Shown: positions 1 through 64,000 of the stretch, piece after piece
How the letters are laid out: the number at the start of each line of letters is the position of its first letter
Position numbering within the stretch: the stretch's first letter is position 1
Assembly (NCBI GenBank): GCA_000611775.1
Contig: KK106983.1
Coordinates: forward strand, 2,352,808-2,416,807
Length of the DNA stretch: 64,000 bases
Direction of reading: 5' to 3'
Source: Umbilicaria muhlenbergii
Lineage: Eukaryota; Ascomycota; Lecanoromycetes; Umbilicariales; Umbilicariaceae
Notes under the pieces: generated by a model
Told to the model about the DNA's origin: nothing
Seen by the model: only the letters and a program-made list of their open reading frames with translations
Database searches by the model: none
Program-made: the position numbers and the translations under genes

Positions 1-605
1 TCGTACATCAAAGATGGACCGATTGGCCATGGCCTTGGCATTCTGCATTCTCCAAACCTCCAAGTTATCGGATAGGAGTATATAATTGACTTACTTGCCC
101 TGCAATGCGTAGTCGTTGAATGTAGCGGTTCCATTGTATGTCGGACGAGGTGGAGGTGGAGGCGGAGGTGAAGATGGAGATGGAGGCGGCGGCGGCGGCT
201 TGCTTGCTCGTCGTGACCTGCTTTCCGCCACGACAGCCGCGATAAGACCGAGGATGATGCTTCAAAGAGACACGATTCGTCAGTCTCTTCGTTTCAGATG
301 GAACTTGTACCGAGGAATCAGGCCAAGAGATATCCTTCGCTCTTGGCATAGATCTTTAGGGCTCTCGGCTCATACATTACTGTTAAGACGGCCAGAAAAA
401 TGGACCTCTTCTTGTATTTTCGTTTCGGCTTCCTGTCTGTGGTCTCGACTTCGGCTGGTACGTATGTCATATCGGGAGAGACAGAACTCCTTGGCCGTTC
501 GACTTCATTCGCCACCGGAGGTTTCAGCTCGTTGGGAGGAGCGAGAGTGTGACTCCACTGCTGTAAATCCTCCAGCGGCGTCCAAGAAATATGTGAACCT
601 TGCAT
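1..605 (-). CDS. Single-pass membrane protein with proline-rich tail, cut by the window edge
   Basis: I do not recognise the family. The gene reads leftward from an ATG at 605. Exon 1 (605-376) encodes a hydrophilic N-terminus of about 70 residues ending in a basic stretch (RKPKRKYKKR) and the start of a membrane segment. A probable 116-nt intron (375-260, donor GTATGAG, CTGAC branch, acceptor GAAG) joins it to exon 2 (259-95), giving one continuous hydrophobic segment (FLAVLTVIIILGLIAAVV). A poly-proline linker of alternating Pro and Ser follows, then the sequence YNGTATFNDYALQG. A GTAAGTC donor at 94 starts another intron, and the rest lies outside the window. The layout (short cytosolic N-terminus, one membrane span, Pro-rich stalk, extracellular domain) resembles anchored cell-surface proteins of filamentous fungi. 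That comparison is inference. The last exon inside the window (about 1-42 or 1-49) is uncertain. Confidence 0.55.
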
Positions 606-1682
606 GGTGTGGACTCAAAGGAAAAACAGAGAATGGATGGAGAAGCTCGTTGTTGTAAGAAGCAAGAAGGCTTCGACGAATGCTTAGAGAATCATGATGT
701 TTGTTGAGTGTGGCTGTTGAGGTAATGCGCCTTTACCAAGCAACATGCGGAACGAAGCAGGACGAGGATAAATGGACTTGAAACGAATGAGCACCAGTCT
801 CGCCGGCGCGAAGCATAGTTGAGGATGCGCACAAATGACAGAAACGGTGGATGCGAAAGTCCAATCGGAGAATTGACAGTAAGAAGGCATATCCATGATC
901 GAATTCGGCGAAGAGATTTAGTACTGTGAGGCTGAGCAAGACTGCACCGTTTCACAGCCAGTCACTCGCGCCAGACTCACGTGCTTCATGTTTTCAAATC
1001 GTTTCGGACTCGTCAGACTTGGGCTGACGGACGGTGTTCCTGCGTTAGAATGTTTGGGGTATCTTGGATACTCTGGGGTATGCAAATGAAGTCGACGTCG
1101 AGGACACCGTAACGTGTTCGACGTTCAGTTCGCAGCGTCAGCCCCACGGAGGACGTGCTTCCCTCGACATCCCACTGCCACGCTGCATCAACATCATCTC
1201 CACCATGCATGCATCGACCAAGCGTGCCGTGCCCCTGCGGCCACATTGATAGTCCACGTCGAATGCACTGAATGCACTGCCCTCATCCTTCTTGTCAATC
1301 ATCCATTCTCAAAATTTGGATCGTGCCAGGTAATCCTTTAATCTCTTGGGTGTGGCACGAAACAATGATGCCTCGGTCCGAAATGCAGAAGCATAGGGGC
1401 ACCGTTGAACTGGGCCTACAGTCACCGACGGTTGACTTGATAGCTTCTTAGAACTTGCGATAATTCGCACCGCATGCATTGAATCTTCGCGCACAAAAGG
1501 GAACCTGCATTACAACGGGGCTCTTTGTACAGCTCTCTTACTTGCTACCCTGAGTGCTTCACACGACGTAGTCATGCCTGCGCGGAATATGGAATCGATT
1601 TGGTATACGAGTACATGGCCGCCATTTCGGCAGATGTCTAAATCCGATTTTTGACGCCGCAACAATATAGAAAGCTCTATTC
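606..1682. other. Intergenic spacer, no gene seen
   Basis: This spacer lies between the start of the left-edge membrane gene and the stop codon of the WBP1 gene, both read leftward. It should hold the promoter of the former and the 3' end of the latter. Only short overlapping open frames without family resemblance are present. A tandem GAATGCACT pair sits near 1260-1279. Confidence 0.5.
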
Positions 1683-3259
1683 CTATTGCATCTTCTTACC
1701 AGCACTCGGCGAAAAGGTCGGCTCACTATAGAGCCATATGGCCACGAAAACCACCCATCCAGCAGCCGTGATCCACACGCCCGCAATCCAAACCCACCCT
1801 GCGCTGATTTTCCAACTTCTCGGCCACTCGTCGTGCGCGAAGTGGCGGACTGAAACCTCCCTCTTGATATCGAGGTTCGTCCAGAACGGTCGCTTATAGT
1901 TGACGCGGAAAGAGTAAATGCCGTGTTGGTCTGGTACGCGGAAGGATGCGCTGAAAAGAGTGCTGTTGGTAGTTGTGGAGATGGGTTGGAGGTTCAGACG
2001 ATGGAAAGGTGAAAGCATGGTAAACTCGAGCTGGAGGGCGTCGTTGGGGGAGATCTCCAGCGGCTCTAGGTGATCGTTGTTATAAGAGGACAATTCAATA
2101 TTGAAGGTCTAACAATGATGTTAGCATTATGTGAGGAGGATGCAGAAGGGTCGGTATGCGTACCACATCGTTCTTGACCCTGTATATTGTAGGGTTCAAG
2201 TAGCCCAGCTGAGATACACTCTCGTTCCCGGACGCTTCTCTTGTAATAGAGCTCAGGTAGTGTTCAACTCTTCCAACTTTCAAGACCCCTGTCTCCATGA
2301 ATGTCCACGCAGTGATCTGCTTGGCGAATTCCCTGTTTGCAGTCTTTGTCTCCTTGCCTCCTGGACTCGTAATGGTGGCATCGAACCACTCGTTTTCCAA
2401 TGCTTCAACAGATCCAAAAACCGTAAAGCGTGCCGAGTTCCTTGCCTGCATTGCCGATACGAGCGCGATCTGTTGCCCTACCGCAAAGGGATCCTCCACC
2501 GTCACAGCCTCGTCTTTCGGGTTGTAGCTGTATGCCGTTGTTGATGCGGTCAGAATTGGTGCAAGAAGTGGACTTGCGTTGCCCAGCTCCTGAGCTACGC
2601 TTCGAGGAAATGCGATGATGCCGTCTCCACCGAAGAAATTCGTAACATCAGATCGCAGAGGCTTTGGTTGCGACAGTAGCAGAACATCATGCTTCTCGCT
2701 AGCAGATGTAGTGTCATGATTGAAGTGGTCCACGACCAGGGAAGTTCGGTCAGGAGGTAGCTGGATGTCGAATTCGAGGAGGAGAGAGGAAATGGCGCTT
2801 GGGGTTGGCGAATCGGCGGACAGAGTGAGGAGGATGTTGCCACCCTTATTGATGAATTGGAGGAGGACTTTAGGCGCTAGTGCTGGACCCAAGCCTTTCT
2901 TCAAGTCAGCAACCCTCCTTCGGGTGAGAAAGCAGATGGGCATACCTTTTGATTTGGGGGGCAGGAGGATTATGTGGTCGTATGCTCGCTCGCCAAGTCG
3001 GAACAATGCAAGCTTGTCGTTCTTCGGTGACTCGCAGGATAGCTTGAAACCTCGTTCTATAGTCGAGGAGATTAGTCTTTCCACGTTGATACTGACAGCT
3101 ATTGCCCTCTTGCGCACCTTCAAGGTCCCCTAAGAACTGCGAATACTTCTCCTTTTCAGCCACTTCCTCAATCACGACCAGCAGCCTACTTCCGCTGCTA
3201 CTGAGAGCTTGCACCAAGCTCAGCAGTGCCAGCAGAAGAAAGGAGAAGAGCCACCGCAT
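1683..3259 (-). CDS. WBP1: Oligosaccharyltransferase 48-kDa subunit (WBP1/OST48/DDOST)
   Basis: This is an essential non-catalytic subunit of the ER oligosaccharyltransferase, which transfers the dolichol-linked glycan to Asn residues of nascent proteins. Exons are 3259-3118, 3056-2946, 2894-2164 and 2108-1683 (469 aa, in frame); introns are 51-61 nt. Residues 1-20 form a signal peptide (MRWLFSFLLLALLSLVQA). The lumenal domain shows family hallmarks such as LPPKSKG, FGGDGIIAFPRS and the C-terminal YSFRVNYKRPFW. One membrane span lies near residues 425-450 (WVWIAGVWITAAGWVVFVAI). The protein ends in KKMQ, a KKXX-type ER-retrieval signal, as expected for this subunit. It is transcribed divergently from the complex I gene at 3586, so 3260-3585 is probably a shared promoter. 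Identity is clear. The exact acceptor of intron 2 could differ by one codon. Confidence 0.95.
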
Positions 3260-3585
3260 TTTCGGATGGTTGGTGTTTGCTCGTCCAAATCCGTTGCGCC
3301 TTCACCAAGGGGCTTTGGAGACGTGTCGGGATTCGATGCCAAGACTGCGCTTCTCGCTTTCGCGTGTCCCGTAGCGGAAAGCAAGCTCCACACCAACTTC
3401 ACCTGCTCCGCAAGCCAGGCGAGCCAGGCACTCCAGGGAAGCTCGGCAAGGTCCAGCTCTACACTTTGCAGTCCAAGGCGTCGCAACCCATCTTTGAGCC
3501 GGCTGCACCTCTCAATTGCCTGGCCCCGTTCTCACTTACCGTTTTCGAAGCTTCACTCCGCCATCTCACCTCCATCATAACGATC
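3260..3585. promoter_or_regulatory. Divergent promoter region between WBP1 and the complex I 9.5-kDa subunit gene
   Basis: These 326 bp separate two start codons pointing away from each other. The position implies shared or back-to-back promoters and both 5' leaders. I see no clear TATA box. The stretch is rich in short direct repeats around 3410-3440 (GCCAGGCGAGCCAGGC). Confidence 0.45.
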
Positions 3586-3900
3586 ATGTCCTCGCCCCGC
3601 TTCTTCTCCCAACCATTCCACTACATCCGCTGGGCGTCACACGAGAAACCGGCAATCTTCTGGTCTATAGTCGTTGGGTCCATCGGGCCATCTTTGGTGG
3701 TTATAGTGCCGCCCATCAGGCGATACTTTGGTGATGGGCCGAGGGAGCCGATTCCGTTGACATATCCGAGTAAGCTGCAATGAGAAGAGTAGTGGGGGCT
3801 GTTGAAGGTGGGATCCCTGTAAAGGGATATTGTAGCTGACTGGTTCTTTGATCTAGTACCGAGAGGACCGAGGAAGATACCCGAGGGATACGATGACTAG
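3586..3900 (+). CDS. nuo9.5: NADH:ubiquinone oxidoreductase 9.5-kDa subunit (fungal complex I)
   Basis: A small accessory subunit of mitochondrial respiratory complex I. Exons are 3586-3769 and 3857-3900 (75 aa), split by an 87-nt GTAAGC...TAG intron. The protein has the family pattern: a short N-terminus with RWASHEKPAIF, one membrane span (FWSIVVGSIGPSLVVIVPP, about residues 24-42), the conserved block PPIRRYFGDG...PIPLTYPIP, and the C-terminus PRGPRKIPEGYDD. This matches the Neurospora NUO9.5 family as I remember it in both length and end. The intron falls inside TYP/IPRGP. If it were ignored, the protein would end after TYPSKLQ and lose the conserved tail, so the spliced model is preferred. 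Confidence 0.92.
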
Positions 3901-4620
3901 GTGATGAGACGCGGAGTGTGGGAGAAGAGGCAGCAAGATCAGGCCGCTTTGGGTTGGGCAATGGAGCAGCACTGATCTGGAACTGGAAAGCACGGTATAA
4001 CTGTGCCGAATTCAGGGCTTTACAACATGTACATATGTACCACAAGCATCAACGGCTCATGTTGATGTCCTGCACGTTGCGCACCAACAAGTCCACGTTA
4101 CTCTATGAGCTCTTAGAGTTCTTCGAAAGAGCGGACCTATCATGAATTTTTTGGGTTGATTCAATGACCACATCACAGGCATTACGCAAGCAGTCTTACA
4201 TTTCAAGTTCAACTCTGAAGTCCGATAGTATTATCATCACACAACATCAAGTTGACGCTTGCCATATGTTCTTCGAAGATTTCGAAGTTGCCCGCTTGTC
4301 TTTCAAAACTTTCCTCCATCTGCAAACATATAAAGACGGCTAAACTGAGATCGCTCCATCACTTGCAATTCCTTTGCTGCGACATGCTCAATATCTTGGG
4401 TCCGGGCTTTCCTCGAACCACAGCAAGATGGACAAAGGCGACGGCGTAACAGCGTGAGAATACAACGCGGGAAACGAAGGAGCTGATATCTGCCAGTGAA
4501 TCGAGCAGATGTACGAATGCAAGTGGAAGAATGTCTCTTCCCTGTCCTACGAACCCAATATGAAGAGCCTTCCAGGACTGCCCGCGTTCTTCGCCTCCAG
4601 ACGTCCTAGGTTCTACCACT
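3901..4620. other. Convergent 3' spacer, no gene seen
   Basis: This lies between the stop of the complex I subunit gene (rightward) and the stop of the BTB gene (leftward), so it should hold both 3' UTRs and polyadenylation sites. Open frames here are short and look random. Confidence 0.5.
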
Positions 4621-5960
4621 TCACATCACACCGGACATTTCGGAATCAGAGTTTCCGAGTTCTCCTCCTGAATCGCCAGCCGCGAGATCCTTCCGCTTCG
4701 AGACACGATCTTTCATCGCACGTGCAGTCTCCTCGGCCAACTTTGCTTTATTCCAAGGCATATCTTCGCGCTCGACCTGAAGACAGGTCAAATACGGCAA
4801 TGGGTGCTTTTCCGTATCTAACTGAGCGCGGTTGACCACCAAGTCTGCCACAAAATGTCTGACCTCGTCCTTGTATTTAGTCAGGTGGTTTGTGAACACC
4901 GCAGCACCCTTGGCACTCATGGGAAAGTACTGGTGAAAGCCCTCCAAAGCCTTACGATCAAGGTAGGCTTGGCCTCCGGCGGCGATCTGTCGGTAGAAGA
5001 GTGCTCCCCCGTCTTCGCTCATCAGATTGCGCTGCTCGACGATGGATTGGGAGAACCAATGACGGAAGAGTGATATGGCCATCCACATGTAGATATTATT
5101 TTGGTAAGTCATGCGCCCGACGCTCTGCTCAACCGATCGCTGGACCGAGGCCGGATAGTGTCCAAGGGCGCGAACCTCGATGGCCATCTTCGTCAGCTTT
5201 AGCTGTTTATGCTTAGCCTCACAAATCTCCCGGACCTCTGGTTTGATCAAGGCACGCTGCGCATCATCGAGGCCTTGCCAGTTACCGACGAGGTGGATAA
5301 GGCATTCTTTGAAGATACTTGGAGAACGGACACGGCAGGCGAGATCGGACCAAGCGATTGGATTGCCGGTGATTGAACGAAACAGGATCTGGCCATGACG
5401 CAGTAGGGCGATGTCGACGGATTCGGAGATGCACGCGATGGACCCAATTGACTCGGCGACGTCGATAAGGCCCATGCAGTCATTGAGCACGGTTGCTATA
5501 TTTGTGTCGTCCACTTCAGGCGTTTTGTTATAAAACGCGCGGAAGAGGTTGTCGTAGTGCTTGTACACTGCGCTGACGACCTTGCCGTTCTCAATGTTAA
5601 GAGCGGTAGAACTGGCAGAACTACGTCCGTTGGCGTCGACCGGCTGTCCACAAGGCTGGTGATTAGCAGTGTCTTTCTGTGTGGTTTCACTTGTCTGGAA
5701 CAACTAACTCTCGGGACTAATGTACCAGGTCCAGTATCGGTACGAACGAGGTCAAGGCGGAAGCGAAGAGTTATCCCCTCCTTTTTGGCTCTCGTTGTCA
5801 AATTTGCGCCATTGGCATCATCCAACAGCTCAGCAAGCCTGGTAGAGTTGCGGCGAAGCACTCCAGCATGGAGAGCATAGACGCGGCCTGCGGAGAGATG
5901 GATCAAGACATCGGCGTCAGCGAAGTTGGGAAATTGGCTTCGGTCGTCTTGGGAAGTCAT
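4621..5960 (-). CDS. BTB/POZ-domain protein, fungal, function unknown
   Basis: Two exons (5960-5709 and 5643-4621; intron 65 nt, donor GTTAGT, acceptor GGACAG) give 424 aa. Residues about 12-45 have the start of a BTB/POZ fold (ADVLIHLSAGRVYALHAGVL), including the usual hydrophobic pattern in which the HAGVLRRNS helix follows the first strands. The middle contains KVVSAVYKHYDNLFRAFYN, a pattern I associate with BTB proteins of Dothideomycetes and Eurotiomycetes. The C-terminal half is helical and ends in a charged, Ser/Gly-rich tail. BTB domains dimerise or recruit CUL3, but there is no Kelch, zinc-finger or other partner domain to assign a pathway. The acceptor could instead be 12 nt upstream (CACCAG), which would add four residues in frame. 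The start is the only ATG before the BTB motif. Confidence 0.8.
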
Positions 5961-7145
5961 GTTGCTACGGTGGTGAGGTGAATGAGCAAAACTGAGTCGA
6001 GTGTCAGCTCATATTCGTGATGATGACTGGAAACAAAAAGGTATCAGACAAGTTGAGAGTGAAGACGGCTCATGGATCACAAGTACAGGACTTGAGAAGA
6101 TGGACTGTACTTTGTACGATTATGAGATCATGCTGGTGGAAAGTCGGCGCTCAAAGTAGCGAAAACGAGTCACAAAGTACGTGTTGTGACAAGAGAGGTA
6201 GTGTGTTGATGTTGGAGGAGTGAATGACACCACCTCAAGACCGTGAATGAATCTCAACCCAAGTATGCACCCAAACGATCACCCTTCGTACAGTCATATT
6301 GGACGTGATGGACACCAATGATGTTGGGACAGACGAAAGCCCAGAACAGTTTCAACCGTTCGCATTGATGAACCAAATGAAGTGCGGCCTTACTTTCAAT
6401 GACTTGTTCCCGTCCGCGTTCCTCGTTGGAAGATGCGCCTGCTGTTGATTTGAAGGTACGATTTTGAGGCTGGCGTTATTCGTGTCAGCTAAATATTGAG
6501 TACCCTGCCATCTTAGTCCTACGAGAGCTGATTGACGCGAAGCGACGGTGAAGACTAGAGAAGTAGCGAGACTGATGTGTTGGCCCCGAGATGCGGGCGA
6601 CCACGGGGACGATGTCGATGTTGATGGATTCTGACAAGGATTTTGGCAGATCTAGATGGAATTGAAGAAAACGACAGGTATGGAGGCAGAGACGAAGATG
6701 GAGATGAAGCTAGCGTTCCTTTCTCTCTTTTTCCGCTCGTCTTCGATTGGTAAAGTGCCTGATGGGCTGCGCAGAGTTGATGTGCTTCGACCATGACCCT
6801 CTCAAGTTGCGTTGAGGTGAAAACAATAGATCATCTGTAGTGCAACATAAACGCTAGCTCCATAATCTTCCAGATACATATTGAACAGGGGGCACGCATA
6901 CCCCAAAGCTTGCGGCGACCGAACTCGTCCCTACTGCTCTGCCAGAACAGGCGACGGTCTTCGGAGAATGACGAATGACTGGTGCACTCCCCAGAAAGTA
7001 AATTAACAGAATTAGCTATGGACAATCCGAAGACCGAACTCTGAAAGGCGTCTCTGTTGTGGCGTTATCATAACCCACGTCATGTGATCAAGAAAGCCCT
7101 ACTATCCTTCCAGCTGGGACTCTCTCACCAAGGTGTCTACGGTCC
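5961..7145. other. Long upstream spacer of the BTB gene, no gene seen
   Basis: This is the 5' side of the BTB gene and the 3' side of the RNA cyclase gene, both leftward. The longest frames (about 60-80 codons, for example 6555-6794 minus) have no recognisable domain and biased Ser/Arg composition. I see no RNA gene. Confidence 0.45.
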
Positions 7146-8537
7146 TCATACTGCCATCTCCTCCATCTCTTCCACCAAGTCCATCTCCTCTTTCGCTCTT
7201 TCCCAGAACCTCTCCCCAACCGTTAAACTCACCCCCTCACACGCGCCCGTCTCATCAAAACCCACACCCAACAACCTCTCAACAACCCACCTCGCAGTCT
7301 TCGTATGCAAGCTCGCTTCCTTCCCCTTTCCACTCTCGACCCACGACCTCCCCTGCGCCAGCGCCTGGAACACCACAAGCTGATCCTGCATATACTCATC
7401 CACGCAGCCTCCATGCCGCAACTCATCTTCCAGCTCTCTTACAACTTGTTTCACAAGTATTTCAGACGCTTCAGCCAGATCATTCGGAGTCCTAAGCTTG
7501 CGATCATAGAGCCAATCACGTCCGAGGCGATAGTCGTTCGATGTTTCGGCGACAAGTAGGAGGTAGAGCCGTTTCGGATGCTTGCTATCTTCGTCCACGG
7601 GAAACGAGATTTCGACCTCGGGCCAGCGCTTAAGTATTTGAGATATTGCCAGGTCACGGACGGTGGCTCTCGTGGTTGTGTCTGGGCCGAGGATCGAGAC
7701 GTGGATTTGCTTCAGCTGGCCACGGTCTTTGAGTTCGAATGTGGGGAGATGGCTTCCTGGGTGAAGGGGTGGGATATCGAAGGTTACACGGCCAATGGCA
7801 GTGGTGCCCGTTGTCCAGCCCCTTTTGTGGAGAGTCATGGTCATTGGAGGAATGCCGAGTTTTTGTTTTAGCATAGGAAGGATGACTTGAGAGACGTATT
7901 CGTAAGATGGAGACTTTGAGACATTGGTGCCGCCCTGGACTGTGATGTGTAGGGGGACTGGTGCGGACGACGCGAGGGCTCTGTGTGGTACATGGTCGGG
8001 GTCCGCTGGATCTAGAGCTGGAGAAGACGGAGCTGAGAAGAGGATATAGGGAAGTATAGCCTGCAGAACGAGGAATATCGAGCCAGGAGTGGGCATGGGT
8101 ATATAAGTCTCCCTTCTGACAAGCTCGCTGTTCTCGTAAACATCTTTCCAAACCCCTACCCCGTCGGCTTTTTCTACACTTTTCTTCTCATTCTTAAGCT
8201 CTTCACCCTCGTTCATCTCCCTAGCCTCACCGCCCACCTCATTCAGAAAAGGTCGAAACAAAAACCTCCCACTCTTTACCTCCATTCCTACGGTCTCAGC
8301 TCGCACAGCTTTAGCAAGCCATTGCACACCCGCCAAATGCGACTGCTTCAGGCCTCCACCCTTGCCCGGCGCATTCCCCGAAGCCCGGTTGCCTCTGATA
8401 TCCGTGATGTGTATGGGTATGCATGTTAGTGAGGAGATTGATAAAGCAAGCCGGAGGAGTTGGCCCCCGCCTTCGAGGGTTGTACCATCGAGATCGACGC
8501 ATTGCTTCAATTGAGACCCAAGGGAATGAAAAGACAT
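7146..8537 (-). CDS. rtcA: RNA 3'-terminal phosphate cyclase (RtcA/RTCA type)
   Basis: A single-exon gene of 463 aa. The enzyme uses ATP to convert an RNA 3'-phosphate to a 2',3'-cyclic phosphate through a covalent AMP intermediate. Family features are visible in order: DGTTLEGGGQLLRLALSIS at residues 17-35, the signature RGNRASGNAPGKGGGLKQSH near 49-68, PTPGSIFLVLQAILPY, a conserved GGTNV motif near 200, KRGW near 235, and CVDEYMQDQLVVFQALAQG close to the C-terminus, a block typical of eukaryotic RTCA rather than the catalytically inactive RCL1 paralogue. It is longer than bacterial RtcA (about 340 aa), mainly because of an acidic/basic insertion at about residues 105-135 (EMNEGEELKNEKKS). 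Biological substrates in fungi are not established. Confidence 0.93.
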   Translation of the reverse strand: MSFHSLGSQLKQCVDLDGTTLEGGGQLLRLALSISSLTCIPIHITDIRGNRASGNAPGKGGGLKQSHLAGVQWLAKAVRAETVGMEVKSGRFLFRPFLNEVGGEAREMNEGEELKNEKKSVEKADGVGVWKDVYENSELVRRETYIPMPTPGSIFLVLQAILPYILFSAPSSPALDPADPDHVPHRALASSAPVPLHITVQGGTNVSKSPSYEYVSQVILPMLKQKLGIPPMTMTLHKRGWTTGTTAIGRVTFDIPPLHPGSHLPTFELKDRGQLKQIHVSILGPDTTTRATVRDLAISQILKRWPEVEISFPVDEDSKHPKRLYLLLVAETSNDYRLGRDWLYDRKLRTPNDLAEASEILVKQVVRELEDELRHGGCVDEYMQDQLVVFQALAQGRSWVESGKGKEASLHTKTARWVVERLLGVGFDETGACEGVSLTVGERFWERAKEEMDLVEEMEEMAV

Positions 8538-9373
8538 AGTTCGTAGCTAGAACAATAATTGCTGGGCGCGGTAATATGATTTAAGTAAGAACATCAACTC
8601 GCCGCCATAGAGGTCTTTAGTAGAGGAGCAATATCTTATAGACACTAGGCACGTATAGCGCTTGAGCAAGTCCCATCTCGTCAAGTTTATATCATCTAGA
8701 TAGTTCGGGAGACACTCCAATTGCAGCTATGAGTCAATACCCCAGAAGCCAATGGCTGGAGGTTAGATGAGTCAGGGCAGCTATGCGAACGGCGAAACCT
8801 AACAGCACCCTCACTCAACGCTACTGCACATAACCGCTTACTATTTGCCAATGTAGGCAAATACCTCTTACTGAACTGACTGCGTTCACACACCATCTAG
8901 TTAGCTCTGTGGTACTGTAGTATTCACATATATCGACGGTCAATTTCATGTTGTACAATTGTATTGCTTTATGACTAGGTACTGAAGAGTGGACCAGAGC
9001 GACACCCTAGTGGTGATCAAACCGCGGTCCAGCAACCGTGTTGATATCTTACCAAGACCCCCTCTCATCTTCCTAAGCCTCTTTCTACAGAGTCAATGCA
9101 CATCACTCCGGTTGGGTATTCCCTCCTAATACGCCGGCGATAATGCAATGCAGCGCTAAAAGAACTATTATGGAAGGATGCAAATATAATAGGAAGAAAA
9201 TAGACAAGCTCCAGTGTTGGCCAATGGCTCCAAAGGGCGACTAAAAGGAAGTCAAAAATGAGTCCGCTTGGTAGTACTCATGAATGCCTTTAGCAAGGAG
9301 TTGATGGGCGTTCTCGATTGTCTGCAACAGTGTGCTCTCGTTTTGTCCTGCTTATTCTTGAGATCCCACCGCG
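8538..9373. other. Spacer between the cyclase gene and the Red1-like gene; small inverted repeat
   Basis: No open frame with coding character is seen. At 8843-8862 there is a 7-bp inverted repeat (ATTTGCC / GGCAAAT) around a 6-nt loop. Parts of 8600-9250 look AT-rich and stop-rich compared with neighbouring sequence and could be decayed mobile DNA, but I find no terminal repeats or transposase motif to support that. Confidence 0.4.
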
Positions 9374-12300
9374 TCACAAGGTCAATACCCTGGAGCTATC
9401 TCCTAGGAATCTTGTGCGGTATGAGGTTATCTCGGAGGCTACGGTGTTGAAATCTTTGATCTTCCTGCCACGCATCTCCTGAATAATCTTCTTTAGGCCG
9501 TCGACGTAGGCATCTCGTTCTTGTGATGTTCGGCCTTCGTGCACTGATCCCATTTGAACGAGAATCATGTCATCTGCAAAGGTTAGGGACCTGTGTCAGC
9601 TGAGGACAAACGAAGTACAACAACGGAGCAGTGAATGAAGCCATTGAAACGATGAGCCGAAAGAACTTGTGTAGAAAGAGGGAGGGGAGTATGCAGATCG
9701 ACCCGCTTGTTCAACGCACCACTCAAGCCCATGCTTCTGAAATGCTGACTGTCGCAGGAACTGTCATTACATATACCTCCAGTTGCTTCATAACGACATA
9801 TAGGCACGTTTGGGTTGATGTTATGACTGTAAGTCATAGAGCGAAACCCCCCAGAAACTTCAGAGACATAATTTGGATGATAGCGATATGCTTTGAACTG
9901 CTTCAAAGGGCTCTCATAGGGAGTAAAGTGACTTGGTCTGGTGCCTTGGGGAAAGTCTACGACCTAGGGAACGTTAGGAAGATGTCACGCAAGTGAGGAT
10001 CGACGTACCTTGTGCGGTGATACTAAGTCGGTGGTTATAGCTGCGAGGTTCTGTCGAGCTTCAGCCGACGGCGGCAAGGCCACTGATGCGGCCTGTAGGA
10101 CTCTTTCAGTTAATGGCTCTGCAGAGTCGATTGGAGAAGCTATTGCAAGAGGCAGTGCATGCGAAGGAGAAGTCTTCTCCTCTACAGGTGATGCGGGTGA
10201 GGCAGGCTCAGGCGGTTCATAGTCATCTGAGTCATCCATTTCGATCTCGCCCTCCTCTTGACTTGACTCGGCAAGGAGTTGCTCCATGCCATCCTTCACA
10301 TAGTCCTGAGACATACTTCTACCACTGGAGCTACTAATAAGGGCTAGATGGGGCGCATCAGGAGCAGAGGCGTCCAACGTTCTCTCATTTTTGACGCCCC
10401 GGTTCTTAGGAGAATCTGTGGCATGTGGAACAATGTCCCCTGTGGCATGTGAAATTTGGGTTGACTCCAACTCCCGAGGATGTTGGTCATGCTTTAGTCC
10501 ATTCACTGGGTCCTGTTTTGCTTCTTCATTAGCCGGTGTTCCTGGACTATAGTCAGTGACTTCGCCCTCATCCATGCTACTACCAGCTGTGTCCATCATG
10601 TCGTCGCTACCGTCGTCAGAAGCGATCTGATTCTTGGAGGGCACCAGAGCAGGTTCACCGGACCCAGAACCTTGCGATGGGATATCTGGGTTACTACCTA
10701 TAGGTGGTGTAGTAAGCTTATTCGATGTTCCACTTTCGGTAGTCGGAAAGACGTTTCCAGGGTCCGTTGATATAACAGGAGAAGATATGGTCTGTGAATA
10801 CACATTTTCTATAGAACAACATTTAGAGCCGGCAATAGATGCTACAGCGCAAACCACAAAAGCGGGTGAATGAATGACTGACCTTGTTCCACGGGAACAC
10901 CATTTTTCAGTTGCAATTTGGTATCATCGTTCGGAGAGACAGGTGGCTCTGCTGGGGGAGGCTCTTCAGCCACCATGGCAAGACGTTCGAGCTCCTGCAT
11001 CAGTGTTCTCCGGCCTTGTATGCCAACTTGCAATTCTGCTTCGAGCTCTTCTATCTGTTTTTTCATGATCTCCAGTTTAGTTTTGGTTCTCTCGACTTCA
11101 GCATCGAGCTTCGGTAGCCCAGACTCAATTTCTGCTCGTCGTCTCCTTCGTTGGTCCAGCTCTGCAGCGGTGGCGGCATTCGCAGCTGCGACACGCTCAT
11201 GTTCAGCTTTCGCCACCTCCGAGAGCCTCGCTTCTTGCTCGGTGTTCAACTTCACTTTCATTGAGGCTTCAGCAGCGGCTAATCGTGTCTTCTGCGCCTC
11301 AAGTTCGTCGGTGTTCTCGTCAATCATTCGCACCACGTCGGTGACAGCCTGTGATTGCTTGCTTGCTTCTGCGAGTGATGCTTCAGGGTTCGGTGTGCTT
11401 CTCGAGCGCGCGGGTGTTCCAGGCGTATGAGCGCGGCTTGCGGTCTGCTTTGCTTTTCGTCGCTGCTCCATCTCGGCGATCTTACGGTTCATGAGCTCGA
11501 TTTGTTCTTCCTTGCGGCGCAAATCGTCCTGTTCTTTGCCTTTTCCAGGCGTCTGCACTGCCGGCGGGGTATCCGTACCACTTCCTGGCATAGATTTCTT
11601 TGCAAAGTGAAAATCGCTCAAAGGCGGTAGATCACGTATTGACTTCTGCTTTGGGGTCGCATTACTAACTTCTGGAACATTATTATGTTGCCCAGCTTTG
11701 GGGTCTTCTTCAAGCTCCATGAGATACTCGTCAGCGTCAGCGTCGGAGGTCTCGTTAACCTCGTCATCGCTGACTTCAATGATCAGTCGTGATGGTTGGC
11801 CTGACCCAAAGAAATTTCTGAAATTGGCTGTGGGGACGTCTATGAAATCAGCAGCTTTGGCACGCTTCCGGGATTTCTCGAGATCATTTGCGACAGCAAA
11901 ACTTGTAGCTTTGAACTCTGTATGTGTAAGGTGTGGAGATTTACCATCGGAATGGGGTAGCGCGGCGATTGCAGTTGGTTGGCTAGGAGGCGAATCAGTC
12001 GTAGAGAGGGTTTGCACAGTTATCGCTTCAGCATTCATCTGCTGTCTGACTGGAGGTAAGGGCTCATCAGGGATGGACAAAGGAAGTGGGGTAGAAGTCG
12101 CCATGAACAATCCGGGTATTCCTGATGATGGCGTTGGTGGAACCGCTCCAAAGTTACGGGTTTCAGGTAAAGCTTTCACAGAGATCCATGGTGTTGACGG
12201 CGCTGGGCTGAGACCTTGAGGTAGACTAGACGCTTGAAACTCTGCGATGACCGGAGGGTTGGCTGACGACCTGGATAGAACCTGGGGCTTGGATTCCAGT

Positions 12301-14343
12301 GGAGGACTTTGAGTGACAACAGCTGACGCCTGTTTGTTCGCCTTGCGAGGTTCTACCTGTTGCCCAGTTCCACGATTTATCAAAGCCTCCATCTTCTGAC
12401 GTGCAAGCTCCGTTTGAGCCCTCTTCTTCGCCTCCAGATCTACGTCTGTTGCAGCTGAGGATACAGGAGCAGCGTGTTGGACAGAGTTTGAGCTCGGGAC
12501 AGCTTCTAAGTTCGTCTGCTGCTTGTCTCCGACGTTCGAGTCTGGCACCGTCGTTGTCGCAGGAGCTGGAGAAGATGATTTGACAGGTAAGGGTTTGCCG
12601 GCTTTCGCTGCCAGCATCCGTGCAATATAGTCCTTGCGCTCAAGCGTGTTACCCTGAGGTTTGGCTGTTACTGACTTGTTAGACGCGTTGCTTCCACTGA
12701 ATCTTGGTAGAGTTGATGCTATTCCAGGCTTGTTCTTCGGTGTATTGACTACGTCCGTCAGTGGGGGTGGACCTTTTACAGTATTATCAACCTTATCGCT
12801 ATCAATAGTAGATTTTGAGACAATGGGTAGCGGCGCTGAGGTGGTGGCAACTTCTGCGCTTGAACTAGTGAGAGAGTCTCGGAGATCCAGCGGCGTATTC
12901 TTCACAGTATGAGAGCTTTCGCCACTTGGTGCCTGGTCTTTGGTTGCGATCTGATTCCGTGATGAATGCTCTTTGATTGTGAGATCGTCGGCTCTTTTTA
13001 GGGCTGTTCTACGCGGTAGCGGAAAGCCCAGTTCAGCGTAAAGTGTTCGTAAGAGGTCCTCATCGATACCCTCTTCGAGTAAATGAGAAAACCCAATACT
13101 GTGAGAGTGGAGCTGTGACAAAGTCATTTTGGCGAGGTTGCGAAGTTCAGGCGACGAACTGTAAGCAGCAGGGCTGTGAGGCCCGGTTGAAGCCTTTACC
13201 TGAGAGTCGGCCATGGATGTGTTTTTGGACAATTGCAGGTCATCAGCGATCCCATTCTGATGTTTTGAAGTACTGGTGGTTGCCTGGGTGGTGTTGCCTC
13301 GGCTCTGGTTGGACAGAGAGGTTTCAGTAGCTGCAGTGAATGATTTAGTGGTGATTCCGGCCAAGTGTTTCAGACAGAGCTCCCATCTACCATTTGCTTC
13401 TTGGGTACGGGGGCTCTGCAAGCTCTCTCGATGCCCTCGCATATAATGCATGTCAGGATTATCCTGTGCCAGTGGCCAAAAGTTGCCACTAGAGTATATA
13501 GAAATTTGAGGAGGCGGTGGTGAGACACCGCTTGCTGACTCTCTAGAAACGATTTCTTTGAGCGATCGTCGGGGATATTCTAAGACAGAAGTTAGCACAT
13601 GAGAGAATTGTTGAACTCACCAGCTGGATGGAGAGTTGTAAACCTTCTTGACCGTGTGTAATTGGAGAAACAACAGTTTGTCTTTCATCTCTCTGATTTA
13701 CACCATTAGCACCATTGCTGTCTCTGTTTTGGGATGACGGAATCGGGCTAATGGCATTTCTTCTTTGTGATTCCCTTGTGATCCTGCTCATCTCCGCATC
13801 GCTGAGCTCTCCATCTTCTCTGTCAGCGGCGCCAGCTGCTGTAGAACCCGTTTGAGGTGGGAGTTCCATCTCCGCTTTAGTAGTTGACACAGGCGGAGGT
13901 TTTGGAGGGAGATTTGAAGGAAGATTCGGAGGAGGTTGAAACGAGTTCATCGTTCTCTGACTAATCTCCGCCGCTGCTGATGGCTGTGCAACTGAGCCGT
14001 ACCGGGGTATTGGTATAGGTGGAAACGGCGGGGGCGGAAAGGAGCCATTGGGAAGGTGACTGAATGGCGGATACCCAGGCGGAGGCGGCGGCGGCGGAGG
14101 CGGCACTCCGTTGCCAGGATATGGGGTGGCGAAGCCATGACTGTTGGCGGTGAACGCAAATGCATTCGCAGACCCTCCACTAGCATGGGTACCTGGGGCC
14201 CCGTGTAAAGCCGGGTTGAAAGTTTGTGGCTGCTGATATGCCAACTGCGGCATACCCAGAGGCCCACCATGGTGTGCTTGGGGGATTTGATTGTTGAACC
14301 TGAAAGGCCCGCCGAAAGAGGGCGTAGCAGGATAGTTGGCCAT
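9374..14343 (-). CDS. Red1/ZFC3H1-like protein with C-terminal CCCH zinc finger (MTREC/PAXT-type RNA surveillance factor)
   Basis: Five exons (14343-13644, 13579-10883, 10808-10009, 9963-9720, 9573-9374) sum to 1546 aa in frame. Residues 1-230 are Pro/Gln-rich with poly-proline runs and contain REDGELSDAEM. A charged coiled coil spans about 915-1110 (DDLRRKEEQIELMNRKIAEM). The C-terminal exons carry a zinc finger C-x8-C-x4-C-x3-H within PICRYEATGGICNDSSCDSQ, preceded by FKAYRYHPNY. This is the Pfam zf-C3H1 signature of S. pombe Red1 and human ZFC3H1, scaffolds that hand unwanted nuclear RNA to the Mtr4/Mtl1 helicase and exosome. The role here is inferred from that family. The start at 14343 (MANYPATPSFGG) is preferred to an ATG 33 nt upstream. 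The last intron is long for this window (146 nt). Intron 1 uses a weak GTTTAC donor. Confidence 0.85.
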
Positions 14344-15058
14344 GTTTATGGACTCGAACTCCTGAGAGCACTCCAAGTCTTGCGCGTGACGCGCCGATCA
14401 ATAATTCTCTGCGTGTCAGTAGAGTCCAATACTTCAGACATTATGATTATGCGAATGCAAACATCAGCGCATCGCCACAAGGGACGAAAGCGGAAGAGGG
14501 TCTACGGCGTCAAGCCTTTTCAACGCAGGGGAGAACACAAGAATGCGCTCAGGTCGAGGCTGGCTCTATCAAGAGAGCAGCAGGCCCCGTCGCGGTTCGG
14601 AGAAGGAGAGAGGGGAAAGAACGGAGGCTTTGCTCATCGCTGGGTAGCCGACAGGGCAGGACGATGGACGAAAGAGAGTGAAAGAGGGTGAAAGATCGTC
14701 CTTCGCTGCCATCTCCAACAAGCTCAACCTCGACATCGCGCTAAGACAGAAAGTGGCCCTTGCGCCGCACACTTGTTCTGTCTTGGCGTCTCTCACGTGA
14801 CCGCATCCCAACCGGTGCTAGCGGATGTAAACAAAAAGGTAAACGAATAGAAGCAGCAACGACTCAATCCAAAGGGAGCTGCTTGAGAATAGGCATTGTG
14901 CTCCACTTTCAACTCCCGTTACGTCGACGTGGTGTCGACTCGTCTCTGTCGTACTAACATGTCGTACTAATATGACGCCCCGCCCTTACTTATCCTTCTA
15001 GGAAGTCTAATACCACTTTCATACCGCTACACGGTCCTGCGCAAACGGGCTTCTCGCC
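14344..15058. promoter_or_regulatory. Divergent promoter between the Red1-like and myosin II genes, with an E-box palindrome
   Basis: A 715-bp region between start codons pointing apart. It holds an exact TCACGTGA palindrome at 14793-14800, the core recognised by bHLH factors of the Cbf1/USF type. Near the myosin start, GTCGTACTAA occurs twice (14948-14957 and 14961-14970), followed by a pyrimidine-rich tract and CTAG at about 14998-15001, which looks like the 3' end of a leader intron (described separately). Confidence 0.5.
14839..15001 (+). other. Possible 5'-UTR intron of the myosin II gene
   Basis: Upstream of the myosin ATG (15059) is a TACTAAC branch-site consensus at 14952-14958 and a second near-copy (TACTAAT) 13 nt later. 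A pyrimidine-rich tract and CTTCTAG ending at 15001 follow. Candidate donors are GTAAAC at 14826 and 14839. The acceptor side is strong and the donor is a guess, so the left boundary is approximate. It would lie entirely in the leader and not alter the protein. Confidence 0.35.
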
Positions 15059-18000
15059 ATGTCAACGTCTGCTACCAACGGGCCAAGGTGGCGCAACAAC
15101 CTCTTCAGTCGCGATTCGCAATCACCCTCTCCGTCGCCTGCTATGTCTGGGGCCAGGCCAAAGTCGATGATCTTCACTTCGCCTCCGGGGAAACCCAGCA
15201 CTGCTGGGCACGGTCGCACCCAGTCCTTCTCTCCTCTTAGCGGCTCGACACTGGCCCCGCCCAGGACAACGAGACAACGCTCGAATTCGCACCGGGGCAA
15301 CAGTCAATCGTCGAGTACCTTTGCCCCCCGATTCATCAAGACGGAAGAGGTGCAAGAAGGGGCGGAGCAGATTCGAGGCATTGAGGGCGAGAATGATTTC
15401 TCCGGAAAGAGATATGTCTGGTTACGGGATCCTCAGGTGGCGTTCGTTAAGGGATGGGTTGTGGAAGATTTGGACGGAGGCCGGCTATTAGTGCAGTGCG
15501 ATGATGGCAGTGTAAGACTACAGCTTGTAACGCTGGAACACAAGTTGACTAACTCGATGGGATAACAGCAACGGGAAGTTGATGGTGACGGCGTTGACAA
15601 AGTTAACCCAGCCAAGTTCGACAAAGTAGCTGATATGGCCGAACTCACTCACTTGAATGAAGCGTCGGTAGTGCACAATTTGCACATGCGGTATCAAGCA
15701 GATCTGATCTACGTATGTGTTGCCCTTGGATCCAAGCATACTCAGGTGGCTGATTACGACATAGACCTACTCCGGCCTGTTTTTGGTCGCTGTCAACCCA
15801 TACTGTCCCTTGTCGATCTATACGAATGAGTACGTCAGGATGTACAAGGGTCGCACTCGAGAGGATACAAAACCCCATATCTATGCTATGGCGGATGGTG
15901 CTTTTCGTCACCTGGTAGAGGAAGGCGAGAATCAGAGTATCCTGGTTACGTATGTATTCTCCATACGGACATTGAAGACACATCGCTCATTTGACTCAGT
16001 GGAGAGTCGGGTGCAGGAAAAACCGAAAATACCAAAAAGGTCATACAGTATCTTGCAGCAGTGGCAACATCCGACTCCCCAACAGCTCGATCTGGGGCGC
16101 GGCACTTCTCGAACCTCTCACAGCAAATACTGCGAGCGAATCCAATCTTGGAGGCCTTCGGAAACGCGCAAACAGTACGCAACAACAACTCGTCTCGTTT
16201 CGGCAAATTCATCCGTATCGAGTTCACTCGGGCAGGCCAGATAGCGGGAGCTTTCATAGACTGGTACCTTCTGGAGAAGTCGCGCGTGGTAAAACTTAAC
16301 TCGAATGAGAGGAACTACCACGTATTCTACCAGCTCTTGAAGGGGGCCGATAGTCGAATGAAGGAAGACTTCTTGCTCACGGGCTTGGATGTGGAAGACT
16401 TCGTCTACACGCAGAGCGGCAACGACGTGATTGCTGGAGTATCTGATGAAGAGGAATGGGCCTCCTTGATCGAAGCATTCCACATCATGGGTTTCTCAGA
16501 CAAAGAGCAATCCTCTGTCCTCCGAACCGTGTCTGCAGTGTTGCACCTCGGAAATATAACGGTAGTGAAGGAAAGTCTGCGAGCCGACCAGGCAAATCTA
16601 ACACCGGACGCCCATGCGCAAGTGGAGAAATTCTGTCGTCTGCTCGGTATACAACTTGAGCCTTTTATCAATGGGTTGCTACATCCCAAAGTGAAAGCAG
16701 GCAGAGAGTTGGTCGAAAAGGTGCAGACACCTGAGCAAGTTCGGGCAGCTATTGATGCCCTAGCAAAAGGCATATACGAGCGGACATTTGGAGATCTTGT
16801 CTCGCGGATCAACCGCCAGCTTGATCGGACCGGTATGGGTCTTGACGATTCCCACTTCATCGGTGTGCTGGACATCGCAGGCTTCGAGATCTTCGAGGAG
16901 AACAGCTTCGAGCAGTTATGCATCAATTACACCAACGAAAAGCTTCAACAATTCTTTAATCATCATATGTTCGTTCTCGAACAAGAAGAGTACGCACGAG
17001 AACAGATAGAGTGGAAGTTCATCGACTTTGGCAAGGATCTCCAGCCTACAATCGACCTGATTGAATTGCCGAATCCCATCGGCATTTTCTCTTGCTTAGA
17101 CGAAGACTCAGTGATGCCGAAGGCTACCGACAAGTCCTTCACAGAGAAGATGCATTCGTTATGGGATCGCAAGACTCCCAAGTACAGACCTTCGCGCTTG
17201 TCCCAAGGCTTCATCCTCACTCATTATGCGGCCGAAGTAGAGTACTCTACGGATGGATGGCTAGAGAAGAACAAAGATCCACTAAATGACAACGTTACGA
17301 GGCTTTTGGCATCTTCAAACGATAAGCACGTTGCAGCTCTCTTCGCTGATTGCGCCGAGGTGGACGATGACACTGGGGCGATCAGGAGCCGTGTCAAGAA
17401 GGGTCTCTTTCGAACGGTTGCACAACGGCACAAAGAACAACTAACTAGCCTAATGAACCAGCTCCACTCTACTCACCCTCACTTCGTGCGCTGCATTCTA
17501 CCCAATCACAAGAAGCGACCCAAGCTGTTCAGCGCACCGCTCGTGCTCGATCAACTTCGATGCAATGGTGTATTAGAAGGTATTCGAATAGCCCGAACTG
17601 GTTTCCCCAACAGATTACCTTTCACAGAGTTCCGCTCAAGATACGAAGTACTCTGCCGCAATATGCCCAAGGGCTACCTCGAAGGTCAGACTGCGACACA
17701 GATCATGTTGGAGAAGCTTGACCTAGACAAGTCCCTCTATCGTGTTGGCCTGACCAAGGTCTTCTTCAGAGCTGGGGTATTGGCCGAGCTCGAAGAGCAG
17801 CGGGATTCTCTGATCCGCGACATCATGTCCAGATTTCAATCTGTTGCACGAGGGTTCACGCAGCGAAGGATCGCCAACAAGCGGCTTTATCGCACTGAAG
17901 CCACACGTATAATCCAACGCAACTTCCAGGTCTATTTAGATCTCTGCAATAACCCGTGGTGGAGGCTTTTTGTTCGAATGAAGCCTTTGCTTGGCGCTAC

Positions 18001-21000
18001 AAGAACGGCAAGTGAGGTGAAAAAACGTGACGAAATGATCCAGAAGCTCGAAAGCAAGATGCAGCAAGAAGCCACAGATCGCCAGAAAATAGAAGATGAA
18101 CGAAGGCGGGCAGATACTGAGGTACAGCGCATTCAACAAACCTTAGAGAGCGAAAGAGCCCTAGCTCTTGACAAAGAGGAGATCTTTAAGCGTTTGCAGC
18201 AACGAGAAGCAGAGCTGAGCGAGAAACTCGCGGGGGCTATCGATGATCAGGAACATCTCGAGGATCAGCTCGACGAACTTATGGATGCAAAGAAAAAGGC
18301 CGAGGAGCAAGTTGAGCACCGATGTAGGCAATTGGAGCAAGCTGGCTTGATCATTACGAGGTTGGAAACCGAAAAGAAAGAGTTGTTGGATCAAATTAGC
18401 CAGCTCGATGAGCGTCTTGCGGATGTGGAGCGGACTCGGACTGAGAAGAACGACATGCACGAAGGACTCATTCGCGAGAACAAAATGCTTCAAAGTCAGC
18501 TTCATTTGCGCGAACGCAAAGTTTCAGATCTCGAGAGCAAACTACTGAAAACGGACCAGGACCTTGACGTCAAACTCGCCAGCGCCAAGAAGGAGCTACA
18601 AGTATCTAGCAAGCAAGTCAAAGATCTTCAAGAGGATAATCGTCAAGTTCGCCAGCAACTAGCCGAGCTCTCTTCGACATCGACTGGCTATGAAGAGATC
18701 GTCAGGCGAAAGGAGAGTGAGATTGCGGTTCTCAAAGGAGACCAAGGGAGGCATGACGCGGAGCGAAAGGCTCTGGAGCAGGAGAAGGCTATGCTGACCT
18801 CCAGACATGACAACATCCAGAACCGCCTACGCGAGATAGCCGCCGAGAGGGATGCCTTGAAGTCACAAAAGGTCCAGTTAGAGCGCGAAGCCGCAGACGC
18901 GAAGAGACTGTTCGAGGCTAAGCTTTCGGAGGATGCTCAAGCTGGAAATAGCCGCAAGTTGTTGGACGACCAGGTTAAGGACCTGAAAGCGCAGCTATTC
19001 GAAATCCAAGCGGAGCTGAGTCGTGAGCGGCAGTCAAGAGACGACGTCCAGATGCTCGGCGATCACAAGTTGTCCATGTTGAAGGACGAATACGAGAACT
19101 TGAACGATTCTAAAATCACCATCGAAAAAGAGCTCTATGTCCAGCAAGACACTCTTCGACGTGCCTTGGAAGCAAGGACTTCTGCAGAAAACGGCCGTAA
19201 AGAACTCCAGATGGAACTCAAGAAGCTGCGAGAGCGATTTACAGAAGCCGAAGCATCAAGGCTACAGGCGGAGTCTGTGATGGAGCGGAGCATATCTCGG
19301 CAGGCCAATGAACGGCAAGCAAGCCTACGCAATGAGCTTGAAGCCAAAAGCAAACAGCTCGATGCAACGAAGGCCGAAAAGAACCGCCTGGCTGGCGACG
19401 TCCAGCAACTTACCCAAATGATTGCCGACTCGGACAACTTCCGCCTTCACCATGACCAGCACAAAGAGCGTTTGGAGCGTGAACTGGTAACTGTCAAGGG
19501 TCGACTTACAGCTTCCGAAAATGACAACCGTGCTTTGTTGAACAAGATTCAGCAGAAGAACCTTGACATTGCTAGATCCAATTCCAAAGCAGGCGATAAC
19601 CAACGGTCCAGATTGGTACAACTCCAAGCGGAGAAGACCAAGCTGGATGAAGACAACAAGAGACTTATACGCCAGCTCAGTGATGCGCAACTGTCTATCA
19701 CCTCTCTGGAGAAGCAGAAAGAGAAGCTCGCACTAAATCTAGAAGACTTGAACCATGAGGTTGCTCGAGAGCACAAGACAAGCCGTAATGCTGAGAAAGC
19801 GTCTTCCGCTGTCAACATCCAATTAGCTGAGGCCAACCGGAACCTAGAATCGGAAAGACAACTTAGGAACCAAGCTCAAGCAAATACAAGAAAACTCCAA
19901 GCCTCGCTCGATGCGAGAAACAAAGAGATTGAAGAGTGCCACCAGCGCCTCCTGCTTCTGCACAAAGTGTTCGATCCAGAGGCCACCGAGGCTCCGCCGA
20001 CGTGGGAAGCAGTAGTCCCACATCTTTCGAGCTCCATCAACCTTGCCCAACAGCTTGAAGCATCTCAACAGGCCTTACGAGTAACTGGTGAGAAGTGGAC
20101 ACGTGCCGAAACACAATTGGAGGAGCTTCGGCGACGCTACGAAGACGATATGACAGAAGTTGATGCTCGATATTCATCTTCTAAGCGGAACCTGCTCGAA
20201 GAGATCAACCAGAATACGATTCCTACATCTAAATCTCCCAAGCACTTCCGTAAAGCTTCCGATCTGAAACCGTATTCCAACACCTCAACGCCAGACCGCA
20301 GGCTCTTCAGCAACATGGCTAACGACTCCGGTAGATCTGACCGTACGGTGGACACAATCGCTTATAACAATCGAATGGATCTTGCAGCTGAGCTCGAGAT
20401 GGTACAGAATCAATTGCAAATGTCTCAAATGCAGAATCGCCATCTCCAGAGCCAGATTGGTCGATCATCACCACTTAAAGACCAGTGGCAAGATGAAAGC
20501 CCCTCTGTTAGGCGTGTCCAGAAACTTGAGAAGGAGAACCACCGTCTTCACGACCAACTCGACGACTCCGCGAAAAAGGTATCGGCTCTTGAGAGAACAT
20601 TGCATTCGGGAGAGCTATCACTACGTGATGTTCAAGCAAAGTCACACGAGGAGCTGTATGACTTCATCAACTCTCAAGAAGATTCGCGAAAGTCTTTACT
20701 TCAAGCACATCACAACACAGTGGCCGATCTGGCAGACGCAAAGTCCCACTTTGATGCCGTCAAGCAGGCCAAAGTATCTTTAGAGGTTGAACTGCGTGAT
20801 ACAAAGTCTGAGCTCCAAGAGCTCCAGCTTGCCAGCGAGCACGAAGCAGCAAGTCGGAGTCAGTTGCTCCAGGAGTTCTCAGATCTACAAATAAGACTCG
20901 ATGCAGAGACTTCCAAGCTCGTGGACGTCAATTCGAGCCTTAATCTTTACAAGAATCGAGCCGATGAGTACTTCAGCAAGCTTGAACAAGCCGAGATCGC

Positions 21001-22476
21001 CGTCCTTAAGGCCTCTCGTGCCGAGCAATTCGCCAAGTCTCAAGCTCGCGAGGCCGAAGACACATGTGCTACAATCATGTCAGAGCGCAAGCAGATGGAT
21101 GCCCTTGTCGAAGATCTACAGCGCCAAAACCAACACTACGAAGAGAGGATCGAAGATATGGCCGCTGATTTAGATGGAGCAGTCCAGGCCAGGAGGAGAC
21201 TCCAGCATGAGCTAGAAGACTACCGCAGCCAACGAGCAATGGACATCGAAGACAAGGAGACCTCTATGGAGCAGACAAGAAAAAAGTACCAGAATGAGTT
21301 CTCGACGTTGACCAACGAGCTCGAGATCGAGCGTGAGAATGTCATCTACGTACGGGCGGAAAACACACGCATCCGTGAAGAACTGGAAGAACTGCGGTCG
21401 AAATGGGACGACGAGGTGCTCAACAGCTCCACCTGGGCGAAAGAAAAGGCTAGGCTCGAGATGACGCTGAAGGATCTTTCCACTTCGAGAGAAGAGGCTG
21501 TCAATGCTCACAATGACGCCCAAAGCAAGATCGTCTCTCTCCTCTCCCAAGTCCGCAACTTACGCACCTCCATGGACGATGTCGCGGCCGAGCGAGACAT
21601 GCTGCAGAAGGAGAAGCGCGGTCTCGAATCCCGCTTGACTGAAGCAGGAGATCGCCTCGAAGATCTCGCACGCGGCGAGAGCCCTTCAATGCGTAATGCA
21701 GCCAGCGTGGATCGCGAGCTACTGGACTTGAAGTCCCAGCTTGCGCAGAAGGAAGACGTGGCTGCCGCCGCGGTGGGCAAGATGCGCCGGGCGGAGGCGC
21801 TGGCGACGGAGATGCAGAAGGATGTCGTGATGGAACGGGAGACGAACGTCACGTTGCACAAGGAGAAAGCGGCGCTGGAGAAGAGCGTCAAGGATTTGCA
21901 GTTGAGGTTGGTGGATCTGGAGACGAAGGGGTACTCGAGCGCGAGTCAGGATGTGCGATTTTTGAACGGGAGGGTGCAGGAGGTGAGTGATCATTTACGC
22001 TAATGTTCCTTTGATGGTAGAGATATGCTGATACGGTATCTTTGCAGCTCGAAAAACAACTCGAAGAGCAAGAATCGAGGCAATCGCAATCCCTCCGCTC
22101 GGTCCGCAACGTCGACCGCACGGTCAAAGACCTCCAGATGCAGATCGACCGCCGCGATAAAATCAACGCGCAGCTCTCCGAGGACATTTCCAAATCCCGC
22201 GATAAGATCGAGAGACTACTGACCACTATTGATGAATTGCAAAGCAGCGACTCGACCAATCAGTTGCAGGCTAAGCGCGCCGAGCGGGATCTTAGAGAGG
22301 AGAGGGAGAAGGCGCTGCGGTTGGAAAGGGAGTTGGAGGGGTGGAAGGCGTTGAGGATGGAGAGGGGGAGTTTTGCTGGGGCGAGGGATAGGGAGGGGAG
22401 TGTGGCGGGTAGTCGGAGGGGGAGTGGGAGCGCGGATGTCAGGAGGATGATGAGTAATAGTAAGGGGTTCTTGTAA
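15059..22476 (+). CDS. myoB: Class II myosin heavy chain (cytokinesis/septation myosin)
   Basis: Five exons (15059-15511, 15569-15712, 15765-15949, 16000-21982, 22048-22476) give 2397 aa in frame; introns are 50-65 nt. A Ser-rich N-terminal extension (1-115) precedes an SH3-like segment (about 120-150) and the motor. Motor motifs are the P-loop GESGAGKT (262-269), switch [11 protein letters not shown], switch [22 protein letters not shown], the actin-binding [15 protein letters not shown], and the converter. The neck is IQ-like ([26 protein letters not shown]), followed by the conserved [14 protein letters not shown] (about 910). From about 925 to the C-terminus the protein is almost continuous coiled coil, broken near 1400-1470 by a Ser/Pro-rich stretch. 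That architecture defines myosin II (Aspergillus MyoB, fission yeast Myo2 kin), which drives actomyosin-ring contraction and septum formation. An intron interrupts the P-loop codon region (ILVT/GESG). Confidence 0.96.
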
Positions 22477-23579
22477 ATAGGAGGGGGAAGAAAGTGGCTG
22501 TTTTTTGGGCGTGGCTAGGTGACGCATTTCTGGGCGTTGGTGAGATGGGTGCGTTAGGGAATAAGCAGGTATGGCTAATGCGGGTGGTTTGTATATTTTG
22601 AGAGGTTAGGGTCAGGGTATATATGTATGGAATAGAGGGTCGAGATACCTTGCCGATGGATTTTCTGGACTTGGCGTCGTGCTGCATACATGGTCTCAAG
22701 ATATAATAATAAACTCCGTAGTCAAGTGAGCCTTGTAGTTTACTCTATCATGAATTTGTTAAGAAATTGTGAATGTAAGATCTTACTACTACAATCCTCA
22801 TGCTACAAAATAGCCGCTTGTTTTACACAGCAGGAAAGCCCGTGCTCATCCACAATCTGTCTCATCACACCAAGGATATTTGGCAATAGCCATCGATACG
22901 AAAGAGCAATATCTCGGCCGCCATTCTGTGCACTAATTTGGCTGACCCAAGCAAGTCTTGCACTTACAATTTTAACTTGAGCTTCATTCAGCAAGACTGA
23001 GAGGATTAAGCATTCCAATTCTTTGCTTTGCAGATGCACCTGCTGTTTCTCGTTTCTGAAGAACATGTTTGTCGTGTGCTTGCAACTTCCTCTGTACCTG
23101 ATTGCCGCATCGAGATCGCGGGGCTGTTGCTGCAACTCTCTTTGCTTTGCGAGATGAGTGACGAGGATAATCCTCAGCTTCTAGGAAATCGCCACCTGGC
23201 AGGGGTATGCACGCCCGTGCAATGGATACCTACCCTTGCTTCAAGGCTTAAGGTGAAGTCGTTCGTGAAGTCCACGCCTGCTCTTCTGATACTTGATTGC
23301 GACCATGCGGTGTGTTCTTGCTTGGAACGGCAGGCAGCGTCGGTAGATCGTCAAGCCAACGCTCACGATCCGGCTGGGCAGCACATATAAATACGTGGCT
23401 AACCGCTGGTATGAGTCTTCGTTTGATTCACTGACCGTTGGCAAACATCCAACAACTATCTTACCACTTCCCATCCTCTATACTTCCATTCTACAACTTC
23501 ATTACTTCAACAAGCTCTTCCACTCACACATAATTCAACGCTCCCAATCAACCAAGAGCATTATCAGAACTCCGTCAAG
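22477..23579. other. Spacer between myosin II and MARVEL gene; TATA box near its right end
   Basis: No supported gene. A TATAAATA sequence at 23386-23393, about 187 bp before the MARVEL start codon, fits a core promoter with a leader of roughly 100-150 nt that is CT/AC-rich and purine-poor. The rest has only short random frames. Confidence 0.45.
23386..23393 (+). promoter_or_regulatory. TATA box candidate for the MARVEL gene at 23580
   Basis: TATAAATA, 187 bp upstream of the ATG, followed by a C/T- and A-rich leader. The motif and spacing fit, but no transcript evidence is available. Confidence 0.4.
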
Positions 23580-24265
23580 ATGCCTGTTTCAGCACGTCTT
23601 CTCTCCATTCCCCTTCGCCTCGGCGAGCTCGCTTTTGCAGGTAAGGACCGTCCAGCTCGTTGTCTTGAAATACAACATGCTAACAGAGGATTTCAGCCAC
23701 CATCGCTGGTCTTGTCGGCCACTATCTCCATGATTTCGCCCACGTCCACGCTGGGCCGTACAACCGCTTCATCTACACCGAGGTTATCGCTGGCTTGTCC
23801 ATGATCTTCGCCCTGATCTGGCTCGTTCCTTACACCGGCGGGTTCACTCACTATCCCATGGACTTTGTGCTATCCACCGCCTGGCTCGTTGCTTTTGGCT
23901 TACTCGTGGCCTTCGCCGGTCCTATCCACTGCGATTCCGTCTGGCGCTGGGGAAATATCACCGAGAAGGGCATGTGCGAAGAATGGAAGGCCGTGGTGGC
24001 CTTTAGCTTGCTCAGCGCTATCCTCTGGCTCGTCAGCGGTCTCTTGGTGAGTCGAAATGTCTGGTGTCCTGGTCAGCAGTTTCCATACTGACTCGTCATA
24101 GGGAATCAAGTTTATCGATAACGTCCAGCGTGACGTGAACGGTGTTCGCACCAGCGGCGCCAATGCTGGGTACGTCTATATGAATCCACGTTCCTAGCTG
24201 AAGTTCCATATTAACACTGCCATGGTACTAGCCGCCGCAAGTGGTACCGTTCCCACAATGTCTAG
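23580..24265 (+). CDS. MARVEL-domain tetraspan membrane protein
   Basis: Four exons (23580-23640, 23697-24046, 24102-24169, 24232-24265) encode 170 aa. Four hydrophobic spans are visible: PLRLGELAFAATIAGLVGHY, VIAGLSMIFALIWLVPY, FVLSTAWLVAFGLLVAFAG and WKAVVAFSLLSAILWLVSGL. Between spans 3 and 4 is a loop with two cysteines (CDSVWRWGN...KGMCEEW), the usual pattern of fungal MARVEL proteins related to Nce102. The C-terminus is short and basic (RRKWYRSHNV). Fungal members organise plasma-membrane domains (eisosomes) or vesicle traffic, but the exact role of this copy is unknown. A second MARVEL gene lies at 45691. Introns are 55-62 nt with clear CTRAC branch sites. Confidence 0.85.
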
Positions 24266-24827
24266 GACCTCTCTGTGATGCAGCTGTACATGGGCGCGAT
24301 CGTCTTCACGTCACGTATCTTCATCAACACGCCATACTAATCCTCGTACGGATATGCGGCTGCTGCAGTGGACACTAGGTGAAGGATGAGTGCTTGTGAT
24401 GGTTATAGCGAGGCGTTGGTTCTGTGTCCGATTAGTTTTGCGGTGATACCAATGGCATGCATGGTTGGTTCTTTTAAAAAGCATAGACAGCATCCATTAT
24501 TGATGACCTTTTGAACAGTCTCTGTACATCATTGGTGATGTTGCGTCCGGTGTCCAGGAAGTAGTGGACAAGTAGTTGTCTCGGGTCATCGGTTCCTTGT
24601 CGTGCTTGTGTAGTGTCAATTGGACCAGCTGTGGTTATGAATGTTGTTTGCACTGTTTGAGAAGTGCACGTGCCATGGCACCATGTTACGCTTTTATGTT
24701 CGGAGGACAAACCCGAGCTTCAGATTACTAACTAACGGCGTCATCATGGTGCTCTCAATACTTATAATTTTCGGGCCCTTGCGGTCTGGGAGTCGACTGT
24801 TGAAGTGCAACGCTCAACAAGCTCAAT
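24266..24827. other. Spacer upstream of the CysA-like gene, with a CACGTG E-box
   Basis: A CACGTG hexamer occurs at 24667-24672, about 155 bp before the start of the O-acetyltransferase gene. CACGTG is the Cbf1 site that controls sulfur-assimilation genes in yeasts, so its place in front of a cysteine-pathway gene is suggestive. No other gene-like content is seen. Confidence 0.45.
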
Positions 24828-26438
24828 ATGAACAGTGCAAGGAGCGTCATTGGCACCGCGCGAATAGTATCGAGAAGCTTTGGAGCACATATCCTCTGCC
24901 CTGAACGAAGTCGAACATTTCAACCAACGCCCCAATGCACCTCCAGACCTTGCCTTACATCCAATAGTCCGCGATACCTCCATAATAATGCTCGACGACC
25001 TGCGCAATCTGCGGTAGCAGGCGCTCTCGAAGAGGAACCCTTACGGCCTCCCGACTCGTCGAATCCAGCGCTTTCCTTTCCGTGCCTCGACGCGCAAGAA
25101 GCCAAGACTGCAAAACTCTCCGCTCGCTCCCTTTCTTCTGGCCCCGAGCCATCATATACCACCGGACAACACCTCAATTATCTGTGTCAAAACCCACTGC
25201 TTTTGGATTGGGGAGGAATCTTGCCGCAGTTCAATGTCGCTTTCGAGACTTGGGGGCGGCTGAACGAAACGAAGAGCAACGCCATTCTCCTACATACTGG
25301 CCTTTCAGCCTCAAGTCATGCTCATAGTACAGAAACAAACCCAAAGCCCGGTTGGTGGGAGAAGTTCATTGGGTCTGGAAAACCTCTTGATACGGATAAG
25401 TATTTTGTGATTTGCACAAATGTTATAGGAGGCTGTTACGGAAGTACAGGTCCAAGCTCGTTGGACCCGGCAGATGGACAGCGATATGCTACACGCTTCC
25501 CCATCCTGACCATGCAGGATATGGTGCGCGCTCAATTCCAGCTGCTGGACGGGCTTGAGATCGATAAGCTATATGCCAGTGTGGGATCGAGTATGGGCGG
25601 GATGCAAAGCCTGACAGCGGGCATTTTGTTTCCTGAGAGGGTGGGGAAAGTGGTCAGCATCAGCGGCTGTGCTCGGAGTCACCCATACAGCATCGCAATG
25701 CGCCATACACAGCGTCAAGTCCTGATGATGGATCCAAAATGGAATCGAGGCTTCTACTACGATGACATCCCGCCGCACTCGGGCATGAAACTTGCTCGAG
25801 AGATTGCCACAGTCACCTACCGGAGTGGCCCTGAATGGGAACTACGATTTGGTCGCCGCAGGGCGGATCCGAGCCGTCAACCGGCTCTTTGCCCCGATTT
25901 CCTGATCGAGACGTACCTCGACCACGCTGGAGAGAAGTTCTCGCTCGAGTACGATCCCAACAGCCTCCTTTACGTGTCGAAAGCTATGGATTTATTTGAT
26001 TTGGGTCGCGCAAATCAGCTCCAGACAGCGCAGCGGCGGCAACAGAACCACGCAAAGCTGGCTTCTGGGGAGAAGGATGTGGCGAGCGATCAATCGTGCA
26101 ACCTGACTCTTCCGGACCAACCGTACGAAGAGCAGCCAAGCGCGAGCCCTTCGCAATCGCTCACGGAGCGGGTGGCAGCGTCGGCCAGCGTACCGCCCGA
26201 AGATCTTGTCGCGGGCATGGCGGCGCTTCGAGAGCATCCGACGCTGGTGATGGGAGTGGCGAGCGACATCCTCTTCCCGGCGTGGCAGCAGCGAGAGATT
26301 GCGGAGACGCTGAAAGCGGCGGGGAACAGCTCGGTCAAGCATGTGGAGTTGGGCGAGGACACCTCGCTCTTCGGGCATGATACCTTCTTGTTGGACTTGG
26401 AGCATATCGGCGGCAATATTAGGAGTTTTCTAGATTAG
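24828..26438 (+). CDS. cysA: Serine/homoserine O-acetyltransferase family enzyme, CysA-like, probably mitochondrial
   Basis: A single exon of 536 aa. It is an alpha/beta-hydrolase-fold acyltransferase of the homoserine O-acetyltransferase family. The likely triad is Ser in the nucleophile elbow GSSMGGMQ (about 253-260), Asp in [12 protein letters not shown] (about 476) and His in GHDTFLLD (about 516). The block [20 protein letters not shown] and the variable insertion near residues 405-460 resemble Aspergillus nidulans CysA, which acetylates L-serine for cysteine synthesis, more than MET2-type homoserine enzymes. This choice rests on remembered family patterns. Residues 1-50 are Arg/Ser-rich without acids ([18 protein letters not shown]), a typical mitochondrial presequence. 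Alternative: a homoserine or serine O-succinyltransferase subtype. Confidence 0.85.
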
Positions 26439-28198
26439 GGCATATCGTCGCACCGAGTAGAGCCCCTATGAGCGTCCAGTGGAGTTTCCACACATGGGCT
26501 CAATGACTCGAGCTAGGCGGCCCAGACCGGCCCCATGCATCGGCACCGCACGTTTCACGTCCAGTAGACCCGTAGGCCTTTCTCCCTTTCTCCAATGGGA
26601 ACAGGACATTCCGAACGTGGCACCAGGTGAATTTCCTTCTTTACTGGTGGTGTGGGCGATGCCAATCAAGCCATGCTTCAGCGATGCAAGGCATCCTCGT
26701 CCAAGCGACGAAGCGTGAATGGACCAGCCTCATTCCTCATCCGGCCTGTTGCGCCATTATCTTTCCGCAAGGTAGCTACCTGCTTGTAGACGATTGTGCA
26801 TCGGGTCGTGATGGCCTCTCACTCCATTCACACTGGTCCTCGGCGACCGAATGGGCTGCGTGCCAGCCCACCACAGGATCAGGCAATCAATGTACACTGT
26901 ACCTCCTGCAGGCATCAGTCAGGGCCCTCCACTGGCGACCGAGTCGTAGTACATCATCTCCGTCAAAGCGTTACACGCACGGGAAACAAGTAGCTTATCG
27001 CCGGAAGCAGCTGAAGTATGTGGCGTCGGCGCCCTATTATGAGTACGACCAGAGGTGAGGAAGGATGCCCCGTTTCATCATCGGACGCGCGGACTGGGAT
27101 GCAGAGAGCTGCATGCGGACTAGGGCCCATTAGGTGGCGGGAGATAAGGTACATGGTACGTGTAAAAAAGCTTCGCCGGCTCTTCTGCTCCCACGGGCAC
27201 GGGAAAGGGCCAGTCACAAAGGGCCAGTCACACCCACGCAGCCGCCAAGCTGGTGACTGCGGCGGACAATGGAAGGCAGCCGTGTGGAGGCGATGGGGGT
27301 GATACCAGCTGCACCGTGACCGTGGCCTTCCCTGGACTGCATGATCATAACCCTCTGCACCGGACACCCTCGTCCTTGCCATCTCGATCTGGCCGTCGAC
27401 AGAGCAGCGTTTCCGGCGGCCAGAACCGTCTCAGCTGCCGGCCCTCCGCGTTGCACCTCGATGACGACAGGCCCGACCACCCGGTGATCCTGCCATCCTG
27501 ACGCGTGTGCGAGTGTATAAGATTCGCCCAGCTCCACTCCAATTCGCCCCGAGTTTGGCTTGCCCCGTCCATTCCGCCTGGCCAGAGGTGCACAAGCAGC
27601 ACCAAGGGCAGGTTCGCTTTCCGACGCAGGTCTGTCTTGGCAGGCGGCAGCCTTGCTGGATTCTGGTCGAGCTTGCCATTTGTTGCTCGTCGTGCGCGCA
27701 CCCCCCCCATTTTAGCCGATCCAGCCTTTCCCTAGCCCTTTTAGCCTCTGGAAGCCTTGCCTCTTCCCCTCGACGTGTTACCTGTCCACGCTATCGTAAT
27801 AACCGGGCCGGGGCAGGCCGTCAGCCACTCCAGCGTCACGGCGTGCCTTACTCGCACAGGCTACGACGACTCCGACTCCGACTACCAGGACGGCTGGCTC
27901 CCTTTACAACTAGGGGACGTTGCGAAGCTTGTTGTCGCCCTCAGACTCGTCAACTTCCAAGTTACCACTGCAACTATATTCATGGCCTCCGCTCCCCCCC
28001 GGCCAGAAGCAAGCTAACGTCCCGGATTTTGCGGACGAAGAGCTGAAGCAAGGCGGTTGGCATTCCACAGGAGGCGTGCATCATACCTCTTGGCACATTC
28101 CTCACAGTGTGTTTTTTTGGACAGCAAAAACACTGCCGCCGCATGCCTGGACTCCTTCACCGAACAAGTCGAGACGAAGCCCTTCGTTGCTGCTCGCC
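26439..28198. other. Long spacer upstream of the OCH1-like gene; no gene seen
   Basis: This 1.76-kb region contains the promoter and leader of the mannosyltransferase gene. AAGGGCCAGTCACA is tandemly repeated at about 27205-27232, a run of eight Cs lies near 27702-27709, and much of 27500-28100 is pyrimidine-rich. The mannosyltransferase reading frame stays open to about 27920, but the extra residues lack an ATG-led signal and look like leader sequence. Confidence 0.45.
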
Positions 28199-29423
28199 AT
28201 GCTCACCTTCCGCAAGGCCATTGTTGTCGCCGTCTTCGTGCTTACCGGTTTCTACCTCTTGACTTCTCCGCATGGAAGACCACCGTCGGCAAGGGATGCA
28301 TCCGCAACTGGGCCCAAGGTCGACGCTGACAGCACCAACTCTCCACTCTCGACCGGCATGGCCTCAAGCGCGACGGCGGCAGGCTCGGGCAGACTCTATC
28401 CACCACCAAAGCAGCCGCCGAAACAGACGCCGACCACCCAGCAGACTTTGCTGGACATTGCCGCCCAGCCCCTGCGAGACCAATTACGATACCAATTCCC
28501 CTACGAACGAGAAGCCAAGTTTCCGGCCTACATCTGGCAGACATGGAAATACACGCCCGCCTCAGGCGAGTTCGGCGAGACCTTCCGACCCGCCGAAGCC
28601 AGCTGGACGGAGCTGCACCCCGGCTTCGTCCACGAAGTCATCACCGACAAAGTCGCCGTCCACCTGATCCGGCACCTCTACGCCTCCCTTCCCGACGTCA
28701 TTGAAGCGTACAACTCCCTCCCATTTCCCGTGCTGAAAGCGGACTTCTTCCGCTACCTCGTTCTCCTTGCCCGCGGTGGCATTTACACCGACATTGACAC
28801 CACCGCACTCAAATCTGCCACCGAGTGGATCCCGCAGGAGCTTCCCCGGGAAACAGTCGGCCTCATCGTTGGCATTGAAGCTGATCCGGACAGACCAGAC
28901 TGGAAGGACTGGTACTCGCGCCGGATCCAATTTTGCCAATGGACCATTCAAGCCAAGCCAGGTCACCCGGTGCTTCGCGACGTTGTCGCGACCATCACCG
29001 AAGAGACCCTACGGATGAAAAAACAGGGACACTTGAATGCCACAAAGCTCGATAAGAGTATTGTTGAATTTACCGGGCCTGCAATGTGGACGGACGCGAT
29101 CTTCAATTTTTTCAATAATCCAGAATACTTCGTTGTCGGGGAGAATGGAAAGAATATTACGTGGGAGCACTTCACCGGCATCGAGAGCGCCAGGAAGGTC
29201 GGAGATGTGGTCGTCCTTCCAATTACGAGCTTTAGCCCTGGGGTGCAGCAGATGGGGGCCAAGGACCCGGACGATGAAATGGCATTTGTACAGCACGACT
29301 TTGAAGGTACGTTGTCGGGCACTTTCGTCCACAGATGAATTATGGCAGGACACTAGCTAACGCTCTTTTCCAACAGGAACGTGGAAGCCAGCCAGTGAAA
29401 GGATAAAACCGATAATAGGATGA
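28199..29423 (+). CDS. och1: Alpha-1,6-mannosyltransferase, OCH1/GT32 family
   Basis: Exons 28199-29306 and 29377-29423 give 384 aa, with a 70-nt intron (GTACGT...CAACAG, CTAAC branch). This is a type II Golgi membrane enzyme that starts outer-chain growth on N-glycans with GDP-mannose. Residues 5-22 form the signal anchor (KAIVVAVFVLTGFYLL), followed by a Ser/Pro-rich stem to about residue 95. GT32 features are PAYIWQTWKYTPASGEF, LPFPVLKADFFRYLVL, GGIYTDIDTTAL with the metal-binding DxD (about 198-202), and GPAMWTDAIFNFF. The start was chosen at the ATG immediately before the anchor. Filamentous fungi carry several OCH1 paralogues, and only the family assignment is firm. The second exon adds the conserved FEGTWKP tail. 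Confidence 0.9.
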
Positions 29424-30508
29424 TGAAGTCACTCGACTACAACACTCGAGTACGACACTCAACCCCAATACCCGATCCCAATACTCGTCTCTCACCCCCA
29501 ACTCCGTCTTTTCCCAATTCTACACTCTACGCAAACCGAAGCACACACGCCACCATACACGCCACCTGAAAGATATCACGAAAACAAACGACATATAGAC
29601 TTTACAACCTGGGCAAAAGATACACACGACACTAGACACGGGACCGAATTTTCATTCGAATCACAAAAGCAACTTCAATTTCTTCCCGCTTCTCTTCTCC
29701 ACCACCCTCTATCTCTACCCGATGGATTACAGGGCGGCCTATTCTTTTTCTTCCGTTGATTTTTCGGCATCAGACAGACTCGTTCAAGCGCTGAACGGGG
29801 CTGTCGTCTCTCCCTTCTTCCTCTTCTCTTCTTCTTTTCTTTCTTTGAACCTCGACTGTTTGTCCGTCGCGGGAGGAAAATTAAGTTGGGCGGATATAGA
29901 TCTATTCACCCGGGGGGGGGGGTTGCGTGGCTTTTTTTTCTTCGTTTTGCATAGCATGGCATGGCACGGCACGGCATTGCATGGCTGGCACGGGATCGGG
30001 TGGGGCAGGGTGGGGTTAGAGCCGCTGCACGTGTGGGGCGGGCAATGTGGGATTGAATCGAGATATAGGGATGGTGTTGAATAGGGTCGGGCGGATGAGA
30101 TAGTCGGGTATTCGAATTGACTCCGTTCAATTGCCGCAAGTCTGTGTCCTCTCATGGATTTGGACATGAAACAGTGGTGCTGGTATTAGTGATGTAGCAT
30201 GAGATTTGCTTGGTGATGGGCTTCGAGTGAAAGATATGATATGATACAATGAATCTGTTCGAGCCCGCAATGGAACAGCAGTAACAGAATATGCTCGGGG
30301 CTACGGATGTAGAGCACGCACAAATAGGAACCAGAGCCGCCATCACGGATGTATATACAACACCGCGCCCGAGACACAACGCGTGCCTTCCAGACAGCCA
30401 ACCGGGTATCTATCTATACACACCCTCTGCCCCCCCTTCCTCCCTCTCCCCAGCAGACGCACTTGTGAAGCAAGCGCTTTCAAATCCACTCTGCAATCCA
30501 ACGAACAC
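29424..30508. other. Convergent 3' spacer with low-complexity runs
   Basis: The OCH1-like gene (rightward) and the NSE4 gene (leftward) converge here. The 1.1-kb stretch holds CT-rich DNA, a G run of about ten near 29911-29920 followed by a T run, and a GGCAY-type repeat at about 29949-29990. No coding sequence is supported. Confidence 0.45.
29949..29990. repeat. Degenerate GCATG/GGCAC pentamer repeat
   Basis: Pentamers of the type GGCAT, GGCAC and GGCTG follow each other (start GCATAGCATGGCATGGCACG). It is an imperfect microsatellite in the 3' spacer. Confidence 0.6.
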
Positions 30509-32165
30509 CTAGCCATACCACCCTGTCGCGCTCACCTGCGCCCCTTGATCCGCCTGCCGATGCGGAATCATGCTCTCCTTGATATCGAACGTGTCGACCA
30601 AGTCGCGCCAGGTGGGGAAGTCGAGATGGAAGACGGCCTGGTGTTTGTGGATACCTTTTTCTTTGATCTCGGTCGCGGAGCGGGGGGTTGTGGCGTCTAC
30701 ATCCACCATCACATGAAAGAGATTAGCATCGTGTCCCAACGCCCGACGCAGAGACCGGTCGGGAGGGTGTAGGTATGGACATGAATGAAGAGGAGGCACA
30801 AACACATACGCAACGTAGGCAACAGGTGGCTGTCCTTGTCAATCGCCACGCTCCCGTCCCGGATCAGAAAACTGGTGTAGAAGAGGTTCTCGACCGTCTG
30901 CCCGAACGAGTGGGGGTTGACGACGAAACGGAAGAACTGCACGCCCCCGTCGTCGGCCATGCCGTATTTGTCCATCAGAGCCTGACTCAGCGCCTCGGTC
31001 AATTCGCCCCGCTCTTCCGCCGCCCCGGCTTCAGCCATGGTCTTCTCCTCGCCCTCCGACTGTCTCTTGACCAACAAATCCCGGATGTTCTTGCATAGGG
31101 TCGTCAGGTTGGAGTTTTCCCGTTTCTCCAGATGTTCGGCCTGCAGGACTTCCGGGCGGACGGCGTCCTTCGGGTCGCGCTTCTGGAGCCGCTCCCGCCG
31201 CTGCGTTTGTTTCCGCGCTCGTTTCTGCACCGAGAGGGGGCCGAGGAGGAAGCCGGGCACGCCGGGGCGGACGTTGCTGGGGAAGCAGGCTTTGCGGCCT
31301 AGCCACTGCCAGTTGAGCGCGTCGCCTTCGTCGCCGCTTCCTTCTGCGGCGCTGATTTCGCCGTCGCTGTCATCGCGTCGTCGCCGTCGCCGGGGGTCGG
31401 CGGAGCCGGGAGTGTTGGCCTCGGCGTCGGACTCGCCGCGGCGCATGAAGGAGATACATTTTGAGATGAAGTCGTCTACGTCTACACCCTGGCTGGCGTC
31501 GCCGAGGACTAATTGCGCCGTCTTTTTCGCGGTGAGGTCGGATGTTGTGACTAACAGTCGTGAGTCCAGTACTGCATCTGAGGTTTGCTTTACGTTTTCG
31601 TAGATTTCGTTCGCCCTAGTGATTGTGTCCGCTAGGCCGGTGGAGTTTGGCTGCATGTACTCGGTTCGTGAGTCTATCCAATGCGATCAGTACCTGCTCC
31701 GTGACAAGCAAGTTGAGAAAGCGGCCTACCATGCAGTTCCTTTGTTAGATCTCGAAGACCCTTACGAATGACCCTCCGCTCTTCGATGCTCTGGTCCGGA
31801 TCGTAGTACTTTGTATCCACGGCCTCTTCTAGCTGACGCTGATGAGCGAGTTGAGTTGCGTTGGGTGCATTCCGCTCCCCCAGTCTTCGCCTTTTATTCG
31901 ACCGTGATGTGTCTGAATCGCCCGAAGTAGGTGTAGGATTTTCTGGAGGCGCCATTGCTTTTGCCTTGCCATTCGCCTGCCGTAATGCATTCGACGAATC
32001 TTGTCGGTTTTCTTTGTCGGAGGAGAAGGATGCTGCAGGCGAAGGTGAGAGTGAAACCAGATTGTTTGGAGCGTGGCGGCTGGATCTTTGTCGCGTTGAG
32101 GCAGAAGCTGGTTGTAGATTATCATCTCCATCCTCCTCAGGCGATAGACGCGCCGATCGAGCCAT
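30509..32165 (-). CDS. nse4: Nse4, kleisin subunit of the SMC5/6 complex
   Basis: Exons 32165-31730, 31673-30810 and 30696-30509 give 495 aa; introns are 56 and 113 nt. Nse4 bridges the SMC5 and SMC6 heads and is needed for homologous-recombination repair. The N-terminus (1-110) is disordered and Ser/Lys-rich, with a basic stretch NKRRRLGER. The N-terminal kleisin helices follow: RRVIRKGLRDLTKELHDSRT and ANEIYENVKQTSDAVLDSRL, then a variable linker rich in Asp and Arg. The conserved C-terminal winged-helix block has VQFFRFVVNPHSFGQTVENL, FYTSFLIRDGSV and, in the last exon, FDIKESMIPHR. The 113-nt second intron is needed because the open frame otherwise runs to a stop before the conserved tail. 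The join gives LLPTLHATTPRS. Confidence 0.92.
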
Positions 32166-32522
32166 GGTGATGGTGAAGATGCGGATATGAGAGTGAAAGA
32201 CGATGCTTCAGACTTGTGAAGTTTGCCAGCAGTGACGCAAGGCTGCACTTCGGGGTGCAACTGGGGAAGGTGTGTTTCGGCCGATGTTGTGCAAGCCGGG
32301 CAAATTCAATGGCAAATGGGACTATACGGTTATATCATGACGCAAGCGGTAGACTGATGGCCTTGAGTGCAGTTCCCAGAAGATCAAGACTGAACAAAGA
32401 CAAGAAGACGTGATCTGGCGTTGAGTGGAAACACACGGTGGTCCGTGCACCGCTACAGCTGAGAGGAAGAAGCGAGGAATACTGACACGACCACGTGACA
32501 CCATCTTATTCGGACTCTTCTA
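32166..32522. other. Promoter-side spacer of NSE4, no gene seen
   Basis: A 357-bp stretch between the NSE4 start and the far end of the next leftward gene. It contains a CCACGTGAC motif near 32490-32498 and no coding frame of note. Confidence 0.4.
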
Positions 32523-34268
32523 TCAGATGTTCAATTCAGTAGAGTAAACAATTAGCACAGGGGGTTGATGCTCCTCCTCACGATACCATCTGAGGGAGAG
32601 GTTGTCAGATGTTCCTCTGAAGGCATTGTAAAGGTTTGAGCGGGCAGTGCTATCTCTTGCGGCCATGTCTACAAGTGTGTCAAAGTAAGGTCCGCTGTGG
32701 CCCGAGGGGATCGTGGGTTCAACCCAAAGTGCCCACATAAGAAGAGGTAGCCGCAGGGAGCCAATTACGGGGCATGGTGGCCGGAGACGGAAACGGCGAC
32801 GATCTTCTGTCAGATATGACTTGGCCTCTTCTGATGGCACCATCAGAAGTGGAGTGGTACACGATCACAGATTCAATCTGTTCAAGGCCGAATAAGAGCG
32901 AAAAGTATGGTATAGCTAAACCTTCAATCTGAGGCAAGTCCACATAAATAGCGTTGAAATCGGTCGCAGCCAGACTCTCGGTCTCCAATATCTAGGAGAT
33001 GTGAGTTGCAGATGGAAATGACAAAATGCACCAGATCCTAGGAGCGCATGCTTAGCATTTCCTGATCTTCATCCAGAGTGGAAACTTACCCGGCACCAAG
33101 CCCAGATACAAAAAACACGGCTCGTTTAGGTTATTGCGAGAACGACGCCGTACACTGTATGCGCTCGAGGATCGCCGGCTGTCCAGTTCGCATTCCATGC
33201 TGATGTATGACCGTTCGAGATGTTTATGAGCTCCACAATGTCCACATACCATGTAGAACCAACGACGAAAACAGCAAGTATCCACAGCGCCAACCTGAAA
33301 ATAACTGCGTGCCGGACCCTTCTACCTAGTCGTGTACGATTTAGATATCGTGAGAGCCAGATATGGCCTGCCGACTTGGGGTGATATATGTCCTCCTTCA
33401 ATGTTCAGAGCATTGGAAACAAACCCAGCAGTAAGAACGCACACGCAATCACCCCTGGGATGGAGAACATGTGCTTCAAAAGATCCCCGGTTCTTGCCAT
33501 GTTCTTAAACAACAGTATCAGATGCGTGACAGCCCAGTAGATGAGATGAAGAATGATGGCCATAAAACCCTCATATACCCAGGCATGAGATGTATCAATG
33601 AACTGTGTCCCTCTGCCTAAATCATCTCTTTTGTCTTCGTTGTTGCCGTCCCATTCATATCGCTAAACGAACAGGATAAATGATGCAATGTTTACGATCG
33701 AGCCGTTGATGGCGAAAAGCCCGTTCAAGTGGTCGATCGCGAGAGCTGCGTGTTTCAGTACCCATACGCGACGGATATAGGCTATGGATGCAAATGTCCC
33801 TTGATACAGATAGACCAGAAGGACGAAGAGACGTGCCAATGTCTCCGTCCCATCCCGAGGCTTTCTCAACCGATGCAGACGCCCTGAATGCAGCGTAATC
33901 AATCTTAGCTGACCTTCAAACCTCTGGGAATGGCCTCCCGCATAGACAATCCGTTGAGTCGGAAGGTCTCGGTGTTTCGAATGAAGGCCAAGAACGGCGC
34001 ACAAGTAGAATAAACAGCCATCAGTGGAACTGTGGATCGCTAGTCCGTATTGACCCCGATATCGCTGCACTGCGAGAAGAACGCCCATGAGGAGCTGACA
34101 AACATAGATGGATGGGAACATGAAGAAGAGAAGAGGTAGTAAGAGGTGATGCCGACCCCAGATTGACCGATGGACTATGCCGCCAAGATGGCCATAGCCC
34201 GTAACAGCAAAGAAAGTGGTGGCTGCCGTAGAAGCAAGAACATGCAACACATCCCTGAAATCTGTCAT
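32523..34268 (-). CDS. Polytopic membrane protein of unknown family; gene structure uncertain, possibly decaying
   Basis: Not recognised. The ATG at 34268 opens a 201-codon frame with about five hydrophobic spans (for example LLLPLLFFMFPSIYVCQLLM and LFVLLVYLYQGTFASIAYI), ending in a stop at 33663. A 66-nt intron at 33668-33603 (GTTTAG...CACAG) would remove that stop and fuse, in frame, to another span (GFMAIILHLIYWAVTHLIL). A second intron at 33452-33396 leads to exon 33395 onward, with a further span (IFRLALWILAVFVVGSTWY). Beyond about 33130 the model breaks down. Several frames (32523-32843, 32719-32988, 33052-33285) look partly protein-like but no splice set joins them convincingly, and the protein could instead end near 33038. 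Either a multi-intron gene or a degrading one. It is head-to-head with VPS34. Confidence 0.4.
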
Positions 34269-34757
34269 TGTGTAAGCGGATCACAATTATAAAGGACAGA
34301 ATCAGACCGGAATTGAAAAGAGGAGGAAAGAAGCAATGGAAAACGGGTGATGGGGAAGAAATGGTACATGGTCAATCACGTGTTATACAAGGCTGAAGCC
34401 TACGGATGAGCCTCGTCAGCCTGGGCCCACAGGTGAGAGATAACCTTGCCATGATACATGCTGAGCACTGTTGAGAGGCGCCTTTTTCAATTCGGAGTGT
34501 TCTTGCAAAGTGTAGCTCTGACTTGGTCGAGTGATTTGTGAAGAGCACACAAGCCGTTACATGAGAGCTATTCTGCAACCACGCTTGGTTAGATTATGAC
34601 TAGCCTTCTAGCTTACACGCCGTTGGCTGTGGTATGAACGGGATCGTACCTTATGATTAAGGTACGGACTGCCCGATGATCTACAGGTACAGGGCATAAG
34701 TTGGATCGGCTTTGCCATAAATCCAGAACAGCATTCGACTGCTGTTAGGCTGGTCAT
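34269..34757. promoter_or_regulatory. Divergent promoter between the membrane gene and VPS34
   Basis: 489 bp between diverging start codons. No clear TATA box is seen. GGTACGG and CGTACC near 34647-34668 form a loose inverted repeat (TACCTTATGATTAAGGTA). Confidence 0.4.
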
Positions 34758-37699
34758 ATGGAGGAGTACTCATTTGCCAACTCTAGCGCTCTCGATTTTC
34801 CTGTTCATGTGAAAATGTTGGTTTCTTAGGCCATGTCCTCTACTCTGGGAGCTGCTGGCTAATCGATAGCTCCAGAGGTACTTTGGAGGGGCAGCAGAAC
34901 CCACTGCCTTTCTCGACCTTGCTACAAAGGCCAGACCTCAGACATATAGGCTCCAATACCAGGTAATCTAGACGTCGCACTCCGTTGTATTTCTCTGACA
35001 TGGTGAAGCCCAAACTCAGACCTCTATGTTACTGTTCAGTTATGGGCCGACTCTAAGCCGTTGACTGTCCCCGTACAAACAGCATACAAATCGTTCAAGA
35101 ACGCCCGCACTTGGAACGAGTGGTTAGAGTTACCTATTACAATTTCAACCTTACCTTTGAGCGCTCAGATTGCAGTCACGGTATGGGACCTCTCACCAAC
35201 CGGCGGGCCCGGAGCACGAGGGCATGCGATTCCCTTCGGTGGCACCACGGTACCACTCTTTGATGCGGACAACATCCTACAAAAGGGTCGGCAGAAGTGT
35301 CGCTTGTATCGTCATAAAGCAGCTGATGGCTTTTCTTCAACCAAAACACCCGCAGTTCCACGTCCGCCGAGGAGACGGACCCAAAACGGGCTCAACAACG
35401 AACACGAGGCAGAACCCGAGGAAGATGAGCTCGAGAGGTTGGAGAAACTCTTTAAAAAGCATGAGATGGGAGAAATTCCGAGGATAGACTGGCTTGATCA
35501 ACTCGTGTTTAAAGCAGTGGATAAGAAAAGGCAAGAGGCAGAGGCGATTGCGAAACTCAGGAGTCGCAACAACGGCAGGAGAAAATCGCCCTCGAACGGA
35601 CAAGGCATAGGCGGTACTGATAAAGAAGCATGGCCACGGGCTGATGCCGGTGATTCAGAGTCGGAGGACGAAGGCGATGACGGGAAATACACGTTGATCA
35701 TTGACTTCCCACGCTTTGATTTTCCTATAGTCTTTACTGATTATGAGTATCCTCCACCACCCATTTCATCGCTGCCATATTACCCTTCGCCAACGGCAAA
35801 CGTCAATCTAAAACCACCACCAGAAGTACAGCTTGGGCCAGGCATTAATGGCACAGGTAATGGGCTTGGAGAAGACGACGAGAATGCACTTCCATTGATC
35901 AGGATCTATGATCCAGAAGTAGGTGCCAAGGATAATCCGGCAGAGAGCAAGCACAGACGACTGGTTCGGAGTCATCGCACGGGGGTTCTAGACCGAGATC
36001 TGAAGCCTAATGCAAAGATCCGCGATGAGCTCAACACCATTATGTCGTACGGACCCACACAGGAACTTAACGGGGAGGAGAAAGATCTTGTATGGAAATT
36101 CAGACATCATCTCACGCGCGACAAGCGAGCTCTCACCAAGTTCGTCAAATCCGTCGCCTGGCAAGATCAAAGCGAGGCTCGACAGGCTGTCCAGATTCTG
36201 CCCAAATGGACGGAAATCGACGTTGACGATGCTCTGGAGCTTCTGGGACCTACATTCGACAACCCAGCTGTCAGGGCGTACGCTGTCGATCGCTTACGCA
36301 AATCGGATGATGATGAGTTGCTACTGTACCTACTTCAGCTAGTACAAGCTTTGAAGTTTGAGAAAATATCACCAGAGACGAGTAGTGATATCAGTCAGGA
36401 CTCCTCGTTGGCAAAGTTTCTGATATCCCGAGCGACCAACGATATGATGCTCGGCAATTTTCTGCATTGGTATCTCATGGTTGAATGCGATGACCGAAGC
36501 CCAGATCAGGTCAAGGAGCATCGAAAACTATTCGCTAAAGTGGAATTTGATTTCATGAATGAGCTCACGCAAGTGCCTGGGGGCGCCGAACGCCGGAAAG
36601 TCTTGCTGCGGCAAGGCGAGTTGATCACAGTACTGTCCAAAATCTCAAAGGAGATACGCTTCTCCCGCGAGGACCGGCCTCGTAAGGTGGAGAGATTGAA
36701 ACGGTATTTGGCCGATCCGAAGAATGAGCTGACATCGTTCGAGCCCTCGCTGCCTTTGCCGCTGGATCCAAGTGTCTCCATCGTTGGCTGCTATCCAGAG
36801 GAATCAATGGTCTTCAAATCATCCCTTTTCCCTCTTCTCATCCACTTTAAGACATCAGACGGCAAGAAGTACCCAGTCATATTCAAGACAGGAGATGACC
36901 TTCGACAAGATCAGCTGGTCATTCAGATCATCTCGTTGATGGACAGACTGCTGAGGAAAGAGAACCTTGACCTGAAGCTGTCACCCTACCGTATCCTTGC
37001 CACGAGCCCGAATGCAGGAGCGGTACAGTTCGTGGGCTCCATGAGCTTGGCGGCGGCGTCCGCCAAGTACAAAGGCAGTATACTGGCATACCTGAAGGCC
37101 AACAATCCGGACGATAAAGCGGACCTGGGAGTTAGAAAAGAGACAATGGACACGTTCGTGAAAAGCTGCGCTGGTTACTGTGTCATTACGTATCTACTGG
37201 GTGTGGGAGATCGCCATCTGGACAATCTTCTCCTAGCTCCTGACGGTGAGTTCTCCTTCACGCATGGCTTTCAAACGGCCAGACTGACTATTGTATAGGT
37301 CACTTCTTCCACGCCGACTTCGGCTATATACTCGGCCGCGACCCCAAGCCCTTCGCTCCAATGATGAAGCTATGCAAAGAAATGGTCGAAGGTATGGGCG
37401 GCGCTAATTCCACCCACTACTCCCAGTTCAAGCAATACTGCTTCACGGCGTACACTACTCTCCGGAAATCGAGCAACCTGATCCTCAATCTCTTCAGCTT
37501 GATGGTCGATGCGAACATCCCGGATATCAAGATGGAGCCGGATAAAGCGGTCTTGAAGGTTCGAGACCGCTTTCACTTGGAGATGACGGAAGATGAGGCC
37601 ATTCGCCATTTCGACACCTTGATCAGTGATAGTGTCAATTCGATTTTTCCAATAGTTATTGATACTATTCATAACATGATGCAGAATCTCAGGCCATAG
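34758..37699 (+). CDS. VPS34: Class III phosphatidylinositol 3-kinase Vps34
   Basis: The kinase makes PI3P on endosomes, vacuole and autophagosome precursors, working with Vps15 and Atg6/Vps30. Exons 34758-34816, 34876-34962, 35009-37245 and 37299-37699 give 927 aa in frame. The first two small exons were found by family pattern: MEEYSFANSSALDFPVHVK and IGTLEGQQNPLPFSTLLQRP lead into the C2 domain (SDLYVTVQLWADSKPLTVPV). The helical PIK domain spans about 340-530. The kinase domain (about 640-927) has the ATP-binding FKTGDDLRQDQLV, the catalytic loop GVGDRHLDNLLL (about 779) and the activation segment HADFGYILGRDPKPF, which is split by the last intron. The C-terminus (SIFPIVIDTIHNMMQNLRP) is the membrane-binding helix. 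An insertion rich in Asp, Glu and Gly lies at about 140-205. Confidence 0.96.
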
Positions 37700-37949
37700 G
37701 GTGGTGTTTGCGGCAATGCATTTTAACAAGAGCGTGGAGTTGGGTTGGGGACTTGATGGAATTTTTGTGCATCAAATGTTACAGTTGGCACCGATAGATA
37801 CCCGTGGAGTACTATGGCATGAAACTTAGGACTGGATACGAAAATTGATGGCAGAGTTAAGTTGTTGTGTGCTCGTTGGTTTTTACGTTACCAGGCATGT
37901 GTTGATCATCTGCAAAGTATTCGGCTTTTGAATTTCCTAACATCAGACG
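37700..37949. other. Convergent 3' spacer between VPS34 and mccA
   Basis: 250 bp separate two stop codons facing each other. There is no gene; it is the 3' UTR and polyadenylation region for both. Confidence 0.5.
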
Positions 37950-40334
37950 TCATGATGTTCCAGAATCCTCGAACTCGACTAAAGCAGTCCCCGCTTTGCA
38001 CAGATCCTAGTAAACCGTTAGCATTGACTTCGAAACAGAAAGAAGCGTATCCTACCCCCTGCCGATGCACAATCTTCGCCACAACCCCATCCTGCGGACT
38101 CCTGATTACCGTCTCCATCTTCATACTCTCAATCACCACTAGCGGCTGATCCTTCTCCACCTGCTGACCCTCCTCAACCTCAACTCTCAGAATCTTGCAA
38201 GGCATGGGCGCCAGGACACTATTGGCGACATCCTTGATGCCGAGAGCTTTCTCGATCCACTTGGGTGTGGCGTACTGTAGGCGATATTGCTTTCCTTGCT
38301 GGAAGATTGTGATTTTGCCGTCTTCGTTGATCAACCGCGTTGCGAGTCGGGTGTGGGGGAAGAAGGAGGTGATTGTGCGGGCGTGGGGATCCCAGTGGCT
38401 AGCAATTGAAGAGTAAGACGTGCCGTCAATTGTCACGTCGAAGGTGTCAAGGCCGCTTTGCTTCACTTCCACAGCAGTCTCTGCTGGATCTGCCGTGCCG
38501 TCCGCCTTGGTTCTGATGAACGCAACACGACGGTTTTGAATACCAGATCCAAAGCCGGTATGGGGTTCACTTGACAGCTTACGAGCCTGTGATTCTTGCA
38601 GCAGTCCCCCAATGGCCGCCTGCGCATAGACTTCCGGGGCTATCTGTACTTCAGCAAAGAGTTCATCATGTTGCTTCTTGATGAAACCTGTCTCCACCTC
38701 GCCGGCTACGAACGCCGGGCTCTCGCAGACACGCTTAAGGAATTCAATGTTTGTGACTGGACCCGCAATCTCGTAATCCTCCAGCGCGGCGCGTAATTTC
38801 AGTATGGTAGACTCGCGGGTAGGCCCTCGCACTATCAGCTTCGCAATCATCGGATCGTAGTGAGAAGAGACTTCGTCGCCAGCGATGAAGCCCGCGTCAA
38901 CACGTACTGTGTCAGTTGTCGGAGGCGTCTGCAAATGGACCAATCGTCCCGAGTCCGGAATGAAGTCCCTACCAACTTTAGTTTCGATTGAATACTTGGG
39001 CAGCTAAGGAGACGAACACGTCGGGATTCTCGGCGTATATCCTAGCTTCCATTGCCCAGCCTCGTTCTGCTATTCTCTCTTGGATTACGTCTTGCGTCAA
39101 AGGCAGTCTCCCACCTTCAGCAACGATAAGTTGCCAATGGACCAGATCTTCTCCAGTAATCATTTCTGTGACTGGGTGTTCGACTTGCAATCTGGTGTTC
39201 ATTTCCATGAAAAAGAAGTCGCCAGTCTCGTTGTTGAATATGAACTCCACCGTCCCAGCGCCTTCATACCCAACAGCTAATGCAGCAGCGCGCGCCTTAG
39301 CCCAAAGATTCTGACGTACGGTCTCGTCCAGGTGTGGTGCAGGTGATTCTTCGAGGATCTTCTGGTGCCTCCTCTGAAGGCTGCAGTCCCGTTCGCCCAA
39401 CGCAACGCAGTTTCCATGCTTATCAGCGAAGACCTGTACCTCGATATGGCGTGGGGTGGTGATATATTTTTCAACCAGCATCACGTCGTCGCCGAAAGAA
39501 TTTCTAGCCTCTGATTTGGCGGATTTTAACTGCGCATCAAAAATGTCTGGTGTCATTGCTATACGCATACCCTTTCCCCCGCCGCCTTTGACGGCTTTCA
39601 AGAGTACTGGAAAGCCAATCTTCTCGGCCTCAGATCTCAAGAAGTCTGGATCTTGGTTTGTGCCATGATAGCCAGGTATACAGGGCACTCCAGCAATTGT
39701 CATGATATCCTTGGAACGACTAACTAGTCTCAGCACGTGAAAGCATGAGGGGATGCTCTGAGAACGTACCTCTTGTTTCCCATTGCCTCGATTGCTTGCC
39801 ATGGCGGACCAATGAATACAAGGCCTGCTTCTACGCATTTGCGGGAAAAGGCCGAGTTTTCACTCAGCTTGAATACCATCAGCTAGGATTTGAATTTCCA
39901 GATTACCTATATAAGACATACGAAGCCATATCCAGGGTGAATACCCGTACAACCCTCATGCTTAGCCACTTCAATTATACGATCGCCATCGAGGTACGCC
40001 GTCGGGTCTCCAAGATTGACCGCGAACTGGGAACTCAATGCATGCTGCGACCTAGCATCTGGGTCGGTGTAGACAGTCGTGGTCCTTATGCCATACTGTG
40101 ACGCTGTCTTGCCGACGCGCCTTTCAGACTATCAGTCTAGGTTGAGTCTCGGGTCCAGGCGCGGACTGACAGAGCTATCTCACCGCGGTTGGCAATCAGA
40201 ATGGACGTTAAAGGTGTGATTGAAGGTTGCCCATTGGTGACAGTGCCGTTGGCCCTCCTTGCAGTGAGAGTAGAGGCAGGGAGAATGGGGGTGCGGAGGA
40301 AGCGCGGGTGACGTGATGCAGCGCGCAGATGCAT
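37950..40334 (-). CDS. mccA: 3-methylcrotonyl-CoA carboxylase biotin-containing alpha subunit, mitochondrial
   Basis: This enzyme carboxylates 3-methylcrotonyl-CoA in leucine breakdown; the alpha subunit carries biotin carboxylase and biotin-carrier domains. Six exons (40334-40171, 40120-39922, 39867-39770, 39719-39018, 38968-38056, 38006-37950) give 710 aa in frame; introns are 49-54 nt. An Arg-rich presequence (MHLRAASRHPRFLRT) precedes ILIANRGEIALRV, IHPGYGFLSENSAFSR, the ATP-grasp GGGGKGMRIA, EVQVFADKHGNCVALGERDC and MNTRLQVEHPVTEM. The biotin site ESMKMETVIRSP places the modified Lys near residue 670. The last exon supplies DLCKAGTALVEFEDSGTS. Two apparent early ends, after AENPDVF and after the biotin domain, are removed by 49-nt introns. 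IVD lies 4.5 kb away, a leucine-catabolic neighbourhood as known in aspergilli, but the beta subunit gene is not in the window. Confidence 0.96.
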
Positions 40335-40945
40335 ACTTGGCTACCTTGCAGTGATTTCTCTAGTCATGGCGTCAAGCTTGGAGGCGTCGGGCAAGTTTCC
40401 AAGCCCACAGCAGAGCGAATGGATGGTAGAAACAGTGCGAGGTAGGCATCTTCAATAGAAGCCTGCTCAGGCCGTTGGTAGCCGAGCGCGGGCGTAGGCG
40501 GGGTGATTGGTAGGGCTGCCTGGCAGGGCTGGCTGTGTGGTATCACAACGCTATCTGTGGGGGAAAGACCTACGGTTGGTGATATTTAATCACGTCTACT
40601 GAATCCTTTCTGAAAGAACAACCCATCAATTCGAGCGCAATTGACCCCACGAGCCTCATACTACCTAGCTGCAACGGCATGGATTCGCGCCCTGCTGCAG
40701 CAGCCCAGCCCTAGTCGGCCAATCCGTGCAAATCAGTATGTCACACAACGCGAGAGAACCATGCCAATTTCTCACCAGGATTTCCATTTCACCGCTTTGC
40801 TGGCACCTCACATTATCAATCAAGTCAGTGAATGAACATTAATGACCCACACTTTCATACTTCAGTCACGGCCTTTTGTACCCAGTGAAAACCCCATTCT
40901 GTTCTTCCGGCTTCAGCATCTGCGAATCACCTCGAGCTCAGCATC
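40335..40945. promoter_or_regulatory. Divergent promoter between mccA and the charged nuclear-type protein gene
   Basis: 611 bp lie between start codons pointing apart. A CAATTGACCC stretch and several CTGCAGCAG-like palindromic words occur near 40690-40705. No gene is seen. Confidence 0.4.
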
Positions 40946-42139
40946 ATGTCGGACGATGAGGATTATTACGACGACTATGAGTACTTCTACATCGATGAAG
41001 GGCCAGTTGCTGATGTGGTAGGTTCATCAACTTACGCAGCGGTTCATGTAGGCAGCCTATCATGAAAGAAGGCTAACACTTACCTACAGGACGACCTTGC
41101 CGAGCACACTATGCACTCACCCGTCTGGCGAGAGCATCCATCGGATGACACCGCCGAGTACTGGAGCGATTGGGAATACTACTCCGACGACGACTACTAC
41201 GACCAAGGCTCGCCCAAGAGAAAGAGGCAGAAGATAGCTGGTGAGGCGAAGGGAAAAGTTGCCGAGGGTCCTCAGGTTGGAAAGAGAAGGAAACTCCGAC
41301 CTACAGAAGATGTACCAGAATTGTCTCTCGGCGAATCATTGGACTCGGATATGGATGAGTCAGCTGTGGCAAAACCCACCGTGGTTTGGAGGTTGAAAGA
41401 GGCCCATGGACCAATCGAGAATCCTATCGTTACAGAAGGGAAAGGAGAGAAGGTAGCCCTACTCAGAGACTGGAGGGAGAGATTTAAGGCTTCTACAAAG
41501 CCGGCACACAATACTGCTACCGATGAAGATCCCAAGACTCAGACACCCAATCGGATAGCAGTCGCCGTAGTCATTGGCCCCAGAGCATCGGAAATTACCA
41601 GCAGTGGAGTTGCTGCGCCAACTATGTCCTCGAAGGCCAAGAATGTACCCTCCAGGAGCAAGGCCGCACCGGGCCACGCCAATGGAGCGCCCATCTCCAA
41701 ACCGTCGACTGCGAAGGCTCGAGCAGCAATTTCAAGTACCACAAATGGCGTCAAACCACCAACAACAACGAAAAAATCCTTACATCGCACCGTGGTTCTG
41801 GGACAACGAGCCAATGAAGTCGAGGCCACCGGTAAAAAGAGGAACCGGCCTGGGGCAGAGGAAGGGGTGACTACAGATGGCGATGGAACCATCTCAAGAA
41901 AACGCAGAGCTACCGCTACCAAGGAGAAGGAGAACGAAGCCGTCCAGTCAGCGGCTCAATCGGACGCTTCTTCTAAAGCTGGACGAAAGAGGAAGGCCCC
42001 AGACGACGATGAGGAGACTATCATACCACAGGCGGTGAAGCGAAAGGCGTCTGCTCCCAAAGCAACGACTGGCGCACCAGAGCCGAAGAAGGGGTCGACA
42101 GTACCTACCAGGAGGAATACTCGATCGAAACGCGAATGA
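40946..42139 (+). CDS. Uncharacterised protein with Tyr/Asp-rich N-terminus and Lys/Arg-rich tail
   Basis: Not recognised. Exons 40946-41017 and 41090-42139 (intron 72 nt, GTAGGT...CTACAG) give 373 aa. The N-terminus is extremely acidic and aromatic (MSDDEDYYDDYEYFYIDEG, then EYWSDWEYYSDDDYYD), with a basic cluster KRKRQK next to it. The middle contains the only fold-like segment (VALLRDWRERFKAS, about 120-135). From about 160 to the end it is Ala/Lys/Ser/Thr-rich and disordered, with several nuclear-localisation-like clusters (KKRNRP, SRKRRA, GRKRKAP, VKRKA, TRSKRE). This charge arrangement suggests a nucleic-acid- or histone-associated nuclear protein, which is inference only. It is divergent from mccA and convergent with the IVD gene, sitting between two leucine-degradation genes. 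Confidence 0.8.
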
Positions 42140-42499
42140 GTAGCATTTACCGGCGTAGGATGGTGGCATTGAAGCATAGCTCAGCGGATTCATACGCATA
42201 CCTCTTGGCATCTTTCCGAAGGGAAATAGCATACGGGGAACGACGGGACGAGTTGGTCAATTCGACATTTGGAAATTGGACGAGCATTCATCCTTTAGCA
42301 TAAGTTTAAGCGGTCCATGGCGTCAAGCGGGTGTCTGCATAGTGGCTCTCTCATATCTACCGGTCCTGTGGCATTATTCCACTCAAGACCCTCGGCCAGC
42401 GGTATCACTACTCGAAGAATTCACAGCCACATCATCAAAATCAGTCCAAATTCTCCCGTAATAGTGCTATGTGACGATGCTAAAATATTTTCCCTACAG
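42140..42499. other. Convergent 3' spacer, no gene seen
   Basis: 360 bp between the stop of the charged protein gene and the stop of the IVD gene. It should hold both 3' UTRs. No coding frame is supported. Confidence 0.5.
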
Positions 42500-44098
42500 C
42501 TACCTTCCCCCGTTCCCTCCTCCCTCCCACTCCCGATTGAAAACCCTCCCAATCACCATCCTCCGCACCTCGCTCGTCCCCGCGCCTATCTCGTAGAGCT
42601 TCGCATCCCTCAGCAAGCGCCCCGCCGGCACCTCGTTCATATACCCCATGCCGCCCATCAACTGCACTGCATCGAGCGCACACTCGGTCGCCCGCTCGGC
42701 CGCGTACAGAATACTGCCGGCACAATCGAGCGTGCGGATGACGCCCTCTTCGTCGATGCGTTTGGCCGTCGCGTACGTGTAGGCATTTGAGGCCGAGCTT
42801 TTGGTGTACATATCGGCCAGCTTGCCTTGCACGAGTTGGTTGTGCGCGATGGGGGTGGAAAATTGGGTGCGGGTATGAGTGTAGGGGAGGACGAGGTCGA
42901 GGGCCGCTTGCATGATGCTGTGGTGTTGTTGCTGGTGTCAGTGTTGCGGTTTCTACTTGTGAATGAGGCTGCCCTTTGATGAGCGTACATACCCTAAAGG
43001 TCCGGCGCTGAGGACCAATCGCTCGATATCTAAACCTTCCATCAGTACTTTGACGCCTCGGTTTTCCTGGCCCAGCAGGTTCTCGCGCGGCACGAAGACA
43101 GAGTCGAAGACCAATTCGCCCGTATTGGAGCCGCGCATGCCGAGCTTGTCTAGTTTGCGAGCGCAGGAGAAGCCGGGGGATGTCGTGTCGACGATGAAGG
43201 TTGTGATGCCTTTGGAGCCGGCGGAGGGGTCCGTTTTGGCGTAGACGATGATGTAGTCGGCGTCTGGGCCCTGGGGTTTTGGAATATTCAGTGCGGGTTG
43301 AAGACAATGGGTTTTAGGATAGGGAGATGCGGTACATTTGTGATCCACATCTTTGTACCGTTGAGTTCCCATCCGCCGTCGACGGCCTTGGCTGTTGTCT
43401 TCATGCTGACGACGTCTGAGCCGGCAGAGTGTTCGGACATGGCCAGGGCACCTATTTTTTCACCGGATACGAGATCGGGAAGGAATCTTTGTTTCTGATC
43501 GGGAGTACCATTGAGGGAGAGCTGGTTTATGCAGAGCTGGGAGTGTGCCGCATAGGAAAGACCGATGCTACCTGCGTCTGTTAGGACGGAGATACGCCTA
43601 GCATGACTGCTTGGATTCGCGTTACCTGACGCCCTACTGATCTCCTCCATGACGATGCAGTGGGCTTGGTAGCCCATCGCTAGACCATTGTACTGCTCTT
43701 CTGCGGTGATGCCGAGGAACCTTTACCATCATCAATTCTTGTCACGGTTGTAGTAGTATGCATGGTGTAGACGCAACCCAGCATCACCGAGCTTCTTCCA
43801 CATGTCCGAAGGGAACTCATTCTCCCGGTCTGTCCTTGCAGCGACCTCCTCGGGTATTTCTCGCCCTAGTTACAGACATCAGAAGCGTCTTTCCATCTAC
43901 TAACATGACGATCGTACTTGTGAACTCTTGCACACGCTCTCTCAACTCGGCCAGTTCCTCATTGCTAGGGGCGACGAATCCTTTCGAATGCTTTGTTGAT
44001 GCCGTGCGCCGTGGCTGGGGATATAAGACCCTAGGCCGTGATCTGCCAATGTGGCGAATAGCATTGGTAAATGCTCTGGGCGTCAAGGTCGTCGACAT
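42500..44098 (-). CDS. ivdA: Isovaleryl-CoA dehydrogenase, mitochondrial (acyl-CoA dehydrogenase family)
   Basis: A FAD enzyme that oxidises isovaleryl-CoA to 3-methylcrotonyl-CoA, the step directly before MccA. Six exons (44098-43918, 43865-43778, 43720-43626, 43571-43336, 43270-42993, 42917-42500) give 431 aa in frame; introns are 52-75 nt. Residues 1-35 form a basic mitochondrial presequence ([20 protein letters not shown]). Family signatures are [55 protein letters not shown], and [15 protein letters not shown], whose Glu aligns with the catalytic base of human IVD. The last exon has [20 protein letters not shown] and [17 protein letters not shown]. An in-frame continuation after MWITN would wrongly end the protein, so the 65-nt intron there is required to reach [10 protein letters not shown]. 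Shared location with mccA suggests co-regulation by leucine. Confidence 0.96.
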
Positions 44099-45031
44099 GA
44101 TATAATGATGGTGGGTTCCAGGGTCCCGGCGAGTTCTGGGGAAGTGTGGGGTTGCACCAAAAGCGCCACGGCTCTGCAAGATGATCCCTGCAATTCACCA
44201 GTCTAAGGTTACCTTATGATGGCCTTTTTACCCTGACCTGCTTTCCATCATGTATTGTCAAAGGGCTCACCCGCTGCAGAAGCTCTCAATGAAAGGGTTA
44301 CATGATACTAAGCGGTTGTCCAAAGCCATTCTTCAGGCCTTTGATTGTTAACGTCTGACAAATGAACCTCGGTCTGATCAAGATAACAACTGCGCCAACG
44401 CTGTCGTTGAGTTGCTCTGCATATTTAATCGCCGATTCAAAGGTTCAATGTTATATTAAATGTCAGACTCGGAGTTGGTGCTACAGTCCGGGTTAGGCAA
44501 TGAAAGCCCATATTTATATTCGGTTCTGCAATTGCCTATTGCCTATCCAGTTCTGCACCCTGGAATGCGTTCGCCCCCTGGTGTCAAGATGCATGAATTG
44601 GCACCAGAAGAGGAACCAAGCGAGCAAGCTCAGTGCGAGCTCCTCCTCAGGCGGCCGCTTTAGCAAGGCACCCGAGCCAGGTAATCTGGGGTTTAGTCTT
44701 AGAATATAAGGAACGATCAGTTCGTACTCTCCATCTTTGTCAATCAAGATCAACGTCCTCGATCTATTGGCAGTCTCGGCAGTGTACCGAGCATTCGTGA
44801 ATGTGTGACAAGCTGCGGCAGAAACCAATTGGTGCTTACATAAAACCGAGCCAGACGGTCTTGGAAAACCGCGGCCCGAATGGTTCCAGTTTGAGATATT
44901 CTTAGGGACTTTTCCGAGTATCGTCTTCGACGGGGCTGGTAGGAACTAAGATATTTCCGCAGTGAAGTATTGGCTTAGGCAGCAGATGGACGTACAAACA
45001 TAAATTATAATAAGCCTTGAATTTCCAAGAT
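44099..45031. other. Upstream region of IVD, no protein gene supported
   Basis: Between the IVD start and the tRNA-Trp gene. Two overlapping frames (44460-44663 plus, 44514-44828 minus) are short and show no domain. The last 30 bp before the tRNA are AT-rich (TAAATTATAATAAGCC), as often seen upstream of fungal tRNA genes. Confidence 0.45.
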
Positions 45032-45152
45032 GGGCCTGTGGCGCAACGGTAGCGCGTTGTAAGAACCCTGCTGTTTTCGCTTGTAAATGGATATTAATCT
45101 TCCACAGCGACTCCAGATCGAAAGGTTGCCAGTTCAAATCTGACCGGGCTCA
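45032..45152 (+). tRNA. tRNA-Trp (CCA) interrupted by a 49-nt insertion in the anticodon stem
   Basis: Removing 45059-45107 leaves a 72-nt tRNA. The acceptor stem pairs 45032-45038 with 45145-45151 (two G-U pairs), with discriminator A at 45152. The D stem GCGC/GCGC encloses loop AACGGTA. The anticodon stem TTCGA/TCGAA is five perfect pairs around loop CTCCAGA, anticodon CCA at 45113-45115. The variable loop is AGGTT and the T loop TTCAAAT. Invariant bases T8, A14, G18, G19, A21, G53-T54-T55-C56, A58 and C61 are all present. The only flaw is a C:A mismatch at 50:64 of the T stem. Internal promoters are an A box (TGGCGCAACGG, 45039) and a B box (GTTCAAATC, 45132), with a T5 terminator just downstream. 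The insertion lies between positions 28 and 29, not at the canonical 37/38 intron site. It could be a spliced gene or a pseudogene. Confidence 0.85.
45059..45107 (+). other. 49-nt GT-AG intron-like insertion inside tRNA-Trp
   Basis: The insertion splits the 5' strand of the anticodon stem (TT | CGA). Requiring the TTCGA/TCGAA stem fixes both ends without choice, and they read GTAAGAAC...TTCCACAG, a spliceosomal donor and acceptor. ATTAAT about ten nt before the AG could serve as branch site. Its length matches the protein-gene introns nearby (45-75 nt). A TGGA within it could pair with the anticodon-loop TCCA, as canonical tRNA introns do with their anticodon, but four bases can match by chance. 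Confidence 0.65.
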
Positions 45153-45153
45153 A

Positions 45154-45158
45154 TTTTT
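45154..45158 (+). terminator. RNA polymerase III terminator of tRNA-Trp
   Basis: A run of five T begins two bases after the discriminator base, as expected for a Pol III stop signal. Confidence 0.7.
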
Positions 45159-45690
45159 ATTAATTTGTGCTGTGTTGCTGGTATTGTTGGCATTGTATGT
45201 GGTAGTTATTCTTGGGAACTTTCCGTTTTTTTTCTCTGGTAAGATACTTAGTCAGATTTAACTTATACTATATCCAGGGGTTAAATTTACGCTGTTGTGA
45301 AACCATTGTACGGAGCTGCGAGTAATTTCGGGTGCAGTCAACCCAGGATCACCTCGTTCGCGCGACAATCCGCACGTCATGCGACAGTAGGGCGGCGCGT
45401 ACCCCCCCCCGTTTCTTTATCGAGGGTGAGATCGCTGGCTTGTTGGCAATTTCATTAGGAGCGCAGTCATTCCATTGCCAATGCGGCCAATGCGGCCGGC
45501 CAACACATGCACTTCACATGAGATATTGATGAATCCTGTTGTCTTCCTTCGCAGTCAATAGTAGCGGTAGAGCACCCAAGCTCAGCGAAGCTCAGCGAAG
45601 AGTTCACAACAAGAGTCATTGACAGTAGCAGAACATCCTGCCGCCGCCGCACACATACAGAAACTTCCAAACTGGGCTCGCAGATCAAGC
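45159..45690. other. Spacer and promoter region of the second MARVEL gene
   Basis: It contains a run of nine to ten Cs near 45402-45411 and a tandem copy of GCTCAGCGAA near 45580-45600 in the presumed leader. No further gene is seen. Confidence 0.45.
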
Positions 45691-46225
45691 ATGGCATTCA
45701 AAGACCGAATCGCCTCATCCTCTGGCTCCTTCATCGCATGGATCCTCCACGCCATTCTGCGCTTCCTACAGTTCGTACTCGCCATCACCGTCATCGGTCT
45801 GTATGGGGCTCAGCTCAACGATCAGCGCAAGCACGGTGGGCATGCGGATTCACGGTGGATCTATGCGGAAGTCGTCGCTGCCTTGTCCGCCGTGACATGT
45901 ATCGTCTACATGGTACCGTTGGTCCAGAGCTACCTCTTCTTTGCTTGGGATGTGATCCTCTTGTGAGTGCGAGTGAGACCGTTGTTCGCGGCAGGGCTGA
46001 CGGTGGTTTGATAGCATTTTATGGGTGGCGGTGTTTGGCATCTTTGGAAAGTTATACATCAAGAAGAATGCGCATCATGATTCCAGCGTCCAAAACATGA
46101 AGAACGCAGTTTGGGTGGATTTGATCAACATGCTGCTCTGGTTGCTGAGTGCCGCGTACGGGGCTGTGTTGTTCTTCAGGTACAGAAGACACAAATCTCT
46201 GTTTACAGGACGAGCGGACCTTTGA
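45691..46225 (+). CDS. MARVEL-domain-like tetraspan membrane protein (second copy in window)
   Basis: Exons 45691-45962 and 46015-46225 (intron 52 nt, GTGAGT...GATAG, CTGAC branch) give 160 aa. Four membrane spans are visible: ILHAILRFLQFVLAITVIGL, IYAEVVAALSAVTCIVYMVP with LVQSYLFFAWDVILFILWVA, VAVFGIFGKLYI, and VDLINMLLWLLSAAYGAVLF. The end is basic (RYRRHKSLFTGRADL). The arrangement, with a short cytosolic N-terminus, WIYAEVVAALS in span 2 and WVDLINMLLWLLSA in span 4, is that of fungal MARVEL proteins. It is not a close copy of the gene at 23580 and lacks that protein's two-cysteine loop. The ATG at 45691 was chosen because the upstream open frame has no ATG. Function is unknown. Confidence 0.82.
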
Positions 46226-47541
46226 GAAGAGAGGAAAAGGCAGGCGCCTGGATAGACAACAAGTGGCAGTGTCCAGCCGGGGACCCTCTTGATAGCTCGA
46301 CAATGGAGGCACAGTATAAGGACCCTGGAGGAAAGATTCCAAACACGAATGGCTCCTAGTATCTCTGCAAACTTCTTTGTGTTAATTGAATAGTCAAGGA
46401 ACCCCCCCCCGGCGAAGAGTGCCACGTGTGTTGTATCTACGCATGAAGGGCGGGCGAGTAGGCAGGGATTGGATACGATAATCGCGTAGATCTAAATAAT
46501 CATAGTCGCTATACTCTGCACGATACCATCTTACGCTGGCAGTCCTTCAATATACTCTGTGTCGCATTTGGCTGATGGTTTGTTTCGCTTGGTATATAAA
46601 GCTTTGTGGCTGGGCATGCTGGGGGGCCTAAACATTATGTGGAAGATAGAGGCAGAAAAGAAAGGGGGTGGTGTGGTATACGGAGAGCACTGGTTAATTA
46701 ATCGTAACGAAGGCGCAATTACTAAGAATGCTCTAGGCTTCAAGCATGCAAACGCAAGCATGGCCGAAGGAGGCTCTCGAATCAGATGGAGGGCACGTGG
46801 GGGTGATGATCACAGGCCTGCCAATAGGGCAAGCTTATTGCGGACAGTCGGGAGCGCGTCCAGCGCACTGCAAGTTGATCTTTAATGTGCACACAACGAT
46901 GCAAGCCTATAGGACCTTCATTGGGAAAGGGGATGTACGGTGACAGTATCTAAGAGGCTAGACGGTGTCGAAGCTCTTGCCTCTTTCCAACACCAACTGC
47001 CTCTCGGAACAAATCCCAGAACCAATTAATAGCCCGCCCTCTCTCGGGCCCTCGGTCTGCACTTCCGGGCAGTTACGTGATCGCATTACCTTCCCTCGAC
47101 GGATCTTAGGGTACCTTAGTGTCGATCGTGTTTTAGTGATTGCGCAGCCTTACCTTACGTCAAAGTGGCAGGCTCGGCAGGGTCTTGTACTCGTACCTAC
47201 CCACGCTACCTTACTCATTAGAGTCGAGTGAGGTGGATGAAATGAAGTGAAGCACATTCACTCCGGCCGTGGCTTGTATGCAGGCGCATCCTGGTAGTAA
47301 TGAACCCTGTATGAATCCTTCTGACTCGCTTTCCTTCTACACTGTAACTGCGCCGCTGTCTCTCTTCACTCGTGCCACATCGTCACAACAGCGTTTCCTG
47401 AACAACCATCAGTCTCAATATTCCAGTATTCACCCAAACACCCCTCGCTTTCCTTGACCAAGACTGCGATTGCACCCACGGCATCCATTGCCAGCTCACA
47501 AAGCTGAAGGCAAGTTTACCATCCAACCGCCTTCCGTCGAC
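46226..47541. other. Long spacer upstream of the SDR gene; no gene seen
   Basis: 1.3 kb with only short frames. A C run (about ten) lies near 46399-46410. The part from about 47240 on is CT/AC-rich and is probably the leader of the SDR gene. Confidence 0.45.
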
Positions 47542-48817
<1,276 letters not shown>

Positions 48818-48960
48818 GCTTCATACGGCGATTCTACACGTCTGCTTGGGATTGGTCGATATTTAGCGGCGCGTCGGGCTTGGAGGTTGGCTGTGCGGCT
48901 CGTTTTCCGGAAGGTAGCACTGCGGTAGTACGAACAGAAGAAAATACTTCGTCCACATAT

Positions 48961-49004
48961 GGAAAGTGGAAGTGGAAGTGGAAATGGAAATGGAAATGGA
49001 AATT
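48961..49004. repeat. GGAAGT/GGAAAT hexamer microsatellite
   Basis: About seven hexamer units change from GGAAGT to GGAAAT along the array. It lies just past the SDR gene. Confidence 0.8.
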
Positions 49005-49271
49005 GACGATGCGGTCATCGTGCCCAATGACTCGTTTCAAGGAATCTGAGACTGAGACGCGCAGCAGTCAACGAAATGCTGTGTTCATTCGCGCAGCCGC
49101 CCGCCAACACGTCGCTTCGTCCCGTCGTCTTACCCGGATGACACCCTCCACATCGCCTGACCCTTCCTGTTTCCGTCTCACTCCCGCCGCAGGTCTGAGG
49201 AGTCTCGCTCCTGACACGACCATGTCATGCGACACATGACTTCTCGGAAAAGGCGACGCCCGAGACACGGT

Positions 49272-49339
49272 GCACAGCAGCACAGCAGCACAGCAGCACA
49301 GCAGCACAGCAGCACAGCAGCACAGCAACACAGCAGCAC
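49272..49339. repeat. CACAGCAG octamer tandem array
   Basis: About eight nearly perfect copies of CACAGCAG, the last copies carrying one change (CAACACAG). It is a period-8 array, not a simple CAG triplet run. Confidence 0.85.
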
Positions 49340-50011
49340 GTCGGTATGGCGACGCTCTGCTTATCGTATGTACTCGCAGTAGGGTGGTAGGCTGTATCAG
49401 CTTAGCAAGCGACACGTAATCGCTCGTCTGACGAAGGTTGAGAACAGAAAGAGCGTGACGGCCGGATGGGGGCCAAGGTAGTTTGGTCGGTGCTACGCAA
49501 AGGTTCGGCCTTGGTCCTCGAATTCCCCCTCGGGGGCTGCCCTGCTGCAGGAATCCCAGCAATGGTAGCAGTCGGCATGGGCGCAGGGACCACGTGTGGA
49601 GATTCGAGGTCCCTGGGAGCCTGCGGGTCGGCCAGTCTGGGACTGCTCAGAGGCTCAGACACATTGGGAGCTGCTGCGCAGATCTTCTCCGACAGCACCG
49701 TCTGAGCGCAAGCCACGATGGACGAGAGCAAGGCCCGTACCTTGACCTGGCGGGTACATATCCAGGCGGGGACCAGAAAAAGGGTCGACAGTCTAGAAGC
49801 ATCTGCTGCATGGAGTCATCCTGCATTTGTCAGGCTTAGGGTCAGAAGCCCGGACGCATTTTAGTTTCGTCTGGGATTCGCGACGCGATTGGGAGCAGGG
49901 AGATTATGGTCGAGACGGCGGGGGGATGGAAGCTTCTAAATTTCTAAATCACGCACTAAATCCAATCTGCAAGGGCAAGGCACCGGTAGATGACCGGCTC
50001 GGCAGGGTAGC

Positions 50012-50045
50012 TTCGTAGTGTGCTCGTAGTGTGCTCGTAGTGTGG
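50012..50045. repeat. Threefold TCGTAGTGTGC direct repeat
   Basis: Three head-to-tail copies of an 11-nt unit, the last one diverging to TGTGGG. Confidence 0.75.
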
Positions 50046-50371
50046 GTGTCGGCCGGCCTCCTGCTCTGTCGTTCTTCCTTAGTGGCAAAGGGCCGAGAAA
50101 TGCGAAAGCGAGAGCGAAAGCGAGGGGGAGAGGGAGAGGTCTGTATCCAAGCTTTATGGCTTGATGGCTTGACCCGGGGCCAGCTGACCAAACAACGATC
50201 ATGGTCCATCGCTGCTTTGGGCTTGGAGGGCTCAGATGGCATCGCTGTCACCGTCGCATCCACACATCATATTATCATCTGGCTGACCATGGGGCGTCCC
50301 CGAGCCCAGACCTCACTTTGCGCTTGCCCTGTCGACCCCGAATCCTTCAGCCAGACCTCGCCAGCCTCTTC

Positions 50372-50452
50372 CTCCCCCTCCCTCTCCCTCTCTCCCTCTC
50401 CCTCCCCCTCTACTCTTCCTCTTCCTCTTCCTCCTCTCCCGCTCTCCCTCCC
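50372..50452. repeat. Polypyrimidine (CT/CTT) tract
   Basis: About 80 nt almost free of purines on the + strand, made of CCCTCT and CTTCCT units. It sits some 200 bp before the DUF1752 start and could be part of a promoter, where CT tracts are common in filamentous fungi. Confidence 0.7.
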
Positions 50453-50653
50453 CGAAAACTTATTTCCCCGTCCATCAGCAAAGGAAGACTGGCCCCCCGT
50501 TAGAGTTCACGCTTACCTCAAGCCCAAGGCTGGAACGAAGTATCAGCTGCTCGCGGGCTGAACAATGACAGCCTCATCAACGCCGCCTTTGTGAATGATG
50601 TCGATCACTTGAGCATCCGATCCAGCGCACACCGTCTGCGCCTGCTTCCTGAC

Positions 50654-52311
50654 ATGACGGACGGGCTTCCGAAAGGACTCCTCACCAACAGCGAAGGTAT
50701 CTCGGGTGATATTGAGAGCATAGACTACGTGGCGATAGAAGACATCTTCCGCTTGTGGAGAGGTGGGTGTTGACCCTTGCTCTGGGAGCCTCTTCCCTCG
50801 AGACTGACGCTACACGGCACATAGTGTACACTACGAACAAAGCTGTCCTTGCAGACGATGTGGGGCGAAGACTCGAGAACTTTTTCTGGAGAATTTGGAG
50901 CAATGGCCGGATCTCCAGCAACATCCGAGGCAGTCAGGTAGCCTTGCTATTCATGAGCATCTCGGAGGGTGGTGAGATACGGACGACTCCGACGCAATCA
51001 CCACGGTCTCGGAGAAATTATCTCGAGGAAGAACAGCGCCACATTAGACTTTCGCCGCCCCCACTGTCGAACGCTCTTGCACCTTCACTAGCCTCCTCGG
51101 CAGCGTTTGATGCAGAGGGAAGTCACAGATCAGCACGCTCCGCTACCGAGGAAAATACGCCATCCAAGGCGCCCAGAAAGCTCTCGTCTTCACAAGAACG
51201 GAGAAGGGACACCCGACGACCGCCACCCATACTCAAAAAGCCGAAGGCGGGGTCTTCAAATTACTTACCAAAAACTGCCAGGATCTTGTCGCCTACTACG
51301 CGGAAAGATAGTGAGCTTGATACTGAGGGGGAGTCACTTGTATCATCAGTGCAGTCCGCAGACAGCCCCTCTAGCGTCAGCACCGAATGCAAAGACCTAT
51401 CCCCAGGCCGCGGTACAGCTCGTCGTGGGTCTGAGAATGAGCATATCGAGATCGAAGGGCAACCCCCGTTAACAAAAGATTCACCCACTATACCAAGGCT
51501 CGTCGAATGGGGGCCCCAAAGCGACGTTTCACAGCGGCCAGGAAGAAAGAAGGCTGCATTTGCTGCCAATACAGTAGCTACGAAACGAAGACCAGCTGTT
51601 GTTCGTCGAAAGTCATCGCAATCATCCTCAAGTAACGCTTCCAAAGCACCCTCGCCGCATTCTGCTGCTCAGAGCAAGATGAACCTGGAATCGCCACCCT
51701 CCCTGCCGTCGTTGGGTACCCCATTGGATGATGTTGATCATGGTCCGACATCCTCAAAGAGTACACGTGACACTCCATCGGTGAATACGAGGAGTAATAT
51801 ACCCACACTGCCCTTCGATATCAGATCGTCGAAATTCTCGAGGTCTGCTAGTCCGCACCAAGCGTGGCACTCTTCCGACCAACCCCAAGGCCGCCTAGCC
51901 GTGGGCATCAGTCCTAGCGATACCCGGCATGACGAAGAGCGAACGCATCAGGACTGGCTTGTGGACCGCGATTTCAGGAGCAAGTTTGTTGAGCGAACAC
52001 GACCGGCCGAGAACCACGGTCTTGCATCTTTGCACTCACACAGAACAAAACCCTCAGCGGTCCTTGCGGCTCCAGCCTCGTACCAAGCTCAAGGTACCAT
52101 GGGTTTTGGCGAGCCAGCGCCGGGTGACTTCCCAGGTAAGGAAAAGGCAAAGCTGACCTTCATGAATAAGATCGTGCCCGTGAAGGCAACCGGGGGTTTA
52201 AGCGAGGCTATCATGGACGACGATGACGATGAAGATAACGATGAAGCGCTTCCCAGAACCAAGAGTCAGCTTACGCTGCTATTGGAGAGAGATCGACGCG
52301 TGAATGAATAG
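50654..52311 (+). CDS. DUF1752 (AreA GATA-like N-terminal domain) protein, function unknown
   Basis: Exons 50654-50762 and 50825-52311 (intron 62 nt, GTGGGT...CATAG) give 531 aa. The N-terminus MTDGLPKGLLTNSEGI leads into the DUF1752 region (about 28-75): VAIEDIFRLWRVYTTNKAVL followed by RRLENFFWRIWSNGRI. That domain occurs at the front of the nitrogen regulator AreA and in fungal signalling proteins, but there is no GATA zinc finger here. The remainder is long, disordered and Ser/Pro-rich, with many basic patches (RRPAVVRRKSSQSSSSN). It ends in an acidic run (IMDDDDDEDNDEALP) before a Lys/Arg tail typical of this family. Expected to be a regulatory phosphoprotein, by inference. The start at 50654 was chosen over the longer open frame because that frame has no upstream ATG and family members begin with a short LPKGL-type segment. 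Confidence 0.85.
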
Positions 52312-53239
52312 GAGAAGAGGAAGACGGAACAGTAGCCGCGGAAAACGCCGTCTTGAGTCCGTTGGCCAGACCTAGGGATCTTGAAAAGTTCTTTGTACGA
52401 ATAGACATCGCGGAAGCGAGGGGCATTGTGGCATTGGTGCGTTCAAGCGAGCGGCGTCCGGTCTTGAGGAAGGCGTCGGGAATCCAGACAGGCGGCAAAA
52501 GCATCGTTGTATTTGTACCATGCCGGATTCTGGTAATCCCTGAGGTTCTCAAGAGCTGTACAGTAGGGACAACCTCGCAAGTTTTCCGGATTTTAAGATA
52601 GAGCGACGACGATTAACACGCCTAAATAGATCTCCATGGATACACTTTCAGAGCAATCACAATCCGATCTGGTCCTTGCTTGAAGACGTGTGCAACAAGG
52701 AGTGGTGTATGAAGATGTACATGAATGTGGAAGTATCGGACATAAGTCATGGAGAGCACAAAACAAAAGGCAGACCTCAGATGGGGCTCCCCTCAATCAT
52801 TTAATGAATGCCTAGCACATCAACTACAGGAATTCAGATATCTCGCTATTTCTGGTGTAGTAGTGAGAGAGGCCCCAGCTGCAGACTGCCACTATCTACG
52901 TGTCCATGGCCTGTTGGCTCTGGCTAATTTCTCTCTACCCATGACATAGGTATTTTCCATGGAGGAATGGTGATTTTGCCAATTACATATTTGTATATAT
53001 GTTATGAATTGCATATCTGTATATGATTTGTTTATGTAGGGGAGAATAAATGTGCTGTGCACTCCAGACAAGGCTTGGCGTTTCATGTGGCTGACGCAAC
53101 ACTGCCCTCCCTTTGTCCTTTATCCACCTTGCCCTGCCTACCTGGACTCCTCATCTCCTCCACGCCTCCACCATCACCGTTAGGCCAGATCATCAAGATA
53201 AGACGCACGACATCTAGGACAGAAGAATAGCATTCCATC
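52312..53239. other. Spacer, no gene seen
   Basis: 0.9 kb between two rightward genes, the 3' end of the DUF1752 gene and the promoter of the next gene. It is AT-rich near 52930-53060 (TATATGTTATGAATTGCATA). No coding frame. Confidence 0.45.
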
Positions 53240-54476
53240 ATGTTGATTCCCACCCTACTTACGACGAGCGCTCTCGCTTTTACCGCGACTGCCTTCCTCA
53301 TACCCGCCGAAGTGGCCAATGCGGCTGTTGAGGCCACGAATGTCGTTGAACCCAAGATCGTCAACGATGTCGACCCAAAGAACCTCTTTGGACTCCCTTG
53401 TACCAACTGCCCGTATGCTCTCGCCAGCGAACGTAACGGGAAGCATGAATGGATCAACGGCGTCCCCAACATGCTTATGCTCAGCCTCGCGACTGAAGAC
53501 AAACACTTGAAGCTTAACAACCTACCGATTTACCCCATCACCAGAGACTTTACGGCCCTGCCATCTGCGAAGCAGCTCAAGTGGGGATCGAACGCCGAGG
53601 AGGTCGCCGCATTGGACAAGAAGTTTGGGAAGGGTTATGATGGGGAGTTGACCCTGAGCTACAGTTTCGAGTTCGTCCAGGAGCAGCTTTTGAAGGATAC
53701 GGAGGCGAAGATCCTGGAGACCAAGTTCCAAGTCTTGGCTATTGATGGCGAGATGGTTGAAGTTCCAGTTATGACCATCCAAATGCACAAGCAGCTCGAT
53801 GGCGAAGTAAGTCTTCCTTCTCCAATCCTAATCGGTCGATCAGGTTCATTCATAGACATTTGCCACTAACAAAAGTGTGCAGCTCACAATCTCGAGCGTG
53901 TCGTTGGGCCCGTCTACCATCAGCGACGGCGGCAAGCAGTGCACGACCCTCTTCTGCCGTATCGTGGCCGATATGATGAGCAAAGTGCAAGCTGCGAAAG
54001 CCAAGGCCGTTCACGCCGGCCAGAAAATCAAAGCCTGCATCTGCAAACTCCGCCTCCCCGCCGGCTTCACCAAGCGCCCTCCACCACCACCTGGCACCGA
54101 CACCGCTGAGCATCCTCACGGCCCTCAACACCTCGGTTCTCACCACCACCACATGGGCCCTGGCCCTCATCCGCACCACCGTCATCACCACGGCCTGCAC
54201 CGTCTGTTGCACGGCGTCAAGCGCGTATTCAAGCACTTCGTGTTGCCGGCTCTTGTGGGCGTTGCGGCGGGTATGGCGGCTTGTGCCTTGGGTATGCTGG
54301 TCGGACAGACCGCCATGTTCTTGTGGATGAAGGTGAGGGGCAAGGGTGCATACGCCAAAGTGGAGCAGGCGCCCGAGTACGAGAAGGAAGGCTTGATGCC
54401 GGAAGGGGGCTTGCCTCAGTACGAGGAGGTCGAGGCTGTTGTGCTTGTGGAAGACGAGAAGAACGAGGTTGTCTAA
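53240..54476 (+). CDS. Secretory single-pass membrane protein with lumenal His-rich segment (DUF7728-like)
   Basis: Exons 53240-53806 and 53883-54476 (intron 76 nt, GTAAGT...TGCAG, CTAAC branch) give 386 aa. A signal peptide (about 1-25, LTTSALAFTATAFLIPAEVA) is followed by a lumenal domain of beta-rich character with the CxxC pair LPCTNCPYA and later cysteines (KQCTTLFC, KACICKL). A segment at about 263-300 has close to 20 His among Pro and Gly (GSHHHHMGPGPHPHHRHHHG). One membrane span follows (ALVGVAAGMAACALGMLVGQ, about 309-330), then an acidic cytosolic tail ending DEKNEVV. The layout and the LPCxxC motif resemble fungal proteins with the DUF7728 domain; I recall the family only from memory. 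A metal-binding role for the His segment is a guess. Confidence 0.82.
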
Positions 54477-55243
54477 ATCAGGATAGGGTGTTGGGAGGAC
54501 ATGAATCACGGACATGGCTAGGGGGTGCCGGGTATGGACTGGGGATACTGGGTATGGGCCTTTGGGATGCAGGGTCGGTGTTCAGTTCTTTACTGGCGTT
54601 TTGTTGGGCGTGCAGCCCTCCTAGATTCGATCATTTGCTACGCTAAAAATCATTCGTTCAAGCCTAAAACATCCCTTCCCTTTCGAGTCCTATCGGAATG
54701 TTTCCCGATCTTCTGCTCAAAGGCAGAGGTTAGGAATATGGTGTGCAGGCTTGGCACAGGGGTTTCAATAGGTGTGCCGCCAGGATACACAACGGATTCG
54801 CATATAGAAATACCTCAACGGCATAACGCATGGACTATGGAGATGGCGAGGAGAAGGCGGCAGATTCATAGCGGAAGCTCGAATAGTGGGCCCAAGGCCT
54901 GTCACCCATGATTTCATAACGGGTGCAAGTAAGAAAAGGGCACAGTGGCACTCGTACAATTCCATGTACATCGCAGAACCGTACGGACACCGACAACGTC
55001 TGAGGTCCCATGTCATACTCACCCAGAGCGAATCGCCCCCTTCGCTCGAGAGCCAAAGCGTAGCTCATGCAACCAAAAATTTGCCGCCCAGCAAGTAAGT
55101 AAGCAAAGCGCCCCAATGTACCGCCACGACCCACGGTCCATCCTGAACGCCCCCAGTGCAGTCAGAACCTGGAAATGAAGCGCTCAACGCAAGCAGTCGG
55201 TTCGTGTCCAACATCTCCCCATCATTCCATTTCTGCATCTGGT
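54477..55243. other. Convergent 3' spacer, no gene seen
   Basis: The His-rich membrane protein gene (rightward) and the kinase gene (leftward) converge here. The 3' UTRs are expected in this 767-bp stretch. Short frames only. Confidence 0.45.
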
Positions 55244-57344
55244 CTACGACCATCCATCTCCCATATCGAACCGATGCATTGGCACCTTGCTCTTCGTAGG
55301 CGGCAGATGGTTGTGCATTTTCTTGACACCCAATTTGCCGGCCAGTTTGCAACTGCCGCTGCCCGCCGCATCAATCGTCTTCTCGCGCCCGCTCGCGTAC
55401 TCCTCGAGACTGCAGCAATCCACATTCTTAACCCAGCGATCGCCAATGGCGTCGTGGATACTGAGTCTCTTTTCCGGAACGGGATGCATCATACGTAAGA
55501 GTAGACTCTTGAGACCTAGCTTTTCGAGATTGCTGAACAATGGCCCGCAACTGGGCATGCCGTTCTTCTTGTCCGATTCCACGAGGCCATCTGGATGGCT
55601 TGCGAGAAACTTATCCCAACCGCTGGCGAACTTGGCATAGAATGGTTGGTTTCGATCGGCAGCAGGCCACGGATTGCCACCGTAGTGCATGGTGAGGAGA
55701 ACGACGGCGCAGGACCAGACGTCTAGAGGTCGAGGATCATAATCACCTGAAAACACTCGGTCAATAAGGAAAGTCAATCAGTGGGAAACAACCCGAGCAA
55801 TTACCATTCTTCTCGAGGACCTCCGGAGCAATGTATGGAAGACTCCCACAAATGCCTGGCGCGCACCGTCTTATTTCTCCCATGTTCTTCCCGCATTCTC
55901 CGCCAGCGGCCCTCAGACCAGGGTGTTCCCCACAAAACACATCAGACACACCAAAATCCGTAATCTTCAAGTGACCATCGTCTGTCATCAAGAGATTCTC
56001 CAGTTTGATATCCCTGTGGGCAATGCCGTGACTATGTAGGTAGGCGACTCCGCGAAGTAGCTGCTTGAACAAGCAGAGATTATCATCGAGCGTCAAGTAC
56101 TTTTTCTGCACCAGCGAAAACAGTTCACCCTGAGGGCAAAACTCCATGACGTGATTCCAGCGACCTGATTGCGTACATAGTCGAACAGTCTGCACAATGT
56201 TGGGGTGATGCAAGCTCTTGGCAATGCAGTATTCCGATTTCACCTTCTTGATATATTCCTCTTCGTCCTCTTTCTGCCCTTTCCTGCGGAACTCTTTGAC
56301 CGCGTAAACCTCATCTGCCGGTCCACCTTTCCGCGTCATGAGCTTAACGGTGGCGGTAGCTCCTTTTCCTATCATCTTCCCTCTCTTTCCGGACAGCAAG
56401 CTCCCACTTGCAAACTCCTTACTCAGTTCTACGACATCTACAGTAAAGTCGTCAGGAAGACTTGTGCTCAGCCTGCGCGCTTTCAATCCAACCCCAGTGT
56501 TCGCGTGCATCGAGATCGAGTTGTCCGGTGAAAAATTGTTGATTTGACTCATACTCGTCGAGCGTTTTCTGTACTCTGGCCGGGGGGTATTGCCAAACAT
56601 GACTCGGCTTCTATCCTTCAGATGAAGCCCAGTCGACGATCGCACCTTTGGACCGAAGGGATCTGAGGGTCCGTCCCATTGAGATTCATGAATGCTATAT
56701 ACTGTGCTCGTTGGAGACCCTGGCGAAGGGGGTGTATTCGACTGTGATGTATTCGTCGACTGTCCAGCAGAGACGGAGAAAGAAGGTTTCTGAAATGGCA
56801 AAATGGGTTTTGGTGTGGAGTCGGGTATGCCAGTATGATTGCTGTGCAATACATCCATGCCATGGGAGTTTGATCTTCGGAAGAGAGACTTGATCGTATT
56901 CGAGGCCGATCGTTTTGAAGGTAAAGGCTTACTTGTCGGCGGAGCCGATGGATGGGCACCGATGTGACGCGGTGCCGAGTGGGGAGCACTGGACGGTGGG
57001 GCTGCGGCCGTAGTGCTGACCATGAGAGGTTTGGCAGAGGTAACAGTTGACGTATAGGAACCGCTATGGACGTCCGACAGGCCATCGTGGTCTTGAAAGG
57101 CATGAGGATGTGAATCACTTGTGGGTGTAATGGCTTCGGCTGGCTCACTGCTGGTTTCGTCCTCGTCCTCTTCCGGTATAGATTCTTGAGCATCGACGTG
57201 TCGTACTTCAGGGGAGGCTGAGGAATGCGAAGCCGGAGTGGTTGGTAATGGCGAAATGGTGTCGGTAGAGATCTGCACAGTCTCTAAGGGAGGTAGCATT
57301 GTATTGTGTCCAAGGGCGACGCCTTGGGCATGTTGAAATGACAT
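55244..57344 (-). CDS. Ser/Thr protein kinase, Hal4/Hal5-like (potassium transport and halotolerance type)
   Basis: Exons 57344-55805 and 55746-55244 (intron 58 nt, GTAATT...TTCAG, TTGAC branch) give 680 aa. Residues 1-310 are disordered, Ser/Pro/Thr-rich, with SNTIKSLFRRSNSHGMDVL. The kinase domain (about 318-620) has a glycine loop KMIGKGATATVKLM, the ATP Lys in YAVKEFRRK, the catalytic loop HRDIKLENLLM (about 446), DFGVSDVF, and GSLPYIAPEVLEK. The DFGVSDVF and WNHVMEFCPQGELFSLV pattern matches the Hal4/Sat4-Hal5 group of fungal kinases, which stabilise the potassium transporter Trk1 and nutrient permeases at the plasma membrane. The conserved C-terminal segment includes HPVPEKRLSI. The ATG at 57344 (MSFQHAQG) was preferred to an in-frame ATG about 100 nt upstream in sequence that looks non-coding. 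Confidence 0.9.
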
Positions 57345-58050
57345 CGTCACGTAGGTTTTTGCGATTCCAAGGGCGTCCAGCTCCAGTGATGAGGTTCTCT
57401 TTCGAGAACTAACCAGCCTCACCCGCGAGTGCCTTCGTACAGTCAAACGCGCTTGCAGCTGACGGAACGCATTCGCGGGATGTCCGAGTACCTAACGCGT
57501 GAAACTTCTTGTAGCGACGATGTGCCCCGGGGGATAGTGAGACTGGAGGATGGTGACGACTGAGGTCGAGGGCGGACGCACGCAAAGGAAGACGAGATTT
57601 TGGGTGGTGCCGGGCACAAAACGGTGCACGCTGAAGTTCACGCGCCGAGGTCGAAGGTTGGGAATCTGCGGTTGTGCTAAGATTCAGGTGGATGGCAAAG
57701 GCGGCATTGGATATGTGCCGGGGCGTAGTTGAGAGTGGATCTGCGAGGCAAAAGAGGATTGGGGCCCTCTTTGACGTCAATCGACAGTGTCACGTCCCGG
57801 CCGACATGGAGAAGAGTGAGTCCGGAGGTGGATGAAGGGGTTGGAGAGGGGTTGGAGAAGGATTGCCAGAGCGGAAATGGAAATAGGTGTAAGCAGGTCA
57901 GCAGTCAAGCAGCCGCCGTTGGTGGGCAGCGGCTTGGTCAATGGCACGAGAGGTCAGGTAGCGTGCTGGCCGAGTCGTGGCAGTCGTGGTCGTCGTGCTT
58001 GCCTCTCGCTCTCCGATTGTAGCCGGAGTCCAGCGCAGAAAGCGAAGGGC

Positions 58051-58126
58051 GAAGCCAAAGCTAAAGCCAGAGCCAAAGCCAAAGCCAAAGCCAAAGCCAA
58101 AGCCAAAGCCAAAGCCAAATCCAAAC
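58051..58126. repeat. AAAGCC hexamer microsatellite
   Basis: About twelve units, perfect in the middle and degenerate at both ends (AAAGCT, AGAGCC, AAATCC). Confidence 0.85.
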
Positions 58127-58196
58127 TGGCCAAAAGAAAGGAGCAGCGTCGTGGAAGCGATAGGCCACGACTCGAGAGCGGAGGGAAGTTTGATTT

Positions 58197-58233
58197 GCAC
58201 TTGCACTCCACTTGCACTTGCACTTGCATTTGC
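58197..58233. repeat. TTGCAC/CACTTG hexamer repeat
   Basis: About six units, one interrupted by TCCA, the last one TTGCAT. Confidence 0.75.
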
Positions 58234-58300
58234 GGCATTGGCGTTTGGCAGTCGTGTCGGATCTGCCTCTTGCCTGAACGGGGCGGGGGGTGTGGGGGAA

Positions 58301-58342
58301 GGTGCTGGTGCTGGTGCTGGTGCTGGTGCTGGTGCTGGTGCT
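58301..58342. repeat. GGTGCT hexamer microsatellite
   Basis: Seven perfect head-to-tail units. Confidence 0.9.
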
Positions 58343-58769
58343 GGGGACTCGCACACGCCTGGTCGTGACCGGCCTCGACGTGAGGCATTTTTGATGGTGA
58401 CGCAGCAACAAGCGAAAGCATGGAAGCAGGCAAGCCGGCACGCTCGTCCGACACGCCTCCGTCTCCGAGTCCGAGCCCGAGTCCAGCAGCACCGCGACTC
58501 GGTCAACACTGGACATCGACCGGAAGCTGACTGACCCTCCCTGACCTCCCTTCCCCTACGAGTGCACGTCCGAGTATAAGGTCGGGTGTGCGGGCAAGGC
58601 TCACCATGACTTCCCTCGAGGGTCCTCTTGCCGGCTACTGGAGGGTGCTGGAGGCTACGGGACTGTACCTAGGCTAAGGTACAAGGTACCTACGACTGTG
58701 GGGGACTGGAGGCGAGAGGCCCATCCTTGCAGGGCCAAGTCGCCGGAGCCGTTGTCGTTGCTTTAGCGT

Positions 58770-58815
58770 TCCCTTTTCATTTCCATTTCCATTTCCTTTT
58801 CCTTTTCCATTTCCG
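58770..58815. repeat. CATTTC/CTTTTC hexamer repeat
   Basis: About seven pyrimidine-rich hexamer units. On the minus strand they read GGAAAT/GGAAAA, nearly the same unit as the array at 48961-49004. Confidence 0.75.
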
Positions 58816-58871
58816 TGCGACGGGCACTCTCCATTCACCATCCGCCCCACGACGTCATCCGACTCCAACTT

Positions 58872-58919
58872 GCCCCTCCTGCCCCTCCTGCCCCTCAGGC
58901 CCCTCAGGCCCCTCAGGCC
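58872..58919. repeat. CCCCTCCTG/CCCCTCAGG nonamer repeat
   Basis: Five nonamers: two CCCCTCCTG then three CCCCTCAGG, so a variant has spread within the array. Confidence 0.8.
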
Positions 58920-60691
58920 CATCCACGCGGGAATCCGCCGTGGGACTGAGGACACTGGAACCGCAGCAGACAGGCTGCATCTGCACCGCCAGATATCAAT
59001 TGGTGTCAACGCATTTCCAGCACGCGCGCGATGCGAGTGAGGACGCCCTTGTCCTGCCGACACAGGAGTAGAGCCTACAGAGCCTTGGGGGTGGGGCGCC
59101 GATCTGGCGCATTGGAATGCTTCCCTGGTGCTGTTGGGTCCGCTTCAGATCGTATGAGTACTACGTACAGTGGATGGGAGCCACGATAAAGACTCGTCGA
59201 GTGACTATTCGCCCTTGATGAACGTGCCCCAATCGTCCCGCACCCAAACGAGGTCGCTGGCTTGCCGCACTTCCAAATGTCAGCTGAGCAGCTCCCCAAA
59301 AGGCATCGTCGGCACCGTCGCGCCTCCACGCGCCCAAGAGGTTTGACCCTCTGAGCGGCTCTCCAGGATTCCCCACGCTTCATGCGACTGGACCTGCACC
59401 TTCCGACAACCATGCCCCGTCCCTCCCAAAGCCCAACCGCATCCGCCGTGACAGCGCCGGAACGAATGACAAGTCGAGGAGATCACTGCACTGCTCTCCA
59501 GGACAGGCAATCGGCCTCTGAGGTCGTGGAGCACCGAAGGCTCGTGCGCATGAACATCGTCTCTGGACGGAACAGACAATCAGAATGATACCGAGTCCGA
59601 GTCGTGATCATGCAATTGACGAGATCGGTCGTGTTACTCCACCGGAAAGCCACCCACCGATGTTCGTCAAAGGTCCAGATTCAAGAAGCGCGGGCAAACA
59701 GTCGAACTGGCCCGCATCAGGGAGTCTGCGCTTTCGGACAGCGCTTGTTGCGTACTTGGCCCGGGCAGTCAGCAGTGAGCAGGCACCACTTAGGACGAGG
59801 CATGGTTATCGACCTAATTATTCGTCTTAATTTTCTTATTATTACCATCTTCAGCGCTCGCCTACTTCCTCCCCCAGAAACCCTCGACAGCAGGCTAAAA
59901 CGGCCCAACAGCAATCCATGCGAACTGTATTTCGCACCAAGCCCCTCCCTTATCTTGGCTGCAATAGACCCCGCCGGATGGATGATAAGGGATGTAGATG
60001 TATCATGTCATGTCCGTGACGTGGTCCTTCTGAACAGAGGACCGTCGTCTGTTGCATAATCTTGAATCTTTGCAGTGTTGGCTCGTCCCAGGCAAAGCAA
60101 AAATCGGGATGGAACCAATGATCAAGGTCGTTCGTATCCCACCGTGCTTCGTCACACAAGCCAGCCTGCCCTGGACCCTCGCAGCGGAATCGTTGGCACT
60201 CTGCAGCCAAGTCTTTCTAGAAGGACGGCCTTGCTGTCGGACGAGTCGGCGTCTGTCGATCTAAAATTATCTTGGTCCCGCCGTTCTGGCTCGGCCAAAT
60301 GCACCGGCACTCATGCGCGACAGTGGATGAGAAAGCTCCCATCAACGATTGAGCATGTCAATCGCGTCGTGATGGCTGGCCCGCAGCATGTGCCCCGAGG
60401 ATGTGAGATGATGGCGGTGGACGTGTTTGACGCATAGAGGACGTGAAGTGGTTCGCGCGGGAACGAGAAGAGATAACGCGGAGGGGCACCAGCCCTTGGC
60501 GGGCGGTTCAATGGGGATCGCAGCATTTTGAGTTGCAACGGCAGTTGCTGCGTCACACGGCATGGGGTGGAGACAAGAGCGAACCCGTGGTTCAAATCAT
60601 ACAGGGTATGGCTAAAGCATCCCCCGGGCACCTGATACGTGTTCTTCGGGACTGGATACGCTGTGAGAGAATACGCTGCCCTTGCTGCTGT

Positions 60692-62996
60692 CTATCGAAG
60701 ACCTTGGCCATCTCTGACAAGCTGCAACCCCTGCTCCTTCAGCTTGAATTTCTGGATTTTCCCGCTGGCCGTCTTGGGATAACTGTCTACCCAGAACACA
60801 TACTTGGGTACTAAATCTCGTCAGCTTCATGCGGCTCAATGCACTTGCAAACAGTGACCACGTACCCAAGTGATGACTCAACTTCTCCCGGACCCAGTTC
60901 CTGACCTCCTCCGCTGTAATCGCTGAATCCTTGTGAGGAATCACAAATGCAGCGACCACTTCGCCGTAGCGCTCATCGCTCAGACCCACCACGCTGGCCT
61001 CCGCTACACATGGATGCCCGAACAAGCAGTTCTCCACCTCCAAGGGGTGAATGTTTTCTCCGCCTTTGATAATTATGTCCTTGATGCGGCCCGTGATCTT
61101 TACATATCCATCCGCATCCATTTCGCCTTCGTCGCCAGTCTATCAGAAACGTTAGGAAGACCTTGTGCGGGATGGAGTCACCGTGAACTTACATGCATCC
61201 ACATCTTCCCAGTATCATCCGGCACCAACACTTCGGCTGTCTTCTCCGGATCGCCCCAGTATCCCTTCATTACCAGATATCCAGACACGGCCAGCTCTCC
61301 TCTGGTGCCAATGGGTAGGATCTTTGTCCAGTCCGCCGGATCTACTATCTTCGCCTCAACATGTGGCATCAGTCTCCCGACACTGTCAATCCGCTTGGCG
61401 AGAGGGTCGTCAGTCGTCGTCATCGCCGAGACAGGACTTGTCTCTGTCATTCCATAGCATATGGTCAACTCGGTCAAATTCAGCATCTTGTGAAGCTTGC
61501 GCATCAATTCTGCTGGGATACTCGAGCCGGCTGCTATACCTGTTCGAAGGTACTGGAAACCCTCATATGGGACCTGACCGTTTTGTAAAAGCTCAAGCTC
61601 TGCGACAAACATGGTAGGAACGCCGTAGAGGGCAGTACATTTCTCTTCCTGGACACTTTTCAACGTGGCGTAAGGATCGAAAGCTTCGGCTGGAAAGACT
61701 ATGGCGGAACCGTGAGTCGCTGTAGCCATATACCCGAGGATACAGCCAAAGCAATGAAAGAGCGGTGGCGGGCAGCAGACTATGTCATGTGCTGTGAGAA
61801 GCATCCTATCTCCGATCCCGTTGCCGTTATTGAGTATAGATCGATGAGATAGACATGCGGCTTTAGGCATTGAAGTCGTCCCGGAGGTGAATTGGATATT
61901 GACAATCTCATCGGGATGAAGATTTTGCGATGGGAGCGACCTGCCCGGATCTCCATCCTCAAGTACGTCTTGGTAACTAATCGTCGACCTCCACTGACTG
62001 GTATCAACACGGCCATGGGAGTTGTCCACTATTATTACTTTCTTTAATGACGGGACTGCCTTCGACTCGATTTTCGTTGCCCCAAGGTCTAGAACGACCT
62101 GTTGTAGAAGCAAGGCGTTCGAACGGGGTTCTTTTCGGGGTAGATTGGTTTCCGTGCCTATGATAAGGTGAGATGCTTCGAGGTGGCTGAGTGCAGCAAT
62201 AACTTGATTGGCGTTAAAAGCAGGATTCAGCGGCACCTTGTACTTGTCAGCTTAGAAAAGAAAAGCAGTAAGGCTACAAAGCCTTCCATAGCAGCGACAG
62301 TAGGGAGGGCTGTGCGATGGTTCCCAGTGTTGGTCAGGCTGTATTACACCGTCATACCATACTTGGGAAATCGAGCAACAGAATCCGGCCAAAGATGAGA
62401 CTCAACCTGATCTGGGCTTGGAATTCCCAAGCACCCTCACTGAAGCTGCGGCATGCGCTCTTTACGTTTGGGAGGGGACGGGCAACTCACTAAGATAGCC
62501 CCTAGCTTGAATGCCCCATAGGTAGCCTTGATCGAAATCAGCGGAGGGTCCTCGAATAGTCATCTAGGTCTCGTACAATGGCGTACTCGATATTGTTGCC
62601 TAGCGAAACAGCCACTCGGTCCCCTTTCTTCACTCCTGCCCTTGCCAGTCCTTGTGCCAGTGCATTGCTTTTCTTGTCCAATGAGTCGTACGTAAGACGT
62701 GTCCGCTGATGACGAGATACAACCCTAGGCCTCTGTTAGTTGTAGCTTTCATAAGCAGGGAGTTGCAACTTGCGCAGTACGGTCTCCAAACTTCGACACA
62801 ATCGACGAGAAATGCTCCCCGACAGTCTGTTCAAGTAAAGGGGGCTTTCAACTGTTAGCAAGAGGTGGTTGCCATCTTTTGGGAGAGAGCTTACCGCTGA
62901 AGGACCCTGGTCGTAAGAGTCTGTTAGAAACTGCCGGTTCTGATATTGTACAGATACCCGCGAGATCCATTGCGCTCGGAGCAGAGCCCGTCGCAT
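60692..62996 (-). CDS. Acyl-CoA synthetase (AMP-forming; ACSF2-like medium/short-chain type), probably mitochondrial
   Basis: The enzyme activates a fatty or other carboxylic acid to its CoA ester via an acyl-AMP. Seven exons (62996-62895, 62826-62774, 62724-62577, 62526-62491, 62236-61193, 61139-60866, 60810-60692) sum to 591 aa in frame. An Arg-rich N-terminus (MRRALLRAQWISRVSVQYQ) suggests mitochondrial import. The AMP-binding signature FTSGTTSMPKAACLSH lies near 228, followed by CYGMTETSPVS, TGDEGEMDADGYVKITGRIK, KGGENIHPLEVE (about 485) and PKTASGKIQKFKL with the C-terminal catalytic Lys. Substrate cannot be read off. Intron 2 (62773-62725) begins GC rather than GT (GCAAGT...CCTAG, with CAACTAAC branch); no GT donor keeps the frame. 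Intron 4 is long (254 nt). Family members of similar length make propionyl- to medium-chain CoA esters. Confidence 0.92.
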
Positions 62997-63541
62997 CTTG
63001 ATCAGGCATCGATCAAGTTGTACCTGAAATCGCAGCGATGCGATGCGTCGAGTTCCGGGAATGCGGGGTCGGCAAACACTGCACATTCAGGCATGCCGAG
63101 GCAGGGGTCCAAATGAACCCTTCGTTCCGTCGATGCGTAAAGTGATGGCTCTGATGCTCAAAACCGTTAGAAGGTAGTGAAGGCGGACATAGATACAAAC
63201 GTGGACGGGAAGGTTGCTCCTGGTTTTCAGGAACTCGTGGGCTTTCTGTAGGGACAAACAAAAGCAGCATACACAAGAGGTTTGTGACATTCTCGCTGAC
63301 TCCGCAATCTGAAGGTATATCATCGTGAATCAAATTCAGGCGACTAAAACCAAAAAAGCGTGGAGGCAGTTATAGCGGTCCCTATGGGTATGTTCAACAT
63401 CTGGGCTAAAATGTGGCTGTTATGCAATCAAACCAAACTTCAAATAAAGCAGCATGCTTATTAACACCGCCGCAGACCACTAGATACGACACCTTCCGGC
63501 AGAAATGATCACCAAATGTCCACCCATGTCTAATCTGATCT
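62997..63541. other. Spacer between acyl-CoA synthetase and PKA genes, no gene seen
   Basis: 545 bp with short frames only. It is the promoter side of the acyl-CoA synthetase gene and the 3' side of the kinase gene, both leftward. Confidence 0.45.
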
Positions 63542-64000
63542 CTAGAAGTCCTGAAAGGCTCCGTCATATTTCTTTGCCATATCTGCGGTGTACACACTCT
63601 TACTTGGCGGTGCTGGGTCGTAGTCATCGAAGTTGCTCGTGTCCGCAGCGTGTTTCACCTGGGGAATAATGGGGCCCTTCATTTGGCGGTAGTAGAGTGC
63701 CTCCCAGTCGATGCCGTTGAAGAAGGGGTGCGACTTGACTCGGCCAGCGCCGCCAGAGATGTTGCCCAGTCGGCGGGAGGGATTGACCGTACACAGGCCC
63801 CCGATAAGGTCTTGGGCGTCTGCGGACATCCCGTTTGGATAGCGGATGTTGCCTTCCACGATCCTGACGCTTGTCAGCTGTCAAGTCGACATGCGACGCG
63901 GAGTCTGGAGGTTCTCACATTTCATAGATCTTCATGGGATTTTGATCCCAAAATGGAGGCTGGCCAACAAGGAATTCGTAGACTAGAATTCCAAAAGCCC
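63542..64000 (-). CDS. cAMP-dependent protein kinase catalytic subunit, C-terminal part (cut by window edge)
   Basis: Only the last part lies in the window: an exon from the edge to 63919, then a 55-nt intron (63918-63864, GTGAGA...GTCAG, CTGAC branch), then 63863-63542. The visible kinase lobe shows WAFGILVYEFLVGQPPFWDQ and NPMKIYEMIVEGNIRYP, then a RRLGNISGGAGRVKSHPFF block and the AGC C-tail WEALYYRQMKGPIIPQVKH, with a hydrophobic terminal motif FQDF. These are hallmarks of PKA catalytic subunits (GNISGGAxxVKxHPFF is PKA-typical), which phosphorylate targets when cAMP releases the regulatory subunit. Filamentous fungi have two such genes; which one this is cannot be told from this piece. 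Confidence 0.88.

Follow-up and report, generated by a model that had tools for sequence, protein, structure and literature searches.

Introns with spliceosomal signals in tRNA-Trp and other tRNA genes of Umbilicaria muhlenbergii

The window analysed here, a stretch of 64,000 nt from Umbilicaria muhlenbergii (contig KK106983.1, positions 2,352,808 to 2,416,807 of the forward strand), contains a tRNA-Trp(CCA) gene at 45032-45152 that yields a clean fold only when nucleotides 45059-45107 are left out. In the textbook picture, a dedicated endonuclease cuts tRNA introns. The insert begins with GT, ends with AG and lies between standard tRNA positions 28 and 29, not 37 and 38, so that it is not a canonical nuclear tRNA intron. 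The question raised by an earlier note on this DNA, which was made from the sequence, was whether the spliceosome removes the insert, whether the tRNA splicing endonuclease (SEN) acts here at a site new to it, or whether the insertion has disabled the gene.

Anatomy of the tRNA-Trp gene

The Rfam model RF00005 matched 45032-45152 on the plus strand with 36.6 bits, and this was the only RNA family match in the window at the gathering threshold. The features of the locus are as follows.

45000-45013, plus strand: AT-rich, TATA-like stretch ATAAATTATAATAA 5' of the gene; other tRNA genes of this genome are likewise AT-rich in this region
45032-45058, plus strand: exon 1, spliced nt 1-27, comprising the 5' half of the acceptor stem, the D-arm and the first two anticodon-stem bases (Rfam, ARAGORN and gene model)
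45059-45107, plus strand: non-canonical intron, 49 nt, GT..AG, between standard tRNA positions 28 and 29
45059-45064, plus strand: 5' splice site GTAAGA of the intron (from the sequence)
45074-45077, plus strand: TTTT within the intron, a possible weak Pol III terminator (from the sequence)
45094-45098, plus strand: putative branch site TTAAT, with branch A at 45097, the 11th nt from the intron 3' end
45105-45107, plus strand: 3' splice site CAG of the intron (from the sequence)
45108-45152, plus strand: exon 2, with anticodon CCA, variable loop, T-arm with B box, 3' half of the acceptor stem and discriminator A
45154-45158, plus strand: TTTTT, Pol III terminator-like, directly 3' of the gene (from the sequence)

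With no introns allowed, ARAGORN found no tRNA at 45032-45152; with 45059-45107 excised, it returned a clean tRNA-Trp(cca) of the 72-nt type, in which the acceptor, D and anticodon stems are paired and the T-stem has one mismatch, C50-A64 (45129 and 45143). When 625 pairs of start and end were scored by tRNA structure, this cut was the single best. The statements of the earlier note that an almost perfect tRNA-Trp appears only without the insert, and that both boundaries are uniquely fixed, were thereby borne out, and the GTAAG start, CAG end and branch-like site that it had read agree with the insert (GTAAGA..TTAAT..CAG, 49 nt). A covariance model built on spliced tRNAs gave the window gene 52.5 bits, its own spliced form being among the 14 sequences of the model. 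In intron mode, ARAGORN proposed a tRNA-Trp(cca) of 84 nt with a 39-nt intron, which was rejected as spurious because its anticodon was taken from the insert's own TTCCA and its variable region was over-long.

Taken alone, the combination of GT, branch motif and AG at this locus is weak evidence; a loose intron pattern was seen at 48 places in the window, and 12 Markov controls gave 41 on average. The strength of the intron call comes from boundaries fixed by structure and from recurrence in other tRNA genes. A group I or group II self-splicing intron, with its ribozyme fold of hundreds of nt, does not fit: the Rfam scan of the window returned only the tRNA, and the introns are just 48-62 nt long.

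Among the genes of the window are those for OST48, a myosin heavy chain, a Vps34-like PI3-kinase and a protein carrying a GATA domain of areA type, a set in keeping with a fungus. A first scan of the window for coding introns was noisy; the following introns were delimited.

37246-37298, plus strand: coding intron of the Vps34-like PI3-kinase, 53 nt, GTGAGT..CTGAC..TAG, whose excision completes the kinase domain match
2109-2163, minus strand: coding intron of OST48, 55 nt, GTACGC..CTAAC..TAG, whose excision adds the OST48 middle domain
61140-61192, minus strand: likely coding intron of an AMP-binding enzyme, 53 nt, GTAAGT..CTAAC..TAG
55747-55804: fourth likely coding intron, in a kinase, 58 nt

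With 37246-37298 excised, the match to PI3/PI4-kinase covered profile positions 2-240, compared with 2-162 before, and in the joined product of 61140-61192, for which the spliced form alone was scanned, the AMP-binding domain and its C-terminal domain flank the junction. In the first three of these introns, the A of the branch motif (CTGAC or CTAAC) lies at nt 12-13 from the 3' end. The three window mRNA introns compared, of 53-55 nt (53, 55 and 53 nt in the order listed) with CTAAC or CTGAC at the same distance, have the same build as the tRNA introns of 48-62 nt, in keeping with the proposed resemblance of the insert to local mRNA introns.

Non-canonical introns across the genome

The genome surveyed comprises 34,788,950 bases in seven contigs, with the window at C3:2352808-2416807. 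The Rfam tRNA model, for which 63 of 1258 candidates were scored, gave at least 19 tRNAs; two of those listed, a Phe and a Thr gene, were odd in having GT..AG inserts at other sites. Five patterns consisting of a T-arm motif followed by TTTT were scanned (for one of them, 100 of 118 places were among the matches listed), and places plausible by eye were examined in sets of 20, 20 and 18 regions, together with loci from Rfam and other searches. The patterns require an intact T-arm and a nearby T-run, so that introns beyond about nt 53 are missed. The initial exon models were made by eye, with an expectation of GT-AG ends. Applied to 63 other loci, the spliced-tRNA covariance model produced 27 matches. 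ARAGORN can misread interrupted genes, a Thr gene having been reported as Gln and a Phe gene as Met.

Non-canonical introns, 33 in number, were resolved in 26 of 45 tRNA genes, a sample and not a census; these 26 genes cover 15 amino acids, and the 19 genes without such introns serve other anticodons. The survey yielded no Tyr, Cys or initiator Met gene, and several further anticodons were also missing, so the tRNA set is incomplete. The insert in tRNA-Trp, the one locus described in the earlier note, is real and belongs to a wider pattern. The intron-bearing genes are given below with the number of spliced nt that precede each non-canonical intron.

Trp, window: 27
Phe L029: 24
Phe L123: 24
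Thr-TGT L031: 24; also a canonical 37/38 intron
Ala-AGC L057: 48; also canonical
Ala-AGC L094: 13; also canonical
Ala-CGC L125: 22; also canonical
Arg-ACG L061: 18
Arg-ACG L112: 13 and 52
Gly-CCC L062: 28; also canonical
Thr-AGT L076: 10; also canonical
Thr-AGT L109: 31; also canonical
Leu-AAG L081: 21; also canonical
Leu-CAG L101: 30; also canonical
Asp L086: 26; also canonical
Asp L091: 31 and 46; also canonical
Ile-AAT L089: 29
Ser-AGA L093: 14
Gln-TTG L084: 49; also canonical
Lys-CTT L088: 11; also canonical
Lys-CTT L136: 4, 9, 18 and 31; also canonical
Elongator Met L104: 27; also canonical
Val-AAC L111: 16; also canonical
Val-AAC L114: 16; also canonical
Pro-TGG L126: 6 and 23; also canonical
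Pro-AGG L124: 14 and 27; also canonical

Five genes have two or more non-canonical introns, the maximum being four in Lys-CTT L136, in addition to its canonical one, and a canonical 37/38 intron is present as a further intron in 19 of the 26 genes. The position is after spliced nt 4-31 for 29 of the 33 introns and after nt 46-52 for the rest, introns beyond about nt 53 being invisible to the search. Some exons have just 4-9 nt; in Lys-CTT L136 the first has 4 nt (plus any transcript leader) and the next have 5, 9 and 13 nt.

Several loci were left out of these counts. L064 (1365-1522, minus strand) and L100 (minus strand) are related tRNA-like genes, GCCCGCTTAGTACA..GCGGGCG, with a long stem within the anticodon arm; their acceptor stems are full, and the T-stem is full in L064 and 4/5 in L100. 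L071/L140 and L103 are degenerate, tRNA-like remnants, and L090/L138, L095, L097/L137, L098, L106/L139 and L132 have a T-arm-like end with no gene resolved. At the remaining places examined by eye no tRNA was seen. L030, by eye a mitochondrial-like tRNA-Met near the end of contig C1, is a possible nuclear copy of mitochondrial DNA. L083 and L087 are repeat ends. The first repeat is dispersed in about a dozen copies (C1:996990, C2:397346, C4:39232 and L083 among them), each with a tRNA-like end GGTTCAATTCCTATTGGCGCTA and then a T-run, and is perhaps a tRNA-derived (SINE-like) element; the second ends in GGTTCAACTCCCCTCAAAGTTGATATTTTTGCCG or close variants, with a B-box-like motif and a T-run (C1:3932336, C1:4547157, C4:526296, C2:5551954 and L087). 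In L052, at about 1670-1732, a long, MITE-like inverted repeat cgtgccccgcccctaataatc..gattattaggggcggggcacg was seen by eye just 5' of an intron-free U6 gene.

The non-canonical introns have lengths of 48-62 nt and are bounded by GT-AG in 32 cases and by GA-AG in one of the 33. This sole exception, intron 1 of Pro-AGG, reads GAAAGT..CTAAC..CACAG. G occupies intron position 5 in 31/33, the commonest 5' sites are GTAAGT (8), GTAAGC (5), GTGAGT (4), GTAAGA (3) and GTATGT (3), and the 3' ends are CAG (22), TAG (7) and AAG (4). Every one of the 33 introns has a YTNAH motif (H standing for A, C or T) whose A is at nt 11-14 counted from the 3' end; when the intron cores were shuffled 2000 times, 5.5 introns had it on average and never more than 17. 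A GTRNGN-like 5' site, GT..AG ends and a branch motif at a constrained distance are U2-type features. None of 32 canonical 37/38 introns is GT-AG (0/19 in the intron-bearing genes and 0/13 in other tRNA genes, the latter 13 having been delimited by ARAGORN or by eye). Introner-like copies were not found, only the Phe and Val paralogue pairs among the 33 introns matching over more than 11 nt.

In a structure-only test, the two ends of each intron were moved by as much as 12 nt, and the resulting sequence was scored solely as a tRNA. A GT-AG cut was among the best cuts for 27 of the 33 introns, with 1.5 expected by chance; three models (both Thr-AGT and Pro-AGG) had been adjusted by 1 nt at the end or at the canonical intron, and before adjustment the count was 25/33, with 1.6 expected. 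A slightly better non-GT-AG cut existed for the other six (Ala-AGC L094, Ala-CGC, Arg-ACG L061, Gly-CCC, intron 2 of Asp L091 and the GA-AG intron of Pro-AGG). The best cut was unique for 13 introns, and in seven of these it was GT-AG; ties occurred for 20, nine with one identical product and eleven with different products.

Intactness, transcription and competing readings

A DNA search of the 34.8-Mb genome with the spliced tRNA-Trp gene returned its two exons at the window locus only. GACTCCA followed 16-46 nt on by the T-arm motif TTCRANYC occurred at 51 places, of which by eye only the window locus is a tRNA. The list of tRNA-Trp(CCA) genes obtained by DNA and pattern search thus holds none besides this one, and a second intact tRNA-Trp in unplaced sequence is unlikely given the seven large contigs. 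An intact tRNA-Phe was likewise not found in the genome; the two Phe genes found are both interrupted at the same place.

With G-U pairs allowed, the acceptor and T stems are fully paired in 21 of the 26 intron-bearing genes, and the remaining five (Trp, both Phe and both Thr-AGT) have one stem mismatch each, shared by both copies where two exist. The mismatch is at the T-stem pair 50-64 (C-A or C-T) in tRNA-Trp and both tRNA-Thr(AGT) genes (L076 and L109), and is G-G at 5-68 in both Phe copies (L029 and L123). Mismatches common to copies hint at tolerance or RNA editing. Between paralogues, exons are 74/74 identical and introns 45/58 for Val-AAC, and exons 72/73 and introns 42/50 for Phe. The two Lys-CTT genes (exons 72/73 identical) have their introns at entirely different places, as do the pairs for Thr-AGT, Arg-ACG, Asp and Ala-AGC (introns at different places; exon identity 66/73, 68/72, 68/72 and 61/72, respectively). 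This pattern would be expected from selection (or gene conversion) on the mature tRNA together with recurrent intron gain or loss.

Average A+T content at -40 to -23 was 76% in intron-bearing genes and 73% in others, and at -20 to -1 it was 53% and 61%, respectively; a TATA-like expression was present upstream of 13/26 and 9/19. A T-run of at least 4 starts within 22 nt of the 3' end in 26/26 genes, a count that owes something to the search itself, because the patterns by which most genes were found require TTTT. The A box, taken as positions 8-19, is split by introns in nine of the 26 genes (both Lys-CTT, Thr-AGT L076, Ala-AGC L094, Arg-ACG L112, Ser-AGA, Pro-AGG and both Val-AAC), and the B box in one, Arg-ACG L112. 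TTTT or longer occurs within a non-canonical intron in 5/26 genes, one Lys gene having TTTTT, and such runs could cause an early Pol III stop. In some plants and fungi, a TATA box lying upstream is of importance for the transcription of tRNAs (PMC3978253). With internal boxes split by introns, the upstream element may carry more weight here.

Cutting of the inserts at non-canonical sites by SEN, or by a relaxed form of it, has a parallel in Cyanidioschyzon merolae, where tRNA-Ile(UAU) has D-, anticodon- and T-arm introns with bulge-helix-bulge (BHB) motifs (PMC9602550), and SEN activity is to be expected in this genome from its canonical 37/38 introns. However, the central 4-bp helix of the BHB was found in 0/33 introns in exact register and in 3/33 with nine registers allowed, SEN would not be expected to favour GT and AG ends, a G at position 5 or a branch motif, and the canonical introns examined, none of them GT-AG, argue against removal of the non-canonical ones by SEN. 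Action of SEN at a new site is therefore disfavoured and appears very unlikely. The disabled gene of the earlier note, extended to the whole set, would mean that the interrupted genes are dead through intron or transposon insertion and that intact tRNA genes elsewhere do the work. The survey is incomplete, and the 19 resolved genes without a non-canonical intron could be counted in favour of this, though they are for other anticodons; the failure to find an intact tRNA-Trp or tRNA-Phe, the acceptor and T stems that are fully paired or carry a single mismatch, and the nearly identical exons with different introns in the closest paralogues all speak against it and make it highly improbable.

Motifs read by chance into random insertions would be a conceivable explanation for the Trp locus alone, given how frequent such motifs are in the window by chance, but for the set as a whole this reading is negligible in view of 33 branch motifs at a fixed distance, the structure-only agreement and the lack of GT-AG among canonical introns. 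Another reading accepts the introns as spliceosomal and makes the tRNAs products of Pol II, either directly or as parts of other Pol II transcripts. The split A and B boxes and the T-runs in introns of five genes fit such transcription, which is nevertheless considered unlikely: T-runs follow all 26 genes, if partly by selection in the search, the AT-rich region upstream is alike in genes with and without non-canonical introns, and spliced U6 provides a precedent for a Pol III transcript.

The spliceosome option is thus the one strongly supported by sequence, the GT..branch..AG architecture recurring in 26 tRNA genes. The insert in tRNA-Trp is very probably an ordinary U2-type spliceosomal intron, and its host a functional nuclear gene that seems to exist in a single copy. 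With this one included, at least 33 such introns lie in at least 26 tRNA genes, a pattern suggesting that tRNA production in this genome requires the spliceosome.

Proposed pathway and relation to known systems

In the pathway proposed for spliceosomal introns in these genes, the gene would be transcribed, probably by Pol III, assisted by the TATA-like element upstream in cases where an intron divides the A or B box. The introns of 48-62 nt would be taken out by the spliceosome through intron definition, for which it would rely on the 5' splice site, a branch site lying at a fixed distance and the YAG or AAG end; the tRNA body would fold after this removal, and SEN endonuclease and ligase would then excise the canonical 37/38 intron where present. 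Recognition by intron definition is suggested by the exons of 4, 5, 9 and 13 nt in Lys-CTT L136. The order of spliceosome first and SEN second is most likely, since the endonuclease would need the joined tRNA body; in yeast the endonuclease probably contacts the D-arm and acceptor stem (PMC3978253). Polymerase, splicing in vivo and order of steps are all deduced from the DNA. It is likely that the spliceosome is an essential tRNA-maturation machine in this organism. On this reading, spliceosomal introns would have entered nuclear tRNA genes repeatedly, for tRNA-Trp and tRNA-Phe no intact gene could be found, and single tRNAs of 72-82 nt would be made by two splicing systems acting one after the other, a gene containing as many as four introns for the spliceosome and one for the endonuclease.

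If this is true, the division of labour between two splicing systems would be broken, translation would depend directly on splicing capacity, and the spliceosome would be handling a highly structured RNA with exons as short as 4-13 nt. The genes would also offer a series of seemingly independent intron gains where there is no reading frame and where structure reveals both exon constraint and boundaries, and the paralogues with introns at different sites would make intron gain and loss directly testable. The same phenomenon may hide in other genomes, because standard tRNA finders can miss or misread such genes. Among the literature matches listed, a set with few subscription papers and no preprints, no report of spliceosomal introns in tRNA genes was recognised.

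A Pol III transcript can be spliced, as is known from U6 snRNA, which has mRNA-type introns in fission yeast and other fungi. The fungal U6 introns are, like the tRNA introns described here, of spliceosomal type within a short structured Pol III RNA gene; the hosts here differ in being 26 tRNA genes, often with a second intron type at 37/38, and the U6 gene found in this genome is continuous, with no interruption. The canonical 37/38 SEN introns differ from the non-canonical ones in place, in their length of 7-40 nt as modelled and in their ends (0/19 GT-AG). A 2017 study named U3 and U6 as the sole small structured RNAs for which interruption by an intron is known to be common, and described fungal U3 snoRNA introns as GT-AG, with an RCTRAC-type branch site, a mean length of 92 nt and a location in the 5' part of the RNA in 133 of 138 cases (PMC5832005). 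The tRNA introns share with them GT-AG ends, a branch site and a 5' bias (29/33 after spliced nt 4-31), and differ in the tRNA host, in numbers of up to four introns per gene, in exons of 4-13 nt and in lengths of 48-62 nt compared with the mean of 92 nt. Ectopic tRNA introns of C. merolae and Crenarchaeota have BHB motifs and are attributed to the tRNA endonuclease (PMC9602550 and PMC3978253). Several introns per tRNA gene and locations in the D-, anticodon and T-arms are common to those lineages and the present genome, whereas the introns there carry BHB motifs and those here have spliceosomal signals in their place.
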